From: Zhongshania antarctica | Lineage (GTDB): Bacteria; Pseudomonadota; Gammaproteobacteria; Pseudomonadales; Spongiibacteraceae | DNA length: 64,000 nt | Assembly: GCF_014202945.1 (NCBI RefSeq) | Contig: NZ_JACHHW010000001.1 | Location: forward strand, 248,001-312,000 | Reading direction: 5' to 3' | Shown here: piece by piece, positions 1 through 64,000 of the stretch | Position numbering within the stretch: position 1 is the stretch's first letter | Layout: each line of letters opens with the position of its first letter | The notes under the pieces: generated by a model | Databases searched by the model: none | What the model saw: the letters and a program-made list of their open reading frames with translations, nothing else | Told to the model about the DNA's origin: nothing | Translations under genes and position numbers: made by a program

Positions 1-298
1 ACAAATTAATCAACTGCTGCCAAACCAGTGGCAACAAGACCACCAGCACACCAAAAAAGACACTGACAAAAACCGTATAAGCTACCGCGATGGCCAACCA
101 TTGGGGCGCGCCAGCCCGACTTAAGCGCGCGATAATGCCCTGCATCATAAAAGCCAAAACAATGCTCGCCACAATGGGCACCAGCACATTGCCAAGGCTT
201 AACATCATCACGAGTACTGCGGCGATTAACAGCAGCAGGACTACTGTCTCCTCTTCCGCAAACAAGCGATCAAACCACGAGCGAACAATACCCAGCAT
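1..298 (-). CDS. AI-2E family transporter / PerM-like permease, N-terminal part
   Basis: Only the first 99 codons are inside the window; the gene runs off the left edge. The reading frame gives a short charged N-terminus followed by at least three closely spaced hydrophobic stretches (about residues 17-35, 38-50 and 66-90), the usual start of the PerM/AI-2E exporter family of inner-membrane permeases. The ATG at 296-298 is preceded by AAGGA with seven bases of spacing, which fixes the start. It lies 39 bases downstream of tusA on the same strand, and tusA-permease pairs next to a BepA-type protease are common in pseudomonad-like genomes. The substrate cannot be told from the sequence. Confidence 0.8.
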   Translation of the reverse strand, partial: MLGIVRSWFDRLFAEEETVVLLLLIAAVLVMMLSLGNVLVPIVASIVLAFMMQGIIARLSRAGAPQWLAIAVAYTVFVSVFFGVLVVLLPLVWQQLINL

Positions 299-337
299 GA
301 AGCAATCCTTTATGAATGATAACGGGGAATGAAAGGC

Positions 338-568
338 CTATTTCTTTCTGAACAAGTAACGATAGCCAGCATCCTGCTCTTCGCTGAGTAACAAGGTATG
401 ACCACTTTGCTTGGCAAATACCTCAAAATCCCGCCAAGAACCAACATCGGTGGCAAGCACCTCAAGTACCTGACCTGCAGCCATGCGGTTAAGCGCCTGC
501 TTAGCTTTTAACAAGGGCAGCGGACAATCTAAGCCGCTGGCGTCTAAATAGATATCAATATGCGTCAT
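338..568 (-). CDS. tusA: TusA/SirA-family sulfur carrier protein
   Basis: The 76-residue product has the TusA size and fold signature: a beta strand, then the motif DCPLPLLKAKQAL (about residues 14-26) containing the sulfur-accepting cysteine of the CPxP box. TusA proteins relay persulfide sulfur from cysteine desulfurase for tRNA thiolation and other sulfur transfers in the cytoplasm. The frame is open for 46 codons further upstream, but those codons do not resemble the family and the internal ATG at 566-568 gives the normal length, so that start is chosen. It is likely co-transcribed with the permease that follows. Paralogues of this family often sit beside permeases, so this may not be the tRNA-thiolation TusA. 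Confidence 0.85.
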   Translation of the reverse strand: MTHIDIYLDASGLDCPLPLLKAKQALNRMAAGQVLEVLATDVGSWRDFEVFAKQSGHTLLLSEEQDAGYRYLFRKK

Positions 569-774
569 AGGCTCAATGTGTGAAATCGAATTTTCGCTAG
601 TATAGCCTGCTCGTCTAAATGGCCCAAGCAAGGGAATTGCTGCAGCACCCCAGCAGCGCGTTTGAGGCAGAAACTCCCTAGCACTTTTAATGAATAATGA
701 GGTCATAGAGACTACGCTCTTGTATTATCAAGGGCCATATCGCGTTCCTCTGTTAGAGTGGCTAAGGATTTTTT

Positions 775-2208
775 GTGTTAAAACGTGCCTTCGGTATCAG
801 CCTTATTGTGTTCGGTAGCCTTGTATTTGCCGACAACAGCCCCAGCGACAACCTACCTGATTTAGGCGATGTCACCGCCTCACGCTACTCCGCCCAGCAA
901 GAACACGACTTGGGCAGGATGTGGCTGAAAATGTTCCGCAATAGCGTAAAAACAGTTAACGACCCCTTGATGCAAGACTATATCGAAGGGCTGCTCTACC
1001 GTCTCGCCTCCCACAGCGAACTGAAAGACCGCCGTCTCGAGACGGTGATCGTCGATAACGCCACCATCAACGCCTTTGCGGTTCCCGGCGGGGTCGTCGG
1101 CGTACACAACGGTATATTCCTCTATACCGACAACGAAGCGCAATTAGCTGGAGTACTCGCCCACGAAATTGCCCACCTCAGTCAGCGGCACTTTAGCCGC
1201 TCAATGGACAATGCCAAGCAAAGCACCATACCCACCCTCGCGGGTTTATTGGCCGGGGTTGTGCTGGCCGCAACAGCAGGCGCCGATGCGGGCATTGCAG
1301 CAATAACCGCCACCCAAGCCGCCGCATTGGACAGCCAATTGCGCTTTAGTCGCCAACACGAACAAGAAGCGGATCGGCTCGGCATGGAAACACTGTCTAA
1401 AGCCAATATGGACCCCAATGGTATTCCATCGATGTTTGTGAATATGAATGCCAATAGGCGCTACGCCCGCTCGAAACCGCCAGAATTTCTGCTGACCCAC
1501 CCTCTCACCGACAGCCGGATTAGCGACAGCGCCAATCGCGCTCGTCAATACCCTAGGCAGGTCTATACCGACAACCTAAACTTCCAATTAATGCGAATGC
1601 GGGCGACTCTTCAGCACAGCAAGAATCCAGAGGACCTGCTTAAAAACTGGCAAAACGACAGTGGCGTGAACGGCGAGGCGCGCCGCTACGGCGTGGTTAT
1701 TGCCTTAATCGCCCTAAATCGCTGGCAAGAAGCCGACGAGCAACTCGCCGCCCTGCTCAAAGACGACGGCAGCCGCATCGCTTATCAGTTGGCCAAAGCC
1801 GACATCCTCGTAGGCCAAAAGCGCTATAGCGACGCCATTCGTTTATTGCAAAGCCAGTTGGCTATCGCCCCCAACAACAACCCCTACACGGTAAAGTTGG
1901 CGGAAGTATTACAGCTCGACAACCAGTTTGATGAAGCCGACAAGGTGCTGAGCTTGCAATCCAGACAGCGACCAAACGACCCTAATCTGTGGTACCAATT
2001 GGCAGAAGTGCGCGGCTTGGCGGGCAATATTCTCGGTGTGCACATGGCCCGCGCCGAGTATTTTATTTTGCAGGCGCAATTTGAGAGGGCAAAAATGCAG
2101 TTACGCTATGCCTATGAATTAACGGTGAGCAATAAAATTCAACAAGGTCGCATCAAACAACGGCTAAGAGATATTACCGATATGGAAGAAAAACTGAAAA
2201 ACCTCTGA
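775..2208 (+). CDS. bepA: M48-family periplasmic metalloprotease with TPR domain (BepA/YfgC-like)
   Basis: The 477-residue product begins with a signal peptide (hydrophobic core to about residue 19, cleavage after VFA). It carries the zinc-binding motif HEIAH at residues 130-134, with the downstream glutamate in the HEQEAD segment expected to be the third ligand. The C-terminal half (about 290-470) is helical with tetratricopeptide-like repeats. This is the architecture of BepA, a periplasmic protease and chaperone for outer-membrane assembly proteins such as LptD. Translation starts at a GTG (775) preceded by TAAGGAT. It is divergent from tusA across a 206-bp gap, a neighbourhood seen in many gammaproteobacteria. 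Confidence 0.9.
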   Translation: MLKRAFGISLIVFGSLVFADNSPSDNLPDLGDVTASRYSAQQEHDLGRMWLKMFRNSVKTVNDPLMQDYIEGLLYRLASHSELKDRRLETVIVDNATINAFAVPGGVVGVHNGIFLYTDNEAQLAGVLAHEIAHLSQRHFSRSMDNAKQSTIPTLAGLLAGVVLAATAGADAGIAAITATQAAALDSQLRFSRQHEQEADRLGMETLSKANMDPNGIPSMFVNMNANRRYARSKPPEFLLTHPLTDSRISDSANRARQYPRQVYTDNLNFQLMRMRATLQHSKNPEDLLKNWQNDSGVNGEARRYGVVIALIALNRWQEADEQLAALLKDDGSRIAYQLAKADILVGQKRYSDAIRLLQSQLAIAPNNNPYTVKLAEVLQLDNQFDEADKVLSLQSRQRPNDPNLWYQLAEVRGLAGNILGVHMARAEYFILQAQFERAKMQLRYAYELTVSNKIQQGRIKQRLRDITDMEEKLKNL

Positions 2209-2294
2209 GGGATTCACAAATCCAGCGGGCTTTTACGCGCAGTTAAAGCCCATAAGCGCTATACTTCGCGGCATATCACTAAAACGGCCGCACC

Positions 2295-2600
2295 ATGAAA
2301 TTACTTATTCGCAACCTCAACCGCACCACCACCGAAGCCGAGCTACTTGACCTGTTCGAAGCCTACGGCGCGGTGCAATCGCTACAACTCGTTAGAGACG
2401 AAGACGCTAATCTGTCTAAGGGATTTGGTTTTGTTAATATGCCGAAGGCCGGTGAAGCCAAGGTGGCAATGCAAAACCTTAACGGGAAAATTATTGGCGG
2501 CTTTAAAATCCGCGTAAAAAGGGCTGAAGACCGTGTTGAAGAAACTGCGAGCGATGAGCTTGACGATACGCAAGCGCCTGACACCGACCGCAATGACTGA
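2295..2600 (+). CDS. RRM-domain RNA-binding protein
   Basis: A 101-residue protein consisting almost wholly of one RNA recognition motif. RNP-2 is visible as LLIRNL near the N-terminus and RNP-1 as KGFGFVNM at about residues 42-49, followed by a short acidic tail rich in D and E. Bacterial single-RRM proteins are generally small cytoplasmic RNA binders, some cold-induced, with no fixed target. The stop codon overlaps the start of the next gene by eight bases, which suggests translational coupling. Its exact role is unknown. Confidence 0.85.
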   Translation: MKLLIRNLNRTTTEAELLDLFEAYGAVQSLQLVRDEDANLSKGFGFVNMPKAGEAKVAMQNLNGKIIGGFKIRVKRAEDRVEETASDELDDTQAPDTDRND

Positions 2601-2862
2601 AAAAGCGGCCAATACCTCGGCCACCCAAAAGGCATCGCCAACCGCTAAAGACCCCATGCACGGCATGACCTTAGAAATGATCCTTGTCCAGCTCGAGCAA
2701 CAATTCGGCTGGGAAGAATTGGGCCGCCGAATCAAAATAAAGTGCTTTACCGACAACCCCAGCGTGGCCTCTAGCCTCAAATTTTTACGTCGTACCCCCT
2801 GGGCCCGGCAAAAAGTAGAAGCGCTGTATATTCGGAGTCAACGTTCGCCGCGAAAGGCCTAA
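2593..2862 (+). CDS. VF530-family (DUF2132) small DNA-binding-like protein
   Basis: The 89-residue product has a low-complexity N-terminus rich in A, T and K, then the family core from about residue 24: HGMTLEMILVQLEQ, FGWEELG, IKCFTDNPSVASSLKFLR and TPWARQKVE. This matches the VF530/DUF2132 family, whose Vibrio structure was proposed to bind DNA; no function is established. The frame is open 20 codons upstream, but the ATG at 2593 overlaps the stop of the RRM gene in the string ATGACTGA, typical of a coupled start, so it is chosen. Confidence 0.8.
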   Translation: MTEKAANTSATQKASPTAKDPMHGMTLEMILVQLEQQFGWEELGRRIKIKCFTDNPSVASSLKFLRRTPWARQKVEALYIRSQRSPRKA

Positions 2863-2960
2863 CATCAGGAGCCTTAAGCCCGACGCTACCGACAAATTAC
2901 TCCCGCTAAAGCTAGCTAACCAACACGCCCCCAGCTTAATGCCGCAAGCACCCAATATAG

Positions 2961-2980
2961 ACTCCTGCCTACGCAGGAGT
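2961..2980. repeat. GCAGG-type dispersed palindrome
   Basis: ACTCCTGC and GCAGGAGT form a perfect eight-base inverted repeat around CTAC, in the 224-bp gap between two convergent genes. The same palindrome occurs near 23.3, 23.5, 29.95, 30.1 and 30.2 kb. It is a small dispersed repeat of the kind whose spurious translation reads VIPAQAGIH. It may also serve as a transcript end for the gene pair upstream. Nothing else was seen in this gap. Confidence 0.75.
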
Positions 2981-3086
2981 GACGAACTATATAGAGCAGT
3001 CGCACAGCAGTAAATTGCATTCAGCATCAAGTTATAGCTGCGCAGTCAGCTAGCCATGTAAGCGCAGGCATGCACCTACATCGCCC

Positions 3087-5228
3087 TTAAATCGCCTGCA
3101 GGGTCACTGGTACGCCGTTCAACACCGCATTGCCCGACAATTCATCGAGATGCATTTCATCGGTCAGATCATTCACGCTCACTCCCGCGTGGGCCTCAGC
3201 CTCCAGCCACCGGGTGCCACTGCGGTGATGCCCCCAACCGTGGGGAATACTCACTACGCCAAGCATCATCTCGTCACTAATCGCCGCCGCCAATTCAATG
3301 CTGCCCACCCGCGAGCTAACCCGCAGCTGCTGTCCATCTTGAATATTAAGATGCCGCGCATCTTCAGGATTTATTAAAACAGTGCAGCGATCCTTACCTT
3401 TGACTAAGCGATGACTATTGTGCAACCAAGAGTTATTACTGCGCACATCCCGCCGTCCAATAAGCAAAAGCTTGTCACCCCCGGTATCGCGATTAAAGAA
3501 ACGGGTGTTCACTCTTGCGAGGTCTTTCAAGAAAAACGCCGGTTCGAGGTGCACCTTACGATCCGCATGGTGGCTAATCGCCCCAGAGGCCGGTTTTAAT
3601 GCCCCCAAATCCACGCCGTGGGGTGATTTCTTTAACTTATTCAAGCTCAGCCCCGCAAATGGGTTTTTACCACCGCCATAGGGCCCTTTACGCAATAAGA
3701 CGTTGAGTAAGCCCGATGGACCCATACGGCGAATTGTATTGCGGGCAAGCTTTTCCTTGAGACTATGAGCTGGCTGTAAGCGGTCCCGCAGGCCGAGTAA
3801 TATTTCCCAGTCGTGACGACCATCTTTGGGCCTGGGAAACAGCGCCTCGGCATAGCGCGCATTATTGCGCACCGCCAGCACATTAAAGGTTACATCGTAG
3901 TGCTCGCGCTCCAGTGGGCTCACTGGCGGTAGAATGAAATCGGCGTGGCGACTACTTTCATTGATATAAAAGTCGACCGCCACTAGCAAATCTAATTTCT
4001 CAAAAGCACGATCAAGCTGCTCGCCATTGGGGGTCGACAACACCGGATTCCCAGCGATCAACATCATACCCTTAATCTGCCCCGCGCCCGGCGTGGTAAT
4101 TTCCTCTGCAAGCGTTGCTACTGGCAACTCACCATTAAATTCGGGCAAGCCCCGCACCCTGCTGTGGTAGCGGCCCATGTGACCACGGCCACTCTGAGCC
4201 AAAATATCAACAGCGGGTTTGGTAAACATCAGCCCTCCGACACTGTCGAGGCGCCCAGTCAGAATATTAAAGAGCATAATCAGATACTGGGTTAAGGTGC
4301 CAAATTCCTGCACGGACACACCTAAACGCCCATACATAACCGGCTGCGACGCCGCGCAAAAATCATGCACCATAGTGCGAATAACCTCAGCGGACATTCC
4401 CGTCAGCGGTGCCACTTTTTCAGGGCTAAACTCCGCAAAGCTCGCTGCCAAGTGCGCGGGATCTTGGTCAAGGTGCTCAGTTAAACTGCCCGTGTTCACC
4501 AAATCGTCTGAGAACAAGACATTGAGCATTGCGAGCAATACCAACACGTCACTGCCTGGTCGCACAAAATGATGCGCGTCGGCGAGCTCCGCCGTTGCTG
4601 TGCGACGGGGATCAACGACCACCAATTTACCGCGTTTGCGCACATCTTTAAGGCGCTGCTTAACATCAGCAACACTCATTATACTGCCGTTAGACGCCAA
4701 GGGATTCGCACCGAACATTAAAAAGTGATCGGTATTATCAATATCGGGCACGGGGATCCGCAGCTGATGGCCAAACAGTTTCCAACACACAATATGGTGA
4801 GGCAGCTGATCGACCGACGTCGCCGAGAATTTGTTTTTGGTCTTCAAGGTCCGCAATAAGCCGCCGCTCATCAGAATCGAGCCAGTGTTATGAACATTGG
4901 GGTTGCCCAAGTACACACCAAAGGCGTCGTTGCCGTGCTCGGCCTGCAGGCTGGCAATTCGCGCTGCCACTTTATCCAGTGCATCGTCCCAGCTCAGCTC
5001 CTGCCATTCCCCATCCACTTTATGCAAGGGCCGGCGAATACGGTCGGGATCTTCATATAAGTCTTTCAGAGCAATCGCTTTAGGGCAAATATGGCCGCGA
5101 CTAAAGCTGTCGTCTTCGTCGCCTTTTATTGAGGTTATAACGCCGTCGTCAACCTTGATGGCAATGCCACACATGGCTTCACATAAGTTGCAGGTGCGGA
5201 AATGGGTTTTGCTGGCGGACATACTCAT
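3087..5228 (-). CDS. Molybdopterin-dependent oxidoreductase (DMSO-reductase superfamily)
   Basis: A 713-residue cytoplasmic-type enzyme with no Tat or Sec signal. The N-terminus carries a [4Fe-4S] ligand set, C13-x2-C16-x3-C20 and C48 in RGHICPKA, followed by the catalytic molybdopterin domain and, from about residue 595, the C-terminal guanylate-cofactor-binding domain (for example INPEDARHLNIQDG and VSIPHGWGHH). This is the general plan of assimilatory nitrate reductases, formate dehydrogenases and related catalytic subunits. No electron-transfer partner gene is adjacent, and the substrate cannot be assigned. Two ATGs (codons 1 and 3) are possible starts. It follows sat on the same strand but is separated from it by a strong terminator. 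Confidence 0.85.
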   Translation of the reverse strand: MSMSASKTHFRTCNLCEAMCGIAIKVDDGVITSIKGDEDDSFSRGHICPKAIALKDLYEDPDRIRRPLHKVDGEWQELSWDDALDKVAARIASLQAEHGNDAFGVYLGNPNVHNTGSILMSGGLLRTLKTKNKFSATSVDQLPHHIVCWKLFGHQLRIPVPDIDNTDHFLMFGANPLASNGSIMSVADVKQRLKDVRKRGKLVVVDPRRTATAELADAHHFVRPGSDVLVLLAMLNVLFSDDLVNTGSLTEHLDQDPAHLAASFAEFSPEKVAPLTGMSAEVIRTMVHDFCAASQPVMYGRLGVSVQEFGTLTQYLIMLFNILTGRLDSVGGLMFTKPAVDILAQSGRGHMGRYHSRVRGLPEFNGELPVATLAEEITTPGAGQIKGMMLIAGNPVLSTPNGEQLDRAFEKLDLLVAVDFYINESSRHADFILPPVSPLEREHYDVTFNVLAVRNNARYAEALFPRPKDGRHDWEILLGLRDRLQPAHSLKEKLARNTIRRMGPSGLLNVLLRKGPYGGGKNPFAGLSLNKLKKSPHGVDLGALKPASGAISHHADRKVHLEPAFFLKDLARVNTRFFNRDTGGDKLLLIGRRDVRSNNSWLHNSHRLVKGKDRCTVLINPEDARHLNIQDGQQLRVSSRVGSIELAAAISDEMMLGVVSIPHGWGHHRSGTRWLEAEAHAGVSVNDLTDEMHLDELSGNAVLNGVPVTLQAI

Positions 5229-5350
5229 ACCCTCTTATTGTTGAGATGGGGAAAAGCTTAGTGCAGCGATGTTAGCAGCGATTACACACAAATACCTCAT
5301 TTGATCTCCATATCGCACTATTCCAAAACAGATCGCCATCAAGCAGGCAA

Positions 5351-5383
5351 AAAAAAGCCGAGGCGACGAGCCTCGGCTTTTTT
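5351..5383 (-). terminator. Rho-independent terminator after sat
   Basis: AGCCGAGGC and GCCTCGGCT form a perfect nine-base stem around GACGA, with runs of A and T on both sides, so it can act in either direction. It lies 33 bases past the sat stop codon and isolates sat from the oxidoreductase gene downstream. Confidence 0.9.
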
Positions 5384-5415
5384 AGCAGCCACCTAAGTGC
5401 GGCGGCAATACTAAC

Positions 5416-6612
5416 TTACGCTTTTGCGTCTTCGATCTGATAGTACTCCATCAGAATCTTAGCCACTTCTGGACGCGAAAATTCCGGTGGCGGCGCAATG
5501 CCATTGCCCAGCATTTCCCGTACCTTGGTGCCCGACAGCAACACAAAATCTTCTTTGCCGTGATCTGGCGCGTCGCGCATCATGACTACTTTATCTAATT
5601 TCTTAGAGTAAGCAGTATGGTCGGCGCGGTAAATTTCGATATCCATGGCGCCAGCAGGTACTTTCTCATCGAAAATAGTCTGGGCATCAAAACCGCCATA
5701 GTAATCACCCACACCGGCGTGGTCGCGACCAACAATCAGGTGAGTACAGCCGCAGTTCTGGCGGAACAAGGCGTGCAAGACTGCTTCGCGCGGGCCAGCG
5801 TATAACATGTCAAAGCCGTAGCCAGTAATCATTACGGTGTTTTTGGGGAAGTAAACTTCAACCATTTTACGGATAGACGCGTCGCGGACATGCGCAGGAA
5901 TATCACCCGGCTTAAGCTGGCCTAACAGCATGTGAATCAAAATTCCGTCAGTGCCCAGATCTTCCATGGCCATGCGGCACAGCTCTTCGTGAGCACGGTG
6001 CATTGGGTTGCGCGTTTGGAAAGCAACCACCTTCTCCCAGCCACGCTCAGCAATTTCATTGCGAATCTCGACCGCGGTGCGGAAGGTATCTGGGAAATCA
6101 GCTTGGAAGTAAGAGAAGTTCAGCACCTGAATCGGGCCAGACAACATGATATTGCCCTGGGCTTTAAAGGTCTGTACACCGGGGTGTTTGTCGTCCAATG
6201 TGCCGAAAATATTCTCGGCCATAAAGTCGATTTGCTCAGCGCTAACGGTTTCAACCGCTTCAACGTCCATAATCGCCAAGACAGGATTACCGTCAACATT
6301 GGGATCGCGCAAGGCAATGCGCTGGCCGGCAGTGATGCCCTGAGCATCTTTACTCAGGTTTACAATTGGCACGGGCCAGAACAGACCATCGGTCGTGCAC
6401 AAGTCCTTCGCCACGGCCAGTGAGTCGGCTAGGTTCATATAGCCTTTCAGCGGGGTGAAGTAACCTGCACCCAACATAACCGCATTAGCAGCAGCGGCAG
6501 AGCTAACCAGCAGTGAAGGCAGCGTTTCAGCTTCGGCATTCAGGGCGTGGTGTTTTTCAGTGTCGTAGACAAATAGTGGGCTAAGTTCTTCGGCGCCATG
6601 GGGTTTGATCAT
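5416..6612 (-). CDS. sat: Sulfate adenylyltransferase (ATP sulfurylase, homo-oligomeric Sat type)
   Basis: The 398-residue product has the family's nucleotide-binding motif QTRNPMHRAH at residues 199-208 and the conserved GRDHAGVGDYYG segment further on. Sat joins ATP and sulfate to give adenosine 5'-phosphosulfate (APS) in the cytoplasm. This is the single-chain type, not the CysDN heterodimer usual in enteric bacteria. It lies downstream of cysC, so the pair would produce PAPS. The CysC kinase and the sulfotransferase gene nearby point to an assimilatory or sulfonation role over a dissimilatory one. The 139-bp gap to cysC contains an inverted-repeat element. Confidence 0.95.
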   Translation of the reverse strand: MIKPHGAEELSPLFVYDTEKHHALNAEAETLPSLLVSSAAAANAVMLGAGYFTPLKGYMNLADSLAVAKDLCTTDGLFWPVPIVNLSKDAQGITAGQRIALRDPNVDGNPVLAIMDVEAVETVSAEQIDFMAENIFGTLDDKHPGVQTFKAQGNIMLSGPIQVLNFSYFQADFPDTFRTAVEIRNEIAERGWEKVVAFQTRNPMHRAHEELCRMAMEDLGTDGILIHMLLGQLKPGDIPAHVRDASIRKMVEVYFPKNTVMITGYGFDMLYAGPREAVLHALFRQNCGCTHLIVGRDHAGVGDYYGGFDAQTIFDEKVPAGAMDIEIYRADHTAYSKKLDKVVMMRDAPDHGKEDFVLLSGTKVREMLGNGIAPPPEFSRPEVAKILMEYYQIEDAKA

Positions 6613-6677
6613 TTATAGATGCTCCGTTAGGTGGTCTAGTACGGTATTAAAGTAATTCGTTCTTACAGCCGGGCTAA

Positions 6678-6750
6678 ATGCTGGACGGGAGATGAGAGAC
6701 GCTTAAAACCAAAGCGGCTCTGCGTTTACCGTCTCCCATCCAGCGTCTCC
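6678..6750. repeat. Dispersed inverted repeat, copy A (CTGGACGGGAGA family)
   Basis: GCTGGACGGGAGA on the left (6679-6692) matches, with one change, the reverse complement of TCTCCCATCCAGC on the right (6732-6744), around a short variable centre. Related copies lie at 10.9-11.1, 11.9 and 29.9 kb, always between genes. It sits between cysC and sat and would fold as a hairpin in their shared transcript. No coding capacity is visible. Confidence 0.8.
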
Positions 6751-6751
6751 C

Positions 6752-7363
<612 letters not shown>

Positions 7364-7507
7364 GTATTCAACTCCGCTGGGCTGCTGATCGTCAATTCAC
7401 TAATCGAAAACTGTCTAGTGCTAAGCGCGCCTGTTCAAGCGGCACTTAACACTGAGGGTCGCCATAGTAAAAGCATTTTTATCACAAGTAAAACAGGCTA
7501 TTATTAT

Positions 7508-7536
7508 AGTCAGTATCGATTTTATCGATACTGACT
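7508..7536. promoter_or_regulatory. Perfect 13-bp inverted repeat between cysC and LysR gene
   Basis: AGTCAGTATCGAT and ATCGATACTGACT are exact reverse complements separated by TTT, 26 bp upstream of the LysR start codon. The position between divergent genes, just before a LysR gene, fits an operator for autoregulation. A hairpin in the leader is the alternative, and there is no following T-run to make it a terminator. No sequence-specific match to a known operator is claimed. Confidence 0.6.
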
Positions 7537-7562
7537 TCCGTAATCACCGCAGCCCAAAGTCC

Positions 7563-8447
7563 ATGAAATACACAATCAGGCAATTAGAGATTTTTCTCAG
7601 TGTAGCCAAATTCCAAAGCGTGTCTAAGGCCGCCGAACAGCTCTGCCTATCGCAATCAGCCGCCAGCGCTGGCCTGCAAAGCTTAGAGAAAGCCTATGGC
7701 GTCACCCTCTTCGACCGCCAGGGTAATAAAATCAAACTCAATCCCATCGGCCACACACTGCGCAAGGAGGCCGAAACCCTGTTCGCCCACTGCCAGCAAT
7801 TTGACGATGCCTTAACCCTGCATAGCGACATTGGCCATCTCCGCGTGGGCGCCAGCTTTACCATCGGCAATCATTTGGTGGTGCGCTACTTGGCGGATTA
7901 CTTAAATAAATACCCGGAAGCCGACGTGCAGCTAGAGACCGCCAACACGCCGGAGGTAGTCGCCAAGGTACTGAATTACGAGGTTGACGTGGGCATGATC
8001 GAGCGCGAAGTTCAGCACCGCGAACTCGAACTCATTCCCTGGAAGGAGGACGAGCTGGTGGTGTTTTGCAGTGCTACTCATCCGCTGGCTAAGAAAGGCC
8101 TACTCAACGACGCCGACATTAAAGCCGCCCGCTGGATATTGCGCGAACCCGACTCTGGCGCCCGCCATACATTTGACCGCGCCCTTGCCGGATTGCTACC
8201 CGAGATCGAAATTTACCGAGAATTCAAACACAACGAGGCCATCAAAAGCGCCGTTGAATCAGGTCTTGGTATCGGCTGCCTGTCGAAGGTGGTTTTGCAA
8301 AACGACTTTCGCAATGGCGATTTAGTGCCCTTAAAGCTCGCCAATCGCGACATGACTCGGATGTTTTATTTTGCCCTGCCCAAACAGCGCCACAACAAAA
8401 AAGCCGTGGAGTTCTGGATTTCGCTATGCAGTAAACTGGGCGAATAA
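7563..8447 (+). CDS. LysR-family transcriptional regulator
   Basis: A 294-residue protein with the LysR winged helix at the N-terminus (QLEIFLSVAKFQSVSKAAEQ then LSQSAASAGLQSLEKAYG, residues about 7-48) and an effector-binding domain from about residue 90 (LRVGASFTIGNHLV). It is shorter than CysB and not obviously that protein. Divergence from cysC-sat and the palindrome in front suggest it regulates sulfate activation and itself; this is inferred from position only. The effector is unknown. Confidence 0.88.
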   Translation: MKYTIRQLEIFLSVAKFQSVSKAAEQLCLSQSAASAGLQSLEKAYGVTLFDRQGNKIKLNPIGHTLRKEAETLFAHCQQFDDALTLHSDIGHLRVGASFTIGNHLVVRYLADYLNKYPEADVQLETANTPEVVAKVLNYEVDVGMIEREVQHRELELIPWKEDELVVFCSATHPLAKKGLLNDADIKAARWILREPDSGARHTFDRALAGLLPEIEIYREFKHNEAIKSAVESGLGIGCLSKVVLQNDFRNGDLVPLKLANRDMTRMFYFALPKQRHNKKAVEFWISLCSKLGE

Positions 8448-8472
8448 ATTACCTTGCCCAGTTTATACTTCC

Positions 8473-9666
8473 CTAAACGACGAAGCGCTGTCGATACTCA
8501 GCAAATTGCGCCTTCAAGCCCGCTTCCGTTAAGCCAAACTGCGCTAAGGTATATTCGTGAGCTGGCCGACTGTCACGACGATTGGCTTCCTGGTGCTGCT
8601 CCATCGCCAGCTTCGCCGCTTCGGTAAGTTCCATACCAATAAAATTGTAGACCTTCTGAACCGAGCTCAAGGGGTCTGCAACGGTATCTTTATACCAAAC
8701 ATCCAAGAACGCCTCGGGTTGGCGATCACGGGTTTGCAAGGTATGTAAGGTGCCTCTGGCGTATTTCGCAGCCCACTGTTCCCCCACCACTTTGCCATCA
8801 ACGTTATCACTTCCCAAAACCCACAGGTTGTAATTCATGCTTGCTGCCGAGGGTATAGTCTGCAGTGGGTCGCGATGGGTTTGCACAATTTTGGCGTCAG
8901 GAAACACCTTTAATAAGGTCGCAATGTGGTGGATATGATGAGGGGTTTTTAGCAACCAACACGCCGCCTGTTGGCCGCTGCACTTTTTTTGCCACTGCAA
9001 AAACTGCAACAGCCGCTTTAGGTACTGATAGGCTGGGGTATTGTCATTCTCGTCGTTCCATTTTCCGTAAGTCGGTACATTGCAAAAGGCATCGGGTACC
9101 GTGCTGTAAAAGCTGTGTTCCAATAATAAAATATCTTCATCAGCCGCTATCGGGTCCATGGGGTGAATCGCGGCAATTTCTGGATTTGCCGCCAGCATGG
9201 CCGCCACTTCCGCCTCTGCCGAGCTGATACGCGAGTCTTTAGTTTTAAAATCCCAATCTAATTCGGGCGCTGGATTTCGCACTTCGTACCACAACGGCGC
9301 ATAAAAACGTTTGTCCGCCGCAAGTATGCGGTGGAAAAAGGTTGAACCTGTGCGCTGCAAGCCAATAATCACCACTGGCGCAACAATGTCTTCGTTCAAT
9401 ATTTCCGGGTATTTAGCAATCCAGGCCTCCACACGCAGACGGTTGATGAGAATATTCAAAATCCGCTGATATTGGCCAAAACGACCGCCAGCATTGAGGT
9501 TTGCCTCGTCGTTTAAGGACTTGACCAATACCGCCAATGGCTCGCGAAAAGAGTCATCACCAAAGTCGCTTAGACCAGTGACCTCAGTGGCTTCACGCAA
9601 TAGCGCGGCAACACTCAAATCCACTGCTGGTATTGCCACTGTTGTATTACCTTGCTCTGTACCCAC
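8473..9666 (-). CDS. PAPS-dependent sulfotransferase family protein
   Basis: The 397-residue product has the P-loop-like 5'-phosphosulfate-binding motif GLQRTGST at residues 102-109 and a KIVQTHRDPLQTIPS segment typical of the 3'-phosphate-binding region. Family members transfer sulfate from PAPS to hydroxylated small molecules, lipids or sugars. Translation starts at GTG (9666), preceded by AAGGAG at seven bases. Proximity to sat-cysC offers a local PAPS supply. The acceptor is not predictable. It follows the DUF1214 gene after 33 bases, so the two are probably one operon. Confidence 0.88.
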   Translation of the reverse strand: MGTEQGNTTVAIPAVDLSVAALLREATEVTGLSDFGDDSFREPLAVLVKSLNDEANLNAGGRFGQYQRILNILINRLRVEAWIAKYPEILNEDIVAPVVIIGLQRTGSTFFHRILAADKRFYAPLWYEVRNPAPELDWDFKTKDSRISSAEAEVAAMLAANPEIAAIHPMDPIAADEDILLLEHSFYSTVPDAFCNVPTYGKWNDENDNTPAYQYLKRLLQFLQWQKKCSGQQAACWLLKTPHHIHHIATLLKVFPDAKIVQTHRDPLQTIPSAASMNYNLWVLGSDNVDGKVVGEQWAAKYARGTLHTLQTRDRQPEAFLDVWYKDTVADPLSSVQKVYNFIGMELTEAAKLAMEQHQEANRRDSRPAHEYTLAQFGLTEAGLKAQFAEYRQRFVV

Positions 9667-9699
9667 GGAAAATCTCCTTTTTATTTATTATGCGACCAA

Positions 9700-10824
9700 T
9701 CACGGTGCCTGTATTAGCTGCGGCAATTCATGCATTTTTACTACTCGGCACTGGGGCTGAGGATGTTCTGCAGCGCCTATCCACCGAAACGCCATAGTTC
9801 CCTCGCGATGACCTGTAGTATCTAACCAATTAACACAGCTCGGGTCTGTTGCGCCAACGACAATGCTGACACCGCTATCGGAGCGATAATGCGCAGTATG
9901 CTTATTAAGATGAATTTGCACATAGCGATATTCCAGTGACTCCATCCAATAATTATTAAGCTGAAAATTCCAGTTATCGCATTCCGGAATACGGTCTACC
10001 TCAATCAATAAGGCCTCGTCATCAGCCAATTTAAAATAGCCGTGATAGTAAAAAATATTGGGATCACCACCAAGTTTCTGGCAATAAGCCTGATCCGCTG
10101 GTGGCAGGGAGTTTGGGTGTGCCTTAAAGTCTTGCGCCCAATCTGCGAACAAGCTCGCAGTGCCCTTCACAAAGGCGGTGGTCTTACGCAAACTTTCCAC
10201 GAGCTGCGTTGCTTGCAAGGGCGCGGGCTTTGCGCCATCAGCATTAAGGCGCTCAATTCTAAGGTCGGCAAACACCTCGGTGTTTCGGTCTAAAAAGGTT
10301 TCGCGCACCAAAACAGCAAGCGTGTCGTCGGTAATTTTAAGCCAATTGCCCGGCTGCGGATGCCGCGACAAAATTACCTCGACACTGCCGTCGGCATTGA
10401 CCGCCAAGCCGCTGTGGGTATCAAGCGATGCCACCGAGCGCATATTGCCATCGGCCTCTTCGTAGCCCCCTGCAATCGCAATAAACCCCAAGTACGCGAC
10501 CGTGCCTCGACTGCCACTAATGCGATAGTCGTTCATGCCATTAATTTCCGCGCGCAGATAAATATTGTCTGGGTTGTCGGCGCCAATTTTCGCGGTTTCA
10601 TGGGAGGGTCGATAAAACGTCGGGAAGTCGCGATCGCTGCACTCCATAAACATATCGAGGCCAATACGCGTTAAGCGCGTTAAGTAGCGCCAGCCTTCGG
10701 CGCGATTGAAGGCATCATTTGGCGCCTCAGCGCGAAGAATTTGCTGCCCCGCAGCCTTCAGCTCGTCACAGAATTGTTCCCAAATTTCGCCGCTGACGAC
10801 CTCGTCGGCTGAGTTGTTTGCCAT
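9700..10824 (-). CDS. DUF1214-domain protein
   Basis: A 374-residue soluble protein with no signal peptide. The C-terminal third carries the DUF1214 pattern, including NWNFQLNNYWMESLEYR and a SDSGVSIVVGATDP segment. The function of the family is unknown. The open frame extends 21 codons upstream, but the ATG at 10822-10824 follows AAAGGAGACAGTCA, a clear ribosome site, so that start is used. It lies 33 bases upstream of the sulfotransferase gene and probably forms an operon with it; a joint role in modifying a hydrophobic substrate is only a guess. Confidence 0.8.
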   Translation of the reverse strand: MANNSADEVVSGEIWEQFCDELKAAGQQILRAEAPNDAFNRAEGWRYLTRLTRIGLDMFMECSDRDFPTFYRPSHETAKIGADNPDNIYLRAEINGMNDYRISGSRGTVAYLGFIAIAGGYEEADGNMRSVASLDTHSGLAVNADGSVEVILSRHPQPGNWLKITDDTLAVLVRETFLDRNTEVFADLRIERLNADGAKPAPLQATQLVESLRKTTAFVKGTASLFADWAQDFKAHPNSLPPADQAYCQKLGGDPNIFYYHGYFKLADDEALLIEVDRIPECDNWNFQLNNYWMESLEYRYVQIHLNKHTAHYRSDSGVSIVVGATDPSCVNWLDTTGHREGTMAFRWIGAAEHPQPQCRVVKMHELPQLIQAP

Positions 10825-10907
10825 TGACTGTCTCCTTTTATTATTGAGGCAGTGTGGCAGTTTTGCAGGGGTGCTTATATCACCCAATTAGATGACGCTG
10901 ATGGGGA

Positions 10908-11120
10908 CGAGTCTGAAGTCGGAGGTCTGATGTCGGATGCCTGGGCGCTGTATGCTGGACGGGAGACGCTAAGTCAAAAGCAGATTCCCGCGTTCGCTGT
11001 AGTTAATAAGCGCAGCGCATGCTTTTAAGCGTCTCCCGTCCAGCATTTAGCTTCCTCAGTCAGCGGTTAATTCCAACAGGGCGCTCTTTTCACGTCCGAC
11101 ATCAGACCTCCGACACCCGA
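10908..11120. repeat. Composite nested inverted repeat, copy B
   Basis: Two nested pairs of arms are visible. The outer arms share GGTCTGATGTCGGA (left, about 10924-10937) and its complement TCCGACATCAGACC (right, about 11095-11108). The inner arms are TGCTGGACGGGAGACGCT (about 10953) and its complement near 11029-11045. The whole fills the gap between DUF1214 and trmH and touches the trmH stop codon. It is the fullest copy of the family also found at 6.7, 11.9 and 29.9 kb, and could be a non-autonomous mobile element; no transposase is near. Confidence 0.8.
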
Positions 11121-11816
11121 CTACGCCTTCGACGCCCGCCCTTCCCGTACAGCCAACTGCCAGCCCAAGCCATCAAGTAGCTCGCCGTCCTCGTCCATGG
11201 GCGGATAAGCCAAGCCATTGGCGCGACAGTAATCAGCCATTTTCGGCTGAGCCCATTCAAACAAGGTGCGCTGATAGCTTTCATCGTCGAGGCGAGGCTT
11301 GCTATATAGGCCCGCAAGCTGCCGTTGACGCTGAACCTCGGCCAAGATAATGCCTGCGGCAACCGAGACATTAAAGGACTGCACCATGCCCATCATCGGT
11401 ATGGTGATAAATGCGTCGGCGAGCGCACAACCGGCCGGGCTGACGCCGAGTTTCTCCGCTCCCATTAAAATCACCGTGGGTTTGGCGTAATCCGGTTCCC
11501 GAAAATCGACCGCGCCTTCGCCAAGATGGGCCGCGAGCACTTGATAGCCCTGCGCTTTTAAGGGCGCTAAGGCAGTCGTCACATCCTGTTTACGCTCAAC
11601 ATTCACCCAGCTGTGCGACCCCATCGCCGTGCCGCGGAAGGCCTTATAGTCTTTGTCGGGAATAACACAGTGCATACTGCCAATACCGGCAGCATCAGCG
11701 GTACGCACAATAGCTGAGAGATTGCGGCTTTTATGCACATTGTCAGTAACAATAGTGAGATCCGGCTGGCGGAATGCTAAAACCTGACGCAGGCGTTGGA
11801 AGCGTGCTGCGGTCAT
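11121..11816 (-). CDS. trmH: tRNA (guanosine(18)-2'-O)-methyltransferase, SpoU family
   Basis: A 231-residue SPOUT methyltransferase. The three family motifs are visible: NVHKSRNLSAIVRTADAAG (motif 1), VILMGAEKLGVSP (motif 2) and IPMMGMVQSFNVSVAAGI (motif 3), which build the knotted SAM site. The C-terminal extension with FEWAQPKMADYCRANG fits TrmH, which 2'-O-methylates G18 in the D-loop of tRNA. The stop codon is immediately next to the right arm of repeat copy B. Confidence 0.93.
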   Translation of the reverse strand: MTAARFQRLRQVLAFRQPDLTIVTDNVHKSRNLSAIVRTADAAGIGSMHCVIPDKDYKAFRGTAMGSHSWVNVERKQDVTTALAPLKAQGYQVLAAHLGEGAVDFREPDYAKPTVILMGAEKLGVSPAGCALADAFITIPMMGMVQSFNVSVAAGIILAEVQRQRQLAGLYSKPRLDDESYQRTLFEWAQPKMADYCRANGLAYPPMDEDGELLDGLGWQLAVREGRASKA

Positions 11817-11888
11817 TGCTGGGGCCTCAAGAATAAATGGGGCATAAGTTTACAGTAGCCCATAGAGCAGTGAAACATCGGCTTGGGT

Positions 11889-11970
11889 GACGCTGGACGG
11901 GAGACGATAACGCTTAACCAAACAGCGCACTGTTTTTTTGCCTTAGCGTTTAGCGTCTCCCATATCAAGC
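11889..11970. repeat. Dispersed inverted repeat, copy C
   Basis: CGCTGGACGGGAGACG on the left and the imperfect complement of GCGTCTCCCATATCAAGCG on the right enclose a short spacer with a T7 run. It fills most of the gap between the thioesterase and trmH. The arms match copies A and B. Confidence 0.75.
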
Positions 11971-12003
11971 GTATCGCCTTATATTCAATCTGCCGCCCAG
12001 CCG

Positions 12004-12426
12004 CTAGGACGCCGCTATCACCGCTATCGTCAGTCGCGAAACACACACCGTTTTATCCGCCTCATCAGCGATGCGAATCTCCCACACTTGAGTGCTACGG
12101 CCAATGTGTACTGCTTTTGCCACACCGGTAACCACGCCACTGCGCACTGAACGAATATGGTTGGCATTGATATCCAGCCCTACGCACACAAAGCCTTTCT
12201 CACAGGCTAAATTGGCCGCCAGACTGCCCAGCGATTCGGCGAGTACTACTGAGGCCCCGCCATGGAGAATGCCAAAGGGCTGGTGAGTACGCTTATCGAC
12301 CGGCATAGTGCCAGTAATAGAGTCCGCGCCAATATCGGTAATTGTGATTCCCAGCACCTCGACAATGGTATTCGCCGACATTGCGTTAGCTTCATCTATA
12401 CTTGGGGTATGCGTCCAAATCGTCAT
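12004..12426 (-). CDS. Hotdog-fold thioesterase (PaaI/YdiI-like)
   Basis: A 140-residue protein with the hotdog thioesterase signature HQPFGILHGGASVVLAES at about residues 48-65, followed by the glycolytic central helix region and a final beta sheet. Such enzymes hydrolyse acyl-CoA thioesters, often aromatic or medium-chain. It is divergent from an acyl-CoA dehydrogenase gene, which fits a fatty-acid or aromatic acyl-CoA setting. Substrate is not assigned. Confidence 0.87.
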   Translation of the reverse strand: MTIWTHTPSIDEANAMSANTIVEVLGITITDIGADSITGTMPVDKRTHQPFGILHGGASVVLAESLGSLAANLACEKGFVCVGLDINANHIRSVRSGVVTGVAKAVHIGRSTQVWEIRIADEADKTVCVSRLTIAVIAAS

Positions 12427-12565
12427 GTCATTTTCTCTTGGTCATTTTTAAAAATTACTGCATTGCAGACGGTCATGAAAAGGCTAAAAATCTCCGCTGA
12501 CATTACAAGTTGACTCTGCTAACATGGGCATAATAATAGCTAGCTTATTAACCGGAGGATACCCC

Positions 12566-13714
12566 ATGTCGATGATCCCAAGAACTGTTTACGAAGAAGA
12601 ACATGAATTGTTTCGCGGCTCTGTTCGCAAATTCTTAGAAACCGAAGCTGCGCCATTCCACGCACAGTGGGAGAAAGACGGTCAGGTTGATCGCGAACTG
12701 TGGATCAAAGCGGGCGAACAGGGTTTCCTTTCCCCTAGCGTTGCAGAAGAATACGGTGGTGTCGGTGTCGACTTCCGTTATAACGCGATTGTCGACGAAG
12801 AATGCGGTCGCTCAGGCTTAACCGGTATTGGCTGGGGATTGCACTCAGATATCGCTGTACCTTACATCGAACGCTACGGCACTGAAGCGCAAAAGCAAAA
12901 ATATCTGCCCAAGTGCGTTACCGGCGAAACCATCATGGCTATCGCCATGACGGAACCCGCAGCGGGCTCAGACTTACAGGGCATTAAAACTACCGCCATT
13001 AAAGACGGCGACGATTACATTATTAATGGTTCCAAAACATTCATCACCAATGGTCAGCTTGCCGATCTCGTTATTGTCGTCGCCAAAACCGACCCCAGCG
13101 CTGGCGCCAAGGGCATCAGCCTGTTCTTGATGGAAGCGGGCACTCCCGGTTTTACCAAGGGTCAAAATTTAGAGAAGATCGGCCTAAAAGCGCAAGACAC
13201 CTCAGAGCTGTTCTTCCAAGACGTGCGGCTATCAAAGGATCAGTTACTGGGCGAAGAAGGAAAAGGCTTCATTTATATGATGCAAGACCTTCCCCAAGAG
13301 CGATTAAACGTGGCCATTATCGCTGTCGCAAATGCCGAGTCGATTCTAGAACAGACCATAACTTACGTTAAAGAGCGCAACGCCTTTGGCAAAACTGTTG
13401 CTACGTTCCAGAACACCCAGTTCAAATTGGCTGAACTAGAAACCCAAGTTTGCGCCGCGAGAGTGTTTTTGGATCGCTGCCTAGAACTGCACGTTGAACA
13501 CAAATTCGACTCAGTAATGGCTGCAAAAGCCAAGCTACTTACCACTGACCTTCAGTGCAAAGTAATCGATGAGTGCCTGCAGCTGCACGGTGGCTATGGC
13601 TTTATGTGGGAATACCCAGTGGCTCGCGCTTTTGCCGACTCACGCGTTCAGCGTATCTACGCAGGTACTAACGAAGTAATGAAGCTGATCATTGGCCGCG
13701 ACTTGCTAAAGTAA
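12566..13714 (+). CDS. Acyl-CoA dehydrogenase
   Basis: The 382-residue flavoprotein has the family's flavin-contact segment AMTEPAAGSDLQGIKTTA and the C-terminal signatures QLHGGYGFMWEYPVARAFAD and RIYAGTNEVMKLI, which bracket the usual FAD and catalytic region. It oxidises an acyl-CoA to the 2-enoyl-CoA and passes electrons to electron-transfer flavoprotein. The ATG at 12566 follows CCGGAGGATACCCC, a strong ribosome site, so it is preferred to the ATG 14 codons upstream. Chain-length preference is unknown. Confidence 0.93.
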   Translation: MSMIPRTVYEEEHELFRGSVRKFLETEAAPFHAQWEKDGQVDRELWIKAGEQGFLSPSVAEEYGGVGVDFRYNAIVDEECGRSGLTGIGWGLHSDIAVPYIERYGTEAQKQKYLPKCVTGETIMAIAMTEPAAGSDLQGIKTTAIKDGDDYIINGSKTFITNGQLADLVIVVAKTDPSAGAKGISLFLMEAGTPGFTKGQNLEKIGLKAQDTSELFFQDVRLSKDQLLGEEGKGFIYMMQDLPQERLNVAIIAVANAESILEQTITYVKERNAFGKTVATFQNTQFKLAELETQVCAARVFLDRCLELHVEHKFDSVMAAKAKLLTTDLQCKVIDECLQLHGGYGFMWEYPVARAFADSRVQRIYAGTNEVMKLIIGRDLLK

Positions 13715-13736
13715 GCCTGCCATACCGGTCAACTAA

Positions 13737-13761
13737 CGGGGCTGCTTGCAGCCCCTTTTTT
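13737..13761 (+). terminator. Rho-independent terminator after acyl-CoA dehydrogenase
   Basis: GGGGCTGC and GCAGCCCC form an eight-base stem around a TT loop, followed by TTTTTT, 23 bases after the stop codon. Confidence 0.9.
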
Positions 13762-13785
13762 ATGCATTGAATTCAATAAACAAAA

Positions 13786-14592
13786 TTAAATGCTATGGCC
13801 CAATTGCGTCACTGGGGCATTCTGCAAAGCCAGTAAACTACTTTGATCAACCATAATTAAGCCGCGCTTGGGGCGATCAAGATCAATAATAATAAACACA
13901 ATCATGGCAATTAAAAACGACACCATCAGGGTCGGCGCCACCACTCGTTTACCACTCAAACCACTTGAATATCCCAGCATCCCGCCAGAGGCAATAAACA
14001 CCGTAAACAACAGTAAGAGCACAACTTCCGGCACCCGCATTTGCTGCAGGGCATTGCGCTTGCCTTGGCTGTCGATCATTTCATTCAAGGAGTTAACAAA
14101 GGCCCCAGACGTTACCGGGCGCGGGTCGGCATTGGTTGCCGCCACGGCGAGCGCCCACAATTCACTTTGCAGCGCGGCAATCGTTTGATTGTATTTTTTC
14201 CGCTCCAAGGCGTGGCTTAAATCAACCTTACCAATTGCAATCCGCATATCAACATAACGCGCCAGCAAGGCATTGGCCTCGTCCTGAAACTGCACCGGCA
14301 ATAGCTGCACCCGTAAGCTCGCAGTGCCAATAGCATTGGCTTCGGCAATTAAAGCCTCACTGCGGCCGTCAAAACGCTGCATAGACATGCTGAAGGTAAA
14401 ACCCAACAACAACGCCAACAAACCGAGAATACTACCCTGTATCGATCCCGTGAGCGTCTTCACCTCAGAATCCGTACTGTGTTGCACAAAGCGACCGATT
14501 CTAAAACCGACTTCATTCAACAAGACTATGAGAAGAAACAAAACACCGGTAATCAACAGACTGTCGTAATTATAAAGAAAGGGCTGGGCCAT
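13786..14592 (-). CDS. DUF4239 (bestrophin-like) membrane protein
   Basis: A 268-residue integral membrane protein with two hydrophobic segments near the N-terminus (about 12-32 and 53-72) and two near the C-terminus (about 190-212 and 218-240), separated by a soluble helical region. This is the DUF4239 layout; members have been likened to bestrophin ion channels, but function is unproven. The ATG at 14592 follows AGGAAATACC and is preferred to the one eight codons upstream. It transcribes away from the flagellar cluster end and shows no evident link to it. Confidence 0.75.
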   Translation of the reverse strand: MAQPFLYNYDSLLITGVLFLLIVLLNEVGFRIGRFVQHSTDSEVKTLTGSIQGSILGLLALLLGFTFSMSMQRFDGRSEALIAEANAIGTASLRVQLLPVQFQDEANALLARYVDMRIAIGKVDLSHALERKKYNQTIAALQSELWALAVAATNADPRPVTSGAFVNSLNEMIDSQGKRNALQQMRVPEVVLLLLFTVFIASGGMLGYSSGLSGKRVVAPTLMVSFLIAMIVFIIIDLDRPKRGLIMVDQSSLLALQNAPVTQLGHSI

Positions 14593-14812
14593 GGTATTTC
14601 CTAGGTTTGAAATCACACGCGGTCAACAGAGAAAGACCGCCACAAATGCTGACAACCCTAGTATAAACAACGCACGGGGAAGCACTGGCCATTGGTGGCG
14701 AAAAGAATTAAAAAGTTCCAGTGCTAACAAAGATTTTCGTCAACAGGTTCATTGGCGGGAGGAAAACCCATGACAAGGCCCCCTTAAATTGCGCAACACT
14801 AAACGCTTTGCG

Positions 14813-16048
14813 CTAGGCGTAATAATCAACCGCAAGCCTACCGTCACTGGCAGCTAAGACGTCAGCTTGATTGCCTAACTCATCATCGCGCTTATCACTA
14901 CTCGCTAGGTCGGCATTCGCCGCACGGCCGTTTAAATCGCGCTGACCAGCTGACTCACCGGCAAATTGTTGATTGCTATTGGCTGCAGCGCCGTTGCCAA
15001 GATTTGGGTTGTGACTAACTTTTACCTCATCCAAGCGCAAGCCTTGCTGCTCAAGGCTGCTATTTAAGCGCGGCAGCATTTTTTCAATTAAATCACTGGT
15101 ATCACCATTCTGCGTTTGAAACTGCACCGAGGTGCTGTCGCCCTGCATAGATAGCTGAATGTGGATACTGCCCAGCTCTGCTGGATTCAACTGCATGGTT
15201 GCGGTGTGAACACCGTTATTCATCATCATACCAATCCGCGCCGCCATAGCTTGCCCCCAACTAGGGTTGTCAACCAAGCTCTGACTCATGGTCAATGCGA
15301 CCGGCGCACGCGATACATTACCACTCGCGCTATTTAAGCTGTCTTTAAGTTGCGACGTCGCCGCCAACTCACCAAACTCGACGTCCACGTTAAGGTTTTC
15401 TACCTTTTGACCTTTGCTTTGCATTAGCCCCTCACCCACCGCAACTGCACCCTGCAGCGCCGCCGCAAAGCCAGTTGTTTGGGGTGTTAGCGCAGGCTGA
15501 GTCGCGGCCAGTAACATTGGCGCTTTACCCTGATTTTCGCTCTGCAGGAGTTTTGCTTGCTGTAAGAGAAGCTGGTCTACCGCCTGTTGACCGCGATTAC
15601 CGCCGCTCAGTGCGTTGTTGTCGTCAATGCTCATCGCTGCGCCCAGCTGAGTTCGCGACCAGTCGATTTGCACCTGCTGCCAGCCCACTACGCTGTGTTC
15701 AGCATCTAAACCGTCTGCGCCCCCCGCGAGCGCGATGCTAGCGGCACTGACAGGCGAGGTGAGCGGCAAATCTGTGCCCACTAGCGGCAAGTCTTTGCCG
15801 CTCGCAAGATTCTGCGCTAAGACATTTAAACCATCACCAGCTTCTTCATTTAACAGACCCAAAGCATCGGCATCGCTTGGTGTGTCGGTGTCGGTATGAA
15901 GATGACTGGCCTTGCCCATATTTCCGGCAAGTAATTGATTAAAGGGCAATTGCGAGGTGGAATCACTGGTATTCGCCCCTTTCACAGCGGCGCGCCCTGA
16001 CTGAACTGCTTCGCTGCTACTCAGCGCGGGAAGGGAGCTAGACGGCAT
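14813..16048 (-). CDS. fliK: Flagellar hook-length control protein FliK
   Basis: The 411-residue product has a long low-complexity N-terminal region rich in A, S, G and Q. Its conserved C-terminal domain is at about residues 270-350 and contains LNPAELGSIHIQLSMQGD and the following FQTQ segment. FliK is secreted as a ruler and switches export specificity from hook to filament through FlhB. It is the last gene of the fliE-K run and is followed by a non-flagellar gene. The N-terminal repeat-rich sequence is variable by nature. Confidence 0.92.
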   Translation of the reverse strand: MPSSSLPALSSSEAVQSGRAAVKGANTSDSTSQLPFNQLLAGNMGKASHLHTDTDTPSDADALGLLNEEAGDGLNVLAQNLASGKDLPLVGTDLPLTSPVSAASIALAGGADGLDAEHSVVGWQQVQIDWSRTQLGAAMSIDDNNALSGGNRGQQAVDQLLLQQAKLLQSENQGKAPMLLAATQPALTPQTTGFAAALQGAVAVGEGLMQSKGQKVENLNVDVEFGELAATSQLKDSLNSASGNVSRAPVALTMSQSLVDNPSWGQAMAARIGMMMNNGVHTATMQLNPAELGSIHIQLSMQGDSTSVQFQTQNGDTSDLIEKMLPRLNSSLEQQGLRLDEVKVSHNPNLGNGAAANSNQQFAGESAGQRDLNGRAANADLASSDKRDDELGNQADVLAASDGRLAVDYYA

Positions 16049-16125
16049 AACAAGTAACCTTTACAGATTAATCTGATTCGGCAGCCCCGAGGCTATAACC
16101 GACAATACTAAAATTAGAGCAAGGC

Positions 16126-16587
16126 CTATGCCATATCCATATTTTGTCGAGCCGACCAAACAAAGCGTTGACTCGTTAGGTCGTCTGCTTGCCGCTGCTC
16201 TTCTGTATTGACTTGCTGCTGCTCCTGCTCGCGGTAGCGATCAGTGAGTTTCTCTAAACTCATTGCGCGACAGCGACTGTCTAACCAATGCTGACGTTCA
16301 GTCGCGACATTGGCTTCCGCGCGCGCGACAGCCTCGCCCTGCTGAGCCACTGCCTTAGCAAGCTTACTCATAAAATGACGGGTTTCTTGTAAACGGTGCA
16401 CATCCAGTTTTTGCGCACTGTGATGTTGGCTAGCGTCAGCGTATTCACGATAATACTGTTTTAACTCATCGTATTTCTTTTGCTGGTGATCAAAGTGCTT
16501 TTGACTTTTCGCAAAACGCTTAGCCTGCTCCTGTTCTTTTCGGTCCGCCAAGCTATTCACGGTGTGCATACGCTGGGATTTTTTCAT
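16126..16587 (-). CDS. fliJ: Flagellar export chaperone FliJ
   Basis: A 153-residue, very hydrophilic, almost wholly helical coiled-coil protein, dense in Q, K, E and R. Length, composition and position directly after fliI identify FliJ, which links the FliI ATPase ring to FlhA. It begins 16 bases after the fliI stop. Confidence 0.85.
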   Translation of the reverse strand: MKKSQRMHTVNSLADRKEQEQAKRFAKSQKHFDHQQKKYDELKQYYREYADASQHHSAQKLDVHRLQETRHFMSKLAKAVAQQGEAVARAEANVATERQHWLDSRCRAMSLEKLTDRYREQEQQQVNTEEQRQADDLTSQRFVWSARQNMDMA

Positions 16588-16603
16588 TTAGCCATCTCTT
16601 TGC

Positions 16604-17947
16604 TTATGCGTCGTCCAGTAACAAACCGAGCTGATCTAGAGAGCTGTCAAATGGCTCTGCTTCGTCATAGGCCTGCTGTAAAAATTTCACCATATTTGGC
16701 CACAAGCCAACGGCATGATCTAAGCGAGCGTCGCTGCCGCGCTGATACGCACCAATCGTTATCAGGTCGCGATTTTGCTGATAAAGCGAGTACATCTGCC
16801 GAAAATAGCGCACCTGATCTTGGTGACTCTTATCCGTAATATCATTCATAGCTCGACTTACCGAACGCTCAACATCAATGGCGGGGAAATGCCCGGCATC
16901 AGCCAGCGCCCGCGACAGCACAATATGACCGTCTAGAATCGCTCGGGCTGAATCCACTATGGGGTCGTTTTGGTCATCACCCTCGGCCAACACGGTATAA
17001 AACGCCGTTATTGAGCCGCCACCAACCGCGCCATTACCCGCGCGTTCGACTAGCGCCGGCAAGCGGGCAAAAACTGACGGCGGATAGCCCTTTGTCGCAG
17101 GTGGCTCACCCGTGGCCAAGGCCACCTCACGTTGAGCTTGGGCGAATCGGGTTAACGAATCCATAAGTAATAACACTTGCTTACCCTGGTCACGAAAATG
17201 CTCCGCGATCGATGTTGCCAGCCAAGCCCCTCTCATACGCATCAGCGGCGGATGATCTGCAGGGGTTGCAATAACCACCGCACGTTTCATGTCTTCAGTG
17301 CCAAGAATGCTGTCAATAAACTCCTTTACCTCGCGGCCCCGCTCACCAATCAAGGCCACCACCACCACATCGGCCTCGGTGAAGCGGGTCATCATGCCCA
17401 GCAACACGCTTTTACCTACGCCGCTACCGGCAAATAAACCTAGACGCTGCCCGCGCCCCACCGTTAGGAGTGAGTTAATTGAGCGCACCCCTACGTCCAA
17501 AGGCTCGCGAATAGGCTGGCGCAACAGGGGGTTAATCGGCGTGCCATTGATCGAGCGAGTTTGCTTGCAATGCAAAGGACCTTTGCCGTCCAGTGGCTTG
17601 GCCGCGCCATCGAGCACCCGGCCTAATAACTCGTCACCCACGGGGAAGTCTGAGCCCTTGGCAATGGGAATAACTCTGGCATTGGGCATTACGCCGCGCA
17701 GCTCACCGGTGGGCATAAGCAGAATTTTATCGGCGGCAAAGCCAACGACTTCGGTTTCTAACCAATCGCCATCTGCGGCCTCAACTAGGCAATAGCCCCC
17801 TACCGGCGCTTTGCAGCCAACCGCTTCCAGCATGGTACCCACCACTCGCTTCAGCTGCCCCTCTACCGTGAGCCTTTCTCCACCGCTAAGGCGCTGCCGG
17901 TAGAGGGCAAAACGCTGTTGTATTTGTGCACTGGGATCATTTATCAC
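16604..17947 (-). CDS. fliI: Flagellum-specific ATPase FliI
   Basis: A 447-residue F1-beta-like ATPase with Walker [12 protein letters not shown] near residue 170, the [14 protein letters not shown] segment and Walker B region [16 protein letters not shown]. It energises loading of export substrates at the cytoplasmic face of the flagellar type III apparatus together with FliH and FliJ. It starts three bases after the fliH stop, so the pair is translationally close. Confidence 0.96.
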
Positions 17948-17950
17948 CGC

Positions 17951-18709
17951 TCAAACCCCATGCTCAATATTGTCAGCGTCACGCTGAGGCACCATTGTCT
18001 CGCCCAGCATTTCGGCTACAACATGCTGAATACGCGTTTCCAGCTCTTCATCTATTCTTGACTGATCGCTGTTAATTCGGCATCCACCGCGACTAATTGC
18101 CGAGTCTTCAATTAACCGCCAGGCGGGGTCTAACTGTTCGTCGCGCTCAGTGTGCAAGTTGCGCAGCACGTCGGCATCGGCTGGATTTAGACTGATATCA
18201 AAGCCACTATTACTCAGGGGCAGCGCTGACACTGCTTTATGAATAAGGTTTTCAATAAGCTCAGGTCGCAGGCTTAATTCGTGGCGCAATAATTGTTTTG
18301 ATATTGCCAGCGTCATTAAAAACAACTCGCGTTCAAGCTCACTATCAACCCACTTCAACGGCTCCCGTAACGCCGCCAACGCCAGCTGTAATTGCTGACT
18401 CTGCTCAGCCAGCAAACGCCTAGATTCCTGCTGCCCCCCAGCCAAGCCCTGCTGAAATCCCTGATCATAGGCTTGCTTACGCTGCGCTTCAAAAGTGTCG
18501 GTAGGATTAGACTGATCCGCCGCAATCGTTTGAACGCGCTCAGGTATTGCGCCGGCATTCGACACTGGCGAAGCCATTACTGACATATCGGGTAGCTGCC
18601 AAGGCCTATGCGCCACCGAGGCTTCAGTAGAATCTACCGCTGCGGGTAGAAGATCGTCTACTTCTGCATCGACGACCCGAGGCACAAATACCTGAAACAC
18701 ATCCGCCAT
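17951..18709 (-). CDS. fliH: Flagellar assembly protein FliH
   Basis: The 252-residue protein has a variable, proline-containing N-terminus and the FliH core from about residue 95 (RKQAYDQGFQQGLAGGQQES, the GxxxG-type helix), then the C-terminal domain that binds FliI. FliH restrains and docks the ATPase. Its place between fliG and fliI is the standard one. Confidence 0.92.
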   Translation of the reverse strand: MADVFQVFVPRVVDAEVDDLLPAAVDSTEASVAHRPWQLPDMSVMASPVSNAGAIPERVQTIAADQSNPTDTFEAQRKQAYDQGFQQGLAGGQQESRRLLAEQSQQLQLALAALREPLKWVDSELERELFLMTLAISKQLLRHELSLRPELIENLIHKAVSALPLSNSGFDISLNPADADVLRNLHTERDEQLDPAWRLIEDSAISRGGCRINSDQSRIDEELETRIQHVVAEMLGETMVPQRDADNIEHGV

Positions 18710-18755
18710 AGCAGCCTCTTAGTTTGGTAAGTTGCGGTTAGACAGCGCTGCTAAT

Positions 18756-19778
18756 TCACACATAATCGTCATTACCACCGCGCCCCAAATCGATCTGGCC
18801 CGCCTCCGCCAATTTTCTGGCGACAGCCAAAATGTCTTTCTGGGCAGCCTCAACATCGCTCAACTTCATGGGCCCGCGCGCATCCATGTCTTCAATTAAC
18901 ATCTCTCTAGCGCGTTTAGACATATTGCCCATAATCTTATCGCGGACTTTTTGGTCGGCCCCTTTTAAGGCCATGGGTAAAATATCGGAGCTGACCTCTC
19001 GGAGTAATAATTGAATGCCCTTGTCAGGAATATTAATCAAGTTACTAAACAAGAACATGAGGTCCTGTATTTTCTCAGACAATGCCTCATTCTTTTTCGC
19101 AACCGACTCCAAGATGCGTGTTTCCGCTTCAGGGTCTAAGCCATTCATAATCCCGGCTACGGTCAGCGCACCATCAATTTTGCGGTTTTTGAAGGTTGCC
19201 GTAACCGAGAGCTTTTTCTTTAATACCGCTTGTAACTGACGCATGGCCGCTTGCGGAATAGTCTGCATATTGGCAATGCGCATCACAATATCATCTTGTA
19301 AATCCGGCGCCATTTGCTTCAGCAAAGCCCCTGCCTGCTCCTGGTCCATATGCGCCATGGTGATGGCAATCAACTGTGGGTGTTCATCCTTCAACATATG
19401 TAGCAGGGCGTCGGGTTCCAACCAGCGCAGGGAATTCATCTCCTGTGACTCTTCGTCACCCAATACCCGATCGGCCAAGGTCGCGCCCTTTTGCTCACCG
19501 AGCGTCGAGGTAAATAATTTGCGCACATAGCCGTGCACACCAACCCCAAGCGACGTCTCCGACTGCATCGACATTCTAAAATCATCGACCACCGCCTCGG
19601 CGCGCTGATTGTCCACACTGCGAATCGCAGCCATCGCCGTGCCAATAAGTTCTACTTCATGGGGGTCAACAAATTGCAGCACTTTAGATGCCTGCTCTTC
19701 GCCCAGCATCAATAAAAACAAGGCCGCTTTTTCGCTGCCCTTACCGCCCGCACCTGCTGCCATATTAGGATTTACCAT
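18756..19778 (-). CDS. fliG: Flagellar motor switch protein FliG
   Basis: A 340-residue protein with the FliG middle-domain motif EHPQLIAITMAHM and the C-terminal domain with the charged helix around DIRSREM-like KRAREMLIEDMDARGP that meets the stator. FliG transmits torque and sets rotation direction on the MS ring. The ATG at 19778 follows CGGAAGAAA and lies 14 bases inside the end of fliF, so the two are coupled. Confidence 0.96.
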   Translation of the reverse strand: MVNPNMAAGAGGKGSEKAALFLLMLGEEQASKVLQFVDPHEVELIGTAMAAIRSVDNQRAEAVVDDFRMSMQSETSLGVGVHGYVRKLFTSTLGEQKGATLADRVLGDEESQEMNSLRWLEPDALLHMLKDEHPQLIAITMAHMDQEQAGALLKQMAPDLQDDIVMRIANMQTIPQAAMRQLQAVLKKKLSVTATFKNRKIDGALTVAGIMNGLDPEAETRILESVAKKNEALSEKIQDLMFLFSNLINIPDKGIQLLLREVSSDILPMALKGADQKVRDKIMGNMSKRAREMLIEDMDARGPMKLSDVEAAQKDILAVARKLAEAGQIDLGRGGNDDYV

Positions 19779-21420
19779 TTTCTTCCGACACCCATTTTTT
19801 CATTACTTGCGCCACGCGCTCCGGGCTTTCATTCACCACCGAGCGCACTTCGGTCATTTTCTCTTCAAAACCCATTTTTCCACCTAACTGGGCAGGCGTC
19901 ATTTGCGGGCCGCCCAGCGCCGCTACAGCGGGGTGCAAAACTTCGCCAGTAACACTGTCTACCGCGCTACCGGGCGGGAGTGCGCCACTGACCCCGCGCG
20001 CGGCACCGCCACCTTGCATCAGGGTTCGCATACCTGGCCGCAGCACGGCAAATACAATTAACAATACCGCCAGCCCCGCAAAGGTTTGGCGAATTAAATT
20101 GGCAAACCAGGGCTGTTCCCAAAATCCGGGGGCACTCATTTCTTCACCAAAACCGACCGGCGTTTGAAAATCTGCTGACACCACCGTCACCCGATCGCCC
20201 CGCTCAAGGTCAAAGCCAATCGCATCCCTCACCAGGAGGTTTAACTTTTCTAGCTCAGCCGCGCTAATTTCTACCGAGGTCGCTTGTCCGCCTTCGCTAG
20301 GGCCCGCGCGATTCGCTACCACAACGGCTACCGAGAGTTTTTTAATCAAACCTGTTGGGGTTGTTGTATGATTTAAAACCCGCTCAATTTCATAATTGCG
20401 CACTATTGAGCGACTGCCAGTTCCAACGCCATCATTGTCGCCAGCTCCCTGGCCACCAATGCTCGGTGGCTCATTCGTCAGTGCCCCCGGAATACCTTTA
20501 GCGCCCGCGTTACCCGCAGCACTGCGCCCCTGTTCATTAATTTGCTCACTGCGCACAACCTGGCGATCTGGGTTCCAGCTTTCGCGGCTTTCTTCGCCAG
20601 TGGAAAAATCCACATCGGCAGACACCTTCACTCTTACTTGCCCGGCGTCAGCGAGTGGTCTCAACAAATCTTCAATACTGTCCTCATAGGCGCGTTCAAT
20701 TCGCTGACGGTAACTAAACTGCCGAGAACTTAAACCCAAATCATCTTTATCGCCCTGCTCAGACAGTTGATTACCTTGCTGGTCAACCACCGTCACTTGT
20801 TCGGGCGCCAAACCGGTAATACTTGAAGCCACCAAATTCATGATGGCATTGACGTTCTGCTTATCAATACTGCTACCGGGGTAAATATCTAGCATAATCG
20901 AGGCGCTGGCCGGTTTACGATCACGCACAAACACCGACTGTTTTGGAATAGCCAAATGCACCCGCGCCTTTCGCACCTGATGCATACTCTCAATGGTGCT
21001 CGCCAATTCTTGCTCTAGCGCGTAGTGATACTTCTTAGACTGCATAAACTCACTAACACCAAAACCCTGCTCTTGCTCCAGAATTGCCATTCCCGTGCCA
21101 TCACGCATAACACCTTGGCCTGCCAATTTAATTCGCGCGTCATGAATTTTTTCAGAGGGAACCATAATAGAGCCAGTTGGCTCCTGAATTTTATAAGGAA
21201 TACCCGCAGCATTGAGAGCATCAATCACGCCCGCTGCTCGCTCAGGCGCAACATTCGCGTATAAGGTGCGGTAATCCGTACCTTGGGACCACATTACGGC
21301 AGCCACACCAATAGCCACGCTGGCGGCAATGCCCACCAATATCAACAGCTGACGCATTACATCATTTTTCGCCAAATCAGCGAGTAAACCCGTCAGCGGA
21401 TTGTTTTTAGCTTCAGCCAT
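19765..21420 (-). CDS. fliF: Flagellar MS-ring protein FliF
   Basis: The 551-residue protein has transmembrane segments near residues 25-45 and 440-460, the ring-building motifs between them, and a cytoplasmic C-terminus that binds FliG. It forms the basal-body MS ring in the inner membrane. It starts 57 bases after fliE and overlaps fliG. Confidence 0.96.
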   Translation of the reverse strand: MAEAKNNPLTGLLADLAKNDVMRQLLILVGIAASVAIGVAAVMWSQGTDYRTLYANVAPERAAGVIDALNAAGIPYKIQEPTGSIMVPSEKIHDARIKLAGQGVMRDGTGMAILEQEQGFGVSEFMQSKKYHYALEQELASTIESMHQVRKARVHLAIPKQSVFVRDRKPASASIMLDIYPGSSIDKQNVNAIMNLVASSITGLAPEQVTVVDQQGNQLSEQGDKDDLGLSSRQFSYRQRIERAYEDSIEDLLRPLADAGQVRVKVSADVDFSTGEESRESWNPDRQVVRSEQINEQGRSAAGNAGAKGIPGALTNEPPSIGGQGAGDNDGVGTGSRSIVRNYEIERVLNHTTTPTGLIKKLSVAVVVANRAGPSEGGQATSVEISAAELEKLNLLVRDAIGFDLERGDRVTVVSADFQTPVGFGEEMSAPGFWEQPWFANLIRQTFAGLAVLLIVFAVLRPGMRTLMQGGGAARGVSGALPPGSAVDSVTGEVLHPAVAALGGPQMTPAQLGGKMGFEEKMTEVRSVVNESPERVAQVMKKWVSEENGKS

Positions 21421-21477
21421 GTTGATAGCCCACCGTCAGTATAATATTTCTCATTACCATTCCTACCAGCAAAGGCA

Positions 21478-21819
21478 TTACATCGACATCCGCATGACTT
21501 CTTGGTAAGCATCAACAAACTTATTACGAACTTCAACGACGGCCTTAAAAGCCACTTCCGACTTTTGCATATTTACCATTACTTCGGTCAAGCTAACATC
21601 CTTAGCACCGGCCTCAAACGCCGCAGCCAGCGCTCCTGAGGCTTTTTGAGTACTGTTAACCGCGTTAATAGACTCTTTAAGCATCGCCCCAAAATTAACA
21701 TTAGAGGGCGCATTAACGGCGAAACTGTCTGCCTCCACCATGCCCGACTTCGCAACGCCGGTCTGTTCCCGCAAGGCGCGAATCTGAGTGAGTATTTGAT
21801 CAACCTTCATATCTGACAT
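21478..21819 (-). CDS. fliE: Flagellar hook-basal body protein FliE
   Basis: A 113-residue protein whose C-terminal half has the FliE signature (LTEVMVNMQKSEVAFKAVVE and RNKFVDAYQEVMRM). FliE joins the MS ring to the rod and is exported by the flagellar apparatus. It starts 11 bases after the fleR-like gene, so it is in the same transcript. Confidence 0.95.
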   Translation of the reverse strand: MSDMKVDQILTQIRALREQTGVAKSGMVEADSFAVNAPSNVNFGAMLKESINAVNSTQKASGALAAAFEAGAKDVSLTEVMVNMQKSEVAFKAVVEVRNKFVDAYQEVMRMSM

Positions 21820-21830
21820 GGTCTATCTCC

Positions 21831-22820
21831 TTAACCCATCAGGTAACTTTGTTCACGCAAACGCGCCAATTTATAGCGCAATGTGCGGGGGCTAATACCT
21901 AGAATTTCTGCAGCTTCTTTTTTAGATCGTCCTAAGCGCAAGGCGTCACTAATAAGCCGACGCTCCTGGTCGCGCATAAACCCATCCAAGACTCGACCAC
22001 TGCCCACGTCACCGTCATCTGCACGACGCATCGGCGTGTCCGCGCTGTACACTTGATCGTTGATAAAGCTCATTCCAGATTCAAACTGAATATCTTGATC
22101 GGTAATTTCATTACTCTGCCGCAGAATTAAAGCGCGCTGAATAACGTTATCAAGCTCGCGAACATTACCAGGCCAGCGGTAGTGCATTAGCTTTTCAATG
22201 GCATCTTCAGTTAACACTCCGTCAACGCATTGAATGCTGCTATCGCGCGCCAGAAAACTCAGCGCTAGGGGCAATATGTCACCGCGCCGCGCGGCCAATT
22301 CTGGAATATGTAAGGGAAATACATTCAAACGATAAAACAAATCCTCGCGGAACATTCCCGCTCTAACCACTTCGCGTAAATCTCGGTTACTGGTGGCAAT
22401 CACTCGCACATCCAGATTCAGGGTTTTACGACTACCCAAGCGTTCCAGCTCACGCTCTTGAAGAACGCGTAGCAACTTAGCCTGTAAGCCAAGCTCCATC
22501 TCCGAAATCTCATCCAGTAGTAAAGTGCCGCCTTGAGCCTGCTCAAATTTACCCGCATGACTATTAATCGCTCCGGTAAACGCGCCCTTCTCATAACCAA
22601 ACAGCATCGCTTCAAGCATGTTTTCTGGAATTGCAGCGCAATTCAACGCCACAAAAGGGCCGCTGTTGCGGCGCGAGTTATTGTGAATATAGCGGGCATA
22701 CACCTCTTTGCCCGCGCCACTCTGGCCGCTAATCAACACCGTTGCATCAGTCATCGCCACTCTGGATGCCAATGTTTTAAGGGACTGCGAGGCGCTATCG
22801 GCCACTATCAACTCAGACAT
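21831..22820 (-). CDS. FleR/FlrC-like sigma54 activator lacking a receiver domain
   Basis: The 329-residue product starts almost at the AAA+ domain. It has Walker A GQSGAGKE at about residues 32-39, the sigma54-contact motif GAFTGA, Walker [13 protein letters not shown], and a C-terminal Fis-type helix-turn-helix ([20 protein letters not shown]). FleR normally has about 130 more residues carrying a phospho-receiver; none is present, and no frame upstream supplies one. The ATG at 22820 follows AAGGAGATG and overlaps the end of a 60-codon gene. It would activate class III flagellar genes such as fliE onward, presumably without phosphorylation by FleS, whose gene is missing here. Confidence 0.85.
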
Positions 22821-22995
22821 GACGCACATCTCCTTCGGCAAAACCTGCAAGCTTATTCTTATGAAGCGTGGCCAACACCGCATGTAGCTGCTGCCCACTA
22901 CTCAACAATTCTCTACGGCAAAGTTCGCGATAGTATTCAGATGTTAGGGATTTATTGCTTTCACCTTTGCGGCCGGTATCGATAATTTTAATCAT
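22813..22995 (-). CDS. Small hypothetical protein at the head of the fleR-fliE operon
   Basis: A 60-codon frame beginning [13 protein letters not shown], basic and polar, with no membrane segment and no family I recognise. Its stop overlaps the fleR-like start by eight bases, as in coupled genes. The frame is open upstream as far as 23130, but a sigma54 promoter at 23033-23047 puts the transcription start near 23021, so only the ATG at 22995 is usable. It occupies the place where the sensor kinase fleS usually lies and might modulate the activator; that is speculation. Confidence 0.55.
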
Positions 22996-23032
22996 GCCCG
23001 AACTCTCTATTAATCTCTTTAGCCTAGACATA

Positions 23033-23047
23033 GCAAGCAATATGCCA
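23033..23047 (-). promoter_or_regulatory. Sigma54 promoter of the fleR-like/fliE operon
   Basis: On the minus strand the sequence reads TGGCATATTGCTTGC, a full match in spacing and nearly in sequence to the sigma54 consensus (TGGCAC-N5-TTGC, GG and GC ten bases apart). It would start transcription near 23021, about 25 bases ahead of the 60-codon gene. A FleQ-type activator would drive it. Confidence 0.82.
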
Positions 23048-23130
23048 TCAAAAAAAATACAATAAATACAACATGTTAAACAACAACACGGCGAATTCGC
23101 CATTTTTTTGGCGACGCCATCCGACTGCAT

Positions 23131-23599
23131 TGCTGAAAGCTTGACGGTAAAGGCGCGACGCTAAATCAAAGGCAAATCGTCGCAATCACGACAACCCCTG
23201 TAATTCAGCGCCACGTAAACAAGTATTCAAACGCAAGGAATGTGCTTCAGTATTGGTGCTTAAGCTGCACTTCGTGGCGGGGATAGACCCCTGCCTTCGC
23301 AGGGGTGACGTCGTAAGCATATTTCGTCGGGGTGACACCGCACTGGGTGCAACAGTATGGGTGCTTAGCAGACGTAGCGCAGTCTATACGCAATACGTTA
23401 ACTGGCATAAATTCTGTGGCTGAGTTTGTGGTATTTTACCCGCTACAGCGTCATTGCTGCGTGGTAGGTTTGCACACAGGCGAAAGCCTTGAAATAGTCG
23501 TAAGGAAACTACGTGGCTGCGTCATCCCTGCGCAGGCAGGGATCCATGTGAGCGATAGCGAATGCAGTTGATATAGCACTGAACCAAAAAAAAGTTTAA
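23131..23599. other. 469-bp gap without a gene, containing two GCAGG palindromes
   Basis: The gap between the sigma54 promoter region and the fleQ-like gene has no convincing coding frame. It holds two dispersed palindromes, ACCCCTGC-CTTC-GCAGGGGT at 23287-23306 and ATCCCTGC-GCAG-GCAGGGAT at 23524-23543. A frame over the second one reads VIPAQAGIH, the familiar spurious translation of this repeat class. The palindrome nearest the fleQ-like stop could act in transcript termination. Confidence 0.75.
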
Positions 23600-24739
23600 C
23601 TAAGACACGCCAAGTTTTTTCATTTTCTCGGCAAGCGTAGTTCGCTGTAAGCCAAGTAGCTGGGCAGCACGAGTGATAACGCCGGCTTCCTTGCGCAGCG
23701 CCTCGCTGATAAACCACTGTTCAATTTCGAGCAGATAGCCTTTTAGATCGATTCCGTTATCTGGCAAGGGCGGACGACCTGGATTCGATGTAACATCAAG
23801 AACAACTTCATCGTCGTCAGCGTGATAAGCGACAAGTGACGACAGCAAGGCATCCTGATCATCGCGACTCGTATCATCATCATTCTCGGCAAGCCCGAGC
23901 ATCTGGTATTTTTTAGGAAGATCTTGAGACCGGAGTAGCTTTGCCCCATGAGTAATGGCCAAACGCTCCATTAAATTTTCTAACTCGCGCACATTGCCGG
24001 GCCAAGCGTACTGCTGCAATGCTCGCATTGCACTGCTGGCGAACTTCGGGGGCTTCATACCTTTAGCTTCTAGTTTTTTCATGAACAAGGCCATTAAGGC
24101 CGCGACGTCTTGGGCGTGCTCACGGAGCGCAGGTACTTCAATAGGAAACACATCCAAACGATAAAAAAGATCTTCGCGAAAACTACCATCACGAACCATT
24201 GCTTCTAAATCACGATGGGTTGCCGCCAAAATTCGCACATTACAGTGCTGGGTTTGATTACTGCCCACGCGTTCAAAACTGCGCTCTTGCAAGACCCGTA
24301 ATAGCTTAACTTGCATCGGCAAACTCATGTCACCGATCTCATCCAAGAATAAGGTCCCGCCTTCGGCCATTTCAAACCGGCCTTTACGAGTAGCTACCGC
24401 ACCGGTAAAGGCGCCCTTTTCATGACCAAAAAGTTCACTTTCCAATAAATCTGCGGGTATCGCACCACAATTCACTGGCACAAAGGGCTTGGCTTCACGT
24501 GACGACGCAGAATGGATCCGGCGGGCCACAACTTCTTTGCCACTGCCGGACTCACCGCGAATAAGCACCAAGGTATTGAAGCCTGCTACCTGATCAATAA
24601 GCGCATCAAGTGCTTGCATAGCATCCGACTCCATGGCCTGAGGAACAGCGATATCACACCCACTTGAAATCACATTATTATTTAACTGCGCTGAAGCGGT
24701 CATTAAGTCGAGAACCTTTTTCAAGCTCGGGTTGCACAT
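23600..24739 (-). CDS. FleQ-like sigma54-dependent flagellar regulator, N-terminally short
   Basis: The 379-residue product has Walker A GESGSGKE near residue 63, the sigma54 motif GAFTGA, Walker [13 protein letters not shown] and a FleQ-type C-terminal helix ([27 protein letters not shown] in part). It lacks the roughly 120-residue N-terminal receiver-like domain of Pseudomonas FleQ, and the LFRS segment that helps bind cyclic di-GMP there is not evident before the Walker A motif. FleQ is the master activator of polar flagellar genes. No good ribosome site precedes the ATG at 24739; codon 13 is another possible start. Upstream gap of 273 bp shows no gene. Confidence 0.82.
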
Positions 24740-25012
24740 AGCAATGCAATATTGCTAGCACTTAGCCGGCGACCAAAATAATCAAATTAATTAGCCGCTA
24801 TGATGCCGAATTCAGGTTACGTTTGGGTATAGGGGAAAGCCCTAGGTACTAAAAACCAACTTAGCAATTTAAAGACACCCCGCTACCGCTAATCCATACA
24901 GTCAGAATCTTATTTCCAAGATATTGATGGCGCAAGAATTTGATCAGAAAACAAGAAAAGCCCACAAATGGCGAACGCGCACTAAGGCTAAGGAGGGGAT
25001 TATACGCGCTAT

Positions 25013-25363
25013 CTATGACAGGCTATGGCTCAAATAAACGTCAACGTTACGTACGTTTTTCCGAGACAGATTAGCATCAGTCAACATACTGCTACGCTGT
25101 AGGTATAAAATATCCGTCACCTGCTGATCAATGTTTAGAATTGCTTCAATGACCTCAGCCACTTGCTGGCTTTCCGACGGCGCGCAGTCCTTCGCAAAAA
25201 AAATATCCATTAACGCGCGGCGACGATACTGCTGGGCAACGGCTTCGGCCCAGTCGTTACTCTCGGCGAGATGCTGAATATTTTCACTCATCAGCAATAT
25301 GTCGCGAAGTTCGCGCTCGCGCGTGCCGAGCACCTCGGCATTGCGCAGTATTTCAATACTCAT
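25013..25363 (-). CDS. fliT: FliT-like flagellar chaperone
   Basis: A 116-residue helical protein directly downstream of fliS, the usual place and size of FliT, the export chaperone of the filament cap FliD. Sequence conservation in this family is weak, so the assignment rests on position, length and predicted all-helical character. The 113-bp gap to fliS shows no promoter I can name. Confidence 0.6.
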   Translation of the reverse strand: MSIEILRNAEVLGTRERELRDILLMSENIQHLAESNDWAEAVAQQYRRRALMDIFFAKDCAPSESQQVAEVIEAILNIDQQVTDILYLQRSSMLTDANLSRKNVRNVDVYLSHSLS

Positions 25364-25476
25364 TTATCACCTGTTAAATAGCCCGGCTAGCACAATCCGA
25401 GCAACATTGATCAAAAGCAAAGAAAGCTATTCTACGAACCGCTACGGCACGAAAAATAAATTATGCAACTTAAATA

Positions 25477-25911
25477 CTATACCAACTCTGCCTGATAACG
25501 AGCATTTGATTCCGTACCACTTACCTCACTCGGAATGGCATCCCAAGCTTCTTTTAACTCTTTCAGTAGTGACGAAACCTCGTCGAGCGCTTCTTCATCA
25601 TTATTGATATTGGCGAGCAGTAAGCGACGATTCATATAGTCGTAAAGATTCTCTAAATTCTCGCTCATTTCGGCATTTACGCTGTGATCGAGACTCATCC
25701 GCAAGCCGTCAACAATTGACATAATGCGATCTATAGCAACAATTTTAGGTTGTACATCTTTGCGCTGCATATGCCCCTTGGCCACGGCCAAACGATCTAA
25801 TGCACCATCCATTAACAATTGTATTAAGCGGTGCGGACTGGCCGCCGCTACTGAAGATTGGGCGCCAACGGATGCGTATGCCTGGGTCGCTCTACCTGCT
25901 GAATAGCTCAT
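25477..25911 (-). CDS. fliS: Flagellin export chaperone FliS
   Basis: The 144-residue product carries the FliS signature: the Y-rich start MSYSAGRATQAYASV, then SPHRLIQLLMDGALDRL and the later LYDYMNRRLLLANINND helix. FliS binds the flagellin C-terminus in the cytoplasm and delivers it to the export gate. It has its own sigma28 promoter. Confidence 0.94.
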   Translation of the reverse strand: MSYSAGRATQAYASVGAQSSVAAASPHRLIQLLMDGALDRLAVAKGHMQRKDVQPKIVAIDRIMSIVDGLRMSLDHSVNAEMSENLENLYDYMNRRLLLANINNDEEALDEVSSLLKELKEAWDAIPSEVSGTESNARYQAELV

Positions 25912-25949
25912 TTTTCTTCCTCTTGGTAAGCTCTGTATGCCTACCTTAA

Positions 25950-25976
25950 TTGACGGCTCTTCACTGGTTTTCTTTA
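25950..25976 (-). promoter_or_regulatory. Sigma28 (FliA) promoter of fliS
   Basis: The minus strand reads TAAAGAAA, 11 bases, GCCGTCAA. This fits the sigma28 consensus TAAAGTTT-N11-GCCGATAA in the invariant TAAAG and GCCG parts and in spacing, 39 bases before the fliS start. Confidence 0.75.
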
Positions 25977-26035
25977 GTATTATTTACAGTCATTTACGGT
26001 GGAAAATACCTACTTGCGGCGCAATAAAAACACGC

Positions 26036-27427
26036 TTACTTCTTAAACACTGAGCCCGGTAAATTATCTAACTGCTGAGTTAAAAAGGTACCCGTTGCGT
26101 TCAATTGACCCAGCAAGGTATCTAAGGCCGAAAACTGCGCCAAATAACGCGCTTCAATTGATGCCACCCGCCGATTTAAGGTTTCACGCTGATCGGCAAT
26201 GCGTTCTACCTGCTGTTTTAAACCTGCGGTGCGGTTGTCTAAAATGCCTCCACCGGCGGTAATATCGCCTATCAATGCATCTAAACGGGTGGCGTAGCCA
26301 TTTTCACCGGCAAACACGCCCGCCACATTGGCAAAATCAGCGTCAAGCACAGACGTCAGCTTAGTAGCATCCAGCTTTAGCTTGCCCTTTTCTATCGTGG
26401 TTATCCCTAGTTCTGCCAGGGAATCTAAGTCCACGTCTAAACCGCTAACAAGGGTGCCCATTTCCTGACGTATTCTATTCGCCACGCTGCGGGTTGCGGA
26501 ATCACCCTGCAATAAGCCAGCGGTATTCGCCTCTGGATTATAGGCGGTTAAATCATTCAGGGTTGCGATCAAGCTATTGTAGCCAGTCACGAAGCCTTCA
26601 ATGCTTTTCTTAACCGCGGCGGTGTCATGCTTTACCGTTAAACTCAGACTTTCACCGGGCTTGGCCGTTTTAACATCAATGGTGATCCCTTCCAGCATGC
26701 CCTCAAACTTTAAATTGGCGCTGGTTTGGGTAAAACCGTCTACAACAACAATAGAATCTTTAGCTTCAGCCTTCTGGCTCATTGGGCTAGTTTGCGCAGG
26801 ATCATAGGCCAACTGGCTCAAATCACCGGTATCGCTTGCACTCGGCGTTACGTCGATTTGTATACTGTTCGCCACGCCCGTTTTACTAGACGAAAAAACC
26901 AAATGGGCGCCATCTTGATCGGTGACAATACTCGCTGCTACGCCGGTATTATCAGCGGCCTTGTTTACCGCGTCGCGGATTGCCGTTAGGGAGTCTTCAC
27001 CGTCGGCAACTGTCACTGAAAACGTTTCGCCGTTCTGGCTAAAGCTCAGCACCCCACTGCCGACCACCGTAGCGCTGTCGGTATAGGCTTGCGACGCAAT
27101 GGTGTGTTTGGCCGCCAATTGCTCTACTTTTACCGAATATGTACCCGCGGCAGCCGCTGCTGTTGTGGTTGCCGTAAAAACAGCATTATCTGAGGAGGTC
27201 GCCGAACGCTTGGTAAAGGTGTCGACATTTTTTAAGGCGCTGAGGCTGTTTTGAAAGGTCGTCAATGATGATTTGAGCGAGCCGAACGCAGATAAGCGCG
27301 CCTGAATAAGCGCTTCTTTGGAGGCGAGACGGGTTTCTTGAGGGGCGCGTTCTGCCTGAACCAATTGCGAGACAATACTATTGATATCCAGCCCTGACCC
27401 AACACCCGATGCTGTTACCGACGCCAT
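26036..27427 (-). CDS. fliD: Flagellar filament cap protein FliD (HAP2)
   Basis: The 463-residue protein starts with the FliD N-terminal domain (GVGSGLDINSIVSQLVQAERAP) and ends in the coiled C-terminal domain (LKQQVERIADQRETLNRRVA). It caps the growing filament and guides flagellin folding outside the cell. It lies between flaG and fliS as in Pseudomonas. Confidence 0.95.
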   Translation of the reverse strand: MASVTASGVGSGLDINSIVSQLVQAERAPQETRLASKEALIQARLSAFGSLKSSLTTFQNSLSALKNVDTFTKRSATSSDNAVFTATTTAAAAAGTYSVKVEQLAAKHTIASQAYTDSATVVGSGVLSFSQNGETFSVTVADGEDSLTAIRDAVNKAADNTGVAASIVTDQDGAHLVFSSSKTGVANSIQIDVTPSASDTGDLSQLAYDPAQTSPMSQKAEAKDSIVVVDGFTQTSANLKFEGMLEGITIDVKTAKPGESLSLTVKHDTAAVKKSIEGFVTGYNSLIATLNDLTAYNPEANTAGLLQGDSATRSVANRIRQEMGTLVSGLDVDLDSLAELGITTIEKGKLKLDATKLTSVLDADFANVAGVFAGENGYATRLDALIGDITAGGGILDNRTAGLKQQVERIADQRETLNRRVASIEARYLAQFSALDTLLGQLNATGTFLTQQLDNLPGSVFKK

Positions 27428-27506
27428 AATGTCTCCTGCACCTGAGGTGCCTTAGCCTGAATTATTTGCGAAGGCTGCCATTAACCTCCTACAAAACCCA
27501 TGGCCT

Positions 27507-27577
27507 GCTGTTACTTTGCCACGCAAAAACGTGAACGATTTAGCCATTCAAACACAGACAATGCACGTTATGCGCCA
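27507..27577 (-). promoter_or_regulatory. Two candidate sigma54 sites upstream of fliD
   Basis: The minus strand contains TGGCAAAGTAACAGC (27507-27521) and TGGCGCATAACGTGC (27563-27577). Both keep GG and GC ten bases apart as sigma54 requires, but neither has the full TTGC element. One of them may drive fliD. Confidence 0.35.
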
Positions 27578-27578
27578 A

Positions 27579-28088
27579 TTAAGCCTGGTCTTCAATCAAA
27601 CTGCCGGTACCTTCAATAAAAGTACGGGCAATATTCAATAATTCTTCTGGCGGTATCTGCCGTATAACTTCACCCGACTCGGCGTGAATGACTTTTAAAA
27701 TTGTTCTACCAGTAGTGTCGTCTACCGAAAATTCGAGGTCGCGCTCGCGGTCCTTGAGGATTTCATTGAGTTTGGCAACTGCTTGCGATGTTTTCTCTAT
27801 ACTATTTGTTGAGTCAAATTCTGCCACCAAAGCCATGGCCAAACGGCTTAACTCATTGCTCGGTTTGGTCTCTTCACCCCGTGCTTTTGCGGCATCTTGG
27901 GCAGTGCGACTGGGCGCCGCTTGCGAGGAATTCGAGGTAGACGGCAAAGATTTGCCGCCCGGTACCGGCACAAACCGGCCGCCAGCTTGCGTTGCCGCGC
28001 CCGCGTTAGTATTTGCCGCCGTCGCACTCGGTGACGCTGGCTTGGCATAGCTTGGCGCTAGCGCTTGTAATGATAAGCTCGTATCCAT
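27579..28088 (-). CDS. flaG: FlaG family protein
   Basis: A 169-residue protein with a disordered N-terminal half (A, S, P, K rich) and the FlaG domain at the end: SVDDTTGRTILKVIHAESGE and IRQIPPEELLNIARTF. FlaG proteins influence filament length in polar flagellates. It sits between fliC and fliD, the standard location. Confidence 0.9.
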   Translation of the reverse strand: MDTSLSLQALAPSYAKPASPSATAANTNAGAATQAGGRFVPVPGGKSLPSTSNSSQAAPSRTAQDAAKARGEETKPSNELSRLAMALVAEFDSTNSIEKTSQAVAKLNEILKDRERDLEFSVDDTTGRTILKVIHAESGEVIRQIPPEELLNIARTFIEGTGSLIEDQA

Positions 28089-28190
28089 AATGTAACCTAC
28101 TCACCCTATCAAACAGTTATACCAGAAACACGAACAGAGCCTTTAGGCCCCGTCGTCTTTCCCGTTAACTCCCTGTCTGGGCCGTTAATT

Positions 28191-28213
28191 CCCGCCATCC
28201 AATGGATGGCGGG
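28191..28213 (-). terminator. Strong hairpin after fliC
   Basis: CCCGCCATCC and GGATGGCGGG form a perfect ten-base stem around AAT, 17 bases past the fliC stop. On the minus strand it is followed by GAATTAACGG and not by a T-run, so it may be a processed or stabilising 3' end and not a classical terminator. Confidence 0.6.
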
Positions 28214-28230
28214 TCCTAGCGGGCTGCGAC

Positions 28231-29697
28231 TTACTGCAGCAGACTCAGAGCGGCCTGTGGTAATGCATTGGCCTGGGCTAAGATCGCGGTGCCTGCCTGC
28301 TGCAGAATCTGCGCCTTAGTCAGGTTGGCAGTTTCAGCCGCAAAGTCAGCGTCCAAAATCCGACCACGTGATGCCGCCAAGTTTTCAGAGATGGTCTGCA
28401 AGTTAGTAATGGTAGACTCGAAGCGGTTTTGGATCGCACCAAAGTCGCTGCGACGGTCGCTGATTGCGGTTAGAGCTGAGTCAACACGGCGGATCATGTC
28501 ATTTGAAGCGGCTACCGTCGTGACACCTGCAGACGACAAGTTACCGGACACTGCTGCGTCAGTCAGACCTGCACTTGTCGCCGCAGCGCCAGTAAAGGTA
28601 ATCGCCTCAGAAGCGTAGATGGAGAAAGTGCCATCACCATTATCTTCAGCAAGACCGTTGCTACCCAGTGCAGTGTTGATCGCTGCCACCAAATCTTCGG
28701 TGGAAGCGTAAGTGCCATCAGCAACTGCAACCGCGTCAGCATCACCGATTGCGATACTGAAGTTACCTGCGACCGTTACACCTGTCGCTGCAGTTGGCGC
28801 TACAACAGCATCACCTACGGTATTAGCGGGTGCCGCCGGAGCCGTACCACCTGAGCCGCCAGCGGTGTAAACGACATTTTCCATCCCTGCAAGGGCGCCC
28901 GGCGCATCACTAGTAATAGTAAAGTCTGAGCCAGATCGAGTAGCTGTGGCAAAGCCTGATAGCGCAGCATTTAACTTGGTCTCAATACTAGCAGCGTCCT
29001 CAGCCGCACTATCCAGAGTAATTGAATAACTTGCTCCAGCAAAATCGAAGGCCAAACTTCCTGGGGTGGTATAATCCCCTTCTATAGTAGCTGAGCTAAA
29101 GGTCGATACAGTCGCTGTACCTGCATCACCAGAATCTCCATCCATCACAACACTTAAGTCACCAGAGACTGCGCTTGCCGTTGCTCCCAAAGAGTTAAGG
29201 CGCGTACTTGCAGTCAAATCAAGACTAATAGTCTCACCAACGTTAGAGCCAACCTGGAACACCGCATTACCAAAGGAGCCATCCAGAATCTTGCGGCCGT
29301 TGAACGAGGTCTGTGAGGAGATCCGATCGATTTCAGCCAGACGCTGCTGTACTTCCGCGTCGAGTGCACCACGGTCAGAGTTAGAGTTAGTCGCGTTAGC
29401 AGACTGTACTGACAACTCGCGAATACGCTGTAAGTTGTTGGTAATTTCGTCCAGCGCCGCTTCACCAGTTTGCGCCAGTGAAATACCGTCGTTGGCATTA
29501 CGAACCGCTTGGTTCAAACCATTGATTTGGGTGGTAAAGCGAGTAGAGATGGCCAGGCCGGCAGCATCGTCTTTAGCGCTATTAATACGCAGACCAGTAG
29601 AAAGGCGCTGCAGCGAGGTGTTCAATGTTTCTTGCGACTTTTGCAGGTTGCGCTGGGCATTCAAAGAGGCAACGTTGGTGTTGATGCTAAGTGCCAT
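28231..29697 (-). CDS. fliC: Flagellin FliC
   Basis: The 488-residue product has the conserved N-terminal D0/D1 region ([34 protein letters not shown]) and C-terminal D1/D0 region (ending [13 protein letters not shown]). They enclose a variable middle of about 220 residues rich in A, S, T, G and D. It polymerises into the external filament. The ATG at 29697 follows AAAGGAGATTTACC and gives the standard MALSINTN start; the open frame upstream is leader. A single flagellin gene is visible in the window. Confidence 0.96.
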
Positions 29698-29725
29698 GGT
29701 AAATCTCCTTTCCACTCTATGCGGT

Positions 29726-29766
29726 AAAGACGTAAGTCTTTGATTAAGCACCAGTCAAAGTGACTG
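29726..29766 (-). promoter_or_regulatory. Two hairpins in the fliC leader
   Basis: AAAGAC-GTAA-GTCTTT at 29726-29741 and CAGTCA-AAG-TGACTG at 29752-29766 are both perfect inverted repeats between the sigma28 start and the ribosome site. They may stabilise the flagellin mRNA or present a regulator site; this is inference. Confidence 0.5.
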
Positions 29767-29785
29767 TAGTTTGCTTTCAATCCAA

Positions 29786-29812
29786 TTAACGGCCGCGTAT
29801 GAGAGAACTTTA
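29786..29812 (-). promoter_or_regulatory. Sigma28 (FliA) promoter of fliC
   Basis: The minus strand reads TAAAGTTC, 11 bases, GCCGTTAA, an almost exact sigma28 promoter. The start point would be near 29779, giving a leader of about 80 bases. Confidence 0.88.
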
Positions 29813-29853
29813 AGTTTTTTTTAGTATTTGTGGTAAATACGTATAAAGGCAGG

Positions 29854-29940
29854 TTGGAAGTCGAGTGTCAGGCGCTAGGTACCAAGTGCTCGCTTAATAC
29901 TTGACGGGAGACGGGGGACGCTTTTATTCGCTGCGCTCAC
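29854..29940. repeat. Dispersed repeat, partial copy D
   Basis: The order GGAAGTCGAG, then TTGACGGGAGACG, then TTCGCTGCGC matches the left half of composite copy B at 10.9 kb with several changes. The right arm is missing; the sequence runs instead into the GCAGG repeat array. It lies just upstream of the fliC promoter. Confidence 0.6.
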
Positions 29941-29944
29941 ATGG

Positions 29945-30317
29945 ATACCTGCCTGCGCAGGTATGACCACAAGATCAAAAACGTCATTCCTGCGAAGCCG
30001 GGGGCCCATCTCCACAACCGGCTGGCTCTTTCCCAATACTTTCGCCTGACATCAGACTTAAACCCCTGTTATGACGCAGATACCGCACAACGCAAAGCCA
30101 TCGTCACTCCTGCGCAGGCAGGAGTCCATCTCTGCAACGGCACAACCGGCAGACGCATTCACAGTACTTACTTACGACCTCTGACTTAAGCCCAAGGTGT
30201 AACGTAAATAAAACACAATGCAAAACAACCGTCACTCCTGCAAAGGCGGGTGTCCATCCCAACAACGGAGTAACCGGCTGGAACTTATTCCCCCACGGCC
30301 AATGTCTGACCTCAGAC
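29945..30317. repeat. Imperfect tandem array of about 125-bp units with GCAGG palindromes
   Basis: After a palindrome at 29945-29964, three related units start near 29982, 30102 and 30230. Each begins CGTCAYTCCTGC or a variant, goes on to an ACAACNG..ACCGGC segment, and ends in CTGAC-TCAGACTTAA-type sequence. The spacing is about 120 and 128 bp, and a fourth unit is cut short where flhB ends. Nothing here looks coding. The array separates fliC from flhB. Confidence 0.7.
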
Positions 30318-31442
30318 CTAAAGCAAGTCTTTCAAGTAGGCGTCGTCCACCTCTGGCTCCGGCGGCTCGGGGTATTCGCCACCCAAAGTCTCCCAACTCC
30401 GCAGCTGATACACATAGGTCAGGATTTGCGCCACGGCCAAATACAGACCCCCAGGAATTTCGGCATCGAGGTCAGTACTGGCAAATACCGCCCGCGCCAA
30501 TCGAGGAGACTCAACAATGGGAACGTCGTGTTCCATAGCCAATTCACGGATCTTAGCGGCAATATTGTCGGCACCTTTTGCTAACAAGGTCGGCGCCGCC
30601 ATGCGGGCTTCATCGTATTTCAGGGCCACGGCAAAATGGGTGGGGTTGGTGATAATAACGTCGGCAGTGGGGACTTTTTCCATCATCCGGTTATTGGCAG
30701 CGGCTTGTTGCATTTCCCGCAGTTTGGCTTTTACTTCTGGGCGGCCGTCAGATTCCTTGTGCTCATCCCGCACCTCTTGACGGGTCATGCGCAATTCCTT
30801 GTGGTAATTCCACAGTTGCCAGGGCACATCGATGGCCGCTATTGCGAGCAGCGGCAGGCTCACAATAAAGAAGAACCAAACCAGCAGTGATGCGCTGTTT
30901 TTAATCGCCTCTTTCGGCTCTTGCAAGCCCAGGCCGAGAATATCGCCAGCCAGCCCAGAGAGGAGAAATATCGCCGCCGCGCCAATAAACACCATTTTCA
31001 TAAGCGCTTTGGCTAATTCACCGAGGCTACGCAGAGAAAATAATTTAGCGACCCCCTTAATCGGGTCCATGCGCGATGGCTTAACACTTAAATTAAACGT
31101 CCAACCGCCCAAAATGGTCGAAGAAAACACCACGGCAATAATGGCGATTAGCATTAACGGCCAAATTGTCAGTAAACCGCGAACCAAGGTTTCGTAGAGT
31201 CGACTCGCTAATTCTCGCTCATCAGCAATGAGAAAGCTCGGCGACAAACTACTCGACAGTAGATCTTGTAATGCCACCGCCAACTGCCCGCCAGTAAATA
31301 GCAAAATAGCGGCGCCCGACAGGGTTACCATCATGGTGGTGAGTTCTTTTGAACGCGGCACCTGCCCCTTTTTTCGGGAGTCGGCGAGTTTTTTCTCCGA
31401 TGCGTCTTCTGTGCGTTCTTGACCGTCTTCGTTCTCAGCCAT
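30318..31442 (-). CDS. flhB: Flagellar export switch protein FlhB
   Basis: The 374-residue protein has the FlhB start (EDGQERTEDASEKKLADSRK), four membrane segments up to about residue 210, and the cytoplasmic self-cleavage motif NPTH at residues 266-269. Cleavage there allows the switch from rod/hook to filament export under FliK control. It is the last gene of the fliL operon, three bases after fliR. flhA, often next, is not in the window. Confidence 0.96.
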   Translation of the reverse strand: MAENEDGQERTEDASEKKLADSRKKGQVPRSKELTTMMVTLSGAAILLFTGGQLAVALQDLLSSSLSPSFLIADERELASRLYETLVRGLLTIWPLMLIAIIAVVFSSTILGGWTFNLSVKPSRMDPIKGVAKLFSLRSLGELAKALMKMVFIGAAAIFLLSGLAGDILGLGLQEPKEAIKNSASLLVWFFFIVSLPLLAIAAIDVPWQLWNYHKELRMTRQEVRDEHKESDGRPEVKAKLREMQQAAANNRMMEKVPTADVIITNPTHFAVALKYDEARMAAPTLLAKGADNIAAKIRELAMEHDVPIVESPRLARAVFASTDLDAEIPGGLYLAVAQILTYVYQLRSWETLGGEYPEPPEPEVDDAYLKDLL

Positions 31443-31445
31443 GAT

Positions 31446-32222
31446 TTACATCCCGAGAAATTGCTCGGCGGCCACAAAGGCAGCACCGAGACCAGAAGAC
31501 AAAAGTGGCAATAAATTTGGTAACAGGCGATCCACCACCATAAAACCAATTAACATCGCGATTGGGAAGCCCACCGCAAACAAGTTCAAGGTGGGCGCTG
31601 CGCGGCTAACCACACCCATCGCAAGCTGCACCACTAACAGTGCAACCACAGCGGGAATAGCCACTCGAATTGCACCGGTAAACAGCTCCGCACCGCGCAC
31701 AATAACCACCCCAAGCTGGTCGCCAGATAAAGCGCCACCGCCAATTGGCCAATACTCAAAGCTTCGCGCCAATAGATCTAAAAAATCCAGATGGCCATTC
31801 ATGGCGACAAAGAGCAGCATGGTAAATATCAGTAAGAACTGAGACAAAACCGGCACTTGCACGCCACGCTGCGGGTCGACCATCATCGCAAAGCCCAAGC
31901 CCATACCCATGGCGATTAACTGCCCCGCCAAAATGATGGCGTCAAACACCAGCTGAATAATAAAACCAAGACATAAGCCAATGAGAAATTCATTGGCGAT
32001 AAGGAGCATGGTTTCTATGCCCAGTAAATTCATTGGCGGGGGGGCAGGCAAAATCGGTAGCAGAACCGCAGTAATAAACACCGCCACCATAATTCGAGCG
32101 CGGGCAGGAATATAAGCTGCACTGAATAAGGGAGCCGTCATCATGGCACCGCCTACCCGTATAAAAGGCAGCCATGCACTCGCCAGCAAGACGCTGAGCT
32201 GGTCTGCAGTAAGCCCCATCAC
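31446..32222 (-). CDS. fliR: Flagellar export gate protein FliR
   Basis: A 258-residue highly hydrophobic protein with six predicted membrane segments and the FliR pattern (WLPFIRVGGAMMTAPLF, GLGFAMMVDPQRGVQVPVLSQF in part). It builds the export gate with FliP and FliQ. Seven bases separate it from fliQ. Confidence 0.95.
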   Translation of the reverse strand: MMGLTADQLSVLLASAWLPFIRVGGAMMTAPLFSAAYIPARARIMVAVFITAVLLPILPAPPPMNLLGIETMLLIANEFLIGLCLGFIIQLVFDAIILAGQLIAMGMGLGFAMMVDPQRGVQVPVLSQFLLIFTMLLFVAMNGHLDFLDLLARSFEYWPIGGGALSGDQLGVVIVRGAELFTGAIRVAIPAVVALLVVQLAMGVVSRAAPTLNLFAVGFPIAMLIGFMVVDRLLPNLLPLLSSGLGAAFVAAEQFLGM

Positions 32223-32229
32223 GGTAAGG

Positions 32230-32499
32230 TCACCCCACCAAGCTCGGGATCATTTCAAACAGTTGGGTGGTGTAGTCTATTAATTGACGCAGCATCCACG
32301 GGCCCGCTATACCCAGCACCACCACAAGCACCACCAGCTTTGGAATAAAGCTTAAGGTCATGTCTTGAATTTGGGTGGCTGCCTGAAACATACCAATCAT
32401 CAAGCCAGCGGCCAGCGCCGACAGCAATAAGGGCGCGGCCAATAACACCGTTACATTCATGGCCTGTCGGCCAAGTTCAATAACCGTGTCGGCGTTCAT
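32230..32499 (-). CDS. fliQ: Flagellar export gate protein FliQ
   Basis: An 89-residue protein with two membrane hairpin segments and the conserved GMFQAATQIQDMTLSFIPK motif. It forms part of the FliPQR export gate. Its start overlaps the fliP stop in ATGA. Confidence 0.96.
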   Translation of the reverse strand: MNADTVIELGRQAMNVTVLLAAPLLLSALAAGLMIGMFQAATQIQDMTLSFIPKLVVLVVVLGIAGPWMLRQLIDYTTQLFEMIPSLVG

Positions 32500-33242
32500 T
32501 GGTAAAAACTCGCCGCTAATGAGCCCATTACCAAGCTCCAGCCGTCTACTAACACAAACAACATAATTTTAAAGGGCAGCGAAATCATCATCGGCGACAA
32601 CATCATCATACCCATAGACATCAAAACACTGGCGACCACCAAATCAATGACCACAAAGGGGATAAATAATAGGAAGCCGATTTGGAAGGCCGTTTTCAGC
32701 TCACTGGTTAAAAACGAAGCCATTAAAATGGCAAAGGGTACGTCCTCGGGTTTGTCAAAGGCATCTTGGCCGGTGATCTCGGCAAAGCGGGCAATGTCTT
32801 CTTCACGAGTTTGCCTTAGCATAAAGGCACGGAAAGGTTTAAAGCCGGTTTCAACGGCCTGTTCAAAGGGCATTTCTTCCGCTATATACGGCTTAATTGC
32901 ATCGTTATATGCAATCTCAGCCACTGGCTGCATAATAAACATGGTGAGAAACAGCGCCAAACTCAGCAAAATTTGGTTTGACGGCGTCTGCCCCGTGCCC
33001 AGCGCTTGGCGCAGTATCGACAATACAATCATAATCCGCGTAAACGCAGTCATTCCTAACAGTAACGCGGGCAATAAGGTCAGCGCCGTCATTACCGCCA
33101 GCAATTGCAGCGATACCGTATACTCTTGGCCACCCCCCGCTGCGGGCATAGCGGTTACGGCGGGCAAAGACAGCTGCGCCGCGTTGGCGAATAACGGCAG
33201 ACAGGTTCCTATGAATAACAGCGATTTAGCTATGCGACTCAT
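32496..33242 (-). CDS. fliP: Flagellar export gate protein FliP
   Basis: The 248-residue protein begins with a cleavable-type signal peptide (to about residue 22, ANA), then carries FliP motifs such as FTRIMIVLSILRQALGTGQ and PFKIMLFVLVDGW with four membrane segments. It is the main gate subunit. ATGA overlaps join it to fliO and fliQ. Confidence 0.96.
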   Translation of the reverse strand: MSRIAKSLLFIGTCLPLFANAAQLSLPAVTAMPAAGGGQEYTVSLQLLAVMTALTLLPALLLGMTAFTRIMIVLSILRQALGTGQTPSNQILLSLALFLTMFIMQPVAEIAYNDAIKPYIAEEMPFEQAVETGFKPFRAFMLRQTREEDIARFAEITGQDAFDKPEDVPFAILMASFLTSELKTAFQIGFLLFIPFVVIDLVVASVLMSMGMMMLSPMMISLPFKIMLFVLVDGWSLVMGSLAASFYQ

Positions 33243-33760
33243 GATGCACCCCCAGAATCGCCGCTTGGGGTCTTAGGTGCAGATTGTTTGGGCAAGCGCG
33301 CTAATAATTTAGCAAAGGGCGAATCTTGAGGAATCACCTCGTCGCTACCTTGTGGCGACGACCAAGTATGCAATGTATTGATCGCCGTTGCGGTACAACC
33401 AAGCAGCAGTTTTTCATCACCGACCTGCACCACCAAAAGCTTTTCTTTCATACTCAGCGGAATCTGGCCAACCACCGCTACGCCGGCTTGATTAGGCCCC
33501 GCCACCAAACGGCTTTTACGTAACAACCACAGTAAAACCACAATACACAGCGACACCAGCAATAGACTGCCAAGCAAACCACTAATATCAAGTTGCCCCA
33601 AGCCCGGCGCAACTGTCGGCAAGACTGGCGTTGCCGCACTGGTCTTGGCCACCGCTAAGGGCTCTACCGTTCCGGCAACGTCCTCGCACCAAGCGGGCAA
33701 AGCAATCGCAGCCAAAATGCCACCAAGCCCATAAGACACCCTACGCAATGACACCATCAT
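33239..33760 (-). CDS. fliO: Flagellar protein FliO
   Basis: A 173-residue protein with an N-terminal hydrophobic stretch, a membrane segment at about 60-82 (ISGLLGSLLLVSLCIVVLLW) and a cytoplasmic domain containing GQIPLSMKEKLLVVQVGDEK. FliO helps assemble FliP into the gate. Its start overlaps the fliN stop in ATGA. Confidence 0.9.
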   Translation of the reverse strand: MMVSLRRVSYGLGGILAAIALPAWCEDVAGTVEPLAVAKTSAATPVLPTVAPGLGQLDISGLLGSLLLVSLCIVVLLWLLRKSRLVAGPNQAGVAVVGQIPLSMKEKLLVVQVGDEKLLLGCTATAINTLHTWSSPQGSDEVIPQDSPFAKLLARLPKQSAPKTPSGDSGGAS

Positions 33761-34170
33761 CCCCGGCGCTCACGCTCTTCTTGGCCCACGACTTCGGTGA
33801 GCATAATACCGAATTTGTCTTTAACCACGACAATTTCGCCACGCGCCACCAGAGTATCGTTTACCAAAACATCAAGCGGCGTACCTGCCGCGCGGTCCAA
33901 TTCAATAATCGCGCCCTGACTAAGTTCGCGCAAATCGCGAATACTCATTTTGGTTCGCCCAACTTCAACAGCGACATTGACGCTGACATCCATAATCATA
34001 TCGAGGCTCATATCATTACTCATACGTCCACTCCCCGATGGGCTAGCTGCTGGCTTTGTTTGCTGAGCGCTTGTGTGTTCATTTAATTCCTTAATTTCTG
34101 CGGCGCTTACCGCCTCTTTTAGATCCGTGGCAGCCGCCACTGGCTCTTGATTATTGACGTCGTCTGTCAT
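33757..34170 (-). CDS. fliN: Flagellar motor switch protein FliN
   Basis: The 137-residue product has a variable N-terminus and the SpoA C-ring domain at about 55-132 (VNVAVEVGRTKMSIRDLREL, LDVLVNDTLVARGEIVVVKD). It forms the base of the switch complex with FliM. Confidence 0.95.
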   Translation of the reverse strand: MTDDVNNQEPVAAATDLKEAVSAAEIKELNEHTSAQQTKPAASPSGSGRMSNDMSLDMIMDVSVNVAVEVGRTKMSIRDLRELSQGAIIELDRAAGTPLDVLVNDTLVARGEIVVVKDKFGIMLTEVVGQEERERRG

Positions 34171-34179
34171 GCATCCTCC

Positions 34180-35127
34180 TCAGCGCTGGGGCCGCTTTTT
34201 CGGCACTGGCCCCTCGAGTTTCACCGCTAAATTTCCCTGGTGACTGCCAAATCGACCCCGCATAAACGGCTTACCATCAACTTCCAAAATCAATTCATCT
34301 GGCGAGGGCAAATCAATAATATCGCCGACCTTAAGACCGGCGACTTTTTTCAAACTCAGTTTGGTTTGCGCTAACACCGCCACCAATTCTATTGGGGCCG
34401 ACTCCAAACCTTCCAGTAAACGATCTCGCCAATCATCGCTAGAAGGTTTGCGCTTACTTTGCGCGGGATCACCTAGGCTGTCGCGCACTGCATCAATTGC
34501 ACTCCACGGCACAATCGACCACAGGCCGCCAACAAAATCACCGATATTAATTGTAAATCGGGTGGCAACTAAGGAATCTGCTTCGCTAATGGTGTCTAGC
34601 ATGCGCGGGTCGTTGTATTGCGCGGCAATTGTCGGATCAGTTTTTATTACCGACTTCCAGGCACTGGCAATATCCGGGAGCAAAGCGGTGTTAAGCATTT
34701 CCATGAAACTGAATTCAGATACCGACAAGGTTTCGCGGTCACCCTGTTGACTTGCGCCAGAACCGCCAAAGTAGCGATCAACCAACTGAAAAACCAACTC
34801 AGATTCAAAAGCCAAAAACAAGCTGGCACTCATTGGCAGGCCCTGCACCACAGATAAACTGCAAGGCGCAGATAAGGTGTTCACCATTTCGTCAAACTTC
34901 ATCACGGTGATTTTATCGGTCTGAACCGAACTCACCGCCGCGACAAACTCCTGCATTCGATCTTTGGTCGCATTGGCAAACTGCGACTGAATCAGCGACA
35001 ACGCCGGAATAAGGCGTTGCACGGCGTAATCTTGACGAGCGAGATTATACTTGCCCTTACCTGGGCCATTGTCTTCCTCGCCAGCCATAAGCGCCTCGAG
35101 CTCTTCCGGATCGAGTACGTCACTCAC
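34180..35127 (-). CDS. fliM: Flagellar motor switch protein FliM
   Basis: A 315-residue protein with the CheY-P-binding N-terminal peptide (VLDPEELEALMAGE), the CheC-like middle domain and a C-terminal SpoA domain. It sets rotation direction. It begins ten bases after fliL and ends nine bases before fliN. Confidence 0.95.
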   Translation of the reverse strand: MSDVLDPEELEALMAGEEDNGPGKGKYNLARQDYAVQRLIPALSLIQSQFANATKDRMQEFVAAVSSVQTDKITVMKFDEMVNTLSAPCSLSVVQGLPMSASLFLAFESELVFQLVDRYFGGSGASQQGDRETLSVSEFSFMEMLNTALLPDIASAWKSVIKTDPTIAAQYNDPRMLDTISEADSLVATRFTINIGDFVGGLWSIVPWSAIDAVRDSLGDPAQSKRKPSSDDWRDRLLEGLESAPIELVAVLAQTKLSLKKVAGLKVGDIIDLPSPDELILEVDGKPFMRGRFGSHQGNLAVKLEGPVPKKRPQR

Positions 35128-35137
35128 ATTGGCAACC

Positions 35138-35602
35138 TCATTGCACGACGAACTTGGTAAAGTACACAGCGTCGATGCCGCCTTTACCAGATTCCGTCTT
35201 TAAAACGTCATTAATCACCGCCATCGCTTCTTCTTGAATTTTCTGGCGCTGTTCTACGGTGGCAATTGCCTCGCGATCTAACTTGCTAAGAAACAAGAGC
35301 AAATCATTACGAATTCGCGGTTCATATTGCTCTACCCGACTAAAAGTATCATCTCGACGCGACATTAATTCAATTTCAATCATCAAAAAGCGCATGCTGC
35401 GCTCATTCTGCAAATTCACAACAAAGGACGGCGACAGGCTGTAATACTCCGGCGCTTTCAGGGCTGGAGCAGCAACTACCGCAGCTTCACCGTCAGCTGC
35501 GGGCATCGGCCGCGCAGTGCTCTTCATAAACCACCACGTTCCGCCGACCGCTGCCAGCAGCAAAACGAGCACACCCACAATTAAAATAATCTTTGATTTC
35601 AT
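35138..35602 (-). CDS. fliL: Flagellar basal-body protein FliL
   Basis: The 154-residue product has a single N-terminal membrane anchor (about 5-26) and a periplasmic domain with YYSLSPSFVVNLQNERSMRF and the C-terminal VYFTKFVVQ ending of FliL. It supports stator function at the motor. It is the first gene of fliLMNOPQR-flhB and has a sigma54 promoter ahead. Confidence 0.94.
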   Translation of the reverse strand: MKSKIILIVGVLVLLLAAVGGTWWFMKSTARPMPAADGEAAVVAAPALKAPEYYSLSPSFVVNLQNERSMRFLMIEIELMSRRDDTFSRVEQYEPRIRNDLLLFLSKLDREAIATVEQRQKIQEEAMAVINDVLKTESGKGGIDAVYFTKFVVQ

Positions 35603-35657
35603 ACGTTATGATCCACAATCTGCATACAGAGAAAACATAGCTGCTAAACGGGTTATA

Positions 35658-35672
35658 GCAAGCCCCATGCCA
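35658..35672 (-). promoter_or_regulatory. Sigma54 promoter of the fliL-flhB operon
   Basis: The minus strand reads TGGCATGGGGCTTGC, matching the sigma54 consensus at the -24 (TGGCA) and -12 (TTGC) elements with correct spacing. It lies about 56 bases upstream of fliL. Confidence 0.88.
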
Positions 35673-35847
35673 ATGAAAATTATACTTAAAAATCAAACGC
35701 TTAATATAGATACAAATCCTTACGACAAAACTTTGGCGCCCGCCGGCTTAAAACAACCAAAATTTAAACAACAATATCAACCTCTCTCCAACAACTAGGC
35801 TCTTGGTTGCTGCTATAATTCATCAAACATATTAAGGAGATCGTTTA

Positions 35848-36126
35848 ATGACCGTTGCTTCAGCACGACACATACTGGTTAAAACCGAACAAGAAGCGAA
35901 AGATATTAAAGCTAAAATTGCTAAGGGCGGCGATTTTGGTGAATTGGCGAAAAAGCATTCCGATTGCCCGTCTGGCAAACAGGGTGGCGACCTCGGCGAA
36001 TTTCGCCCCGGTCAAATGGTAAAACCCTTTGACGACGTAGTTTTTAAAGAAGCGGTTTTAGAAGTACACGGCCCCGTTAAAACCCAGTTTGGTTACCACT
36101 TAATTCAGACTATTTACCGCAACTAA
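35848..36126 (+). CDS. ppiC: Parvulin-type peptidylprolyl isomerase (PpiC-like)
   Basis: The 92-residue protein is a single parvulin domain: [14 protein letters not shown] at the start, [25 protein letters not shown] in part in the middle and [11 protein letters not shown] at the end. There is no signal peptide, so it acts in the cytoplasm, as E. coli PpiC does. AAGGAG lies at 35834-35839 before the ATG. It is divergent from the flagellar genes and seems unrelated to them. Confidence 0.94.
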
Positions 36127-36182
36127 AATAGCCGCAAGCGTCAATAACGCGAGCTCGGACTGCACACTTTAGTGAGGCACTA

Positions 36183-36824
36183 CTAAGGTAGTAACAGGGA
36201 GTCTGAGCCAGCAAAATTATTTAGGTAGGAAATCATGGTACGAGCTGACTCGCGCTGATACTCGGGCGTAATAACGCCATGAAAATGATACGACAAGCGC
36301 AAACACGCAGTGCCTAGCTCAACCGTTAATGCGCGGGCATTCGGATTGGATGCTGGCAAGACAACATTGACTGACGCCATCAACATTTCAACCTGACGGC
36401 CCAAATGCTCAATGGTCAGTTCCAGAGCCTTACTACTTTCATCGCTGGCCATCGCGCCTAAAATCAACATCCGGCCAACGGGGTTACTATTGTGGAACTC
36501 CGCGACCGTCTCAGTGATTCGATAAACCATCTGCGGCCATGACAGCCTGCCTAATTGCTGCACCGCTCCCTCAACATGCCCCTCAAGTTTTATCAGATAA
36601 CGCCGACTCAGCTCATTTAACACGGCATACGGTGTCGGGAAAAAATGGTAGATACTCGTTCGCGTATAACCAAGCCGTTCAGCCAGTTCTGGGATAGAGA
36701 ACCCAGAAATACCCTTGGCGAGCAGTAGTAGCTCTGCCTCGGCAAGGATTTTCTCAAAACGCGCTTTGCCCCGCAGCTGCTGCGGGGCTCTAGCTTCTGA
36801 TATCACGGTATGTGGACTGTTCAT
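36183..36824 (-). CDS. TetR-family transcriptional regulator
   Basis: A 213-residue protein with a TetR-type helix-turn-helix at about residues 40-68 (FSIPELAERLGYTRTSIYHF) and a helical ligand-binding C-terminal part. It is divergent from the tri-haem lipoprotein gene across 208 bp containing palindromes over a promoter, so it probably represses that gene and itself. The ligand is unknown. Confidence 0.87.
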   Translation of the reverse strand: MNSPHTVISEARAPQQLRGKARFEKILAEAELLLLAKGISGFSIPELAERLGYTRTSIYHFFPTPYAVLNELSRRYLIKLEGHVEGAVQQLGRLSWPQMVYRITETVAEFHNSNPVGRMLILGAMASDESSKALELTIEHLGRQVEMLMASVNVVLPASNPNARALTVELGTACLRLSYHFHGVITPEYQRESARTMISYLNNFAGSDSLLLP

Positions 36825-36840
36825 GGCTAAACACTATCAC

Positions 36841-36869
36841 TTGACAGTCAAAACGTACATAAGTATGTT
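36841..36869 (+). promoter_or_regulatory. Sigma70-type promoter overlapped by palindromes (probable TetR operator)
   Basis: TTGACA (36841-36846), 17 bases, TATGTT (36864-36869) form a good promoter toward the lipoprotein gene. TTGAC-A-GTCAA (36841-36851) and ACATA-AG-TATGT (36857-36868) are perfect short palindromes lying right on the -35 and -10 elements, the place where a TetR repressor would block transcription. Confidence 0.55.
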
Positions 36870-37032
36870 AATGGTATTCCCATACAATCAGTACGCAATG
36901 TTTAGTTAACTGGCTATATGACAATGCCAAACGCCAGTAAAAAAATAAAACCTAAAAATAACTACAGCACCATCCATACCCAGGGCGATACCAGCACAAA
37001 CGACGGGTAGCACCGATCTTGAGGAATAGCAG

Positions 37033-39516
37033 ATGAACAATAACAGCCACTCGCTTCTACGACTTAGTCTACTAGCTGTCTTTTCGATCAGTGTTGCGGC
37101 CTGTGGCGGCGGGAGCACCGGCGCGCCCCAGGGAGCGGTTACTACACCTCCAGTAGTGGATAGTGGCGAGCCAAGTACATTTGCCAGCACCGAACAATAT
37201 TTTAGCGAGCGTGTCACTCCGCGCATGGATTACTGTCGAAACTGCCATGTCCCCGGTGGCGTCGCCGACACCGACGATGGCAAACGCTTTATGCTCGGCA
37301 CTAGCAGTAATAGCGACTACCTCAATACCTTCGAGGCGTGGCAGGTGTTGGGTAAGGGCGTCGCAAGCAACCGCATATTAGCCATGAATGCCGACCCTAA
37401 ATTAGCCCACAGCGGCGGTAAAAGCTGGCCGGTCGGCAGCCCGGCTTACCAAGAAATAACCACACTATTAGGTTGCTGGGACAAGCCTGACAGCTGTCTA
37501 TTGAAAAGTGACAACACTACAGTCGAGCAGCTGCCCTTGCTGGGCAGCCGTCGCGCCGCGCATCGCTGGGCGGAGTTTTGCGCAAACAATAGCGACGACG
37601 CGATACTCCCAGCCGACCCACGCAGCTTAATTCAACCAGGTGTAAATCAGGGCAAGGCAGTTTTTTTTAATGCTTACTGGGAAGATTGTCATGCCAACCT
37701 CCCTGCCGAGGAACAACAAGCCAAGACCTGCGGAGAATATCGAAGCCGTCGTGATCGCGGCCTGCAATTTCTCGTCGACGAATTACCCGTAGGTACGGTC
37801 TCCGCCGCGGACTTTGATAACACGTGGAAAAAATGGGGCTTAGCATCCCGCCCTGATAATTTTGAAGAGCTGTACACATTGCGCTATGGCATGAACTACG
37901 CACCTTTCGATAACCCTTATCCGCGCAATGGCGAAGACCCCAATCAAAGCAACGGCGGCTCAGGCCAATTGCCCTTGGGCCTGCGCCAAAATAAAGACGC
38001 CGACGGTAAGTGGACTGGCACCATCGGCAGTGCCGCGTGCTTTCTCTGTCACGGCGGCCAAGTTGGCGATCCACGCAAAGGCGATAGCGTGCACATTGGT
38101 ATAAGCAATATTGGTTCCGGCAATAATAATTACGATGTACTGATGTCGGCCAAAGATGGCTCGCCTTTCAATGGCCTGGTGTTAGTAGAAGACGCCTTGC
38201 CACCAATGGATATTAATGCGGTTTTCAATATTGGCATTAAACAGCGCGGTCAAAACAATGCGGTCGGCGCCTTTGAATTTTTGGTCACCTTACTCGATTA
38301 CGACTCCCTCGGTGTGAACCCCAACCCCTTAAAAAGTGTGACTGGCGGCAGCGCCCAAGGTGTGCAAGATGTCGCCCACCCCCTCGCCCACACTCAAGAC
38401 ACCCCGCCGTGGTGGAATATGGGTATGCGCCCGCGCAAGTTTTTTGACGCAGGGGTATCCAATGACAGCACACGAATCATCATGGCCGCCGGGCCGGGTG
38501 AGCTAAATGAAATTTTTTCCCAAGACGGCGCGCCCTACCGCAATCGTATCGAGTTGTGGGATCAGGACCTAGAGGCTTATTTCCTATCACTTGAGTCGCC
38601 GGAGTACCCCGGCGAGGTGAACACCAGCCTCGCGGAACAAGGCGCTATTTTATTCCACAACAAAGATCTTTGGGCGGAAGAAGGCAATGCCGCACACCCT
38701 AAACCACTGGGTGGCAATGGCTCCTGCGCATCATGCCACGGCGTGTATTCACCGCGCTTTGCTAACGACCCCAACTTTTTGGAATCACCGGTGTTAGAAG
38801 GCGTTGCCGGACATATTTCCCCCCTAAACGTAATCAACACCGACCGCGCCCGCTCAGATATGCTCACACCCACTCTGCGCCAAGGCTGGGACACCACTTA
38901 TTGGGGCTATACCGACGGCGTTGAGGGTTGGGTCGCACCAGAAGACAAAGACCCACTAACCGAAATGCTAGACGACATGATGCCCATTGCGAGTCGCCCA
39001 CAAGGCTTATGCGGCTGGGAAAAGGACGTAATCGGTTATCAGGCGCCACCGCTATACGGCATCTGGGCGACGGCACCCTACTTTCACAATGGATCAATAC
39101 CCACACTCGCGCAGTTACTCGACTCCAGCAAACGGCCCGCAATTTGGCGGCGTGAGATCCAGCAAGACGGCGCTGTGAAAGGCTTTAACCAAAGCATGGC
39201 AGCTTACGATCACAACGCCATAGGGTGGAAACACGACGAGCTAGTGTGCGCCGATATTCCCGGAAATCCATTAAGCAACTGCAACCCGGTTGACGATAAA
39301 GGACCATCACTGACCCAGTTGGCGCAGAGCTATTTAAACAGCACGCTGAGCTGGGCTGGCTTAGTCAGCATCCCTGACCCCGCTCCCGGTTCTTTTGATA
39401 AACGACTTATCTACGACAGCCGAATTTTAGGCAACGGCAACGGCGGTCACAGCTTTAGCGATGTACTCAGCGATGCCGAGCGCAAAGCAATTATCGAATA
39501 CCTTAAAACACTCTAG
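37033..39516 (+). CDS. Multihaem cytochrome c lipoprotein, RoxA/di-haem peroxidase-like
   Basis: The 827-residue product starts with a lipoprotein signal whose lipobox cysteine is C24 (SVAAC followed by GGGS), so it should be anchored in the outer or inner membrane, facing the periplasm or outside. Three c-type haem sites are visible: CRNCH at 68-72, CFLCH at 336-340 and CASCH at 565-569. The C-terminal region contains GYQAPPLYGIWATAPYFHNG, the sequence style of RoxA rubber oxygenases and di-haem cytochrome c peroxidases. RoxA itself is usually shorter with two haem sites. The substrate is not predictable, but an oxidative or oxygenase role is likely. The divergent TetR gene suggests induction by a compound. 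Confidence 0.78.
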   Translation: MNNNSHSLLRLSLLAVFSISVAACGGGSTGAPQGAVTTPPVVDSGEPSTFASTEQYFSERVTPRMDYCRNCHVPGGVADTDDGKRFMLGTSSNSDYLNTFEAWQVLGKGVASNRILAMNADPKLAHSGGKSWPVGSPAYQEITTLLGCWDKPDSCLLKSDNTTVEQLPLLGSRRAAHRWAEFCANNSDDAILPADPRSLIQPGVNQGKAVFFNAYWEDCHANLPAEEQQAKTCGEYRSRRDRGLQFLVDELPVGTVSAADFDNTWKKWGLASRPDNFEELYTLRYGMNYAPFDNPYPRNGEDPNQSNGGSGQLPLGLRQNKDADGKWTGTIGSAACFLCHGGQVGDPRKGDSVHIGISNIGSGNNNYDVLMSAKDGSPFNGLVLVEDALPPMDINAVFNIGIKQRGQNNAVGAFEFLVTLLDYDSLGVNPNPLKSVTGGSAQGVQDVAHPLAHTQDTPPWWNMGMRPRKFFDAGVSNDSTRIIMAAGPGELNEIFSQDGAPYRNRIELWDQDLEAYFLSLESPEYPGEVNTSLAEQGAILFHNKDLWAEEGNAAHPKPLGGNGSCASCHGVYSPRFANDPNFLESPVLEGVAGHISPLNVINTDRARSDMLTPTLRQGWDTTYWGYTDGVEGWVAPEDKDPLTEMLDDMMPIASRPQGLCGWEKDVIGYQAPPLYGIWATAPYFHNGSIPTLAQLLDSSKRPAIWRREIQQDGAVKGFNQSMAAYDHNAIGWKHDELVCADIPGNPLSNCNPVDDKGPSLTQLAQSYLNSTLSWAGLVSIPDPAPGSFDKRLIYDSRILGNGNGGHSFSDVLSDAERKAIIEYLKTL

Positions 39517-39530
39517 TTAATTCATTTCCA

Positions 39531-39563
39531 AAAAAAAGCCCACTTATTCAGAGTGGGCTTTTT
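39531..39563 (+). terminator. Rho-independent terminator after the haem lipoprotein
   Basis: AGCCCACT and AGTGGGCT form an eight-base stem with a seven-base loop, flanked by A7 and T5 runs, 15 bases past the stop. It can act in both directions. Confidence 0.9.
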
Positions 39564-39593
39564 GCGCTCAAGAGCTCAGTAAGGCCTCGGCTT

Positions 39594-39690
39594 CTACTCC
39601 GGCGCGATTTCCACTAACACCTCACCCGGCGTTACCCGGTGACCTTTCTTGACAAAGATATCAACTATCTTACCGGCTATTCGAGCCTAA
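39594..39690 (-). pseudogene. Remnant of a biotinyl-domain gene (pycB C-terminus copy)
   Basis: Read on the minus strand, this stretch gives RIAGKIVDIFVKKGHRVTPG, then EVLVEIAPE and a stop. This is nearly the C-terminal end of PycB encoded at 40265 onward (PIAGKVVDIFVKKGDRVTPG). Just upstream the frame has a stop and the similarity ends, and the biotin lysine motif is absent. It is a decayed partial duplicate. The rest of the 306-bp gap (39517-39822) holds only the terminator and no other gene. Confidence 0.8.
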
Positions 39691-39822
39691 GCACTATAAA
39701 TCATAGGCGTAAACATCGAACCCTAACTTTCGCATGCCCAGATTCGACAATAGCATGCTGATCTAGTACCTAACGATTTTCGTAAGCTTTCATGTATCTT
39801 AAAAAAATCTGAGGCTGCTGGT

Positions 39823-40158
39823 ATGAAAAAATTTATTGTTGAAAGCTACGAACTGGTAATGGATAGCAGTAAGAACCCCCTTCGCCATCTCGATCTCGCG
39901 TCGCAACACTACACTATGCAGGTTCTAGCGTGGATGTGGAGTATGGTGTTTTCACTGAGTTTCTTGTCAATATTCTATTTTCACTACGTATGGCTAGGCC
40001 ACTTATTGGTATTGGGTGGCATCTGTTTCACGGTAGGTGTGTTCCGCTCCGCAGAAAATACTCGCCTGCAATTAGCCTGGGCACAAAACGAGGCTGTTTC
40101 AAAAGAAACGTACAGTCATGCCTCTGCCTGCACTTGGAAGCTAGATAAGGAAGCGTAA
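39823..40158 (+). CDS. Small two-span membrane protein, function unknown
   Basis: A 111-residue protein with a polar N-terminus, two adjoining hydrophobic segments (about residues 33-52 and 54-74) and a polar tail. I do not recognise a family. It lies between the pycB remnant and the convergent pycB gene. The ATG is preceded by weak GAGG-like sequence (TGAGGCTGCTGGT). Confidence 0.6.
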   Translation: MKKFIVESYELVMDSSKNPLRHLDLASQHYTMQVLAWMWSMVFSLSFLSIFYFHYVWLGHLLVLGGICFTVGVFRSAENTRLQLAWAQNEAVSKETYSHASACTWKLDKEA

Positions 40159-40181
40159 AAACTACGTTTTTGAATAGCAAA

Positions 40182-40223
40182 AGCCCCTGTATGTTTTACC
40201 AAAAACGTAAACATACGGGGGCT
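40182..40223 (-). terminator. Shared terminator hairpin between convergent genes
   Basis: AGCCCCTGTATGTTT and AAACATACGGGGGCT pair over 15 bases with one G-T mismatch around a 12-base loop. On the minus strand the stem is followed by TTTT, so it can end the pycA-pycB transcript; it also lies just after the plus-strand membrane protein gene. Confidence 0.8.
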
Positions 40224-40264
40224 ATCTGCTAACTAAACTGAGTTTTAAAAACGGATTACCGCGC

Positions 40265-42079
40265 TTATTCCGCTTCTATCTCAATAAGCACTTCACCCGG
40301 TGTTACACGGTCGCCCTTCTTAACAAAGATATCAACAACCTTACCGGCAATAGGCGCCTGTACCTCAGCTTCCATTTTCATGGCCTCGGTAACCAATACC
40401 GCCTGCCCCAGTTTGACCACGTCACCAAGCGCAACCAGTACTTCCACAATATTGCCTGGCATATTGGTGCTCACGTGGCCAGGCTTGCTGGCAGCGCCGC
40501 GACCACCACCGCCCTCAGCCTTGTATTCATTCAAGGCCTCGAACACTACTTCTTCCGGCATGCCATCTAAGGTCATGTAAATATGGCGTTTGCCTGTACC
40601 TTTAACACCCACACCGGTAATGGCCACCTGATAGCTTTCACCGTGCACATCAATCACAAACTCGGTTGGTGCGCCGCCGTCAGATACCGGACGCGAACCT
40701 CCACTACCAATCGGCTCTAAGACCTCAGGCGTGAGGGTGCCCGCTTCACGTTCAGTGAGGAATGCGCGCCCCAAATCAGGGAACATAGCAAAGGTTAGAA
40801 CATCTTCCTCAGACTTAGCTAAGGCCCCAACATCAGCGCGCAACTTGCTCAGTTCAGGCGGCAAAAGATCGGCTGGGCGCACATCAATCACATCTTCGTT
40901 GCCAATTGCCAGCGCCCGCAAATTTTTGTCTACCGGCGCTGGTGCGGCGCCGTAGTGGCCTTGTAAATAGCGCTTAACCTCATTGGTAATCGTGGTGTAG
41001 CGCTTGTCGGCAAGAATATTCATTACCGCCTGAGTACCCACAATTTGCGAGGTTGGCGTTACCAGTGGCGGGTAACCAAGGTCTTTACGCACCGCAGGGA
41101 TTTCTGCAAACACATCGCCAATGCGGTGTAAGGCGCCCTGCTCTTTTAGCTGGTTCGCCAAGTTCGACATCATGCCGCCAGGCACTTGGTTGATCTGCAC
41201 GCTAACGTCTTCGCGGGTGAATTCGCTTTCAAACTGGTGGTATTTTTTGCGAACCCCCCACAGCTGGCTCGCAATATTTTGCAGGGCGGGCAAATCTAAT
41301 CCGCTATCGCGCGGTGTGCCTTTAAGGGCCGCCACCATGGTTTCGGTTGCCGGGTGGCTGGTGCCATTAGCAAAGGCCGACATTGCGGTGTCGATAATAT
41401 CGATGCCCGCTTCGACAGCCTTGAGCTGGCACAAGCCCGCCAAACCCGAGGTCATATGCGAGTGTAAGGCGAGCGGTACTTTCACTTCGAGTTTAAGCGC
41501 CGCAATCAACTCTGATGTGGCCGTGGGCGTAAGCAAGCCAGCCATGTCTTTTATCGCAATGGAATCCACCCCCATATTGACCATGTCGAGCGCTTGCTGC
41601 ACAAATTTGGCGGTAGTGTGAACGGGACTGGTGGTGTAGCAAATGGTGCCCTGAGCGTGCTTACCCGATTTTTTAACGGCAGCCACCGCCGTTTCTAAAT
41701 TGCGCACATCGTTCATGGCGTCAAACAGCCGGAAAATATCCATGCCGTTGTCAGCGGATTTTTGAATAAAGGCCTCTACCACATCGTCGGCGTAGTGGCG
41801 GTAACCCAGCAGATTCTGACCCCGCACTAGCATTTGCAATTTGGTATTGGGCAGCGCCTCGCGCAGCTTACGCAAGCGCTCCCAGGGATCTTCTTTCAAG
41901 AAGCGCACGCAGGCGTCGAAGGTTGCTCCGCCCCACACTTCCAGAGACCAGAAGCCGATCGCATCTAGCTCAGCGCAAACCGGCAGCATGTCTTCGGTAC
42001 GCAGGCGCGTGGCGATCAGTGACTGGTGGCCATCGCGCAGGGCAACATCGGTGATTAGAACAGGTTTAACTTGGCTCAT
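40265..42079 (-). CDS. pycB: Pyruvate carboxylase subunit B (biotinylated carboxyltransferase)
   Basis: The 604-residue protein has an N-terminal HMGL-like carboxyltransferase domain beginning ITDVALRDGHQSLIATR, the conserved PLALHSHMTSGLA metal-site region, a PYC-type middle domain and a C-terminal biotinyl domain with EAMKMEA, biotin lysine K568. With PycA it carboxylates pyruvate to oxaloacetate; the same family includes oxaloacetate decarboxylase alpha subunits. Absence of membrane OadB/OadG genes and the presence of an adjacent biotin carboxylase favour the carboxylase. The ATG at 42079 follows AAAGGATATTGATC; a TTG two codons earlier is less likely. A decayed copy of its 3' end lies nearby. 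Confidence 0.92.
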   Translation of the reverse strand: MSQVKPVLITDVALRDGHQSLIATRLRTEDMLPVCAELDAIGFWSLEVWGGATFDACVRFLKEDPWERLRKLREALPNTKLQMLVRGQNLLGYRHYADDVVEAFIQKSADNGMDIFRLFDAMNDVRNLETAVAAVKKSGKHAQGTICYTTSPVHTTAKFVQQALDMVNMGVDSIAIKDMAGLLTPTATSELIAALKLEVKVPLALHSHMTSGLAGLCQLKAVEAGIDIIDTAMSAFANGTSHPATETMVAALKGTPRDSGLDLPALQNIASQLWGVRKKYHQFESEFTREDVSVQINQVPGGMMSNLANQLKEQGALHRIGDVFAEIPAVRKDLGYPPLVTPTSQIVGTQAVMNILADKRYTTITNEVKRYLQGHYGAAPAPVDKNLRALAIGNEDVIDVRPADLLPPELSKLRADVGALAKSEEDVLTFAMFPDLGRAFLTEREAGTLTPEVLEPIGSGGSRPVSDGGAPTEFVIDVHGESYQVAITGVGVKGTGKRHIYMTLDGMPEEVVFEALNEYKAEGGGGRGAASKPGHVSTNMPGNIVEVLVALGDVVKLGQAVLVTEAMKMEAEVQAPIAGKVVDIFVKKGDRVTPGEVLIEIEAE

Positions 42080-42096
42080 GATCAATATCCTTTGCG

Positions 42097-43512
42097 TTAT
42101 AGGCCAGCGTGGGCGGCAATTGCCGCGGCCACGGCGAGGGCAATATCTTCTGGGCGGGTTTTGTCCGAGTACTGGGTCAGCTCGGGATGGCTTTCAACAA
42201 AACTGGTATCGAAATTACCGGCACGAAAGTCCGGGTGTTTTAAAATTTGTTGGTAATAGGTCGCGGTGGTTTTCACACCCTGCAGGCGCATATCGTTCAG
42301 TGCCCGAGAACCGCGATTTAACACCTCTTCCCAGGTCAGACCCCACACAATCAACTTTAAGCACATAGAGTCAAAATACGGCGGAATGGTGTAGCCCGTA
42401 TAAATAGCGGTATCAACCCGCACCCCGGGGCCACCCGGCGCGTAGTAACGGCTAATTTTGCCAAAGCTGGGCAAAAAGTCGTTCTTAGGGTCTTCTGCGT
42501 TAATACGAAATTGCAGGGCGTAACCGCGATAAGAAATGTCTTGCTGGCGGTAGGCCAAGGGTAAGCCCGAGGCAATGCGAATCTGCTCGCGCACCACATC
42601 TACACCGGTAATTTGCTCGGTAATGGTGTGCTCTACCTGTACCCGGGTATTCATTTCCATGAAATAGATTTGGTTGTCGGCCAGCAAAAACTCCACCGTG
42701 CCGGCATTTTCATAGCCCACCGCTTCGGCTGCGCGCACCGACATATCGCCGATATACGCGCGCTGTTCTGGGGTTAACTGTGGCGACGGCGCGATTTCAA
42801 TCAGCTTCTGATTACGGCGCTGAATTGAGCAATCTCGCTCAAACAGGTGAATGACATTGCCGTGGCTGTCGGCCAGAATTTGGGCTTCGATATGACGCGG
42901 ATTAACAATGCACTTCTCCATAAACACATCAGCGCGACCAAAGGCCTTGGTAGCCTCGGACACCACGCGATCGTATTGACGGCGTAAATCTGCCTCGCTG
43001 TCGCAGCGACGAATACCGCGACCGCCGCCACCCGAGGTGGCCTTGAGCATTACGGGATAGCCAATGGTTTTGGCGAAGCTCACGGCTTCTTCCACGTCGG
43101 CCAAGTTACCATCGGTGCCCGGCGTGACCGGCACGCCAGCGGCCGTCATGGCCCGCCGCGCTTCAGTTTTATCACCCATGCGCCTAATGACTTCAGCGCT
43201 GGGACCAATGAAGGTAATGCCGCGCTCGGCACAGACGTCAGCCAATTCCGCATTTTCTGAGAGGAAGCCGTACCCAGGATGCAGGCCATCACAGCCCGTT
43301 TCTACGGCAAGCGCAACCAATTTCCTTGGGTTCAAATAGCCTTCTAAAGGATCGGCGCCAATATTGTAGGCCTCATCGGCACGCTTTACGTGCAAGGCAA
43401 AACGATCTGGCTCGGTGTAGATCGCTGCAGAACGTATGCCCATTTCAGCGCACGCTCGGACAATACGCACCGCGATTTCACCGCGATTGGCGATCAGGAT
43501 TTTTTTCAACAT
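42097..43512 (-). CDS. pycA: Pyruvate carboxylase subunit A (biotin carboxylase)
   Basis: A 471-residue ATP-grasp enzyme with LKKILIANRGEIAVRIVRAC at the start, the glycine-rich KATSGGGGRGIRRC loop and the MEMNTRVQVEH catalytic segment. It carboxylates the biotin of PycB using ATP and bicarbonate. AccC is similar, but pairing with pycB and the divergent pycR match the Pseudomonas pyruvate carboxylase locus. The ATG at 43512 follows TAGGGAGTTCAGCT; the open frame upstream is not family-like. Seventeen bases separate it from pycB. Confidence 0.93.
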   Translation of the reverse strand: MLKKILIANRGEIAVRIVRACAEMGIRSAAIYTEPDRFALHVKRADEAYNIGADPLEGYLNPRKLVALAVETGCDGLHPGYGFLSENAELADVCAERGITFIGPSAEVIRRMGDKTEARRAMTAAGVPVTPGTDGNLADVEEAVSFAKTIGYPVMLKATSGGGGRGIRRCDSEADLRRQYDRVVSEATKAFGRADVFMEKCIVNPRHIEAQILADSHGNVIHLFERDCSIQRRNQKLIEIAPSPQLTPEQRAYIGDMSVRAAEAVGYENAGTVEFLLADNQIYFMEMNTRVQVEHTITEQITGVDVVREQIRIASGLPLAYRQQDISYRGYALQFRINAEDPKNDFLPSFGKISRYYAPGGPGVRVDTAIYTGYTIPPYFDSMCLKLIVWGLTWEEVLNRGSRALNDMRLQGVKTTATYYQQILKHPDFRAGNFDTSFVESHPELTQYSDKTRPEDIALAVAAAIAAHAGL

Positions 43513-43705
43513 AGCTGAACTCCCTATTGGGGAAGAATTCCCCCCTAAGCTCGTCTTGCAAGCGCCCAAACAAACACTGCAAAGCAATACACCTAGATTT
43601 GTATGCAGCCACCGTACCGAAAAAGCGTTAGAATAAAAAATTAATAATTGTATTGCTCAGTATAAGCAATAGCTTATATCTCGACATTGGCGCTGGGGAA
43701 TTAAA

Positions 43706-44611
43706 ATGGATGTCAGTTATTTAAACCGCCTCACCCTGCGTCAATTAGACGTATTCTTGGCCGTGTGCCAACATCGCAGCTATTCCAAAGCCGCACTGCA
43801 ACTGGCGCTGACACAACCTGCCGTTAGCTCCCAGATCCGCAGCTTAGAAGAAGTGGTCGGCCAAGCCCTGTTCGATTATTTAGGCAAGCAACTGTTTTTA
43901 ACCAGCGCCGGTGACGTTATGCTCCGCGCAGCCAGAGACCTAAAACAGCGCTTGGTACACCTTGAAATAGAATTAACGGAGCTTCATGGTCGCTTACAGG
44001 GCAGCCTTAATATTGCCATTGAATCCAGCGCCGAATATTTGTTACCGGCGTATATCAACGAATTCTGTGCACTGCACCCAGACGTTAACATCAGCCTGCA
44101 CGTCGTTAATCACCAGCGCCTACTGGAGCGTCTTAACGACAATCTCGACGACCTTGCGGTAATGACCCAGGTACCCGAGGGCCGCGCCCTGATCTACACC
44201 CCCTTTGCCGAACACCAACTGGTGGTTGTCACTCACCCCCGCCACCCGCTCGCTAACAACACGGCAGTCAGCTTAATTGAATTACTGGAATACCCGGCGT
44301 TAATTCGCGAGGCGGGCTCAGGCACTCGGCAAATTTTTGAAAACTTCTGCCGCCAACACGGCTGTATCATTCAACGTCGTCGACAGATGGGCAGTCACCA
44401 GGCCATAAAAATGGCACTGGCCAGCCCCGACCACTTTGCCGTGCTTCCGCAAGCCATGGTTGCCCACGAGATTACAGCAAAGCAACTAAGCGCTATTGCC
44501 ATTGCAGGCTTTCCGATTCGACGCTCCTGGTGCACGGTCTACCCCAAGGGCAAGCACCTAAACCCGCTAACCAAGGCCTTTCACGACTTTCTTCACCAAC
44601 ACAATATTTAG
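43706..44611 (+). CDS. pycR: LysR-family regulator, PycR-like
   Basis: The 301-residue product has a LysR helix-turn-helix (YSKAALQLALTQPAVSSQIR, about residues 28-47) and an effector domain with the LREAGSGTRQ-like segment IREAGSGTRQIFENF. It is divergent from pycA across 193 bp, as PycR is in Pseudomonas aeruginosa, and probably controls pyruvate carboxylase. The name rests on position and family. Confidence 0.82.
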   Translation: MDVSYLNRLTLRQLDVFLAVCQHRSYSKAALQLALTQPAVSSQIRSLEEVVGQALFDYLGKQLFLTSAGDVMLRAARDLKQRLVHLEIELTELHGRLQGSLNIAIESSAEYLLPAYINEFCALHPDVNISLHVVNHQRLLERLNDNLDDLAVMTQVPEGRALIYTPFAEHQLVVVTHPRHPLANNTAVSLIELLEYPALIREAGSGTRQIFENFCRQHGCIIQRRRQMGSHQAIKMALASPDHFAVLPQAMVAHEITAKQLSAIAIAGFPIRRSWCTVYPKGKHLNPLTKAFHDFLHQHNI

Positions 44612-44681
44612 GGCTCAAACAACATTGCCAGCCTGCCGCGACTCCCCTAAGCTCTTAGCCAAAGGAATACTGGATTTGTAA

Positions 44682-46259
44682 ATGGACAAGGAAATCAAAC
44701 CGGTAACCGCGCTGCTGATCATTCTCATCTTCGTCGCGCCCATTGCGGTGCGCTATTGGGCTGGCGGTGAACACGCACTTGCCAAAGTCGGCGCCTATTT
44801 CCTTCAAGAAGATGCCCTAGGCCAACTCAGCTTACAAGCAGACCACCTGTTAGTTAGCGTGGCCGACCACGGCGTTCATGAAGACGTTTTTGACTTCACC
44901 CTCTTTATAAACACGCCGGACACTGCCGACATAATGGGTAATATCGCCTATTTCGCGAACAACGACGTACTACTCAGACTCAGTTCGGCCGACTACGGCC
45001 CAGACAGCTATTTAAGCTTGGCTAGCAGCCCAAATGCCGACGTTGAAGCCTTACGCCGCAGACTGAGCGACACCAGCAGCAGCCCTGCGCCACTCCTGCG
45101 CTGCGACCTCAAATCCAAACGCTGCCAAAACTTCCACAGCATTCAGGCGCCGTGGCGCTACCGCGTCTATATCGACACCACCAACAACATGTATTTAACC
45201 GAAGGCACCACCCACAAAGTTCGCGCGTTCAGCGACACGGGTCAGGCGCTCGGCAGCATCGAACAAGGCATACTCTTTCCCAAGCGCATCCGCCCTTATA
45301 AAGACGGGCTTTACCTTGTCGACACCAATCACCGCAGCCTGCACTTTTTAAATAAAGCCAGTCACTTCAGCGACACCAAGCATCAGCTTAAATTTGAGCG
45401 CGATACCGAGAACAACCGCCAGTGGTTACTCGATGCCGTCTATTTCGACACCCAGTGGTGGCTTATTTTGGCAGGCGATGGCATGCGTAACACCGCGCTC
45501 TACCGCGCCAATCAAGACGGCAAAATACTCAGTCAAATCCCGCTTAGCGCAGCAGCAGAGCCTTTCGATTTATTGATACACCAAGGCCACCTACTGGTTA
45601 GCGACCTGCACAGCGGCGCGGTTTACCAGCTAAGCCAACACGGCCAACTCATTGACACCATCCATTCCCCAGCCATCGCCAATTACTTTGCAGAATTAGC
45701 GGCAAGCCGTGCTTACTACCAAAACATTATTCATCTCTGCCACCTCGCCCTCGGCCTACTCGTTATATGCGGCATTGCCAGCGCAACCATCATTGCCCGT
45801 CGCCACCGCCAAGCCAACCCCAAAGTGCGTTATGATCCCAGCGCGCTACCCGCTTATTTAAACCCGCGACAAGCGCTCTACCAACCAAGCGCTAATCCAG
45901 AATCTGTCTATTCACTCAAGGAAACCGCAATGAGTAATTTTTTAATCAGCAATATCGAAATCATTCCCGGCAAAAAAGTCACTCAGCACCTTGGTCTCGT
46001 TATGGGCAGCACGGTGAGAGCTAAGCATGCGGGCAAAGACTTTATGGCCGGGCTAAAGAATATTTTTGGTGGCGAGTTGGGCGGTTATACCGAGCTATTG
46101 TCTGAAGCCCGCACCGAGGCCACCGAGCGCATGACCGAGCAAGCCAAGGCCATTGGCGGTAACGCCGTTATCAATGTGCGCTACTCCACTTCCTCAATTA
46201 CCGCAGGCGCCTCCGAAATTTTGGCCTACGGCACTGCGGTTTTTCTTGAGGACAAATAA
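44682..46259 (+). CDS. Membrane propeller-like protein fused to a YbjQ (DUF74) domain
   Basis: The 525-residue frame has an N-terminal membrane anchor (about 8-25), a long extracytoplasmic region with repeated strands suggestive of an NHL/beta-propeller fold (VYIDTTNNMYLTEGTTHKVR, GLYLVDTNHRSLHFLN), a second membrane segment (about 353-373) and, from residue 417, a complete 109-residue YbjQ domain. Codon 417 is an ATG (45930) preceded by AAGGAAACCGCA, so the YbjQ part may also be made alone. It is either a true fusion or two genes that have lost the stop between them. It shares no recognised enzyme motif. Confidence 0.7.
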   Translation: MDKEIKPVTALLIILIFVAPIAVRYWAGGEHALAKVGAYFLQEDALGQLSLQADHLLVSVADHGVHEDVFDFTLFINTPDTADIMGNIAYFANNDVLLRLSSADYGPDSYLSLASSPNADVEALRRRLSDTSSSPAPLLRCDLKSKRCQNFHSIQAPWRYRVYIDTTNNMYLTEGTTHKVRAFSDTGQALGSIEQGILFPKRIRPYKDGLYLVDTNHRSLHFLNKASHFSDTKHQLKFERDTENNRQWLLDAVYFDTQWWLILAGDGMRNTALYRANQDGKILSQIPLSAAAEPFDLLIHQGHLLVSDLHSGAVYQLSQHGQLIDTIHSPAIANYFAELAASRAYYQNIIHLCHLALGLLVICGIASATIIARRHRQANPKVRYDPSALPAYLNPRQALYQPSANPESVYSLKETAMSNFLISNIEIIPGKKVTQHLGLVMGSTVRAKHAGKDFMAGLKNIFGGELGGYTELLSEARTEATERMTEQAKAIGGNAVINVRYSTSSITAGASEILAYGTAVFLEDK

Positions 46260-46729
46260 TGGAAGCCCTCTTTCAAATTGGTATTTTTGCCCTATTGCTC
46301 GGCCTTGGCTTTATCTTCGGTCGCCGCGCCGAAGCAAAACATTATAAAAGCATCTTCGCCAGAGAAGACGCCCTACGCGGCGTAATTGTATCGACAGACC
46401 GCTTCCCGCCGGTTGAGTTTATGAACCACCACTCGGGCTTGGTGAGTGGCAATGTAGTGATCTCAGTCGATTATTTCAAAGTCGTCTCCGCTGGCCTACG
46501 AGGCATTGTTGGCGGCCGTATACGCAGCTACGAGACCCTGCTCGACCGCGCCCGCCGCGAGGCTTTACTACGTATGCAGGAGCAAGCACATGCCGCTGGT
46601 GCCGAGGCCATTATCAACACCAAGATCGAAACCAGCCGCATATCCGGCAATGGCAATAAAGGCATCGCCTCGGTTGAAGTACTCGCCTATGGCACCGCCT
46701 TAATCCCCCAACCCGCCAAAACAGGCTAA
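46259..46729 (+). CDS. YbjQ/DUF74-family protein with membrane anchor
   Basis: The 156-residue product has an N-terminal membrane segment (about 4-21) and a YbjQ-like domain (ALRGVIVSTDRFPP, YETLLDRARREALLRMQEQA, AEAIINTKIETSRI). YbjQ proteins are pentameric and were proposed to bind metals; function is unproven. Its ATG shares a base with the preceding stop (TAATGG), a coupled start. It is a second, diverged copy of the domain ending the gene before it. Confidence 0.8.
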   Translation: MEALFQIGIFALLLGLGFIFGRRAEAKHYKSIFAREDALRGVIVSTDRFPPVEFMNHHSGLVSGNVVISVDYFKVVSAGLRGIVGGRIRSYETLLDRARREALLRMQEQAHAAGAEAIINTKIETSRISGNGNKGIASVEVLAYGTALIPQPAKTG

Positions 46730-46736
46730 GGCTGAG

Positions 46737-47579
46737 ATGTCCTTTGCAAAGCAAAATCCCAAAATCCCCGAAGGTATTAACACATCAAGTGAAAATCCCT
46801 TAAAGGAATTCACTATTCTGCTCGGCGGAATACTGTTCGTCATTTGCGCCATTGCTGCCCTGCTGCTGATATTTTCACATCAATTGGCACCACACATTCC
46901 CTTTCGCTACGAACAAGCCTTAGTCAATAAATTTAGCGAACTCACCAGCGACAATAACAGCACTGAACAGACAATGATCGACGCCGAGCTTGCACTCCAA
47001 GAACTCGGCCAGCAGCTCGCCGACAAATCGGCGCTAGCACCCGACATAGAGCTGCATTTCCACCTACTCGATGAGCCCGATGTACCCAACGCCTTTGCCA
47101 CTTTGGGCGGCCATATTTTTGTCACCACCGGCTTGCTGCGCGAAGTGCCTTCAGAAAATGCCCTTGCCATGGTGCTAGCTCATGAAATTGCCCACATTAA
47201 ATTTCGCCACCCCGCCCAATCCATTAGTGGCGGCTTACTAGTACAAATATTTTTAAGCATAGTGACCGGCCAAAATGCCGTCGCGCTGCAAGGCACCGTG
47301 CAACAAGCGGGCATCATGACCGTGCTCGGCTTTAGCCGAAAAATGGAAACCGCCGCCGACCGTGCAGCGCTCAGCACCCTAGAGCAACACTATGGCCACT
47401 TGGCTGGCGCCGAAGTCTTCTTTGAGAAGATTTTAGCCAAGCACCAACAAGCCAGCTGGCAGGCGATATTCGCCAGCCACCCCGATATGCAAAAGCGAAT
47501 TGAACAAATTAAAAATCGAACAAGCAGTCGACCAAAATTAAAGACAAGCCCCATAGACCCACGACTACGCAACTTTTAG
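46737..47579 (+). CDS. M48-family membrane metallopeptidase
   Basis: A 280-residue protease with a membrane segment at about 27-49 and the zinc motif HEIAH at residues 149-153; the likely third ligand is the glutamate of [11 protein letters not shown]. It starts eight bases after the YbjQ gene and completes an apparent three-gene operon. Unlike BepA at the start of the window it has no TPR domain. Its C-terminus converges on and slightly overlaps the next gene. Confidence 0.87.
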
Positions 47580-48262
47580 GCATCTACGCCTGAGCAGCCC
47601 CAATATAAATTAACCTTAGAAAACTCATCAGATTCAGCCAAATCCGGCACGGTGGTGGCGCGCTGATACGCCAACCATCCGTAGCCCTCAAACTGAAAAT
47701 TCCGCACCCGCGAGTCGGCAATAAGCACTTGCGGCGCCCGCGCTAAAAACGCCGGTAATAACAGGAAATTGCTTTTATCATATAAAACGTCGGCCACGAG
47801 AATGAGATCGTATTGCTCATTACTAGCAAAGAAATCGTCGCTGTATTCCAGCGCTACGCCATTCAAGTCGGCGTTGGCGCGGCTGGCCAAAAGGGCATCG
47901 GGGTCGAGGTCGCAGGCAATCACCGAGGCCGCGCCCGCCAGTTTGGCGGCAATACCCGCCACCCCCGAGCCACTGCCAAAGTCCAATATGCGTTTGCCCT
48001 GTACAAGATGGGGATTATCTAAAATATAGCGTGCCAACACCTGACCACTGGCCCAGCAAAATACCCAATAGGCGGGGTAATTCATAATGCGCTGGGTTTG
48101 CTCTGGACTCAGGTCTTGTTGGGGATAGTCAGCGCTGAGCAGCCACAACTTCATCTCCGGCACTTCCGGCAAGGCAGTGCTCGCCAGTTGCGCATTGGGG
48201 ATATATTCCTGTAATCGCAAGGTGAGGATCTCGCAACCTGTCGCCGAAGATGCTTGCTGCAA
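47576..48262 (-). CDS. Class I SAM-dependent methyltransferase (ETFKMT/PrmA-like)
   Basis: The 228-residue product has the SAM-binding motif [15 protein letters not shown] (about residues 91-105), CDLDPDAL as motif II and [11 protein letters not shown] as motif IV. This set is typical of the METTL20/ETF-beta lysine methyltransferase group and of PrmA. A preceding [16 protein letters not shown] helix also fits that group. The real target is not known. Its start region overlaps the long upstream frame of the cereblon-like gene. Confidence 0.8.
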
Positions 48263-48321
48263 AGCGCATTTCCTTCTATGTTAGAGGTGTGTGTGATGGC
48301 GATATTTTAGCGGAGTGTGCT

Positions 48322-48699
48322 ATGAGTGGCCTACCAATAAAGCAATTAGTTCATGATGTTCTGCTGCAAGTTCACGAGGCAGATCAGCACCAACTCATTT
48401 ACTGTCAAGACTGCCAACGGCCAGTCACCGCCGAGAATTATCGGGTGCAGGTGCAAGGCGAACACCAACATCATTTTGTAAATCCCGACGGCGTGGTATT
48501 TGAGCTAAGCTGCTTTCAGGCAGCGCCAGGCTTGATTATTGCCGGTAAAGCTACCGACCACTACTGCTGGTTTCAGGGCTTTGAATGGCAGTACGCCCAC
48601 TGCGAGTACTGCACCACCCAACTGGGTTGGTATTACGAGAACGCCTTAAGCGAATCCTTTTTCGCCTTGATATCCGGCTATTTACGCGCCGGAAAATAG
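48322..48699 (+). CDS. Bacterial cereblon-like CULT-domain protein
   Basis: The 125-residue protein has two zinc cysteine pairs, C28-x2-C31 (CQDC) and C94-x2-C97 (CEYC). It carries three tryptophans at 83, 89 and 103 in the pattern WFxGxxW then LGWYY. Their spacing (6 and 14) equals that of human cereblon W380, W386 and W400, the cage that binds thalidomide and cyclic-imide degrons. Like the Magnetospirillum protein used as a structural model it is a stand-alone CULT domain. The ATG at 48322 follows GGAGTGTGCT; the open frame 24 codons upstream is not used. Its cellular role is unknown. Confidence 0.85.
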   Translation: MSGLPIKQLVHDVLLQVHEADQHQLIYCQDCQRPVTAENYRVQVQGEHQHHFVNPDGVVFELSCFQAAPGLIIAGKATDHYCWFQGFEWQYAHCEYCTTQLGWYYENALSESFFALISGYLRAGK

Positions 48700-48750
48700 C
48701 CGGCGTTTTCCGGTATACTGGCCGCCAATTCTCTGCAATCAACCAGTCTA

Positions 48751-49437
48751 ATGAGCGCCAGCCCAGAAAACCCCAATGCCGATTTTATTGTGCCCTATTG
48801 CGAAGAGGCCATTGGCTATCTGCATTGCGACGATGACCTGCTCATTATCAACAAGCCCGCTGGCCTGCTGTCGGTGCCTGGCCGCCACCCCGACAACAAA
48901 GACTGCTTAATTAGCCGCGTTGCCGAGGTCTACCCCGACGCCACGATTGTTCACCGTTTAGATATGTCGACTTCGGGCCTAATGATTATTGCCCTACACA
49001 AAGACAGTCACCGCGCCCTGAGCCGCTTATTCCAAGACCGTAAAATCGAGAAAGAATACCAAGCCATAGTCTACGGCGAGCTTGCCAGTATTGAGGGTTT
49101 TATCGACTTACCGCTGGCCTGCGACTGGCCCAACCGACCCCGCCAAGAACTCAATTTTGTTTACGGCAAAAAGGCTCAAACCCATTACCTGCGCCAAGGC
49201 ATTACCGAAGGCGGCCACAGCCAAATACTGCTCACACCGATTACCGGCCGCTCCCACCAATTGCGGGTGCACACCGCCAGCATTGGCCACCCCATATTAG
49301 GCTGCGAATTTTACGCCCACCCTGCAGCAAAGGCCGCCGCAGGTCGGCTGTTACTGCACGCCTCGCGCCTGTGCTTTACGCACCCCTACACTGGCGAAAT
49401 ACTGGATATTCAGCACAGCGCCGAATTTATCAATTAA
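48751..49437 (+). CDS. rluA: RluA-family rRNA/tRNA pseudouridine synthase
   Basis: The 228-residue product has the RluA catalytic motif HRLDMSTSGLMI with the nucleophilic aspartate, the LLIINKPAGLLSVPG start and the GRSHQLRVHTASIGHPILG region. RluA makes pseudouridine in 23S rRNA (746) and tRNA (32). Length favours RluA over RluC or RluD, which have an S4 domain. It starts 51 bases after the CULT gene. Confidence 0.9.
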   Translation: MSASPENPNADFIVPYCEEAIGYLHCDDDLLIINKPAGLLSVPGRHPDNKDCLISRVAEVYPDATIVHRLDMSTSGLMIIALHKDSHRALSRLFQDRKIEKEYQAIVYGELASIEGFIDLPLACDWPNRPRQELNFVYGKKAQTHYLRQGITEGGHSQILLTPITGRSHQLRVHTASIGHPILGCEFYAHPAAKAAAGRLLLHASRLCFTHPYTGEILDIQHSAEFIN

Positions 49438-49848
49438 AGTCTACAATGAGCGTTTTGGCGTGCTTATGGTAAAAATCAGGCAGGACACTTTATGGCATGG
49501 CAGCTTTTCCAGCGCAAACACTGGCAGGTGCTGGTAATAAGCAGACGGTCAAAAATACGTGATACGCTGCATTGACTTGTTAGCGCCAACTATTTCCGAT
49601 GTGGCGCGCCGGAAAAAACGCGACATCGCGCCTGTTTCATCGCGACAGCGTTCTTCCCAGCTTACTTTCAGTCCAGCAGCACCACAATATGACCGATCTG
49701 TCGATTTACCTATAAAATGTCCTTTTTGGCCAGCTTATGGTCTAGCAGTTTTTGCAGTGCACAAACGAGGGCCGTTATTGGCCGATTCGCGTCGGTCGCC
49801 ACTGGCAACGCCTGGCCCGTCAGCGATGGCCAGAAGTCACTCATAAAA
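49438..49848. other. 411-bp gap, no gene recognised; left edge of an accessory block
   Basis: No frame here resembles a known protein, and the base pattern differs from the neighbours. It contains TTGGCCAGCTTATGG at 49726-49740, which recurs with one change at 53062-53076 beyond the toxin-antitoxin genes. The rluA transcript may end here, but no clear terminator is seen. Confidence 0.5.
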
Positions 49849-51357
49849 TCAATCGAATGACCCTAATGACGCCTCAAATTCCTTAATCGGTACTGGCTTG
49901 CCAAACAGATACCCCTGATAGCGGCTGCAGCCCATACCCATGAGTAGCTGTTGCTGCTCTTCGGTTTCCACCCCTTCGGCAATGACATCGAGGTCGAGGC
50001 TATTCGCCATGACAATGATGGTGCGAACAATGGCGTTATCGCTACTATCGACAGCAAGGTCGCGCACGAACGATTGATCTATCTTGAGCTGATCGAGCGG
50101 CAGCTTCTTAAGGTGTTGCAGGGATGAATAACCGGTGCCGAAATCGTCCAATGAGAACCCGATACCAATAGCTTTCAATGTATTCATGATTGTAATGATG
50201 CCTTCGATGTTCTTTGCCGACATGCTTTCGGTCAACTCTAATTTAAGCCGTCTCGGGTTGACGGCATGGCGATGCGCGGTAGCTTGTATTTGAGCCGCGA
50301 AATCGACCTGACCGAATTGCCTGGCACTGACGTTGACCGCCAGAACGAAGTCGCGGGTGAGTGGATCTTTCTCCCATGCCTTGAGTTGGGCGCAAGCTGT
50401 TTCCAGAACCCATTGCCCGATGGGCAGGATCAGACCAGTGTCTTCCGCCAACGGTATGAATTGGTCGGGCGGTACCAGACCGCGTTCGGGATGTATCCAG
50501 CGGATTAATACTTCTGCTCCCAATGGATGGTGCGAACTGTCCACCTGAATCTGGTAATACAAATGGAATTGGCGCTTCTCAAGTGCTTTGCCTAATTCGC
50601 CTTGGAGGGATGCGCGTGCGTTAATGACATCCTGCATTTCCGGATTAAAGAATATCAGCGCGTTGCGGCCTGCCTTCTTAGCCTGATACATAGCAATGTC
50701 TGCGCGTTTAATCAGTTCGTTCGTAGATTTGCCAAGATCGCTGAAAAGGGTCACTCCGACACTGAGCGTGCTGTGGTATTCGTGCTTGCCAAGCTGGTAA
50801 GGCTGGCTAAGCGTAGCGAGAATTTTTTCGCCGACGGCTTTCGCCCGGATAGCTGCGGCTTCAATGGGTTGCTTCCTCAGGCCTTCCAGTATCACCATGA
50901 ATTCGTCGCCGCCCAGGCGGGCCACGGTGTCGCTTTTGCGAACACAGCCCTCCAAGCGCTGTGCCGTCTGCTGTAGCAGCAAGTCACCGATGTCATGGCC
51001 GAGGGTGTCGTTGATGTCCTTGAAATTATCCAGGTCAAGGAACAACAGCGCACCCTCCCGGCCGGTACGCGCGCTGGAAGCAAGTGCATGCTGGAGCCGG
51101 TCTACAAGGAGCCGCCGATTGGGCAGGCCGGTGAGCTGATCAAAGAAAGCTAGGTGCTCAATTTCACTATCGGCCTCAAGGCTGTGTGCTTCAGCGAGTT
51201 GCCGTTCGAGCACAGCTTGCTGGTTCAGCGGACGGAAAACCAGGAGATAAAGGGCGGGAGAAATAATCACGGCGAGCACGATGGGATCAAGTATATAGAT
51301 CAGCTCTTCAAACGTACCGTTCAGGGTGATGGTATGGATATATTCGAGTCCCAGCAT
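49849..51357 (-). CDS. GGDEF/EAL-type cyclic di-GMP protein with a short N-terminus
   Basis: The 502-residue protein has one membrane segment (about 20-45), a short linker, a GGDEF domain with intact GGDEF at 149-153 and an RxxD inhibitory site (RKSD) five residues before it. An EAL-type domain follows in which the signature is EVL (residues 282-284); the other catalytic segments (NVSARQF, LELTES, LDDFGTGYSSL, KIDQSFV) are present. It may synthesise and/or hydrolyse cyclic di-GMP at the membrane. The sensor part that usually precedes such proteins appears cut off. The start overlaps the exoD fragment. Confidence 0.85.
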   Translation of the reverse strand: MLGLEYIHTITLNGTFEELIYILDPIVLAVIISPALYLLVFRPLNQQAVLERQLAEAHSLEADSEIEHLAFFDQLTGLPNRRLLVDRLQHALASSARTGREGALLFLDLDNFKDINDTLGHDIGDLLLQQTAQRLEGCVRKSDTVARLGGDEFMVILEGLRKQPIEAAAIRAKAVGEKILATLSQPYQLGKHEYHSTLSVGVTLFSDLGKSTNELIKRADIAMYQAKKAGRNALIFFNPEMQDVINARASLQGELGKALEKRQFHLYYQIQVDSSHHPLGAEVLIRWIHPERGLVPPDQFIPLAEDTGLILPIGQWVLETACAQLKAWEKDPLTRDFVLAVNVSARQFGQVDFAAQIQATAHRHAVNPRRLKLELTESMSAKNIEGIITIMNTLKAIGIGFSLDDFGTGYSSLQHLKKLPLDQLKIDQSFVRDLAVDSSDNAIVRTIIVMANSLDLDVIAEGVETEEQQQLLMGMGCSRYQGYLFGKPVPIKEFEASLGSFD

Positions 51358-51359
51358 GA

Positions 51360-51767
51360 TCAAAAACTCGCCTCGGTGAACTGCCAGCGGGGGCGTACAT
51401 ACCGCTCAATCGCCCGTACTCTGGGTTCGAAGACACACAACGCTGTTCGAACTCCCTCTGGGGAAAGCTGCCAATCTAGAACCGACCTTGGCAGCCACGT
51501 CTTGGTCAAACCGACAGCCATTTGAAGGCCAAGAAGCGTAATAAGCGGCCCAACAATAAGCGAAACAAACGGGATTACGCTGAAGATTGCAACCAGCACC
51601 AGCAGCATTCCAAAAGTTCGATCACCGAACCGTTCGGTTAGGCTCCGGAGCGTGACTTTGGGATGATTCGTGAACTCAATGAGAGTCAAGAGGACGTCAG
51701 AAGTTCGCGTTCGTGGCTTGGCCGGAACGGTGAACAGCCTCGGGGCCCCTTCTGATTTATTTGTCAA
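51360..51767 (-). CDS. ExoD-family exopolysaccharide-synthesis protein, C-terminally truncated
   Basis: The 135-residue product matches the first two thirds of ExoD proteins (LLTLIEFTNHPKVTLRSLTE, FGDRTFGMLLVLVAIFSVIP, GPLITLLGLQMAVG). It stops at WQFTEASF, where the family normally continues with two or three more membrane helices. The stop lies in the GGDEF gene's start. It looks like a gene cut by the rearrangement that joined it to the GGDEF protein, so activity is doubtful. Confidence 0.7.
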   Translation of the reverse strand: MTNKSEGAPRLFTVPAKPRTRTSDVLLTLIEFTNHPKVTLRSLTERFGDRTFGMLLVLVAIFSVIPFVSLIVGPLITLLGLQMAVGLTKTWLPRSVLDWQLSPEGVRTALCVFEPRVRAIERYVRPRWQFTEASF

Positions 51768-51900
51768 AATCTTGAGCTTCCTATAACACTCTGGTGAAAC
51801 CTAACATTTGTATATCAAGCACGCACGGCTAGCCCAATGTGGCACAGCACAAAAACTAGCGCAACTTATTGGATCTATATTTAAATAAGGGGAATTTGTA

Positions 51901-52008
51901 TTGAGCCGTGCTTCGACAAAGCGTGTATGTGCATATGTAATTATGCTGGGTCTCATATGCTTTGTCTCACTTCCCTATGTAATTTATTTTAAAATCCATT
52001 TTCGGTGA
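51901..52008 (+). CDS. Possible 35-residue single-span membrane peptide
   Basis: A TTG codon with AAGGGG eight bases ahead opens a 35-codon frame with a basic start (SRASTKRVC), a hydrophobic core (AYVIMLGLICFVSLPYVIYF) and a basic end. This is the layout of small membrane or toxin-like peptides. The non-standard start and lack of homologues I can recall keep it tentative. The rest of the 439-bp gap 51768-52206 shows nothing else. Confidence 0.3.
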   Translation: MSRASTKRVCAYVIMLGLICFVSLPYVIYFKIHFR

Positions 52009-52206
52009 GAGCTGGCAAAATGAGCACTCTACTCCCGCAAGCCGAACATAAAGCCTAGCGATGAGAAAATATACCCTTGTCTTCAGCTATACAAGAAGCC
52101 TTTAGCTAGCAGTGTGTATGACCGCTATTGTGACGCTGAAGCCAGACATGCCGATGATTTGCAGGGGAGCTTCCTGGCTTGATGAGACGGCTAATCTCTA
52201 GCCAAC

Positions 52207-52587
52207 CTACGCAGCATGCCCTCGACGATGCGATGCATGTTTTATGAGACTCTCTGCAGGAATTGAAAAAGTTTCATGTAAGCCTTCTATCATTCTGAGC
52301 GTCAGTGGGCGTTTACGCGCCAAAATTTCATAGACCCGATTTTTGCGACCAATCACTGGGACAAGGTCCTCCACTGTGAGGCCTTGCTGTTCCATACGAA
52401 ATTTAATAGCTTCCACTGGATCAGGAAAATCTATTGGGTAGTGTTCTCGTTCATATGCTTCAACAAGCGTCACAAGAACATCCAGCCGATCACCTTCTGG
52501 GGTGTCCGCTTCCGCCACCATTAACAACTCAATTTCTTTAAGCGTTGCTTGATAGTCTGTCGGGGTTTTAATTGGACGAATTTCCAT
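52207..52587 (-). CDS. higA: HigA-type antitoxin
   Basis: The 126-residue protein has an N-terminal dimer/neutralising region and an XRE-like helix-turn-helix at about 65-110 (FRMEQQGLTVEDLVPVIGRK, RPLTLRMIEGLHETFSIPAE). It follows the toxin gene by eight bases. HigA neutralises HigB and represses the operon. Confidence 0.88.
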   Translation of the reverse strand: MEIRPIKTPTDYQATLKEIELLMVAEADTPEGDRLDVLVTLVEAYEREHYPIDFPDPVEAIKFRMEQQGLTVEDLVPVIGRKNRVYEILARKRPLTLRMIEGLHETFSIPAESLIKHASHRRGHAA

Positions 52588-52595
52588 GGGTCACC

Positions 52596-52898
52596 TCAGA
52601 TTGTCTGTGCATCAATTTCGTCATACTGTTTATGTGTACCAACAAAACGAATGTAAACCACTTTATATGGATAGTTGATCCAAACGACCAGTCGATACTT
52701 GTTGCCGGCAATGTTGAACACAACTCTTCCATCTTTGAGAATACTGGCGCTTGAAAATTTGGCTTTTACCTCATTCGGGGACGACCAATCCGCCTTTAAT
52801 GTCTCTCTATACCAAGCCATTCCGGGCTCGATTGAATCCCCGTAAGCCGGAGAGATCGCCCAAAAGGCCTTCAAAGTTGAGAGAGCAATAATACGCAT
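52596..52898 (-). CDS. higB: HigB-type mRNA interferase toxin
   Basis: A 100-residue RelE-superfamily toxin of the HigB class, with VFNIAGNKYRLVVWINYPYK and VYIRFVGTHKQYDEID as recognisable core segments. It would cleave mRNA on the ribosome when free of antitoxin. The toxin-first order is typical of higBA. Its ATG lies just after a TATATAT element, so the leader must be very short. Confidence 0.9.
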   Translation of the reverse strand: MRIIALSTLKAFWAISPAYGDSIEPGMAWYRETLKADWSSPNEVKAKFSSASILKDGRVVFNIAGNKYRLVVWINYPYKVVYIRFVGTHKQYDEIDAQTI

Positions 52899-52911
52899 GA
52901 ATATATACTAG

Positions 52912-52924
52912 TCCCATTTTGGGA
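52912..52924 (-). promoter_or_regulatory. Palindrome at the higBA promoter
   Basis: TCCCA-TTT-TGGGA is a perfect inverted repeat 14 bases upstream of the higB start, next to TATATAT (52901-52907 region). Such a site is where HigA would be expected to bind; this is inferred from position. Confidence 0.5.
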
Positions 52925-53165
52925 TCAACGCAATAGACGCTACGCTTGGGCGTGTATATCCGCTAATGTGACTTTATCAACCGTCATCTGGATAAAAAAA
53001 TCGCCTAAAATGAAGACTCAAGGCGTATATCCAAGTTTTGGCCAATATATGTTTCACATGCTTGGCCAGTTTATGGGTGAACCAACAAACTCCACTTGGC
53101 GTAATTAACCAACAACCTAGGCTAAACCTTGACTCCCCACCCCCAGCGCGTATCCTTGGCGCCGA

Positions 53166-53402
53166 TGTTTCAGGTGCTTGCGTCGCATAATGACTGCGCG
53201 CAGCTTAAACGGGAAACAGGTGCGCTGCGCTTAACTATTTACACCAGCAATGCCTGTACTGCCCCCGCAACGGTAAACAGAGAAAACTATTCCGTCAGGC
53301 CACCTAGGTGCTGACAGCCACTGCGTAAACCGTGGGAAGGCGAATAGTCACTGCGTGAGTTTTATCACGCACTCTGTGAGTCCGGAGACCGGCCCGAAAC
53401 CA
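53166..53402 (+). ncRNA. Adenosylcobalamin riboswitch
   Basis: Conserved parts appear in the right order: TTTCAGGTGC at the 5' stem, AAACGGGAAACAGGTGCG, CTGCCCCCGCAACGGTAA, GCCACTGCG, GTGGGAAGGCGAATAG, and the B12 box as GAGTCCGGAGACCGGCC. This is a full class-I type cobalamin aptamer. It is followed by about 150 bases to the CobN-like gene, with the hairpin described next. Cobalamin should reduce expression of the downstream genes. Confidence 0.93.
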
Positions 53403-53516
53403 AAGAATAGAACGTGGCGGGGTGTCACACCAGATTCGCTTTTTGGCGCATAGCCATAGCTAAAACCATAGTCTGCCACGCCCCCAGCCCGCGTTTTATT
53501 CCCACCTTGTTCAATA

Positions 53517-53544
53517 GCCGTATGCGGGCGAGCTACGGCGGGGA
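53517..53544 (+). promoter_or_regulatory. Hairpin abutting the cobN-like ribosome site
   Basis: GCCGTA (53517-53522) pairs with TACGGC (53534-53539), directly before GGGGA (53540-53544), the ribosome site of the ATG at 53551. It is a candidate expression platform for translational control by the riboswitch. Confidence 0.5.
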
Positions 53545-53550
53545 AATGCT

Positions 53551-56500
53551 ATGTCTGGCCGTATTCAAAATCTAGTCCGAAATCTATTTGCCTTACTACT
53601 GCTGCTTAACGCCGCCAGTGCTATGGCGATGAATATTACCGCGATTGTTTCAGACCGCTCGGCACCTACCCTAATAGCGGGCGCTCACCAGCTGTTAGAA
53701 CAACGCCAAGATTTAACAATTCAAATTCGCACCGTGCAGCAAATAAGCAAGCTAAGCGACGAGGAGCTACAGGCTCTTATCAGCCACAGCGACCGGCTTT
53801 TATTAGTGGCGATATTTGGCGAAGACGTGCCGCGTTTATTGGCCATGAATTACCCCACCCAGCAGCTGCGCACGGTATTGCACAGCGACCGCGCCCTAAT
53901 GCGCCTGCAACGGGATCGTCACGGTGAGATATTTAGTCAGGGCTTGCCAGAGGATATTCTCGGTGACAAAGCCGGTGTGCAAACCGCAGTCGCTCTAACT
54001 GAAAGCCAAAAGCAAGCGCCCCGCTACGCCGACTGGTTGCAAGCCCGCGCCTATTGGCTAAACCGCTCGGTGAACAATGCCGCCAGCCTCTTGCAAATGC
54101 TGGCCAACAGCAGCGCAGCATACCCCCGCCTAGAAGAAGTTGCGCCCCTGCGTTTTGCCCTGCACCACGGCGATGACGCCGACTGGCTCAGTGCCGCCGA
54201 GTTAAATGCCCAGCTCAAGCCCGCACAGCGCACCGTGTGGATTATCGACCACGACACCGCCGACTTAAGCGGCGACTGGGCCTTGCACCAGCAGCTTTGC
54301 GCAGCGCAAACATGGCAGTGTGTTTCGGTGTTGGCGGCTTGGGGCCAGCCCAGTGTCGCGGCGTTAGAAACCATTCAAACTGCCATGCGTGGCCCGCTTA
54401 AAAATAGCCCTGCGGCTATTATTGCCCTGCAAGATTTTGTGATTGGCGGCGGCGAGGGTCGCGAAGCGGTAACGGCGATTTTAGAAGAACTCAAGTTGCC
54501 AATCTTAAAAGGCATTCGCATCAGCGAGTGGTCTAGCGCCCAGTGGCAGCTCTCTGCCGAGGGTATTCCCCGCGACTCAGTACACTACCGCGTGGCCATG
54601 CCCGAGCTGCAAGGCGTGTCGCAACCCCAAGTGTTAGCGCTAGCCGCCACCGCTAAAATCGACCCGCGCACCGGCGCCAGTGTATACCGCAGCAAACCCC
54701 TTGCCGATGAAATCCAGCGCCAAACACGGCGGCTAGCCCGCTGGCTAAGCCTGCAAGAAAAACCCAATACCGACAAACGCGTCGCCGTGGTGTATTACAA
54801 CCACCCACCGGGCCGTCACAATATTGGCGCCGACAATTTAAACGTGCCAGAGAGCCTGCTCGAAATACTCCGCGCCCTGCGCGCCGCTGGCTATCACACT
54901 GGCGAGCTGCCCGCCGATGCCGACGCGCTACTCGACGTACTCCAAGCCAAAGGCGTGAATTTACCAGAAGACGCCGCAGCGCTAGAAGCCATGGCTGGGC
55001 AAATTAATTCCGTCTCCAGCCACGCCTACCAGCAGTGGTTTAACACCCTGCCCCCAGCAGTACGCGCAGAAATGGTCAACGGCCCACTCGGCGAATTACA
55101 GCAAAGTTTACAGACCCAATTGGCCGCACTGGCCGAACTCAGTTCGGTTACCGAGCGCCAAGATCAGTTAGCGCTAATTCGCGCCCGCATGGAAAACACC
55201 CTCACAGATTTACACCACGCCTTAGATGGCGTGCGCCACACCGGCCGCAGCCGCGCCTTAAATTTACTCGCCCAACTGGGCGACGAATACCAGAATTTAT
55301 TAGCACAGGCGGCCAGCGGCCAAAGCCTAAATTGGCAAGCCAACCAAGAACTCAACCGCGCCTTAATCGACATGGGGATTGAAGGTATTCGCGGCTGGGG
55401 TAAAGCACCCGGCAAGGTGATGGTGTGGGACAACAAGGTGCTCATTCCCGGTGTGCAATTCGGCAATGTTTTTCTTGGCCCCCAGCCACCGCGGGGCTGG
55501 GAGTTAAACGAAGAACTGCTGCACGCCAATATGTCCTTCCCGCCGCCCCACCAATATTTGGCTTTTTACCATTATTTGCAGGACGTGTTTAAAGCCGACG
55601 CCCTTGTTCACATTGGTCGCCACTCTACCTATGAATTTTTGCCCAAGCGCAGCGTGGGACTTTCTGCCAGTGACTACCCCAGTATTGCGGCGGGAGATTT
55701 ACCGGGCATTTACCCCTATATTGTCGATGGCGTTGGCGAGGGCATTCAGGCCAAGCGCCGGGGCTTAGCGGTCATGGTCGATCACCTCACGCCACCACTT
55801 GCCGCCACCGAGCTATACGACAAGCTGCTCGAACTGCGGCAATTAATTGAAAGCGCCGAAGCCGCCAGCGACGGTAGTACCAAAGCCCGCGCCATAGAAA
55901 CCCTGCGCCGCAAAGTAGATGAGTTTAATTTACGTGACGAACTTATTGCCAGTATGGACGAAGAACTGCAAGTGCGCGGCGTTGGCTTTGATGAGATTGA
56001 CGACGATTTCTTACTCCACGAAATTGGTCACTACCTCACCAAGCTCCAAGAGCAATTTATGCCCTTGGGCCTGCATGTGTTTGGCCGCGACTGGCAGCCC
56101 AAGGCCATCGACACCATGCTCAATTCCATGCTGCAGGGCGAAGCCGCCGACAGCAGCAAGCGCAGCGACTGGCTGAGTAAACTCAGCGCCTCACCCGCCG
56201 CTGAAATGCGCGCCCTGCTCAACGGCCTTAACGGCCAGTTTGTGGCGCCCGGCAAAGGCAATGATCCCATTCGCACCCCCGAGGCCCTGCCCACCGGCCG
56301 CAATTTTTATGCGCTGGACGGCAGCCTCTTACCCACCCGCGTTGGGGTTGAGGTAGGCACGGCACTGGCCGCCAAAGTACTGGCTGGCGAGTCTGGCGTC
56401 GCCTTTGCCAATACCGATATTGCGAATAATAAGCAGGGCATTATTTTATGGGCCTCCGACGCCGTGCGCGACGAGGGCGCGATGATTGCCTTTGGCATGA

Positions 56501-57966
56501 AGCTGCTCGGCGTGCGGCCCATTTGGAATAGTCGCGGCATCATTAAAGGACTAGAGCGCCTGCCCCTTGGCCCCGAACAGCCCCGCCGTTTCGATGTGGT
56601 CTTTACCACCTCGGGCTTATTCCGCGATCTCTACGGACAGCATTTATTGCTGCTCGACAAAGCAGGATTACTCGCACTGGATGCCAGCAGCGACTTAATT
56701 CGTCGCGACTATCCTGCGCTGAGTTTGGCCCTGCAAGCAGCGCTGGCGCCCTTAGACGAAGCCCAAGAGGGCGGCAGCGAACCGCTAGACAAAAACCAAG
56801 TTGCCAATAACTGGGTGAACGAGGCGCGGGAATTACTCGCCGCCAGCCCCGCAATCTCGGCCGCCGACCTTGGCCGCCAAGCCAGTGTCCGAGTATTTGG
56901 TATTGCGCCAGGTGCCTACGGCGCAGGGGTTAACCGCATGGTTGAACGCAGCGGCTCGTGGCAGGACCGCAGCGAATTGGCCGAGGTCTTTGTTAAACGC
57001 ATGGGCCACGCCTACGGAGTGGGTTTACAGGGCGAGTCTGCGCAAACCCTGTTCCGTCGCCAGCTCACGGGGGTGTCACAAACCTATCTGGGCCGCGCCA
57101 GCCATCTTTACGGTTTAATCGACAATAACGACGCCTTCGACTACCTCGGCGGTTTTAATTTGGCGGTGGAAACCGTGAGCGGCAAAGTACCGGCCAGCGC
57201 GGTAATCAATCACGCCGACAACCGCAATTTGCACATCGACACCCTGCCCGAAGCATTACTGTCGGAATTGCGTGGCCGCTTCTTTAATCCCCAGTGGATT
57301 AAGCCCCTCATGGCCGAAGGCTACTCCGGCGCCCGCACCATGGGCAGCGAATTTATTGAATACCTCTGGGGCTGGCAGGTGACTAGCCCCGACATTATCA
57401 ATGACCGCGTGTGGGAAGAAGTGAAAGCCATTTATGTGGACGACGCCATGCGGCTCGGGCTGGCGGAATTTTTGGCCCAAGACAATAACCGCTATGTGCA
57501 AACCAATATTTTGGCGGTAATGCTGGTCGCCATCGACAAAGGTTTTTGGCAAGCCGACGCCGCCACAGTCAAGCAATTGGCCGAGCAATTTAGCGACAAT
57601 ATTATTGATCACGGCAACCCCGGCAGTGGCCACACCCACGCCAACCACCCCATGTACGCACTGGTAAAACAAAAGCTCAGCCCAGAGCGCGCCAAGGAGC
57701 TTGAAGCGGTACTGGCCAAGAGCCGAATGACACCGGAAGCACCAAGCACTAACTCGCCCAGCCATATTCAGGAAGTACAGCTAGACGCGAATACTACTGC
57801 GCAAATTAGCCAGCCGGCGACCGCGTCTAAGCAGGAATCAGCAGCGGCGTCAGCTGAACAACAATCACCAACCAGCGCCATCAGCCCCTACCTGCCATGG
57901 CTATTCGCAGCGGGAATATTATTGCTTCTCAGCGGCCTGTGGCGCGGCCGTCAGCCTAAATTCTAA
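53551..57966 (+). CDS. CobN-like metal chelatase, exported and membrane-anchored
   Basis: The 1471-residue protein is a CobN/ChlH-class large subunit. It differs from cytoplasmic CobN by a signal peptide (residues 1-27, ending ASAMA) and a C-terminal membrane segment (about 1447-1466) after a Q/A/S-rich linker, which predict a periplasmic enzyme held in the inner membrane. The signature around residues 687-695 reads HIGRHSTYE, where cobaltochelatase CobN usually has HLGKHGTLE; the following GDLPGIYPYIVDGVGEG is conserved. CobN inserts cobalt into hydrogenobyrinate diamide with CobST, but no cobS or cobT is here. A riboswitch ahead and an ExbB-like plus DUF2149 pair behind point to corrinoid or cobalt handling in the envelope. 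HmuS-like chelatases are the nearest analogue I know. Confidence 0.85.
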   Translation: MSGRIQNLVRNLFALLLLLNAASAMAMNITAIVSDRSAPTLIAGAHQLLEQRQDLTIQIRTVQQISKLSDEELQALISHSDRLLLVAIFGEDVPRLLAMNYPTQQLRTVLHSDRALMRLQRDRHGEIFSQGLPEDILGDKAGVQTAVALTESQKQAPRYADWLQARAYWLNRSVNNAASLLQMLANSSAAYPRLEEVAPLRFALHHGDDADWLSAAELNAQLKPAQRTVWIIDHDTADLSGDWALHQQLCAAQTWQCVSVLAAWGQPSVAALETIQTAMRGPLKNSPAAIIALQDFVIGGGEGREAVTAILEELKLPILKGIRISEWSSAQWQLSAEGIPRDSVHYRVAMPELQGVSQPQVLALAATAKIDPRTGASVYRSKPLADEIQRQTRRLARWLSLQEKPNTDKRVAVVYYNHPPGRHNIGADNLNVPESLLEILRALRAAGYHTGELPADADALLDVLQAKGVNLPEDAAALEAMAGQINSVSSHAYQQWFNTLPPAVRAEMVNGPLGELQQSLQTQLAALAELSSVTERQDQLALIRARMENTLTDLHHALDGVRHTGRSRALNLLAQLGDEYQNLLAQAASGQSLNWQANQELNRALIDMGIEGIRGWGKAPGKVMVWDNKVLIPGVQFGNVFLGPQPPRGWELNEELLHANMSFPPPHQYLAFYHYLQDVFKADALVHIGRHSTYEFLPKRSVGLSASDYPSIAAGDLPGIYPYIVDGVGEGIQAKRRGLAVMVDHLTPPLAATELYDKLLELRQLIESAEAASDGSTKARAIETLRRKVDEFNLRDELIASMDEELQVRGVGFDEIDDDFLLHEIGHYLTKLQEQFMPLGLHVFGRDWQPKAIDTMLNSMLQGEAADSSKRSDWLSKLSASPAAEMRALLNGLNGQFVAPGKGNDPIRTPEALPTGRNFYALDGSLLPTRVGVEVGTALAAKVLAGESGVAFANTDIANNKQGIILWASDAVRDEGAMIAFGMKLLGVRPIWNSRGIIKGLERLPLGPEQPRRFDVVFTTSGLFRDLYGQHLLLLDKAGLLALDASSDLIRRDYPALSLALQAALAPLDEAQEGGSEPLDKNQVANNWVNEARELLAASPAISAADLGRQASVRVFGIAPGAYGAGVNRMVERSGSWQDRSELAEVFVKRMGHAYGVGLQGESAQTLFRRQLTGVSQTYLGRASHLYGLIDNNDAFDYLGGFNLAVETVSGKVPASAVINHADNRNLHIDTLPEALLSELRGRFFNPQWIKPLMAEGYSGARTMGSEFIEYLWGWQVTSPDIINDRVWEEVKAIYVDDAMRLGLAEFLAQDNNRYVQTNILAVMLVAIDKGFWQADAATVKQLAEQFSDNIIDHGNPGSGHTHANHPMYALVKQKLSPERAKELEAVLAKSRMTPEAPSTNSPSHIQEVQLDANTTAQISQPATASKQESAAASAEQQSPTSAISPYLPWLFAAGILLLLSGLWRGRQPKF

Positions 57967-57978
57967 ATGGAGTTCACT

Positions 57979-58437
57979 ATGGTTTCCGGATTATCTCAAG
58001 GGCTTATGCATCAGATCACCTCGCTGCTACTGGAGCCGGTGATTTGGGCATTATTATTTTTTGTCGCGTTGGCGATTTACGAAGCGGGCATTTGCATCGG
58101 CGAGCGCTGCGGCGGCATTCGCAAACTCCGCGACGCTGGCAACCGCGACGCGCTGGTACTCGCGGGTAAACGCCGTATTGAGCGCGCCGACTTTATTACC
58201 CGCCTCGCGCCGATGCTGGGTTTGATGGGCACCTTAATACCTCTCGGCCCAGGCCTAGCGGCGCTTGGCGAAGGTCAGTTGCGCATTCTCACCACTGCCA
58301 TGACCGTGGCCTTCGACACCACGGTGATTGGCCTACTGGCTGGCATGATCGGCTTTGTCCTCGCCCGTCTGCGCCGCCGCTGGTACGACCAAGCCCTGCA
58401 CCAGCTTGCCGCCTTGGGAACTACGCAACATGGATAA
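57979..58437 (+). CDS. MotA/TolQ/ExbB-family proton-channel protein
   Basis: The 152-residue protein has three membrane segments (about 16-37, 76-98 and 107-130) with the ExbB/TolQ core FITRLAPMLGLMGTLIPLGPGL and the later TTAMTVAFDTTVIGLLAG. Such proteins use the proton gradient to drive a partner. The ATG at 57979 has GGAG six bases ahead and is preferred to the one at 57967. It begins 13 bases after the CobN-like gene and overlaps the DUF2149 gene by eight bases. Confidence 0.9.
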   Translation: MVSGLSQGLMHQITSLLLEPVIWALLFFVALAIYEAGICIGERCGGIRKLRDAGNRDALVLAGKRRIERADFITRLAPMLGLMGTLIPLGPGLAALGEGQLRILTTAMTVAFDTTVIGLLAGMIGFVLARLRRRWYDQALHQLAALGTTQHG

Positions 58438-58738
58438 GTGGCGCGACAGCGAATTTCTCGACAATAACGACGACCCCCTTGGCCCGATGGCGAATTTGGT
58501 CGATATTATTTTAGTGTTTGCCTGCGGGCTTATCGCAGCGCTGGTTTCAATGAGTCCTGACCTGCAACAGCATTTTAAGACTGAGCCCCAGAAACAGGAT
58601 ATTTCACTAGGCAAAGAACTGCCGAGCGTGCCAACAACAGTTCAGCAACAAATTCAAAATGGAGACGGCTACGAGGCGCTGGGGCAGGTCTACCGCGACC
58701 CTAAGACAGGGAAATTGATTTTGATTGGTGGCAGTTAA
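58430..58738 (+). CDS. DUF2149 protein, ExbD-like partner
   Basis: A 102-residue protein with a short cytoplasmic N-terminus containing LDNNDDPLGPMANLVDIILV, a single membrane segment (about 22-40) and a small extracytoplasmic domain ending YRDPKTGKLILIGG. This matches DUF2149. The topology equals that of ExbD/TolR/MotB, and the aspartate in the membrane entry (LVDIILVF) could be the proton carrier. It overlaps the ExbB-like gene, and the pair probably form one channel. Confidence 0.85.
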   Translation: MDKWRDSEFLDNNDDPLGPMANLVDIILVFACGLIAALVSMSPDLQQHFKTEPQKQDISLGKELPSVPTTVQQQIQNGDGYEALGQVYRDPKTGKLILIGGS

Positions 58739-58774
58739 AACTGGACTTTCGTCCGGCGTTAGCTGCCAAGCATA

Positions 58775-61279
58775 TTAATAGTCAAAGATATGCTCCAGCT
58801 CAATTTGCTGCTCGCTTGCCTTGCTGGCAAGCGCTTCAAGAAAGCGTGTTAAATCTGCGACGCCAACTAGTACAAAAATCCGCTCACGCTCATCATCAGA
58901 CACCAATACTGACCTGAATAACTCACGACCCGCTAGGCCCGACACATCGGCACCCGCCAAGCCGAGCAGTGACACTACAATTTGGTGGTTGCCAGAAATA
59001 TCACTGATCGCCCACTCATCGCTAGCAAAGCGTGGCATTGTTTTGGTGAAGTCGCCCCGGCGGGGAACAGACATTAAAAAGTCGTCGCCTCCCCCGGCAA
59101 GCATCTCGACGCCATCAGGTTCTTTTGGCAATCGAATGCTATTGCTGATGACACGTTGAGCCGTAAGGTAAATCCGTTTATCCGTTTCGCCATAAGTGGA
59201 TTGGGCGGCGTATTTAATGGCCTTGGCGTACAATGATTTCAAGCCAAACTCAGCACTGAAGAATAACTTGCGCTCCCATTTACGCAGAGGATGATCGCCC
59301 CACAAACTGGTTTCCGCCCAGAGCCGATCCCGCCAGCCTGCAAAATCAAACTCATACCACGGCTCGTCATAAATAAGTTCACTGTATGCGCGGTGGGCCT
59401 GTTGGATAAGCTTATCTTCCTCGGTGTCTTCACCACTCGCGGTCCAGCGGGTGAAGCGGCCGATGCTGCCCTCATATGCGCCCTTGGCTAAATATTCTAA
59501 TGTCGTGCTAATACCAATAACCCGCAACATGGTGCGGTATTCCGTATTCGCTGGGTAACTCTGCCGACTAATGGCAATGGCCCTATCGTAAAGCACCCAA
59601 TATTCCTCAATGCTTTCGTAAAAGGGGAAATTGCTAGGGTCGCGGCCCTGCGCTAAATAGTCGGCATATTCTTTGGGCTGGAATACTAAATACCATTCAG
59701 GGATCGTCAGAAAAGTTTGTTCTTCGCTGCGATAGTAATTACCTAGATCTGTTTTGCTTTGCGCCAGTAAATCCCGATTTTTAGGATAGTATTTTACCCA
59801 AAGTAAATTCACAAAGCGGTTGTTTGGATCGAGCCGACGCTTGAGTGCAAAATAGTCTGTCGCCTTGGGGTAGGCCGCCAGAAATTGTTCCGGACTAGCC
59901 TGCAGCTGATACGGCAAATAATAGGCGCCGCCCAGACTAATGGCAGCGTCGATCATCTCGCTGCTCCACACGCTCACCGCTTTCTTTGCGGCGGCGTCAG
60001 TGCCTTGGCGGTAGTACACAACAAACGCAAAAACCTCGGTTTTAGCCCAGTTGAGTATGGTATTGGGATCAGCCTTGGCGTGCCGAACGCTGACGTTGAT
60101 AATATTGGCTTTATTGCGCTGGAAGATATCCCGCATCTGCACGTGAAATTCATCAAAGCGCTCTACCGGTACAAAATATTCACGCAGGCCATAGCTGTAT
60201 TCCGAACGATCTTTTGGCTCCAATTCAGCGACGTCGTAACTGGCCTCGTAATTTCGCCACTCAACCCGCTCCGGGTAATACCAAACCGGGTCAATGATGT
60301 GTTCGCGCGTCCATTTTCCAAAGTTGGAGCTAGCAACAAACTCCGCCGTTTTAACCTGCCAGTAGTAGTCTTTATCTTCGGGGATTAATCGCTCGGCAAC
60401 CGTTGGCGATTTATCGGTCGCAAGCCAGCTCACGTCGCGCAGACGATTGTAGTGCGGAGGGTAAATGTCGGCGTTGTGAAAAACCACATCGCTGTTGTCG
60501 CGCACATTATCACGAAAGTGTTGGGCATAGTCTTCAGTAGCCATTACTCGCACGCGGCGCTCTACAGCAATATTGTCTTCGAGCTGCAGGGTCGCCTCGA
60601 CAATTACGCCTAAACCACCGTAACCGCCAATGGCGCCGTAGAAAATATCCGCATTGGTATTCGGCGAAGCGTCTACTACGCTGCCGTCGGCGAGCAGTAA
60701 TTTTAATCTCAACACGGAGCCAACCAGGGGGCCCTCACCAATATAACGGCCGTGAACATTGACACTCAAAGAGCCGCCCACAGTGAAATTGGCGTAGGTT
60801 TGCATGATTTTAATGGCTAAATTATGCGGATCAATCGCGGCCTGCAGATCCCGCCAGCGAATACCCGGCTGAACAGTAACTGTTTTAGCTGCGGTGTCAA
60901 TATTCAGCACCTTATTAAAGCTGCGCATATCCAGGTGAAGACTGTCTGGATAAGCGGTCTGACCGCCTTGGCTAAAGCGACCACCACCAATGGAAACACG
61001 GCCCGATGTTGACGCCAGCACGGCCTGCACATCCGCAATTGACTCGGGGCGAAGCACCTGCCCTACCCGCACTGCATTTAATTTACCAACGTTATTAACG
61101 GTCAGCGGCAATACCGGCGGCACAAAACTGTCGTCGCCACTGCGTAATACCGTCACCGCAGTGCTTACGGCCAAAACGACTATTAACAGGATAAGAATAC
61201 TTGCCAGAACACGGAATACCCGCCAAAGTAATTGTGCTGGATTGACGCGATTGAACCGGGATCCTTTTAGCTTATACAA
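58775..61279 (-). CDS. FAD-binding oxidoreductase (PCMH/aldonolactone oxidase-like), membrane-anchored
   Basis: The 834-residue protein has an N-terminal membrane segment (about 24-46), then a PCMH-type FAD domain with VSIGGGRFSQGGQTAYP and VQPGIRWRDLQAAIDPHNLA, and GGSLSVNVHGRYIGEGPLVG as the flavin-contact stretch. An aldonolactone-oxidase-like region follows, with ALKRRLDPNNRFVNLLW closing it at about residue 490. Some 340 further residues have no family I recognise. Substrate unknown. It is convergent with the DUF2149 gene and divergent from the methyltransferase. Confidence 0.82.
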   Translation of the reverse strand: MYKLKGSRFNRVNPAQLLWRVFRVLASILILLIVVLAVSTAVTVLRSGDDSFVPPVLPLTVNNVGKLNAVRVGQVLRPESIADVQAVLASTSGRVSIGGGRFSQGGQTAYPDSLHLDMRSFNKVLNIDTAAKTVTVQPGIRWRDLQAAIDPHNLAIKIMQTYANFTVGGSLSVNVHGRYIGEGPLVGSVLRLKLLLADGSVVDASPNTNADIFYGAIGGYGGLGVIVEATLQLEDNIAVERRVRVMATEDYAQHFRDNVRDNSDVVFHNADIYPPHYNRLRDVSWLATDKSPTVAERLIPEDKDYYWQVKTAEFVASSNFGKWTREHIIDPVWYYPERVEWRNYEASYDVAELEPKDRSEYSYGLREYFVPVERFDEFHVQMRDIFQRNKANIINVSVRHAKADPNTILNWAKTEVFAFVVYYRQGTDAAAKKAVSVWSSEMIDAAISLGGAYYLPYQLQASPEQFLAAYPKATDYFALKRRLDPNNRFVNLLWVKYYPKNRDLLAQSKTDLGNYYRSEEQTFLTIPEWYLVFQPKEYADYLAQGRDPSNFPFYESIEEYWVLYDRAIAISRQSYPANTEYRTMLRVIGISTTLEYLAKGAYEGSIGRFTRWTASGEDTEEDKLIQQAHRAYSELIYDEPWYEFDFAGWRDRLWAETSLWGDHPLRKWERKLFFSAEFGLKSLYAKAIKYAAQSTYGETDKRIYLTAQRVISNSIRLPKEPDGVEMLAGGGDDFLMSVPRRGDFTKTMPRFASDEWAISDISGNHQIVVSLLGLAGADVSGLAGRELFRSVLVSDDERERIFVLVGVADLTRFLEALASKASEQQIELEHIFDY

Positions 61280-61315
61280 GGCCTAAACTCCAAATTTTTA
61301 TATGAGTTGAGCGTG

Positions 61316-62250
61316 ATGAAAAAAACAACAATAAAACTGGTATCGCGACGCCAATTCATCCAGTTTCTGGCGTTGCTCGGCACGGTTGTCGCCACCCCCG
61401 CACGGGGTCAAGCGCCTACCATCAGCACTGCGCCAGCTGCGCCATTCCCACGAGCAATGATATTGGGGTTGGCAACTTCGCCTATATTTACCGCAACCCC
61501 CAGCTTCGCGAAGAATTTTTTGCCTTCTTGGTCAAGGTCTTCCCTCTATACCCAGAACAGCAACTTCATCAATTAATTCAGGCCGCCTCAGAAGTTTATA
61601 ACGCCGACGAAAATGTGTATCGTCAACTGCAAAAAAAGTTGACAGATATTAAGCCGTTTCTTGGCGAATTAACATTTTCGCTACCGGCTTTAAACAAACA
61701 AAAATCGACAATGGCTGCACAAACACTGCAATTATTAGATAACGTTCATCGTTACGAAGGTTATTTAGAGATTGGTTCAACCGGGCGCTATATTGACGCA
61801 CTCGAAGAGGACTTCAATATTGTTGGTGAACGCTATTTTCTTGCCGAAAAAGCGCCGAGCTATTCCTTAAGCAACATCATTGATCGCAATCAAATTTGGC
61901 CGGCCGGCGCTTATCTTCCACTGGCAGACTACCGGCCAGACATCGGTAGACATATTGCCAATAACTCTTTAGATCTCGTCACCGTATTTAATGGCCTGCA
62001 TCATTGCCCAATTCCACTGAGGGAGGAGTTTTTAAGCTCGATTCGTGACGCAATGAAACCCTGCGCCTATTTGGTGATTCGCGACCACGACGAAAGCTGG
62101 ACGTACAACGCCGCTGAGTTACGCCATTTTTACAGTTTAAGGTTCTTAGACAATTGGCTGAGTAATTCTGGCTTTTTAGGGGATGGCCGCCGACTTTATC
62201 AAAGTGGCGACCCCACCCATAATGCCTTAATGGTATACCGCAAAGCCTAA
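61316..62250 (+). pseudogene. Tat-signal class I methyltransferase, split by a frameshift
   Basis: The first frame (from ATG 61316) encodes a twin-arginine signal (VSRRQFIQFLALLG) and then, after about 61440, turns into non-family sequence. The next frame, readable from about 61441 (IPTSNDIGVGNFAYIYRNPQ), continues through EGYLEIGSTGRYIDALEED, a SAM-binding-like region, FNGLHHCPIPLREEF and the end at 62250. A one-base loss near 61436-61447 joins them. It may be a real lesion or a sequencing error. A SAM enzyme with an export signal is itself unusual. Confidence 0.65.
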
Positions 62251-62338
62251 TTCTCATTCCGTAACGACACCGGTTTCTAAGATTTGCGGTCTTTCCCAAA
62301 TCTGCTGCTAGACTCAAGGTAGCAAGGGAGACTTCGCT

Positions 62339-62845
62339 ATGATTGATATCCGCAATAAAGAGCAGGGTTCAGAGATTATCCTACGCCCCAATTGCTCGGC
62401 AGACTGGTCGGAAAACCGGCGTATCATTCAGACCATCATGCTTTTTAATGCCGTACTCGGCATGTGCTTTGCTGCTAATGGGGCGTGGTTGGTTCTACCG
62501 TTTATCGGGCTAGAAATGCTGCTGCTATGGCTAGTGCTCGCAGCGGTGTTCCGCAAGCTGCAAGCCCAGGAGGTTGTCAGTCTTGACCCGCAAAACCTGA
62601 GTATTGACGTTGGCCATCACTGCTGTGAGCATCATTGGCAGTGGCCAAGGCAATCCAGCTTCGTCTTAGTCACCGTTCTCCCCCACCCTTGGGATCCTTT
62701 GCAAATCAGTATTAGCCATTGCGGCGAGTGCGTGAGCATTGGAGATTTTTTAAATAAAGACGATAGCCGAGAATTACTGAGCGCACTGCGCAATAACGGT
62801 CTGCCGGTCAGGCATTATTGTGGCCTGAGCACCATAGAAGCCTGA
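62339..62845 (+). CDS. DUF2244 membrane protein
   Basis: The 168-residue product has the DUF2244 pattern: IILRPNCSADWSENRRIIQT, two adjacent membrane segments (about 34-53 and 57-77), and a C-terminal soluble part. These proteins often accompany cytochrome c oxidase genes, but none are here. Function unknown. Confidence 0.8.
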   Translation: MIDIRNKEQGSEIILRPNCSADWSENRRIIQTIMLFNAVLGMCFAANGAWLVLPFIGLEMLLLWLVLAAVFRKLQAQEVVSLDPQNLSIDVGHHCCEHHWQWPRQSSFVLVTVLPHPWDPLQISISHCGECVSIGDFLNKDDSRELLSALRNNGLPVRHYCGLSTIEA

Positions 62846-62901
62846 GCGCCTCTAAAAACAGCCTTTACCCGACAGGGAGGCGATGTTAAAACTCTTAAGT
62901 T

Positions 62902-63774
62902 TTAGGGCAGTACGTTGATTGCCAAGCTACCTAAGCCGGCAATCTCACCTTCGCACCGACCCGCCTGCAGCGGCAGCATTTGACCAATTGCACCGGTTAA
63001 TAACCACTGATCTGGATAAATAACCCAGCCCTGCGCCACTCGGTCGTTAATTAAAGCCAACAAATTCTGCCATTGCCCACCGAGTATATCGCCACTGACG
63101 GCCGACAATATCACGTCATTATTGCAGCTCAGCTTAACGGCGAAGGTGTCAATATCAAACCCCTTAGTGGACGCTAAGTTCTGGAGCGCTTTCGCCTCGC
63201 CTACGACAAAACTGTGTGCTGCAGCATTTGCGCGCACAATACCTAAAGCGCCCTCGGCTGGACTACGCAACAGCCCCAGATCCGGCAATTCAAATGCGGG
63301 CGCAACGTCGGCAATCAGCACTTTTAAACTGGCAATATCGGCAATTTCACCGCTGACGGTTTGTGTTAACCGAAAAGCCATTTCCAGTTCGATCATTCCG
63401 CGACCAAAGACCGACAGCTGTATGGGCTTTTCACTCGCAATTTTTGTATAGGGGGGTAAAACCCCAAACACCGCGCGGTCACTATTAAACCTTTTCTGGC
63501 CCGCGCTGGAGGTTAGCCCGGCTTTAAAGCCAGCGGGACTAAGACCATCTAAACGGATAAACATGGCATCGTGCTGCTCTGCATAGGCACGCCGCCACGC
63601 GTCTTCACTAAAAGACTGATTCTCTGCACTCGACTCTGGTGCTAATGCGTCTTCTTGTGCCAAGGCCTCGGCGTGCACCATTAGCGATGCGCCGCCAACA
63701 AACAAAAGAGTTCCCATCAACGCGAATCTCATTGCGCTCGAAGCCTGTTTTACTACAATGCACAAGCCTTGCAT
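62902..63774 (-). CDS. 2-keto-4-pentenoate hydratase-family protein with signal peptide
   Basis: A 290-residue protein with an N-terminal signal sequence (about 15-34, ending VHAEA) and a fold of the MhpD/fumarylacetoacetase C-terminal type (FGVLPPYTKIASEKPIQLSV, GMIELEMAFRLTQ). Hydratases of this family normally act in the cytoplasm on aromatic ring-cleavage products, so an exported member is odd. The ATG at 63774 follows AGAGGTGATGGA, deciding the start against a much longer open frame. Confidence 0.7.
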   Translation of the reverse strand: MQGLCIVVKQASSAMRFALMGTLLFVGGASLMVHAEALAQEDALAPESSAENQSFSEDAWRRAYAEQHDAMFIRLDGLSPAGFKAGLTSSAGQKRFNSDRAVFGVLPPYTKIASEKPIQLSVFGRGMIELEMAFRLTQTVSGEIADIASLKVLIADVAPAFELPDLGLLRSPAEGALGIVRANAAAHSFVVGEAKALQNLASTKGFDIDTFAVKLSCNNDVILSAVSGDILGGQWQNLLALINDRVAQGWVIYPDQWLLTGAIGQMLPLQAGRCEGEIAGLGSLAINVLP

Positions 63775-63805
63775 TCCATCACCTCTTTGCTTTTTTGGTA
63801 AGTAT

Positions 63806-64000
63806 TCAATCAGACAAATAATACTCCACCGTAGAGACCACCCGCACCTTTTTAACGTGGGGATTATTTTTATCGCGATCTTCAATAGTGAACTGCCCCT
63901 GCGAGGCGCGTTTAATCTTACCCAAAACACTATCAGAATCGGCGGCAAATTTCTCAGCCACAGCCCGTGCTTCCCGGGTCGCTTCTTCGATCATCGCGGG
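63806..64000 (-). CDS. SIMPL (DUF541) domain protein, C-terminal end
   Basis: The last 64 codons of a gene that continues past the right edge. The segment EATREARAVAEKFAADSDSV, then GKIKRASQGQFTIEDRD and VSTVEYYL, is the end of SIMPL-domain proteins, usually periplasmic and of unknown function. It lies 31 bases upstream of the hydratase-family gene on the same strand. Confidence 0.78.
   Translation of the reverse strand, partial: PAMIEEATREARAVAEKFAADSDSVLGKIKRASQGQFTIEDRDKNNPHVKKVRVVSTVEYYLSD

Follow-up and report, generated by a model that had tools for sequence, protein, structure and literature searches.

Within the analyzed window, a stretch of 64,000 nucleotides from the genome of the marine bacterium Zhongshania antarctica, an operon on the forward strand is headed by a cobalamin riboswitch and encodes a CobN-family, an ExbB-like, and a DUF2149 protein. 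The riboswitch aptamer (RF00174; 53155..53411) scored 85.1 bits over the full-length Rfam model (gathering score 31.5), and no other Rfam match in the window reached the gathering level. A previous annotation of this DNA, made from the letters alone (hereafter the sequence-only reading), had rightly called the aptamer complete, but placed its start at 53166 instead of 53155. The same reading had described a CobN-like protein of 1471 residues followed by ExbB and DUF2149 genes with short or overlapping junctions, which is confirmed. The CobN-family gene (53551..57966; 1471 amino acids; PF02514, E 4e-251) ends in a stop codon that is joined without any gap by the start of the ExbB/TolQ-like gene (57967..58437; 156 amino acids; PF01618, 35.7 bits against a cut-off of 22.9, E 8e-9), the 3′ end of which is overlapped by 8 nt by the DUF2149 gene (58430..58738; 102 amino acids, one transmembrane helix; PF09919, 45.6 bits, E 9e-12). 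For the latter gene, the ATG at 58430 is a more likely start than the mechanically assigned TTG at 58355. No further gene lies between CobN and ExbB in this three-gene operon, and HmuY and HmuT are absent from it. Since the order CobN-ExbB-DUF2149 is repeated in most of 80 named loci, the nearest of 292 and the basis of all named-relative counts given here, the arrangement in the window is not due to chance.

An upstream cobalamin riboswitch, recognized by its core pattern or by Rfam, was found in 74 of the 80 nearest named relatives, with the remaining six being located at contig ends. Additionally, upstream Rfam riboswitch matches were obtained for all carriers of the order set (12/12). The counts for the named loci bear out the previously proposed regulation by B12, which would repress the operon via the riboswitch.

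The N-terminus of the CobN-like protein, MSGRIQNLVRNLFALLLLLNAASAMA, reads as a Sec signal, with a likely signal peptide spanning residues 1-26 (53551..53628) and AMA preceding the predicted cut. At the C-terminus, a hydrophobic segment followed by RGRQPKF can be read, and the corresponding transmembrane anchor (approximately residues 1447-1464; 57889..57942) has a mean hydrophobicity of 1.91 across 17 residues. A loose hydrophobicity test was rejected as a signal-peptide criterion, since an N-terminal hydrophobic segment was present in 90/90 window-type rows, yet also in 16/30 canonical CobN proteins. A stricter signal pattern was found in 83 of the 90 window-type rows compared to 0/30 canonical CobN proteins, although it missed the window protein itself, in which a hydrophobic run of 8 residues is followed by Asn. 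Similarly, a C-terminal transmembrane segment was detected in 88/90 window-type rows and in none of the 30 canonical proteins. The signal peptide and anchor previously proposed for the window protein therefore appear to extend across its homologs, and it is highly probable that the CobN-like protein is exported and B12-regulated.

Apart from the CobN-like protein, no PF02514 member was found in the own genome. The CobN-like protein scored below the NCBIfam CobN/BchH equivalog cut-offs for all nine models matched (TIGR02257, 522.9 vs. 822; NF004645, 640.5 vs. 1619). A structure model of residues 281-1378 (m58228f61faed) matches 9d26, 7c6o and ChlH chains, with HmuS (9d26) being the closest solved structure in both sequence and fold, which is in line with the distant kinship to HmuS suggested before. 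The phmmer alignment to HmuS stops short of the heme ligands Met79/His254, located between head and neck. His691 (codon 55621..55623), corresponding to His538 of HmuS in the motif HFG(T/A)HG, is His throughout the 133-row alignment, and the Gly after the His538 position in this motif is Ser in 90/90 window-type rows. The column of HmuS His1209 (LSLDHxxEFMGG) is occupied by Asp1194 (codon 57130..57132) in 90/90 window-type rows and by Asp in 29/30 canonical CobN proteins, while the three HmuS-like rows L051, L052, and L054 contain His. ChlH was excluded from this argument, as its register differs by one residue between MAFFT and phmmer. The sequence-only reading had proposed work on corrinoids, and the CobN-type pocket Asp in place of the HmuS-type His points in the same direction. 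Over all 90 rows His691, Lys735-Arg-Arg, Arg1025-Asp1026, and Asp1194 are invariant, which fits an active enzyme.

In the phylogenetic tree, the window-type proteins form a single monophyletic clade (support 100) with canonical CobN and HmuS-like rows outside of it, and this clade is grouped with other exported types at a support of 86. CbiC was found in only 3 of 49 hosts searched, and the same three were the only hosts above the CobM/CbiF cut-off. Within the order set, CbiC was present in 3/12 carriers vs. 31/31 genomes having canonical CobN; the three CbiC-positive carriers include the window's organism and none of them contains canonical CobN. CbiA/CobB was detected in 41/49 hosts (32 above the curated cut-off) and was missing in eight. 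Among CbiC-negative genomes of the order, CbiA/CobB occurred in 7/9 carriers vs. 7/107 others (Fisher p 2e-6, uncorrected for kinship) and CobQ in 9/9 vs. 33/107. A search confined to CobT (PF06213) among the potential partner subunits gave no match in 12/12 order carriers including the window's own genome. The own genome does contain the corrin-ring pathway, with CbiD and, below the NCBIfam cut-offs, a CbiX-like gene, i.e., an early-insertion set. As most carriers are devoid of the ring pathway, help with scavenged B12-like molecules is probable rather than new synthesis, and salvage is very likely to be the main role of the clade.

The neighborhoods of window-type loci comprise the arrangements riboswitch-btuB-cobN-btuFCD-cbiA (L050), riboswitch-TonB receptor-cobalamin-binding protein-ABC transporter-cbiA-cobN-cobO-cobQ-bluB (L139), btuF-btuD-btuC-cobQ-btuB-cobN-exbB-DUF2149-cbiA-cobO (L123), and, in seven Colwellia-type loci, cbiA-cobN-exbB-DUF2149-cobO. 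A BtuB-like gene was found near some of the loci. The BLAST label "CobD?" was left uncounted, since it refers to a doubtful ORF in L049 and to an ABC ATPase in L050.

The ExbB-like protein was detected in 81/90 window-type rows at -168 to +125 nt from CobN, whereas the three HmuS-like rows contain an extra gene between both, with ExbB at +613 to +631. Its transmembrane threonines T89 and T119 are conserved in 89/90 and 88/90 aligned rows, respectively, and Asp25 of DUF2149, situated at the start of the transmembrane helix, in 96 of 97 aligned rows, with Glu in the remaining one. An hhalign comparison of DUF2149 with ExbD aligned the transmembrane Asp, with a probability of 2.7 and a p of 0.017 over 18 columns, and a search with a low-confidence DUF2149 model (pLDDT 67) yielded no match at E <=0.001 and no ExbD among the 25 matches listed; DUF2149 can therefore not be regarded as a proven ExbD homolog. 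The C-terminal anchor and DUF2149 are jointly present in 88 rows and jointly absent in two sister rows, L050 and L139, in which the CobN anchor, ExbB, and DUF2149 are all missing and the CobN-like protein is kept. In this sublineage motor and anchor appear to have been lost jointly, in one event as the rows are sisters. Whatever the protein does in these two rows can thus proceed without the motor. Nevertheless, a physical coupling of the motor to the CobN anchor is likely.

Similarly composed systems have been described from other bacteria. The hmu operon of Bacteroidota (HmuS, HmuT, HmuU, HmuV) is reported to include ExbB-like and DUF2149 genes (PMC10434189), and HmuS is, like the window protein, an exported class-I chelatase with membrane anchors in which His538 is conserved. 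However, the Met-rich insertion in domain IV, reported for all 680 aligned HmuS sequences (PMC12583661), comprises approximately 285 residues in HmuS (638-922) and only 85 residues with 4 Met in the window protein (789-873), the second axial heme-binding residue His1209 is Asp in the window type, the HmuS operon has HmuT, HmuY, and iron control where the window operon has neither gene and a riboswitch instead, and the HmuS-like rows are separated from the window clade in the tree. On insertion, His1209, operon content, and tree, orthology with HmuS was rejected. For Bacteroides fragilis, hmu-like operons under a cobalamin riboswitch are described, and a role in cobalamin metabolism was suggested (PMC10100974). 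BtuS is referred to as a third CobN type (PMC6460266, citing Rodionov 2003), and the phenotypes described there for BtuS1/BtuS2 concern heme iron (PMC6460266); the likeness of the B. fragilis BtuS to the window type is drawn solely from its published description. The window operon hence resembles the HmuS/BtuS systems, yet it forms a distinct variant. Canonical CobN, which is partnered by CobST and ATP (PMC10206600), shares the domain family and the Asp at position 1194 with the window type, but occurs together with the ring pathway in 31/31 genomes, whereas window-type carriers are mostly without it.

The pSZ77 cluster of Trichlorobacter lovleyi shares the TonB receptor, ExbB, DUF2149, and CobN genes as well as cobalamin riboswitches with the window type, but its CobN lies outside the window clade, and the cluster contains a DUF2162 permease gene and adjoins cobalt-transport and ring-synthesis genes. 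A CobNST role for this CobN was already doubted by the authors describing it (PMC3403914). As this cluster is riboswitch-controlled as well, the riboswitch alone cannot separate corrinoid salvage from cobalt supply. In Pseudomonas aeruginosa, PA1922-PA1925 combine TonB receptor, CobN-like, ExbB/D-like, and DUF2149 genes (PMC9431628) and were tentatively tied to higher cellular cobalt (PMC4542158). Unlike the window operon they are Zur-regulated, and PA1923 is likened to the window type solely by published description.

Based on these comparisons, we infer the export of the CobN-like protein, its coupling to the motor, its substrate, and the direction of its metal reaction. The reading preferred here, held at a probability of roughly 0.48, is that of a periplasmic, motor-coupled, corrin-type chelatase which serves corrinoid salvage, most likely by metallating or exchanging the metal of imported corrins. 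A corrinoid would enter the periplasm through a BtuB-like outer-membrane receptor and would be bound there by the CobN-like protein, anchored to the inner membrane. The ExbB-DUF2149 pair, joined via the C-terminal anchor, would convert ion flow into mechanical work and would so fill the place of the ATP-using CobST of the cytoplasmic enzyme. The CobN-like protein might then supply metal-free corrins (e.g., hydrogenobyrinic acid) with a metal or exchange that of wrongly metallated ones, after which BtuFCD, CbiA, CobO, and CobQ could complete the cofactor. As for the reaction itself, metallation or metal exchange is proposed tentatively. The most specific version, a periplasmic enzyme that has exchanged the ATP-driven AAA+ motor CobST for an ion-driven ExbB-DUF2149 stator and that puts cobalt into environmental corrins devoid of a metal or carrying a wrong one, has to be considered unlikely. 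CbiA is a cytoplasmic enzyme and the CobN-like protein is placed in the periplasm, so that the two would not catalyze simple consecutive steps in one compartment. The absence of CbiA in 8/49 hosts counts against salvage metallation, and for the three order carriers with the ring pathway, including the window's organism, a supply of cobalt would be sensible. As a precedent for metallation, insertion of cobalt into externally acquired cobalamin has been speculated upon for Chlorobaculum tepidum (cited in PMC8620254). The literature searched gave no indication of where in nature these bacteria might obtain corrins lacking a metal.

It is also conceivable, if rather unlikely, that the CobN-like protein hands corrinoids over from BtuB to BtuF without any metal chemistry, with the motor opening and closing it. 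The operons containing btuB and btuFCD, the persistence of the motor-less protein in L050 and L139, and the distant resemblance noted in PMC12583661 between periplasmic binding proteins and the head and neck of HmuS are consistent with such a factor. Catalytic-cavity residues that are invariant in 90 rows go beyond what binding should require, though. Furthermore, many B12 users import cobalamin by BtuBFCD alone, which argues against a hand-over step. An HmuS-like dechelatase, supplying the cell with cobalt stripped from corrinoids or with heme iron, would agree with HmuS being closest in sequence and fold, with the heme, zinc, nickel, and cobalt contexts of other-type relatives, and with the ring pathway of the window's own organism. 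The pSZ77 cluster, which belongs to a B12 maker, carries a DUF2162 permease gene and is also under cobalamin riboswitches, slightly raised the low estimate for this alternative and lowered that for salvage metallation from about 0.50 to the value given above. Removal nevertheless appears improbable: CbiC is missing in 46/49 hosts, where freed cobalt would be useless for corrin synthesis, destroying B12 during B12 shortage makes little sense, cobalt is held very tightly by corrins, all 90 rows carry Asp in place of the second His by which HmuS coordinates heme, and the extra gene between CobN and ExbB of the HmuS-like rows is absent from the window operon. Moreover, protoporphyrin release from heme persisted in a B. 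fragilis strain mutated in both btuS1 and btuS2 (PMC6460266). The cobalt removal considered by the sequence-only reading is thus weakly supported, since most carriers searched are without the ring pathway and the operon has no HmuS-like extra gene, but it could apply to the window's organism, in which the pathway is present.

HmuU/HmuV have been read as ExbB/ExbD for outer-membrane import (PMC10100974), and a BtuB-like gene near some loci would likewise allow ExbB-DUF2149 to be a mere extra energizer of TonB and BtuB, unrelated to the CobN-like protein. This quite improbable alternative is disfavored by the joint absence of the pair with the CobN anchor in L050/L139, which retain a TonB receptor gene. 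Additionally, DUF2149 and a CobN-family match lie no more than 2 kb apart in 20/22 DUF2149-positive order genomes, the own genome already has seven separate ExbD-family matches, and the Trichlorobacter cluster holds ExbB-ExbD-TonB besides ExbB-DUF2149. A cobaltochelatase for de novo B12 synthesis could be suspected from family membership, riboswitch, and the three order carriers with the ring pathway and without canonical CobN. It is, however, very improbable given the apparent export, CobT in 0/12 carriers, CbiC in 3/12 and 3/49 carriers vs. 31/31 for canonical CobN, and the early-insertion set of the own genome; as role of the clade it was rejected on the distribution of CbiC, CobM, and CobT. 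This agrees with the sequence-only reading, which had noted the lack of CobT and the poor fit of a simple cobalt insertase, and which had named signal prediction failing in homologs and co-occurrence with de novo synthesis and CobST as contrary outcomes; neither was seen. Overall, its interpretation is partly supported.

If salvage is the true role, many apparent B12 auxotrophs with a stray cobN would hold a B12-regulated periplasmic corrinoid-salvage machine, and cobN would mislead as a marker of B12 synthesis. From CbiA together with an exported CobN in the absence of ring synthesis, one would expect incomplete corrins to be in circulation as nutrients. With cobalt insertion, hydrogenobyrinic acid would become a salvageable precursor for bacteria without corrin-ring synthesis, a type of B12 cross-feeding not encountered in the literature searched. 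The operon also represents a test case for ExbB-type stators driving a tetrapyrrole chelatase, a question that bears on HmuU/HmuV of the heme system and on similarly built zinc, nickel, and cobalt clusters.

The operon in the window starts with a cobalamin riboswitch (53155-53411, plus strand, 85.1 bits), which is followed on the same strand by the genes for the 1471-residue CobN-family protein (53551-57966), an ExbB-like protein (57967-58437) and a DUF2149 protein (58430-58738). The ExbB start directly adjoins the CobN stop and the ExbB and DUF2149 genes overlap by 8 nt, in accordance with the sequence-only reading, which had described a complete cobalamin riboswitch before a CobN-like/ExbB/DUF2149 operon. 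Since the CobN-like protein carries a Sec-signal-like N-terminus ending in AMA, as read from the sequence, and a C-terminal hydrophobic helix followed by basic residues, its main body should be periplasmic. Just 5′ of the riboswitch, a HigB-like toxin gene (PF09907, E 2e-31) and then a gene for a 126-aa partner, possibly its antitoxin and with no Pfam match, are located on the minus strand (52207-52898). The operon is directly followed by a convergent minus-strand gene (58775-61279), whose 834-aa product contains an FAD-binding domain (PF01565).

GTDB genomes were scanned for relatives, and of the 292 found, the 80 best were retained; these named loci are the nearest relatives and no random sample, mostly from Gammaproteobacteria and also from Campylobacterota, Nitrospirota, Nitrospinota and Myxococcota, the closest being a Zhongshania MAG (96% identity). 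The CobN-like reading frame is split in Methylophaga muralis (L069) and an Arenicellaceae MAG (L090), either by assembly error or by decay. How often a B12 riboswitch is adjacent had been raised by the sequence-only reading: by core pattern or Rfam, one was found upstream in 74 of these best 80 of 292 relatives, and Rfam matched one upstream of the operon in all 12 carriers of the window type within the same order. The core pattern (up to two mismatches tolerated) was present on the same strand in 69 named loci, 58 times within 700 nt and 11 times farther away. Rfam added L115 as the seventieth (57.8 bits, outside the range of the core-pattern scan) as well as L090 (weak, 33.4 bits) and three loci (L102, L108, L123) in which other B12 genes separate the riboswitch from the operon. 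In four divergent loci (L109, L114, L121, L137) the upstream core match lies below the Rfam gathering score and these are counted by the core pattern only. In the remaining six (L091, L104, L111, L112, L116, L117) the frame starts 0.6 to 1.8 kb from a contig end and Rfam gave no match in the remaining upstream sequence; in L112 and L117 a riboswitch is found downstream instead. In L060 and L061 there is one more riboswitch core near position 9279; it lies on the other strand, points away from the operon and faces a 736-residue ORF.

No PF02514 protein other than the window protein was found in its own genome; this protein scored far under the cut-offs of all nine NCBIfam CobN/BchH models matched. 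Among proteins of solved structure, the heme dechelatase HmuS is the most similar to it in sequence (359.8 bits), with CobN a close second (358.1 bits). PF02514 matches occur in 56 of 155 genomes of the order; 31 of the 155 contain canonical CobN (>1200 bits with a complete match) and 12 the window type. In a 54-row tree, rows of this type form a single clade (support 100), and a short search placed HmuS-like rows and other DUF2149-linked types on its side of the branch separating canonical CobN (support 86).

CbiC/CobH, used as marker for corrin-ring synthesis, was present in all 31 order genomes with canonical CobN, whereas only 3 of the 12 with the window type contained it, as did 3 of the 49 named-locus hosts examined. 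CobM/CbiF exceeded its cut-off only in the same three hosts, weaker matches of this methylase family being present in 48 of 49, and CobT had no match in any of the 12 order carriers. Hence the earlier view that a simple cobalt insertase for de novo synthesis fits poorly is strengthened, and the distribution of the window type did not follow that of de novo synthesis in these genomes. CbiA/CobB was detected in 41 of the 49 hosts (32 above the curated cut-off). Among CbiC-negative order genomes, scored by E-value with some matches below cut-off, it was found in 7 of 9 carriers versus 7 of 107 others (p 2e-6, uncorrected for kinship); three of the seven CbiA-positive non-carriers (G020, G043, G080) have another DUF2149-linked CobN type. 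CobQ was over its cut-off in 9/9 carriers versus 33/107 others, and within these CobQ-positive genomes CbiA was present in 7/9 versus 7/33 (p 0.003), both again uncorrected for kinship. According to one study, cbiA/cobB occurs in 2.6% of predicted non-producers versus 46% of precursor salvagers (PMC6461909). It is well supported that the clade serves salvage rather than synthesis.

Twelve B12 genes were looked for within about 9.5 kb, and 35 of 89 loci examined contain one or more of them; names were taken from best BLAST hits, so that the BtuB label may take in other TonB-dependent receptors. Seven Colwellia-type loci show the order cbiA-cobN-exbB-DUF2149-cobO, and Nitrospina (L123) shows btuF-btuD-btuC-cobQ-btuB-cobN-exbB-DUF2149-cbiA-cobO-cobS-bluB. 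L050 reads, by ORF, riboswitch-btuB-cobN-btuF-btuC-btuD-cbiA, and the Marinobacter plasmid L139, by its PLSDB annotation, riboswitch-TonB receptor-cobalamin-binding protein-permease-ATPase-cbiA-cobN-cobO-cobQ-bluB.

ExbB was detected downstream of CobN in 81 of 90 window-type rows (-168 to +125 nt). DUF2149 has a single transmembrane helix, with Asp at its start in 96 of 97 aligned rows, and two transmembrane threonines are conserved in ExbB. Such a pattern would be expected of a stator; sequence and model comparisons established no formal link between DUF2149 and ExbD. The C-terminal CobN helix and a downstream DUF2149 are both present in 88 of 90 rows, and the two rows lacking the helix (L050, L139) also lack downstream ExbB and DUF2149. 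As these two are sisters in the tree, the joint absence represents one event; since their operons keep the TonB receptor, it links the motor with the anchor of CobN rather than with the receptor. The Trichlorobacter lovleyi plasmid pSZ77 (L138) encodes ExbB-DUF2149 plus a separate ExbB-ExbD-TonB set in the same cluster.

In HmuS, a cation is bound between His538 and His1209 (PMC12583661); the window equivalents are His691 and Asp1194. Asp occupies the latter column in 90/90 window-type and 29/30 canonical CobN rows, His in the HmuS-like rows L051, L052 and L054. Since Asp is also found in other DUF2149-linked rows (L055, L057, L138, L140), this column separates heme-type from other rows and is no proof of a corrin substrate. 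The residue after His691 is Ser in 90/90 window-type rows and Gly in all 43 others, and the Met-rich insertion of HmuS is absent from the window protein. A model of residues 281-1378 (pLDDT 77) matched HmuS best, then CobN and ChlH, so the fold does not tell them apart. The N-terminal region contains C250 and C257, each conserved in 83/90 window-type rows and possibly forming a periplasmic disulfide or a ligand pair.

Modules of the same kind are present in the iron-responsive hmu operon and in the Zur-regulated PA1922-1925 of P. aeruginosa, the latter tentatively tied to raised cellular cobalt in one paper (PMC4542158). On Runella pRUNSL01 (L140 3107-11141), a TonB receptor, a NicO-like membrane protein (match below the Pfam cut-off), ExbB, DUF2149 and CobN amid hyp hydrogenase-maturation genes suggest a nickel version; Rfam gave no match in this cluster. 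On pSZ77, tandem cobalamin riboswitches (6915-7381; 107 and 66 bits) precede TonB receptor-DUF2162-ExbB-DUF2149-CobN; the cluster, which represents another B12-controlled lineage of exported CobN distinct from the window clade, adjoins cobalt-transport genes, where a third riboswitch (105 bits) precedes a cobalt ECF transporter. The window type differs from it in lacking the DUF2162 "predicted transporter" and from the HmuS-like rows in lacking an extra gene between CobN and ExbB. On this reading, metal-release modules would be paired with a metal permease, whereas the B12 clade would have BtuFCD as permease partner where its operon has one. Earlier papers already note hmu-like operons with a B12 riboswitch in Bacteroides (PMC10100974) and, in Trichlorobacter, a CobN next to transport genes for which no explanation was given (PMC3403914); that Chlorobaculum inserts cobalt into acquired cobalamin is mentioned at second hand (PMC8620254). 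In the searched literature, covering open papers in part, the window clade, its spread, the CbiA link and the loss of anchor and motor together were not met.

In the late-insertion pathway, CbiA and CobN are the enzymes acting directly on from the CobH product. Because of this, because catalytic residues are kept, and because most carriers could make no use of removed cobalt, metallation or metal exchange is favoured among salvage mechanisms. The best reading is a motor-coupled periplasmic chelatase in corrinoid salvage, the favoured reaction being metallation or metal exchange, with a probability of roughly 0.48; a pure corrinoid hand-over role follows close behind. Of the activities proposed earlier for the periplasmic face, exchange of cobalt is thus among the favoured ones, while its removal fares worse. 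Dechelation nevertheless gains from pSZ77, where a B12 riboswitch may also precede a metal-release module with a metal permease; for this reason the chelatase reading is rated slightly lower and dechelation slightly higher, the latter still being unlikely.

The window organism itself appears to make B12 by the early-insertion route. Of four cobalamin riboswitch matches in its genome, one precedes cbiA, cbiD and the rest of the corrin-ring operon (remainder by ORF reading), which includes CbiC; the opposite strand carries a CbiX-like gene, the product of which is below the NCBIfam cut-offs. Synthesis by early insertion should not require the exported protein, though for this host, given its ring pathway, supplying cobalt is a conceivable role. 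Another riboswitch precedes a btuB-like ORF (by reading), cobO, btuF-like, btuC-like and btuD-like genes (all three below their cut-offs), bluB and cobQ. A further one (L038 14809-17277, C3) precedes a 697-aa TonB-dependent receptor that, with only 33 bits for TIGR01779, is not a clear BtuB; similar receptors come after the operon in the Oleispira loci L070, L074 and L098.
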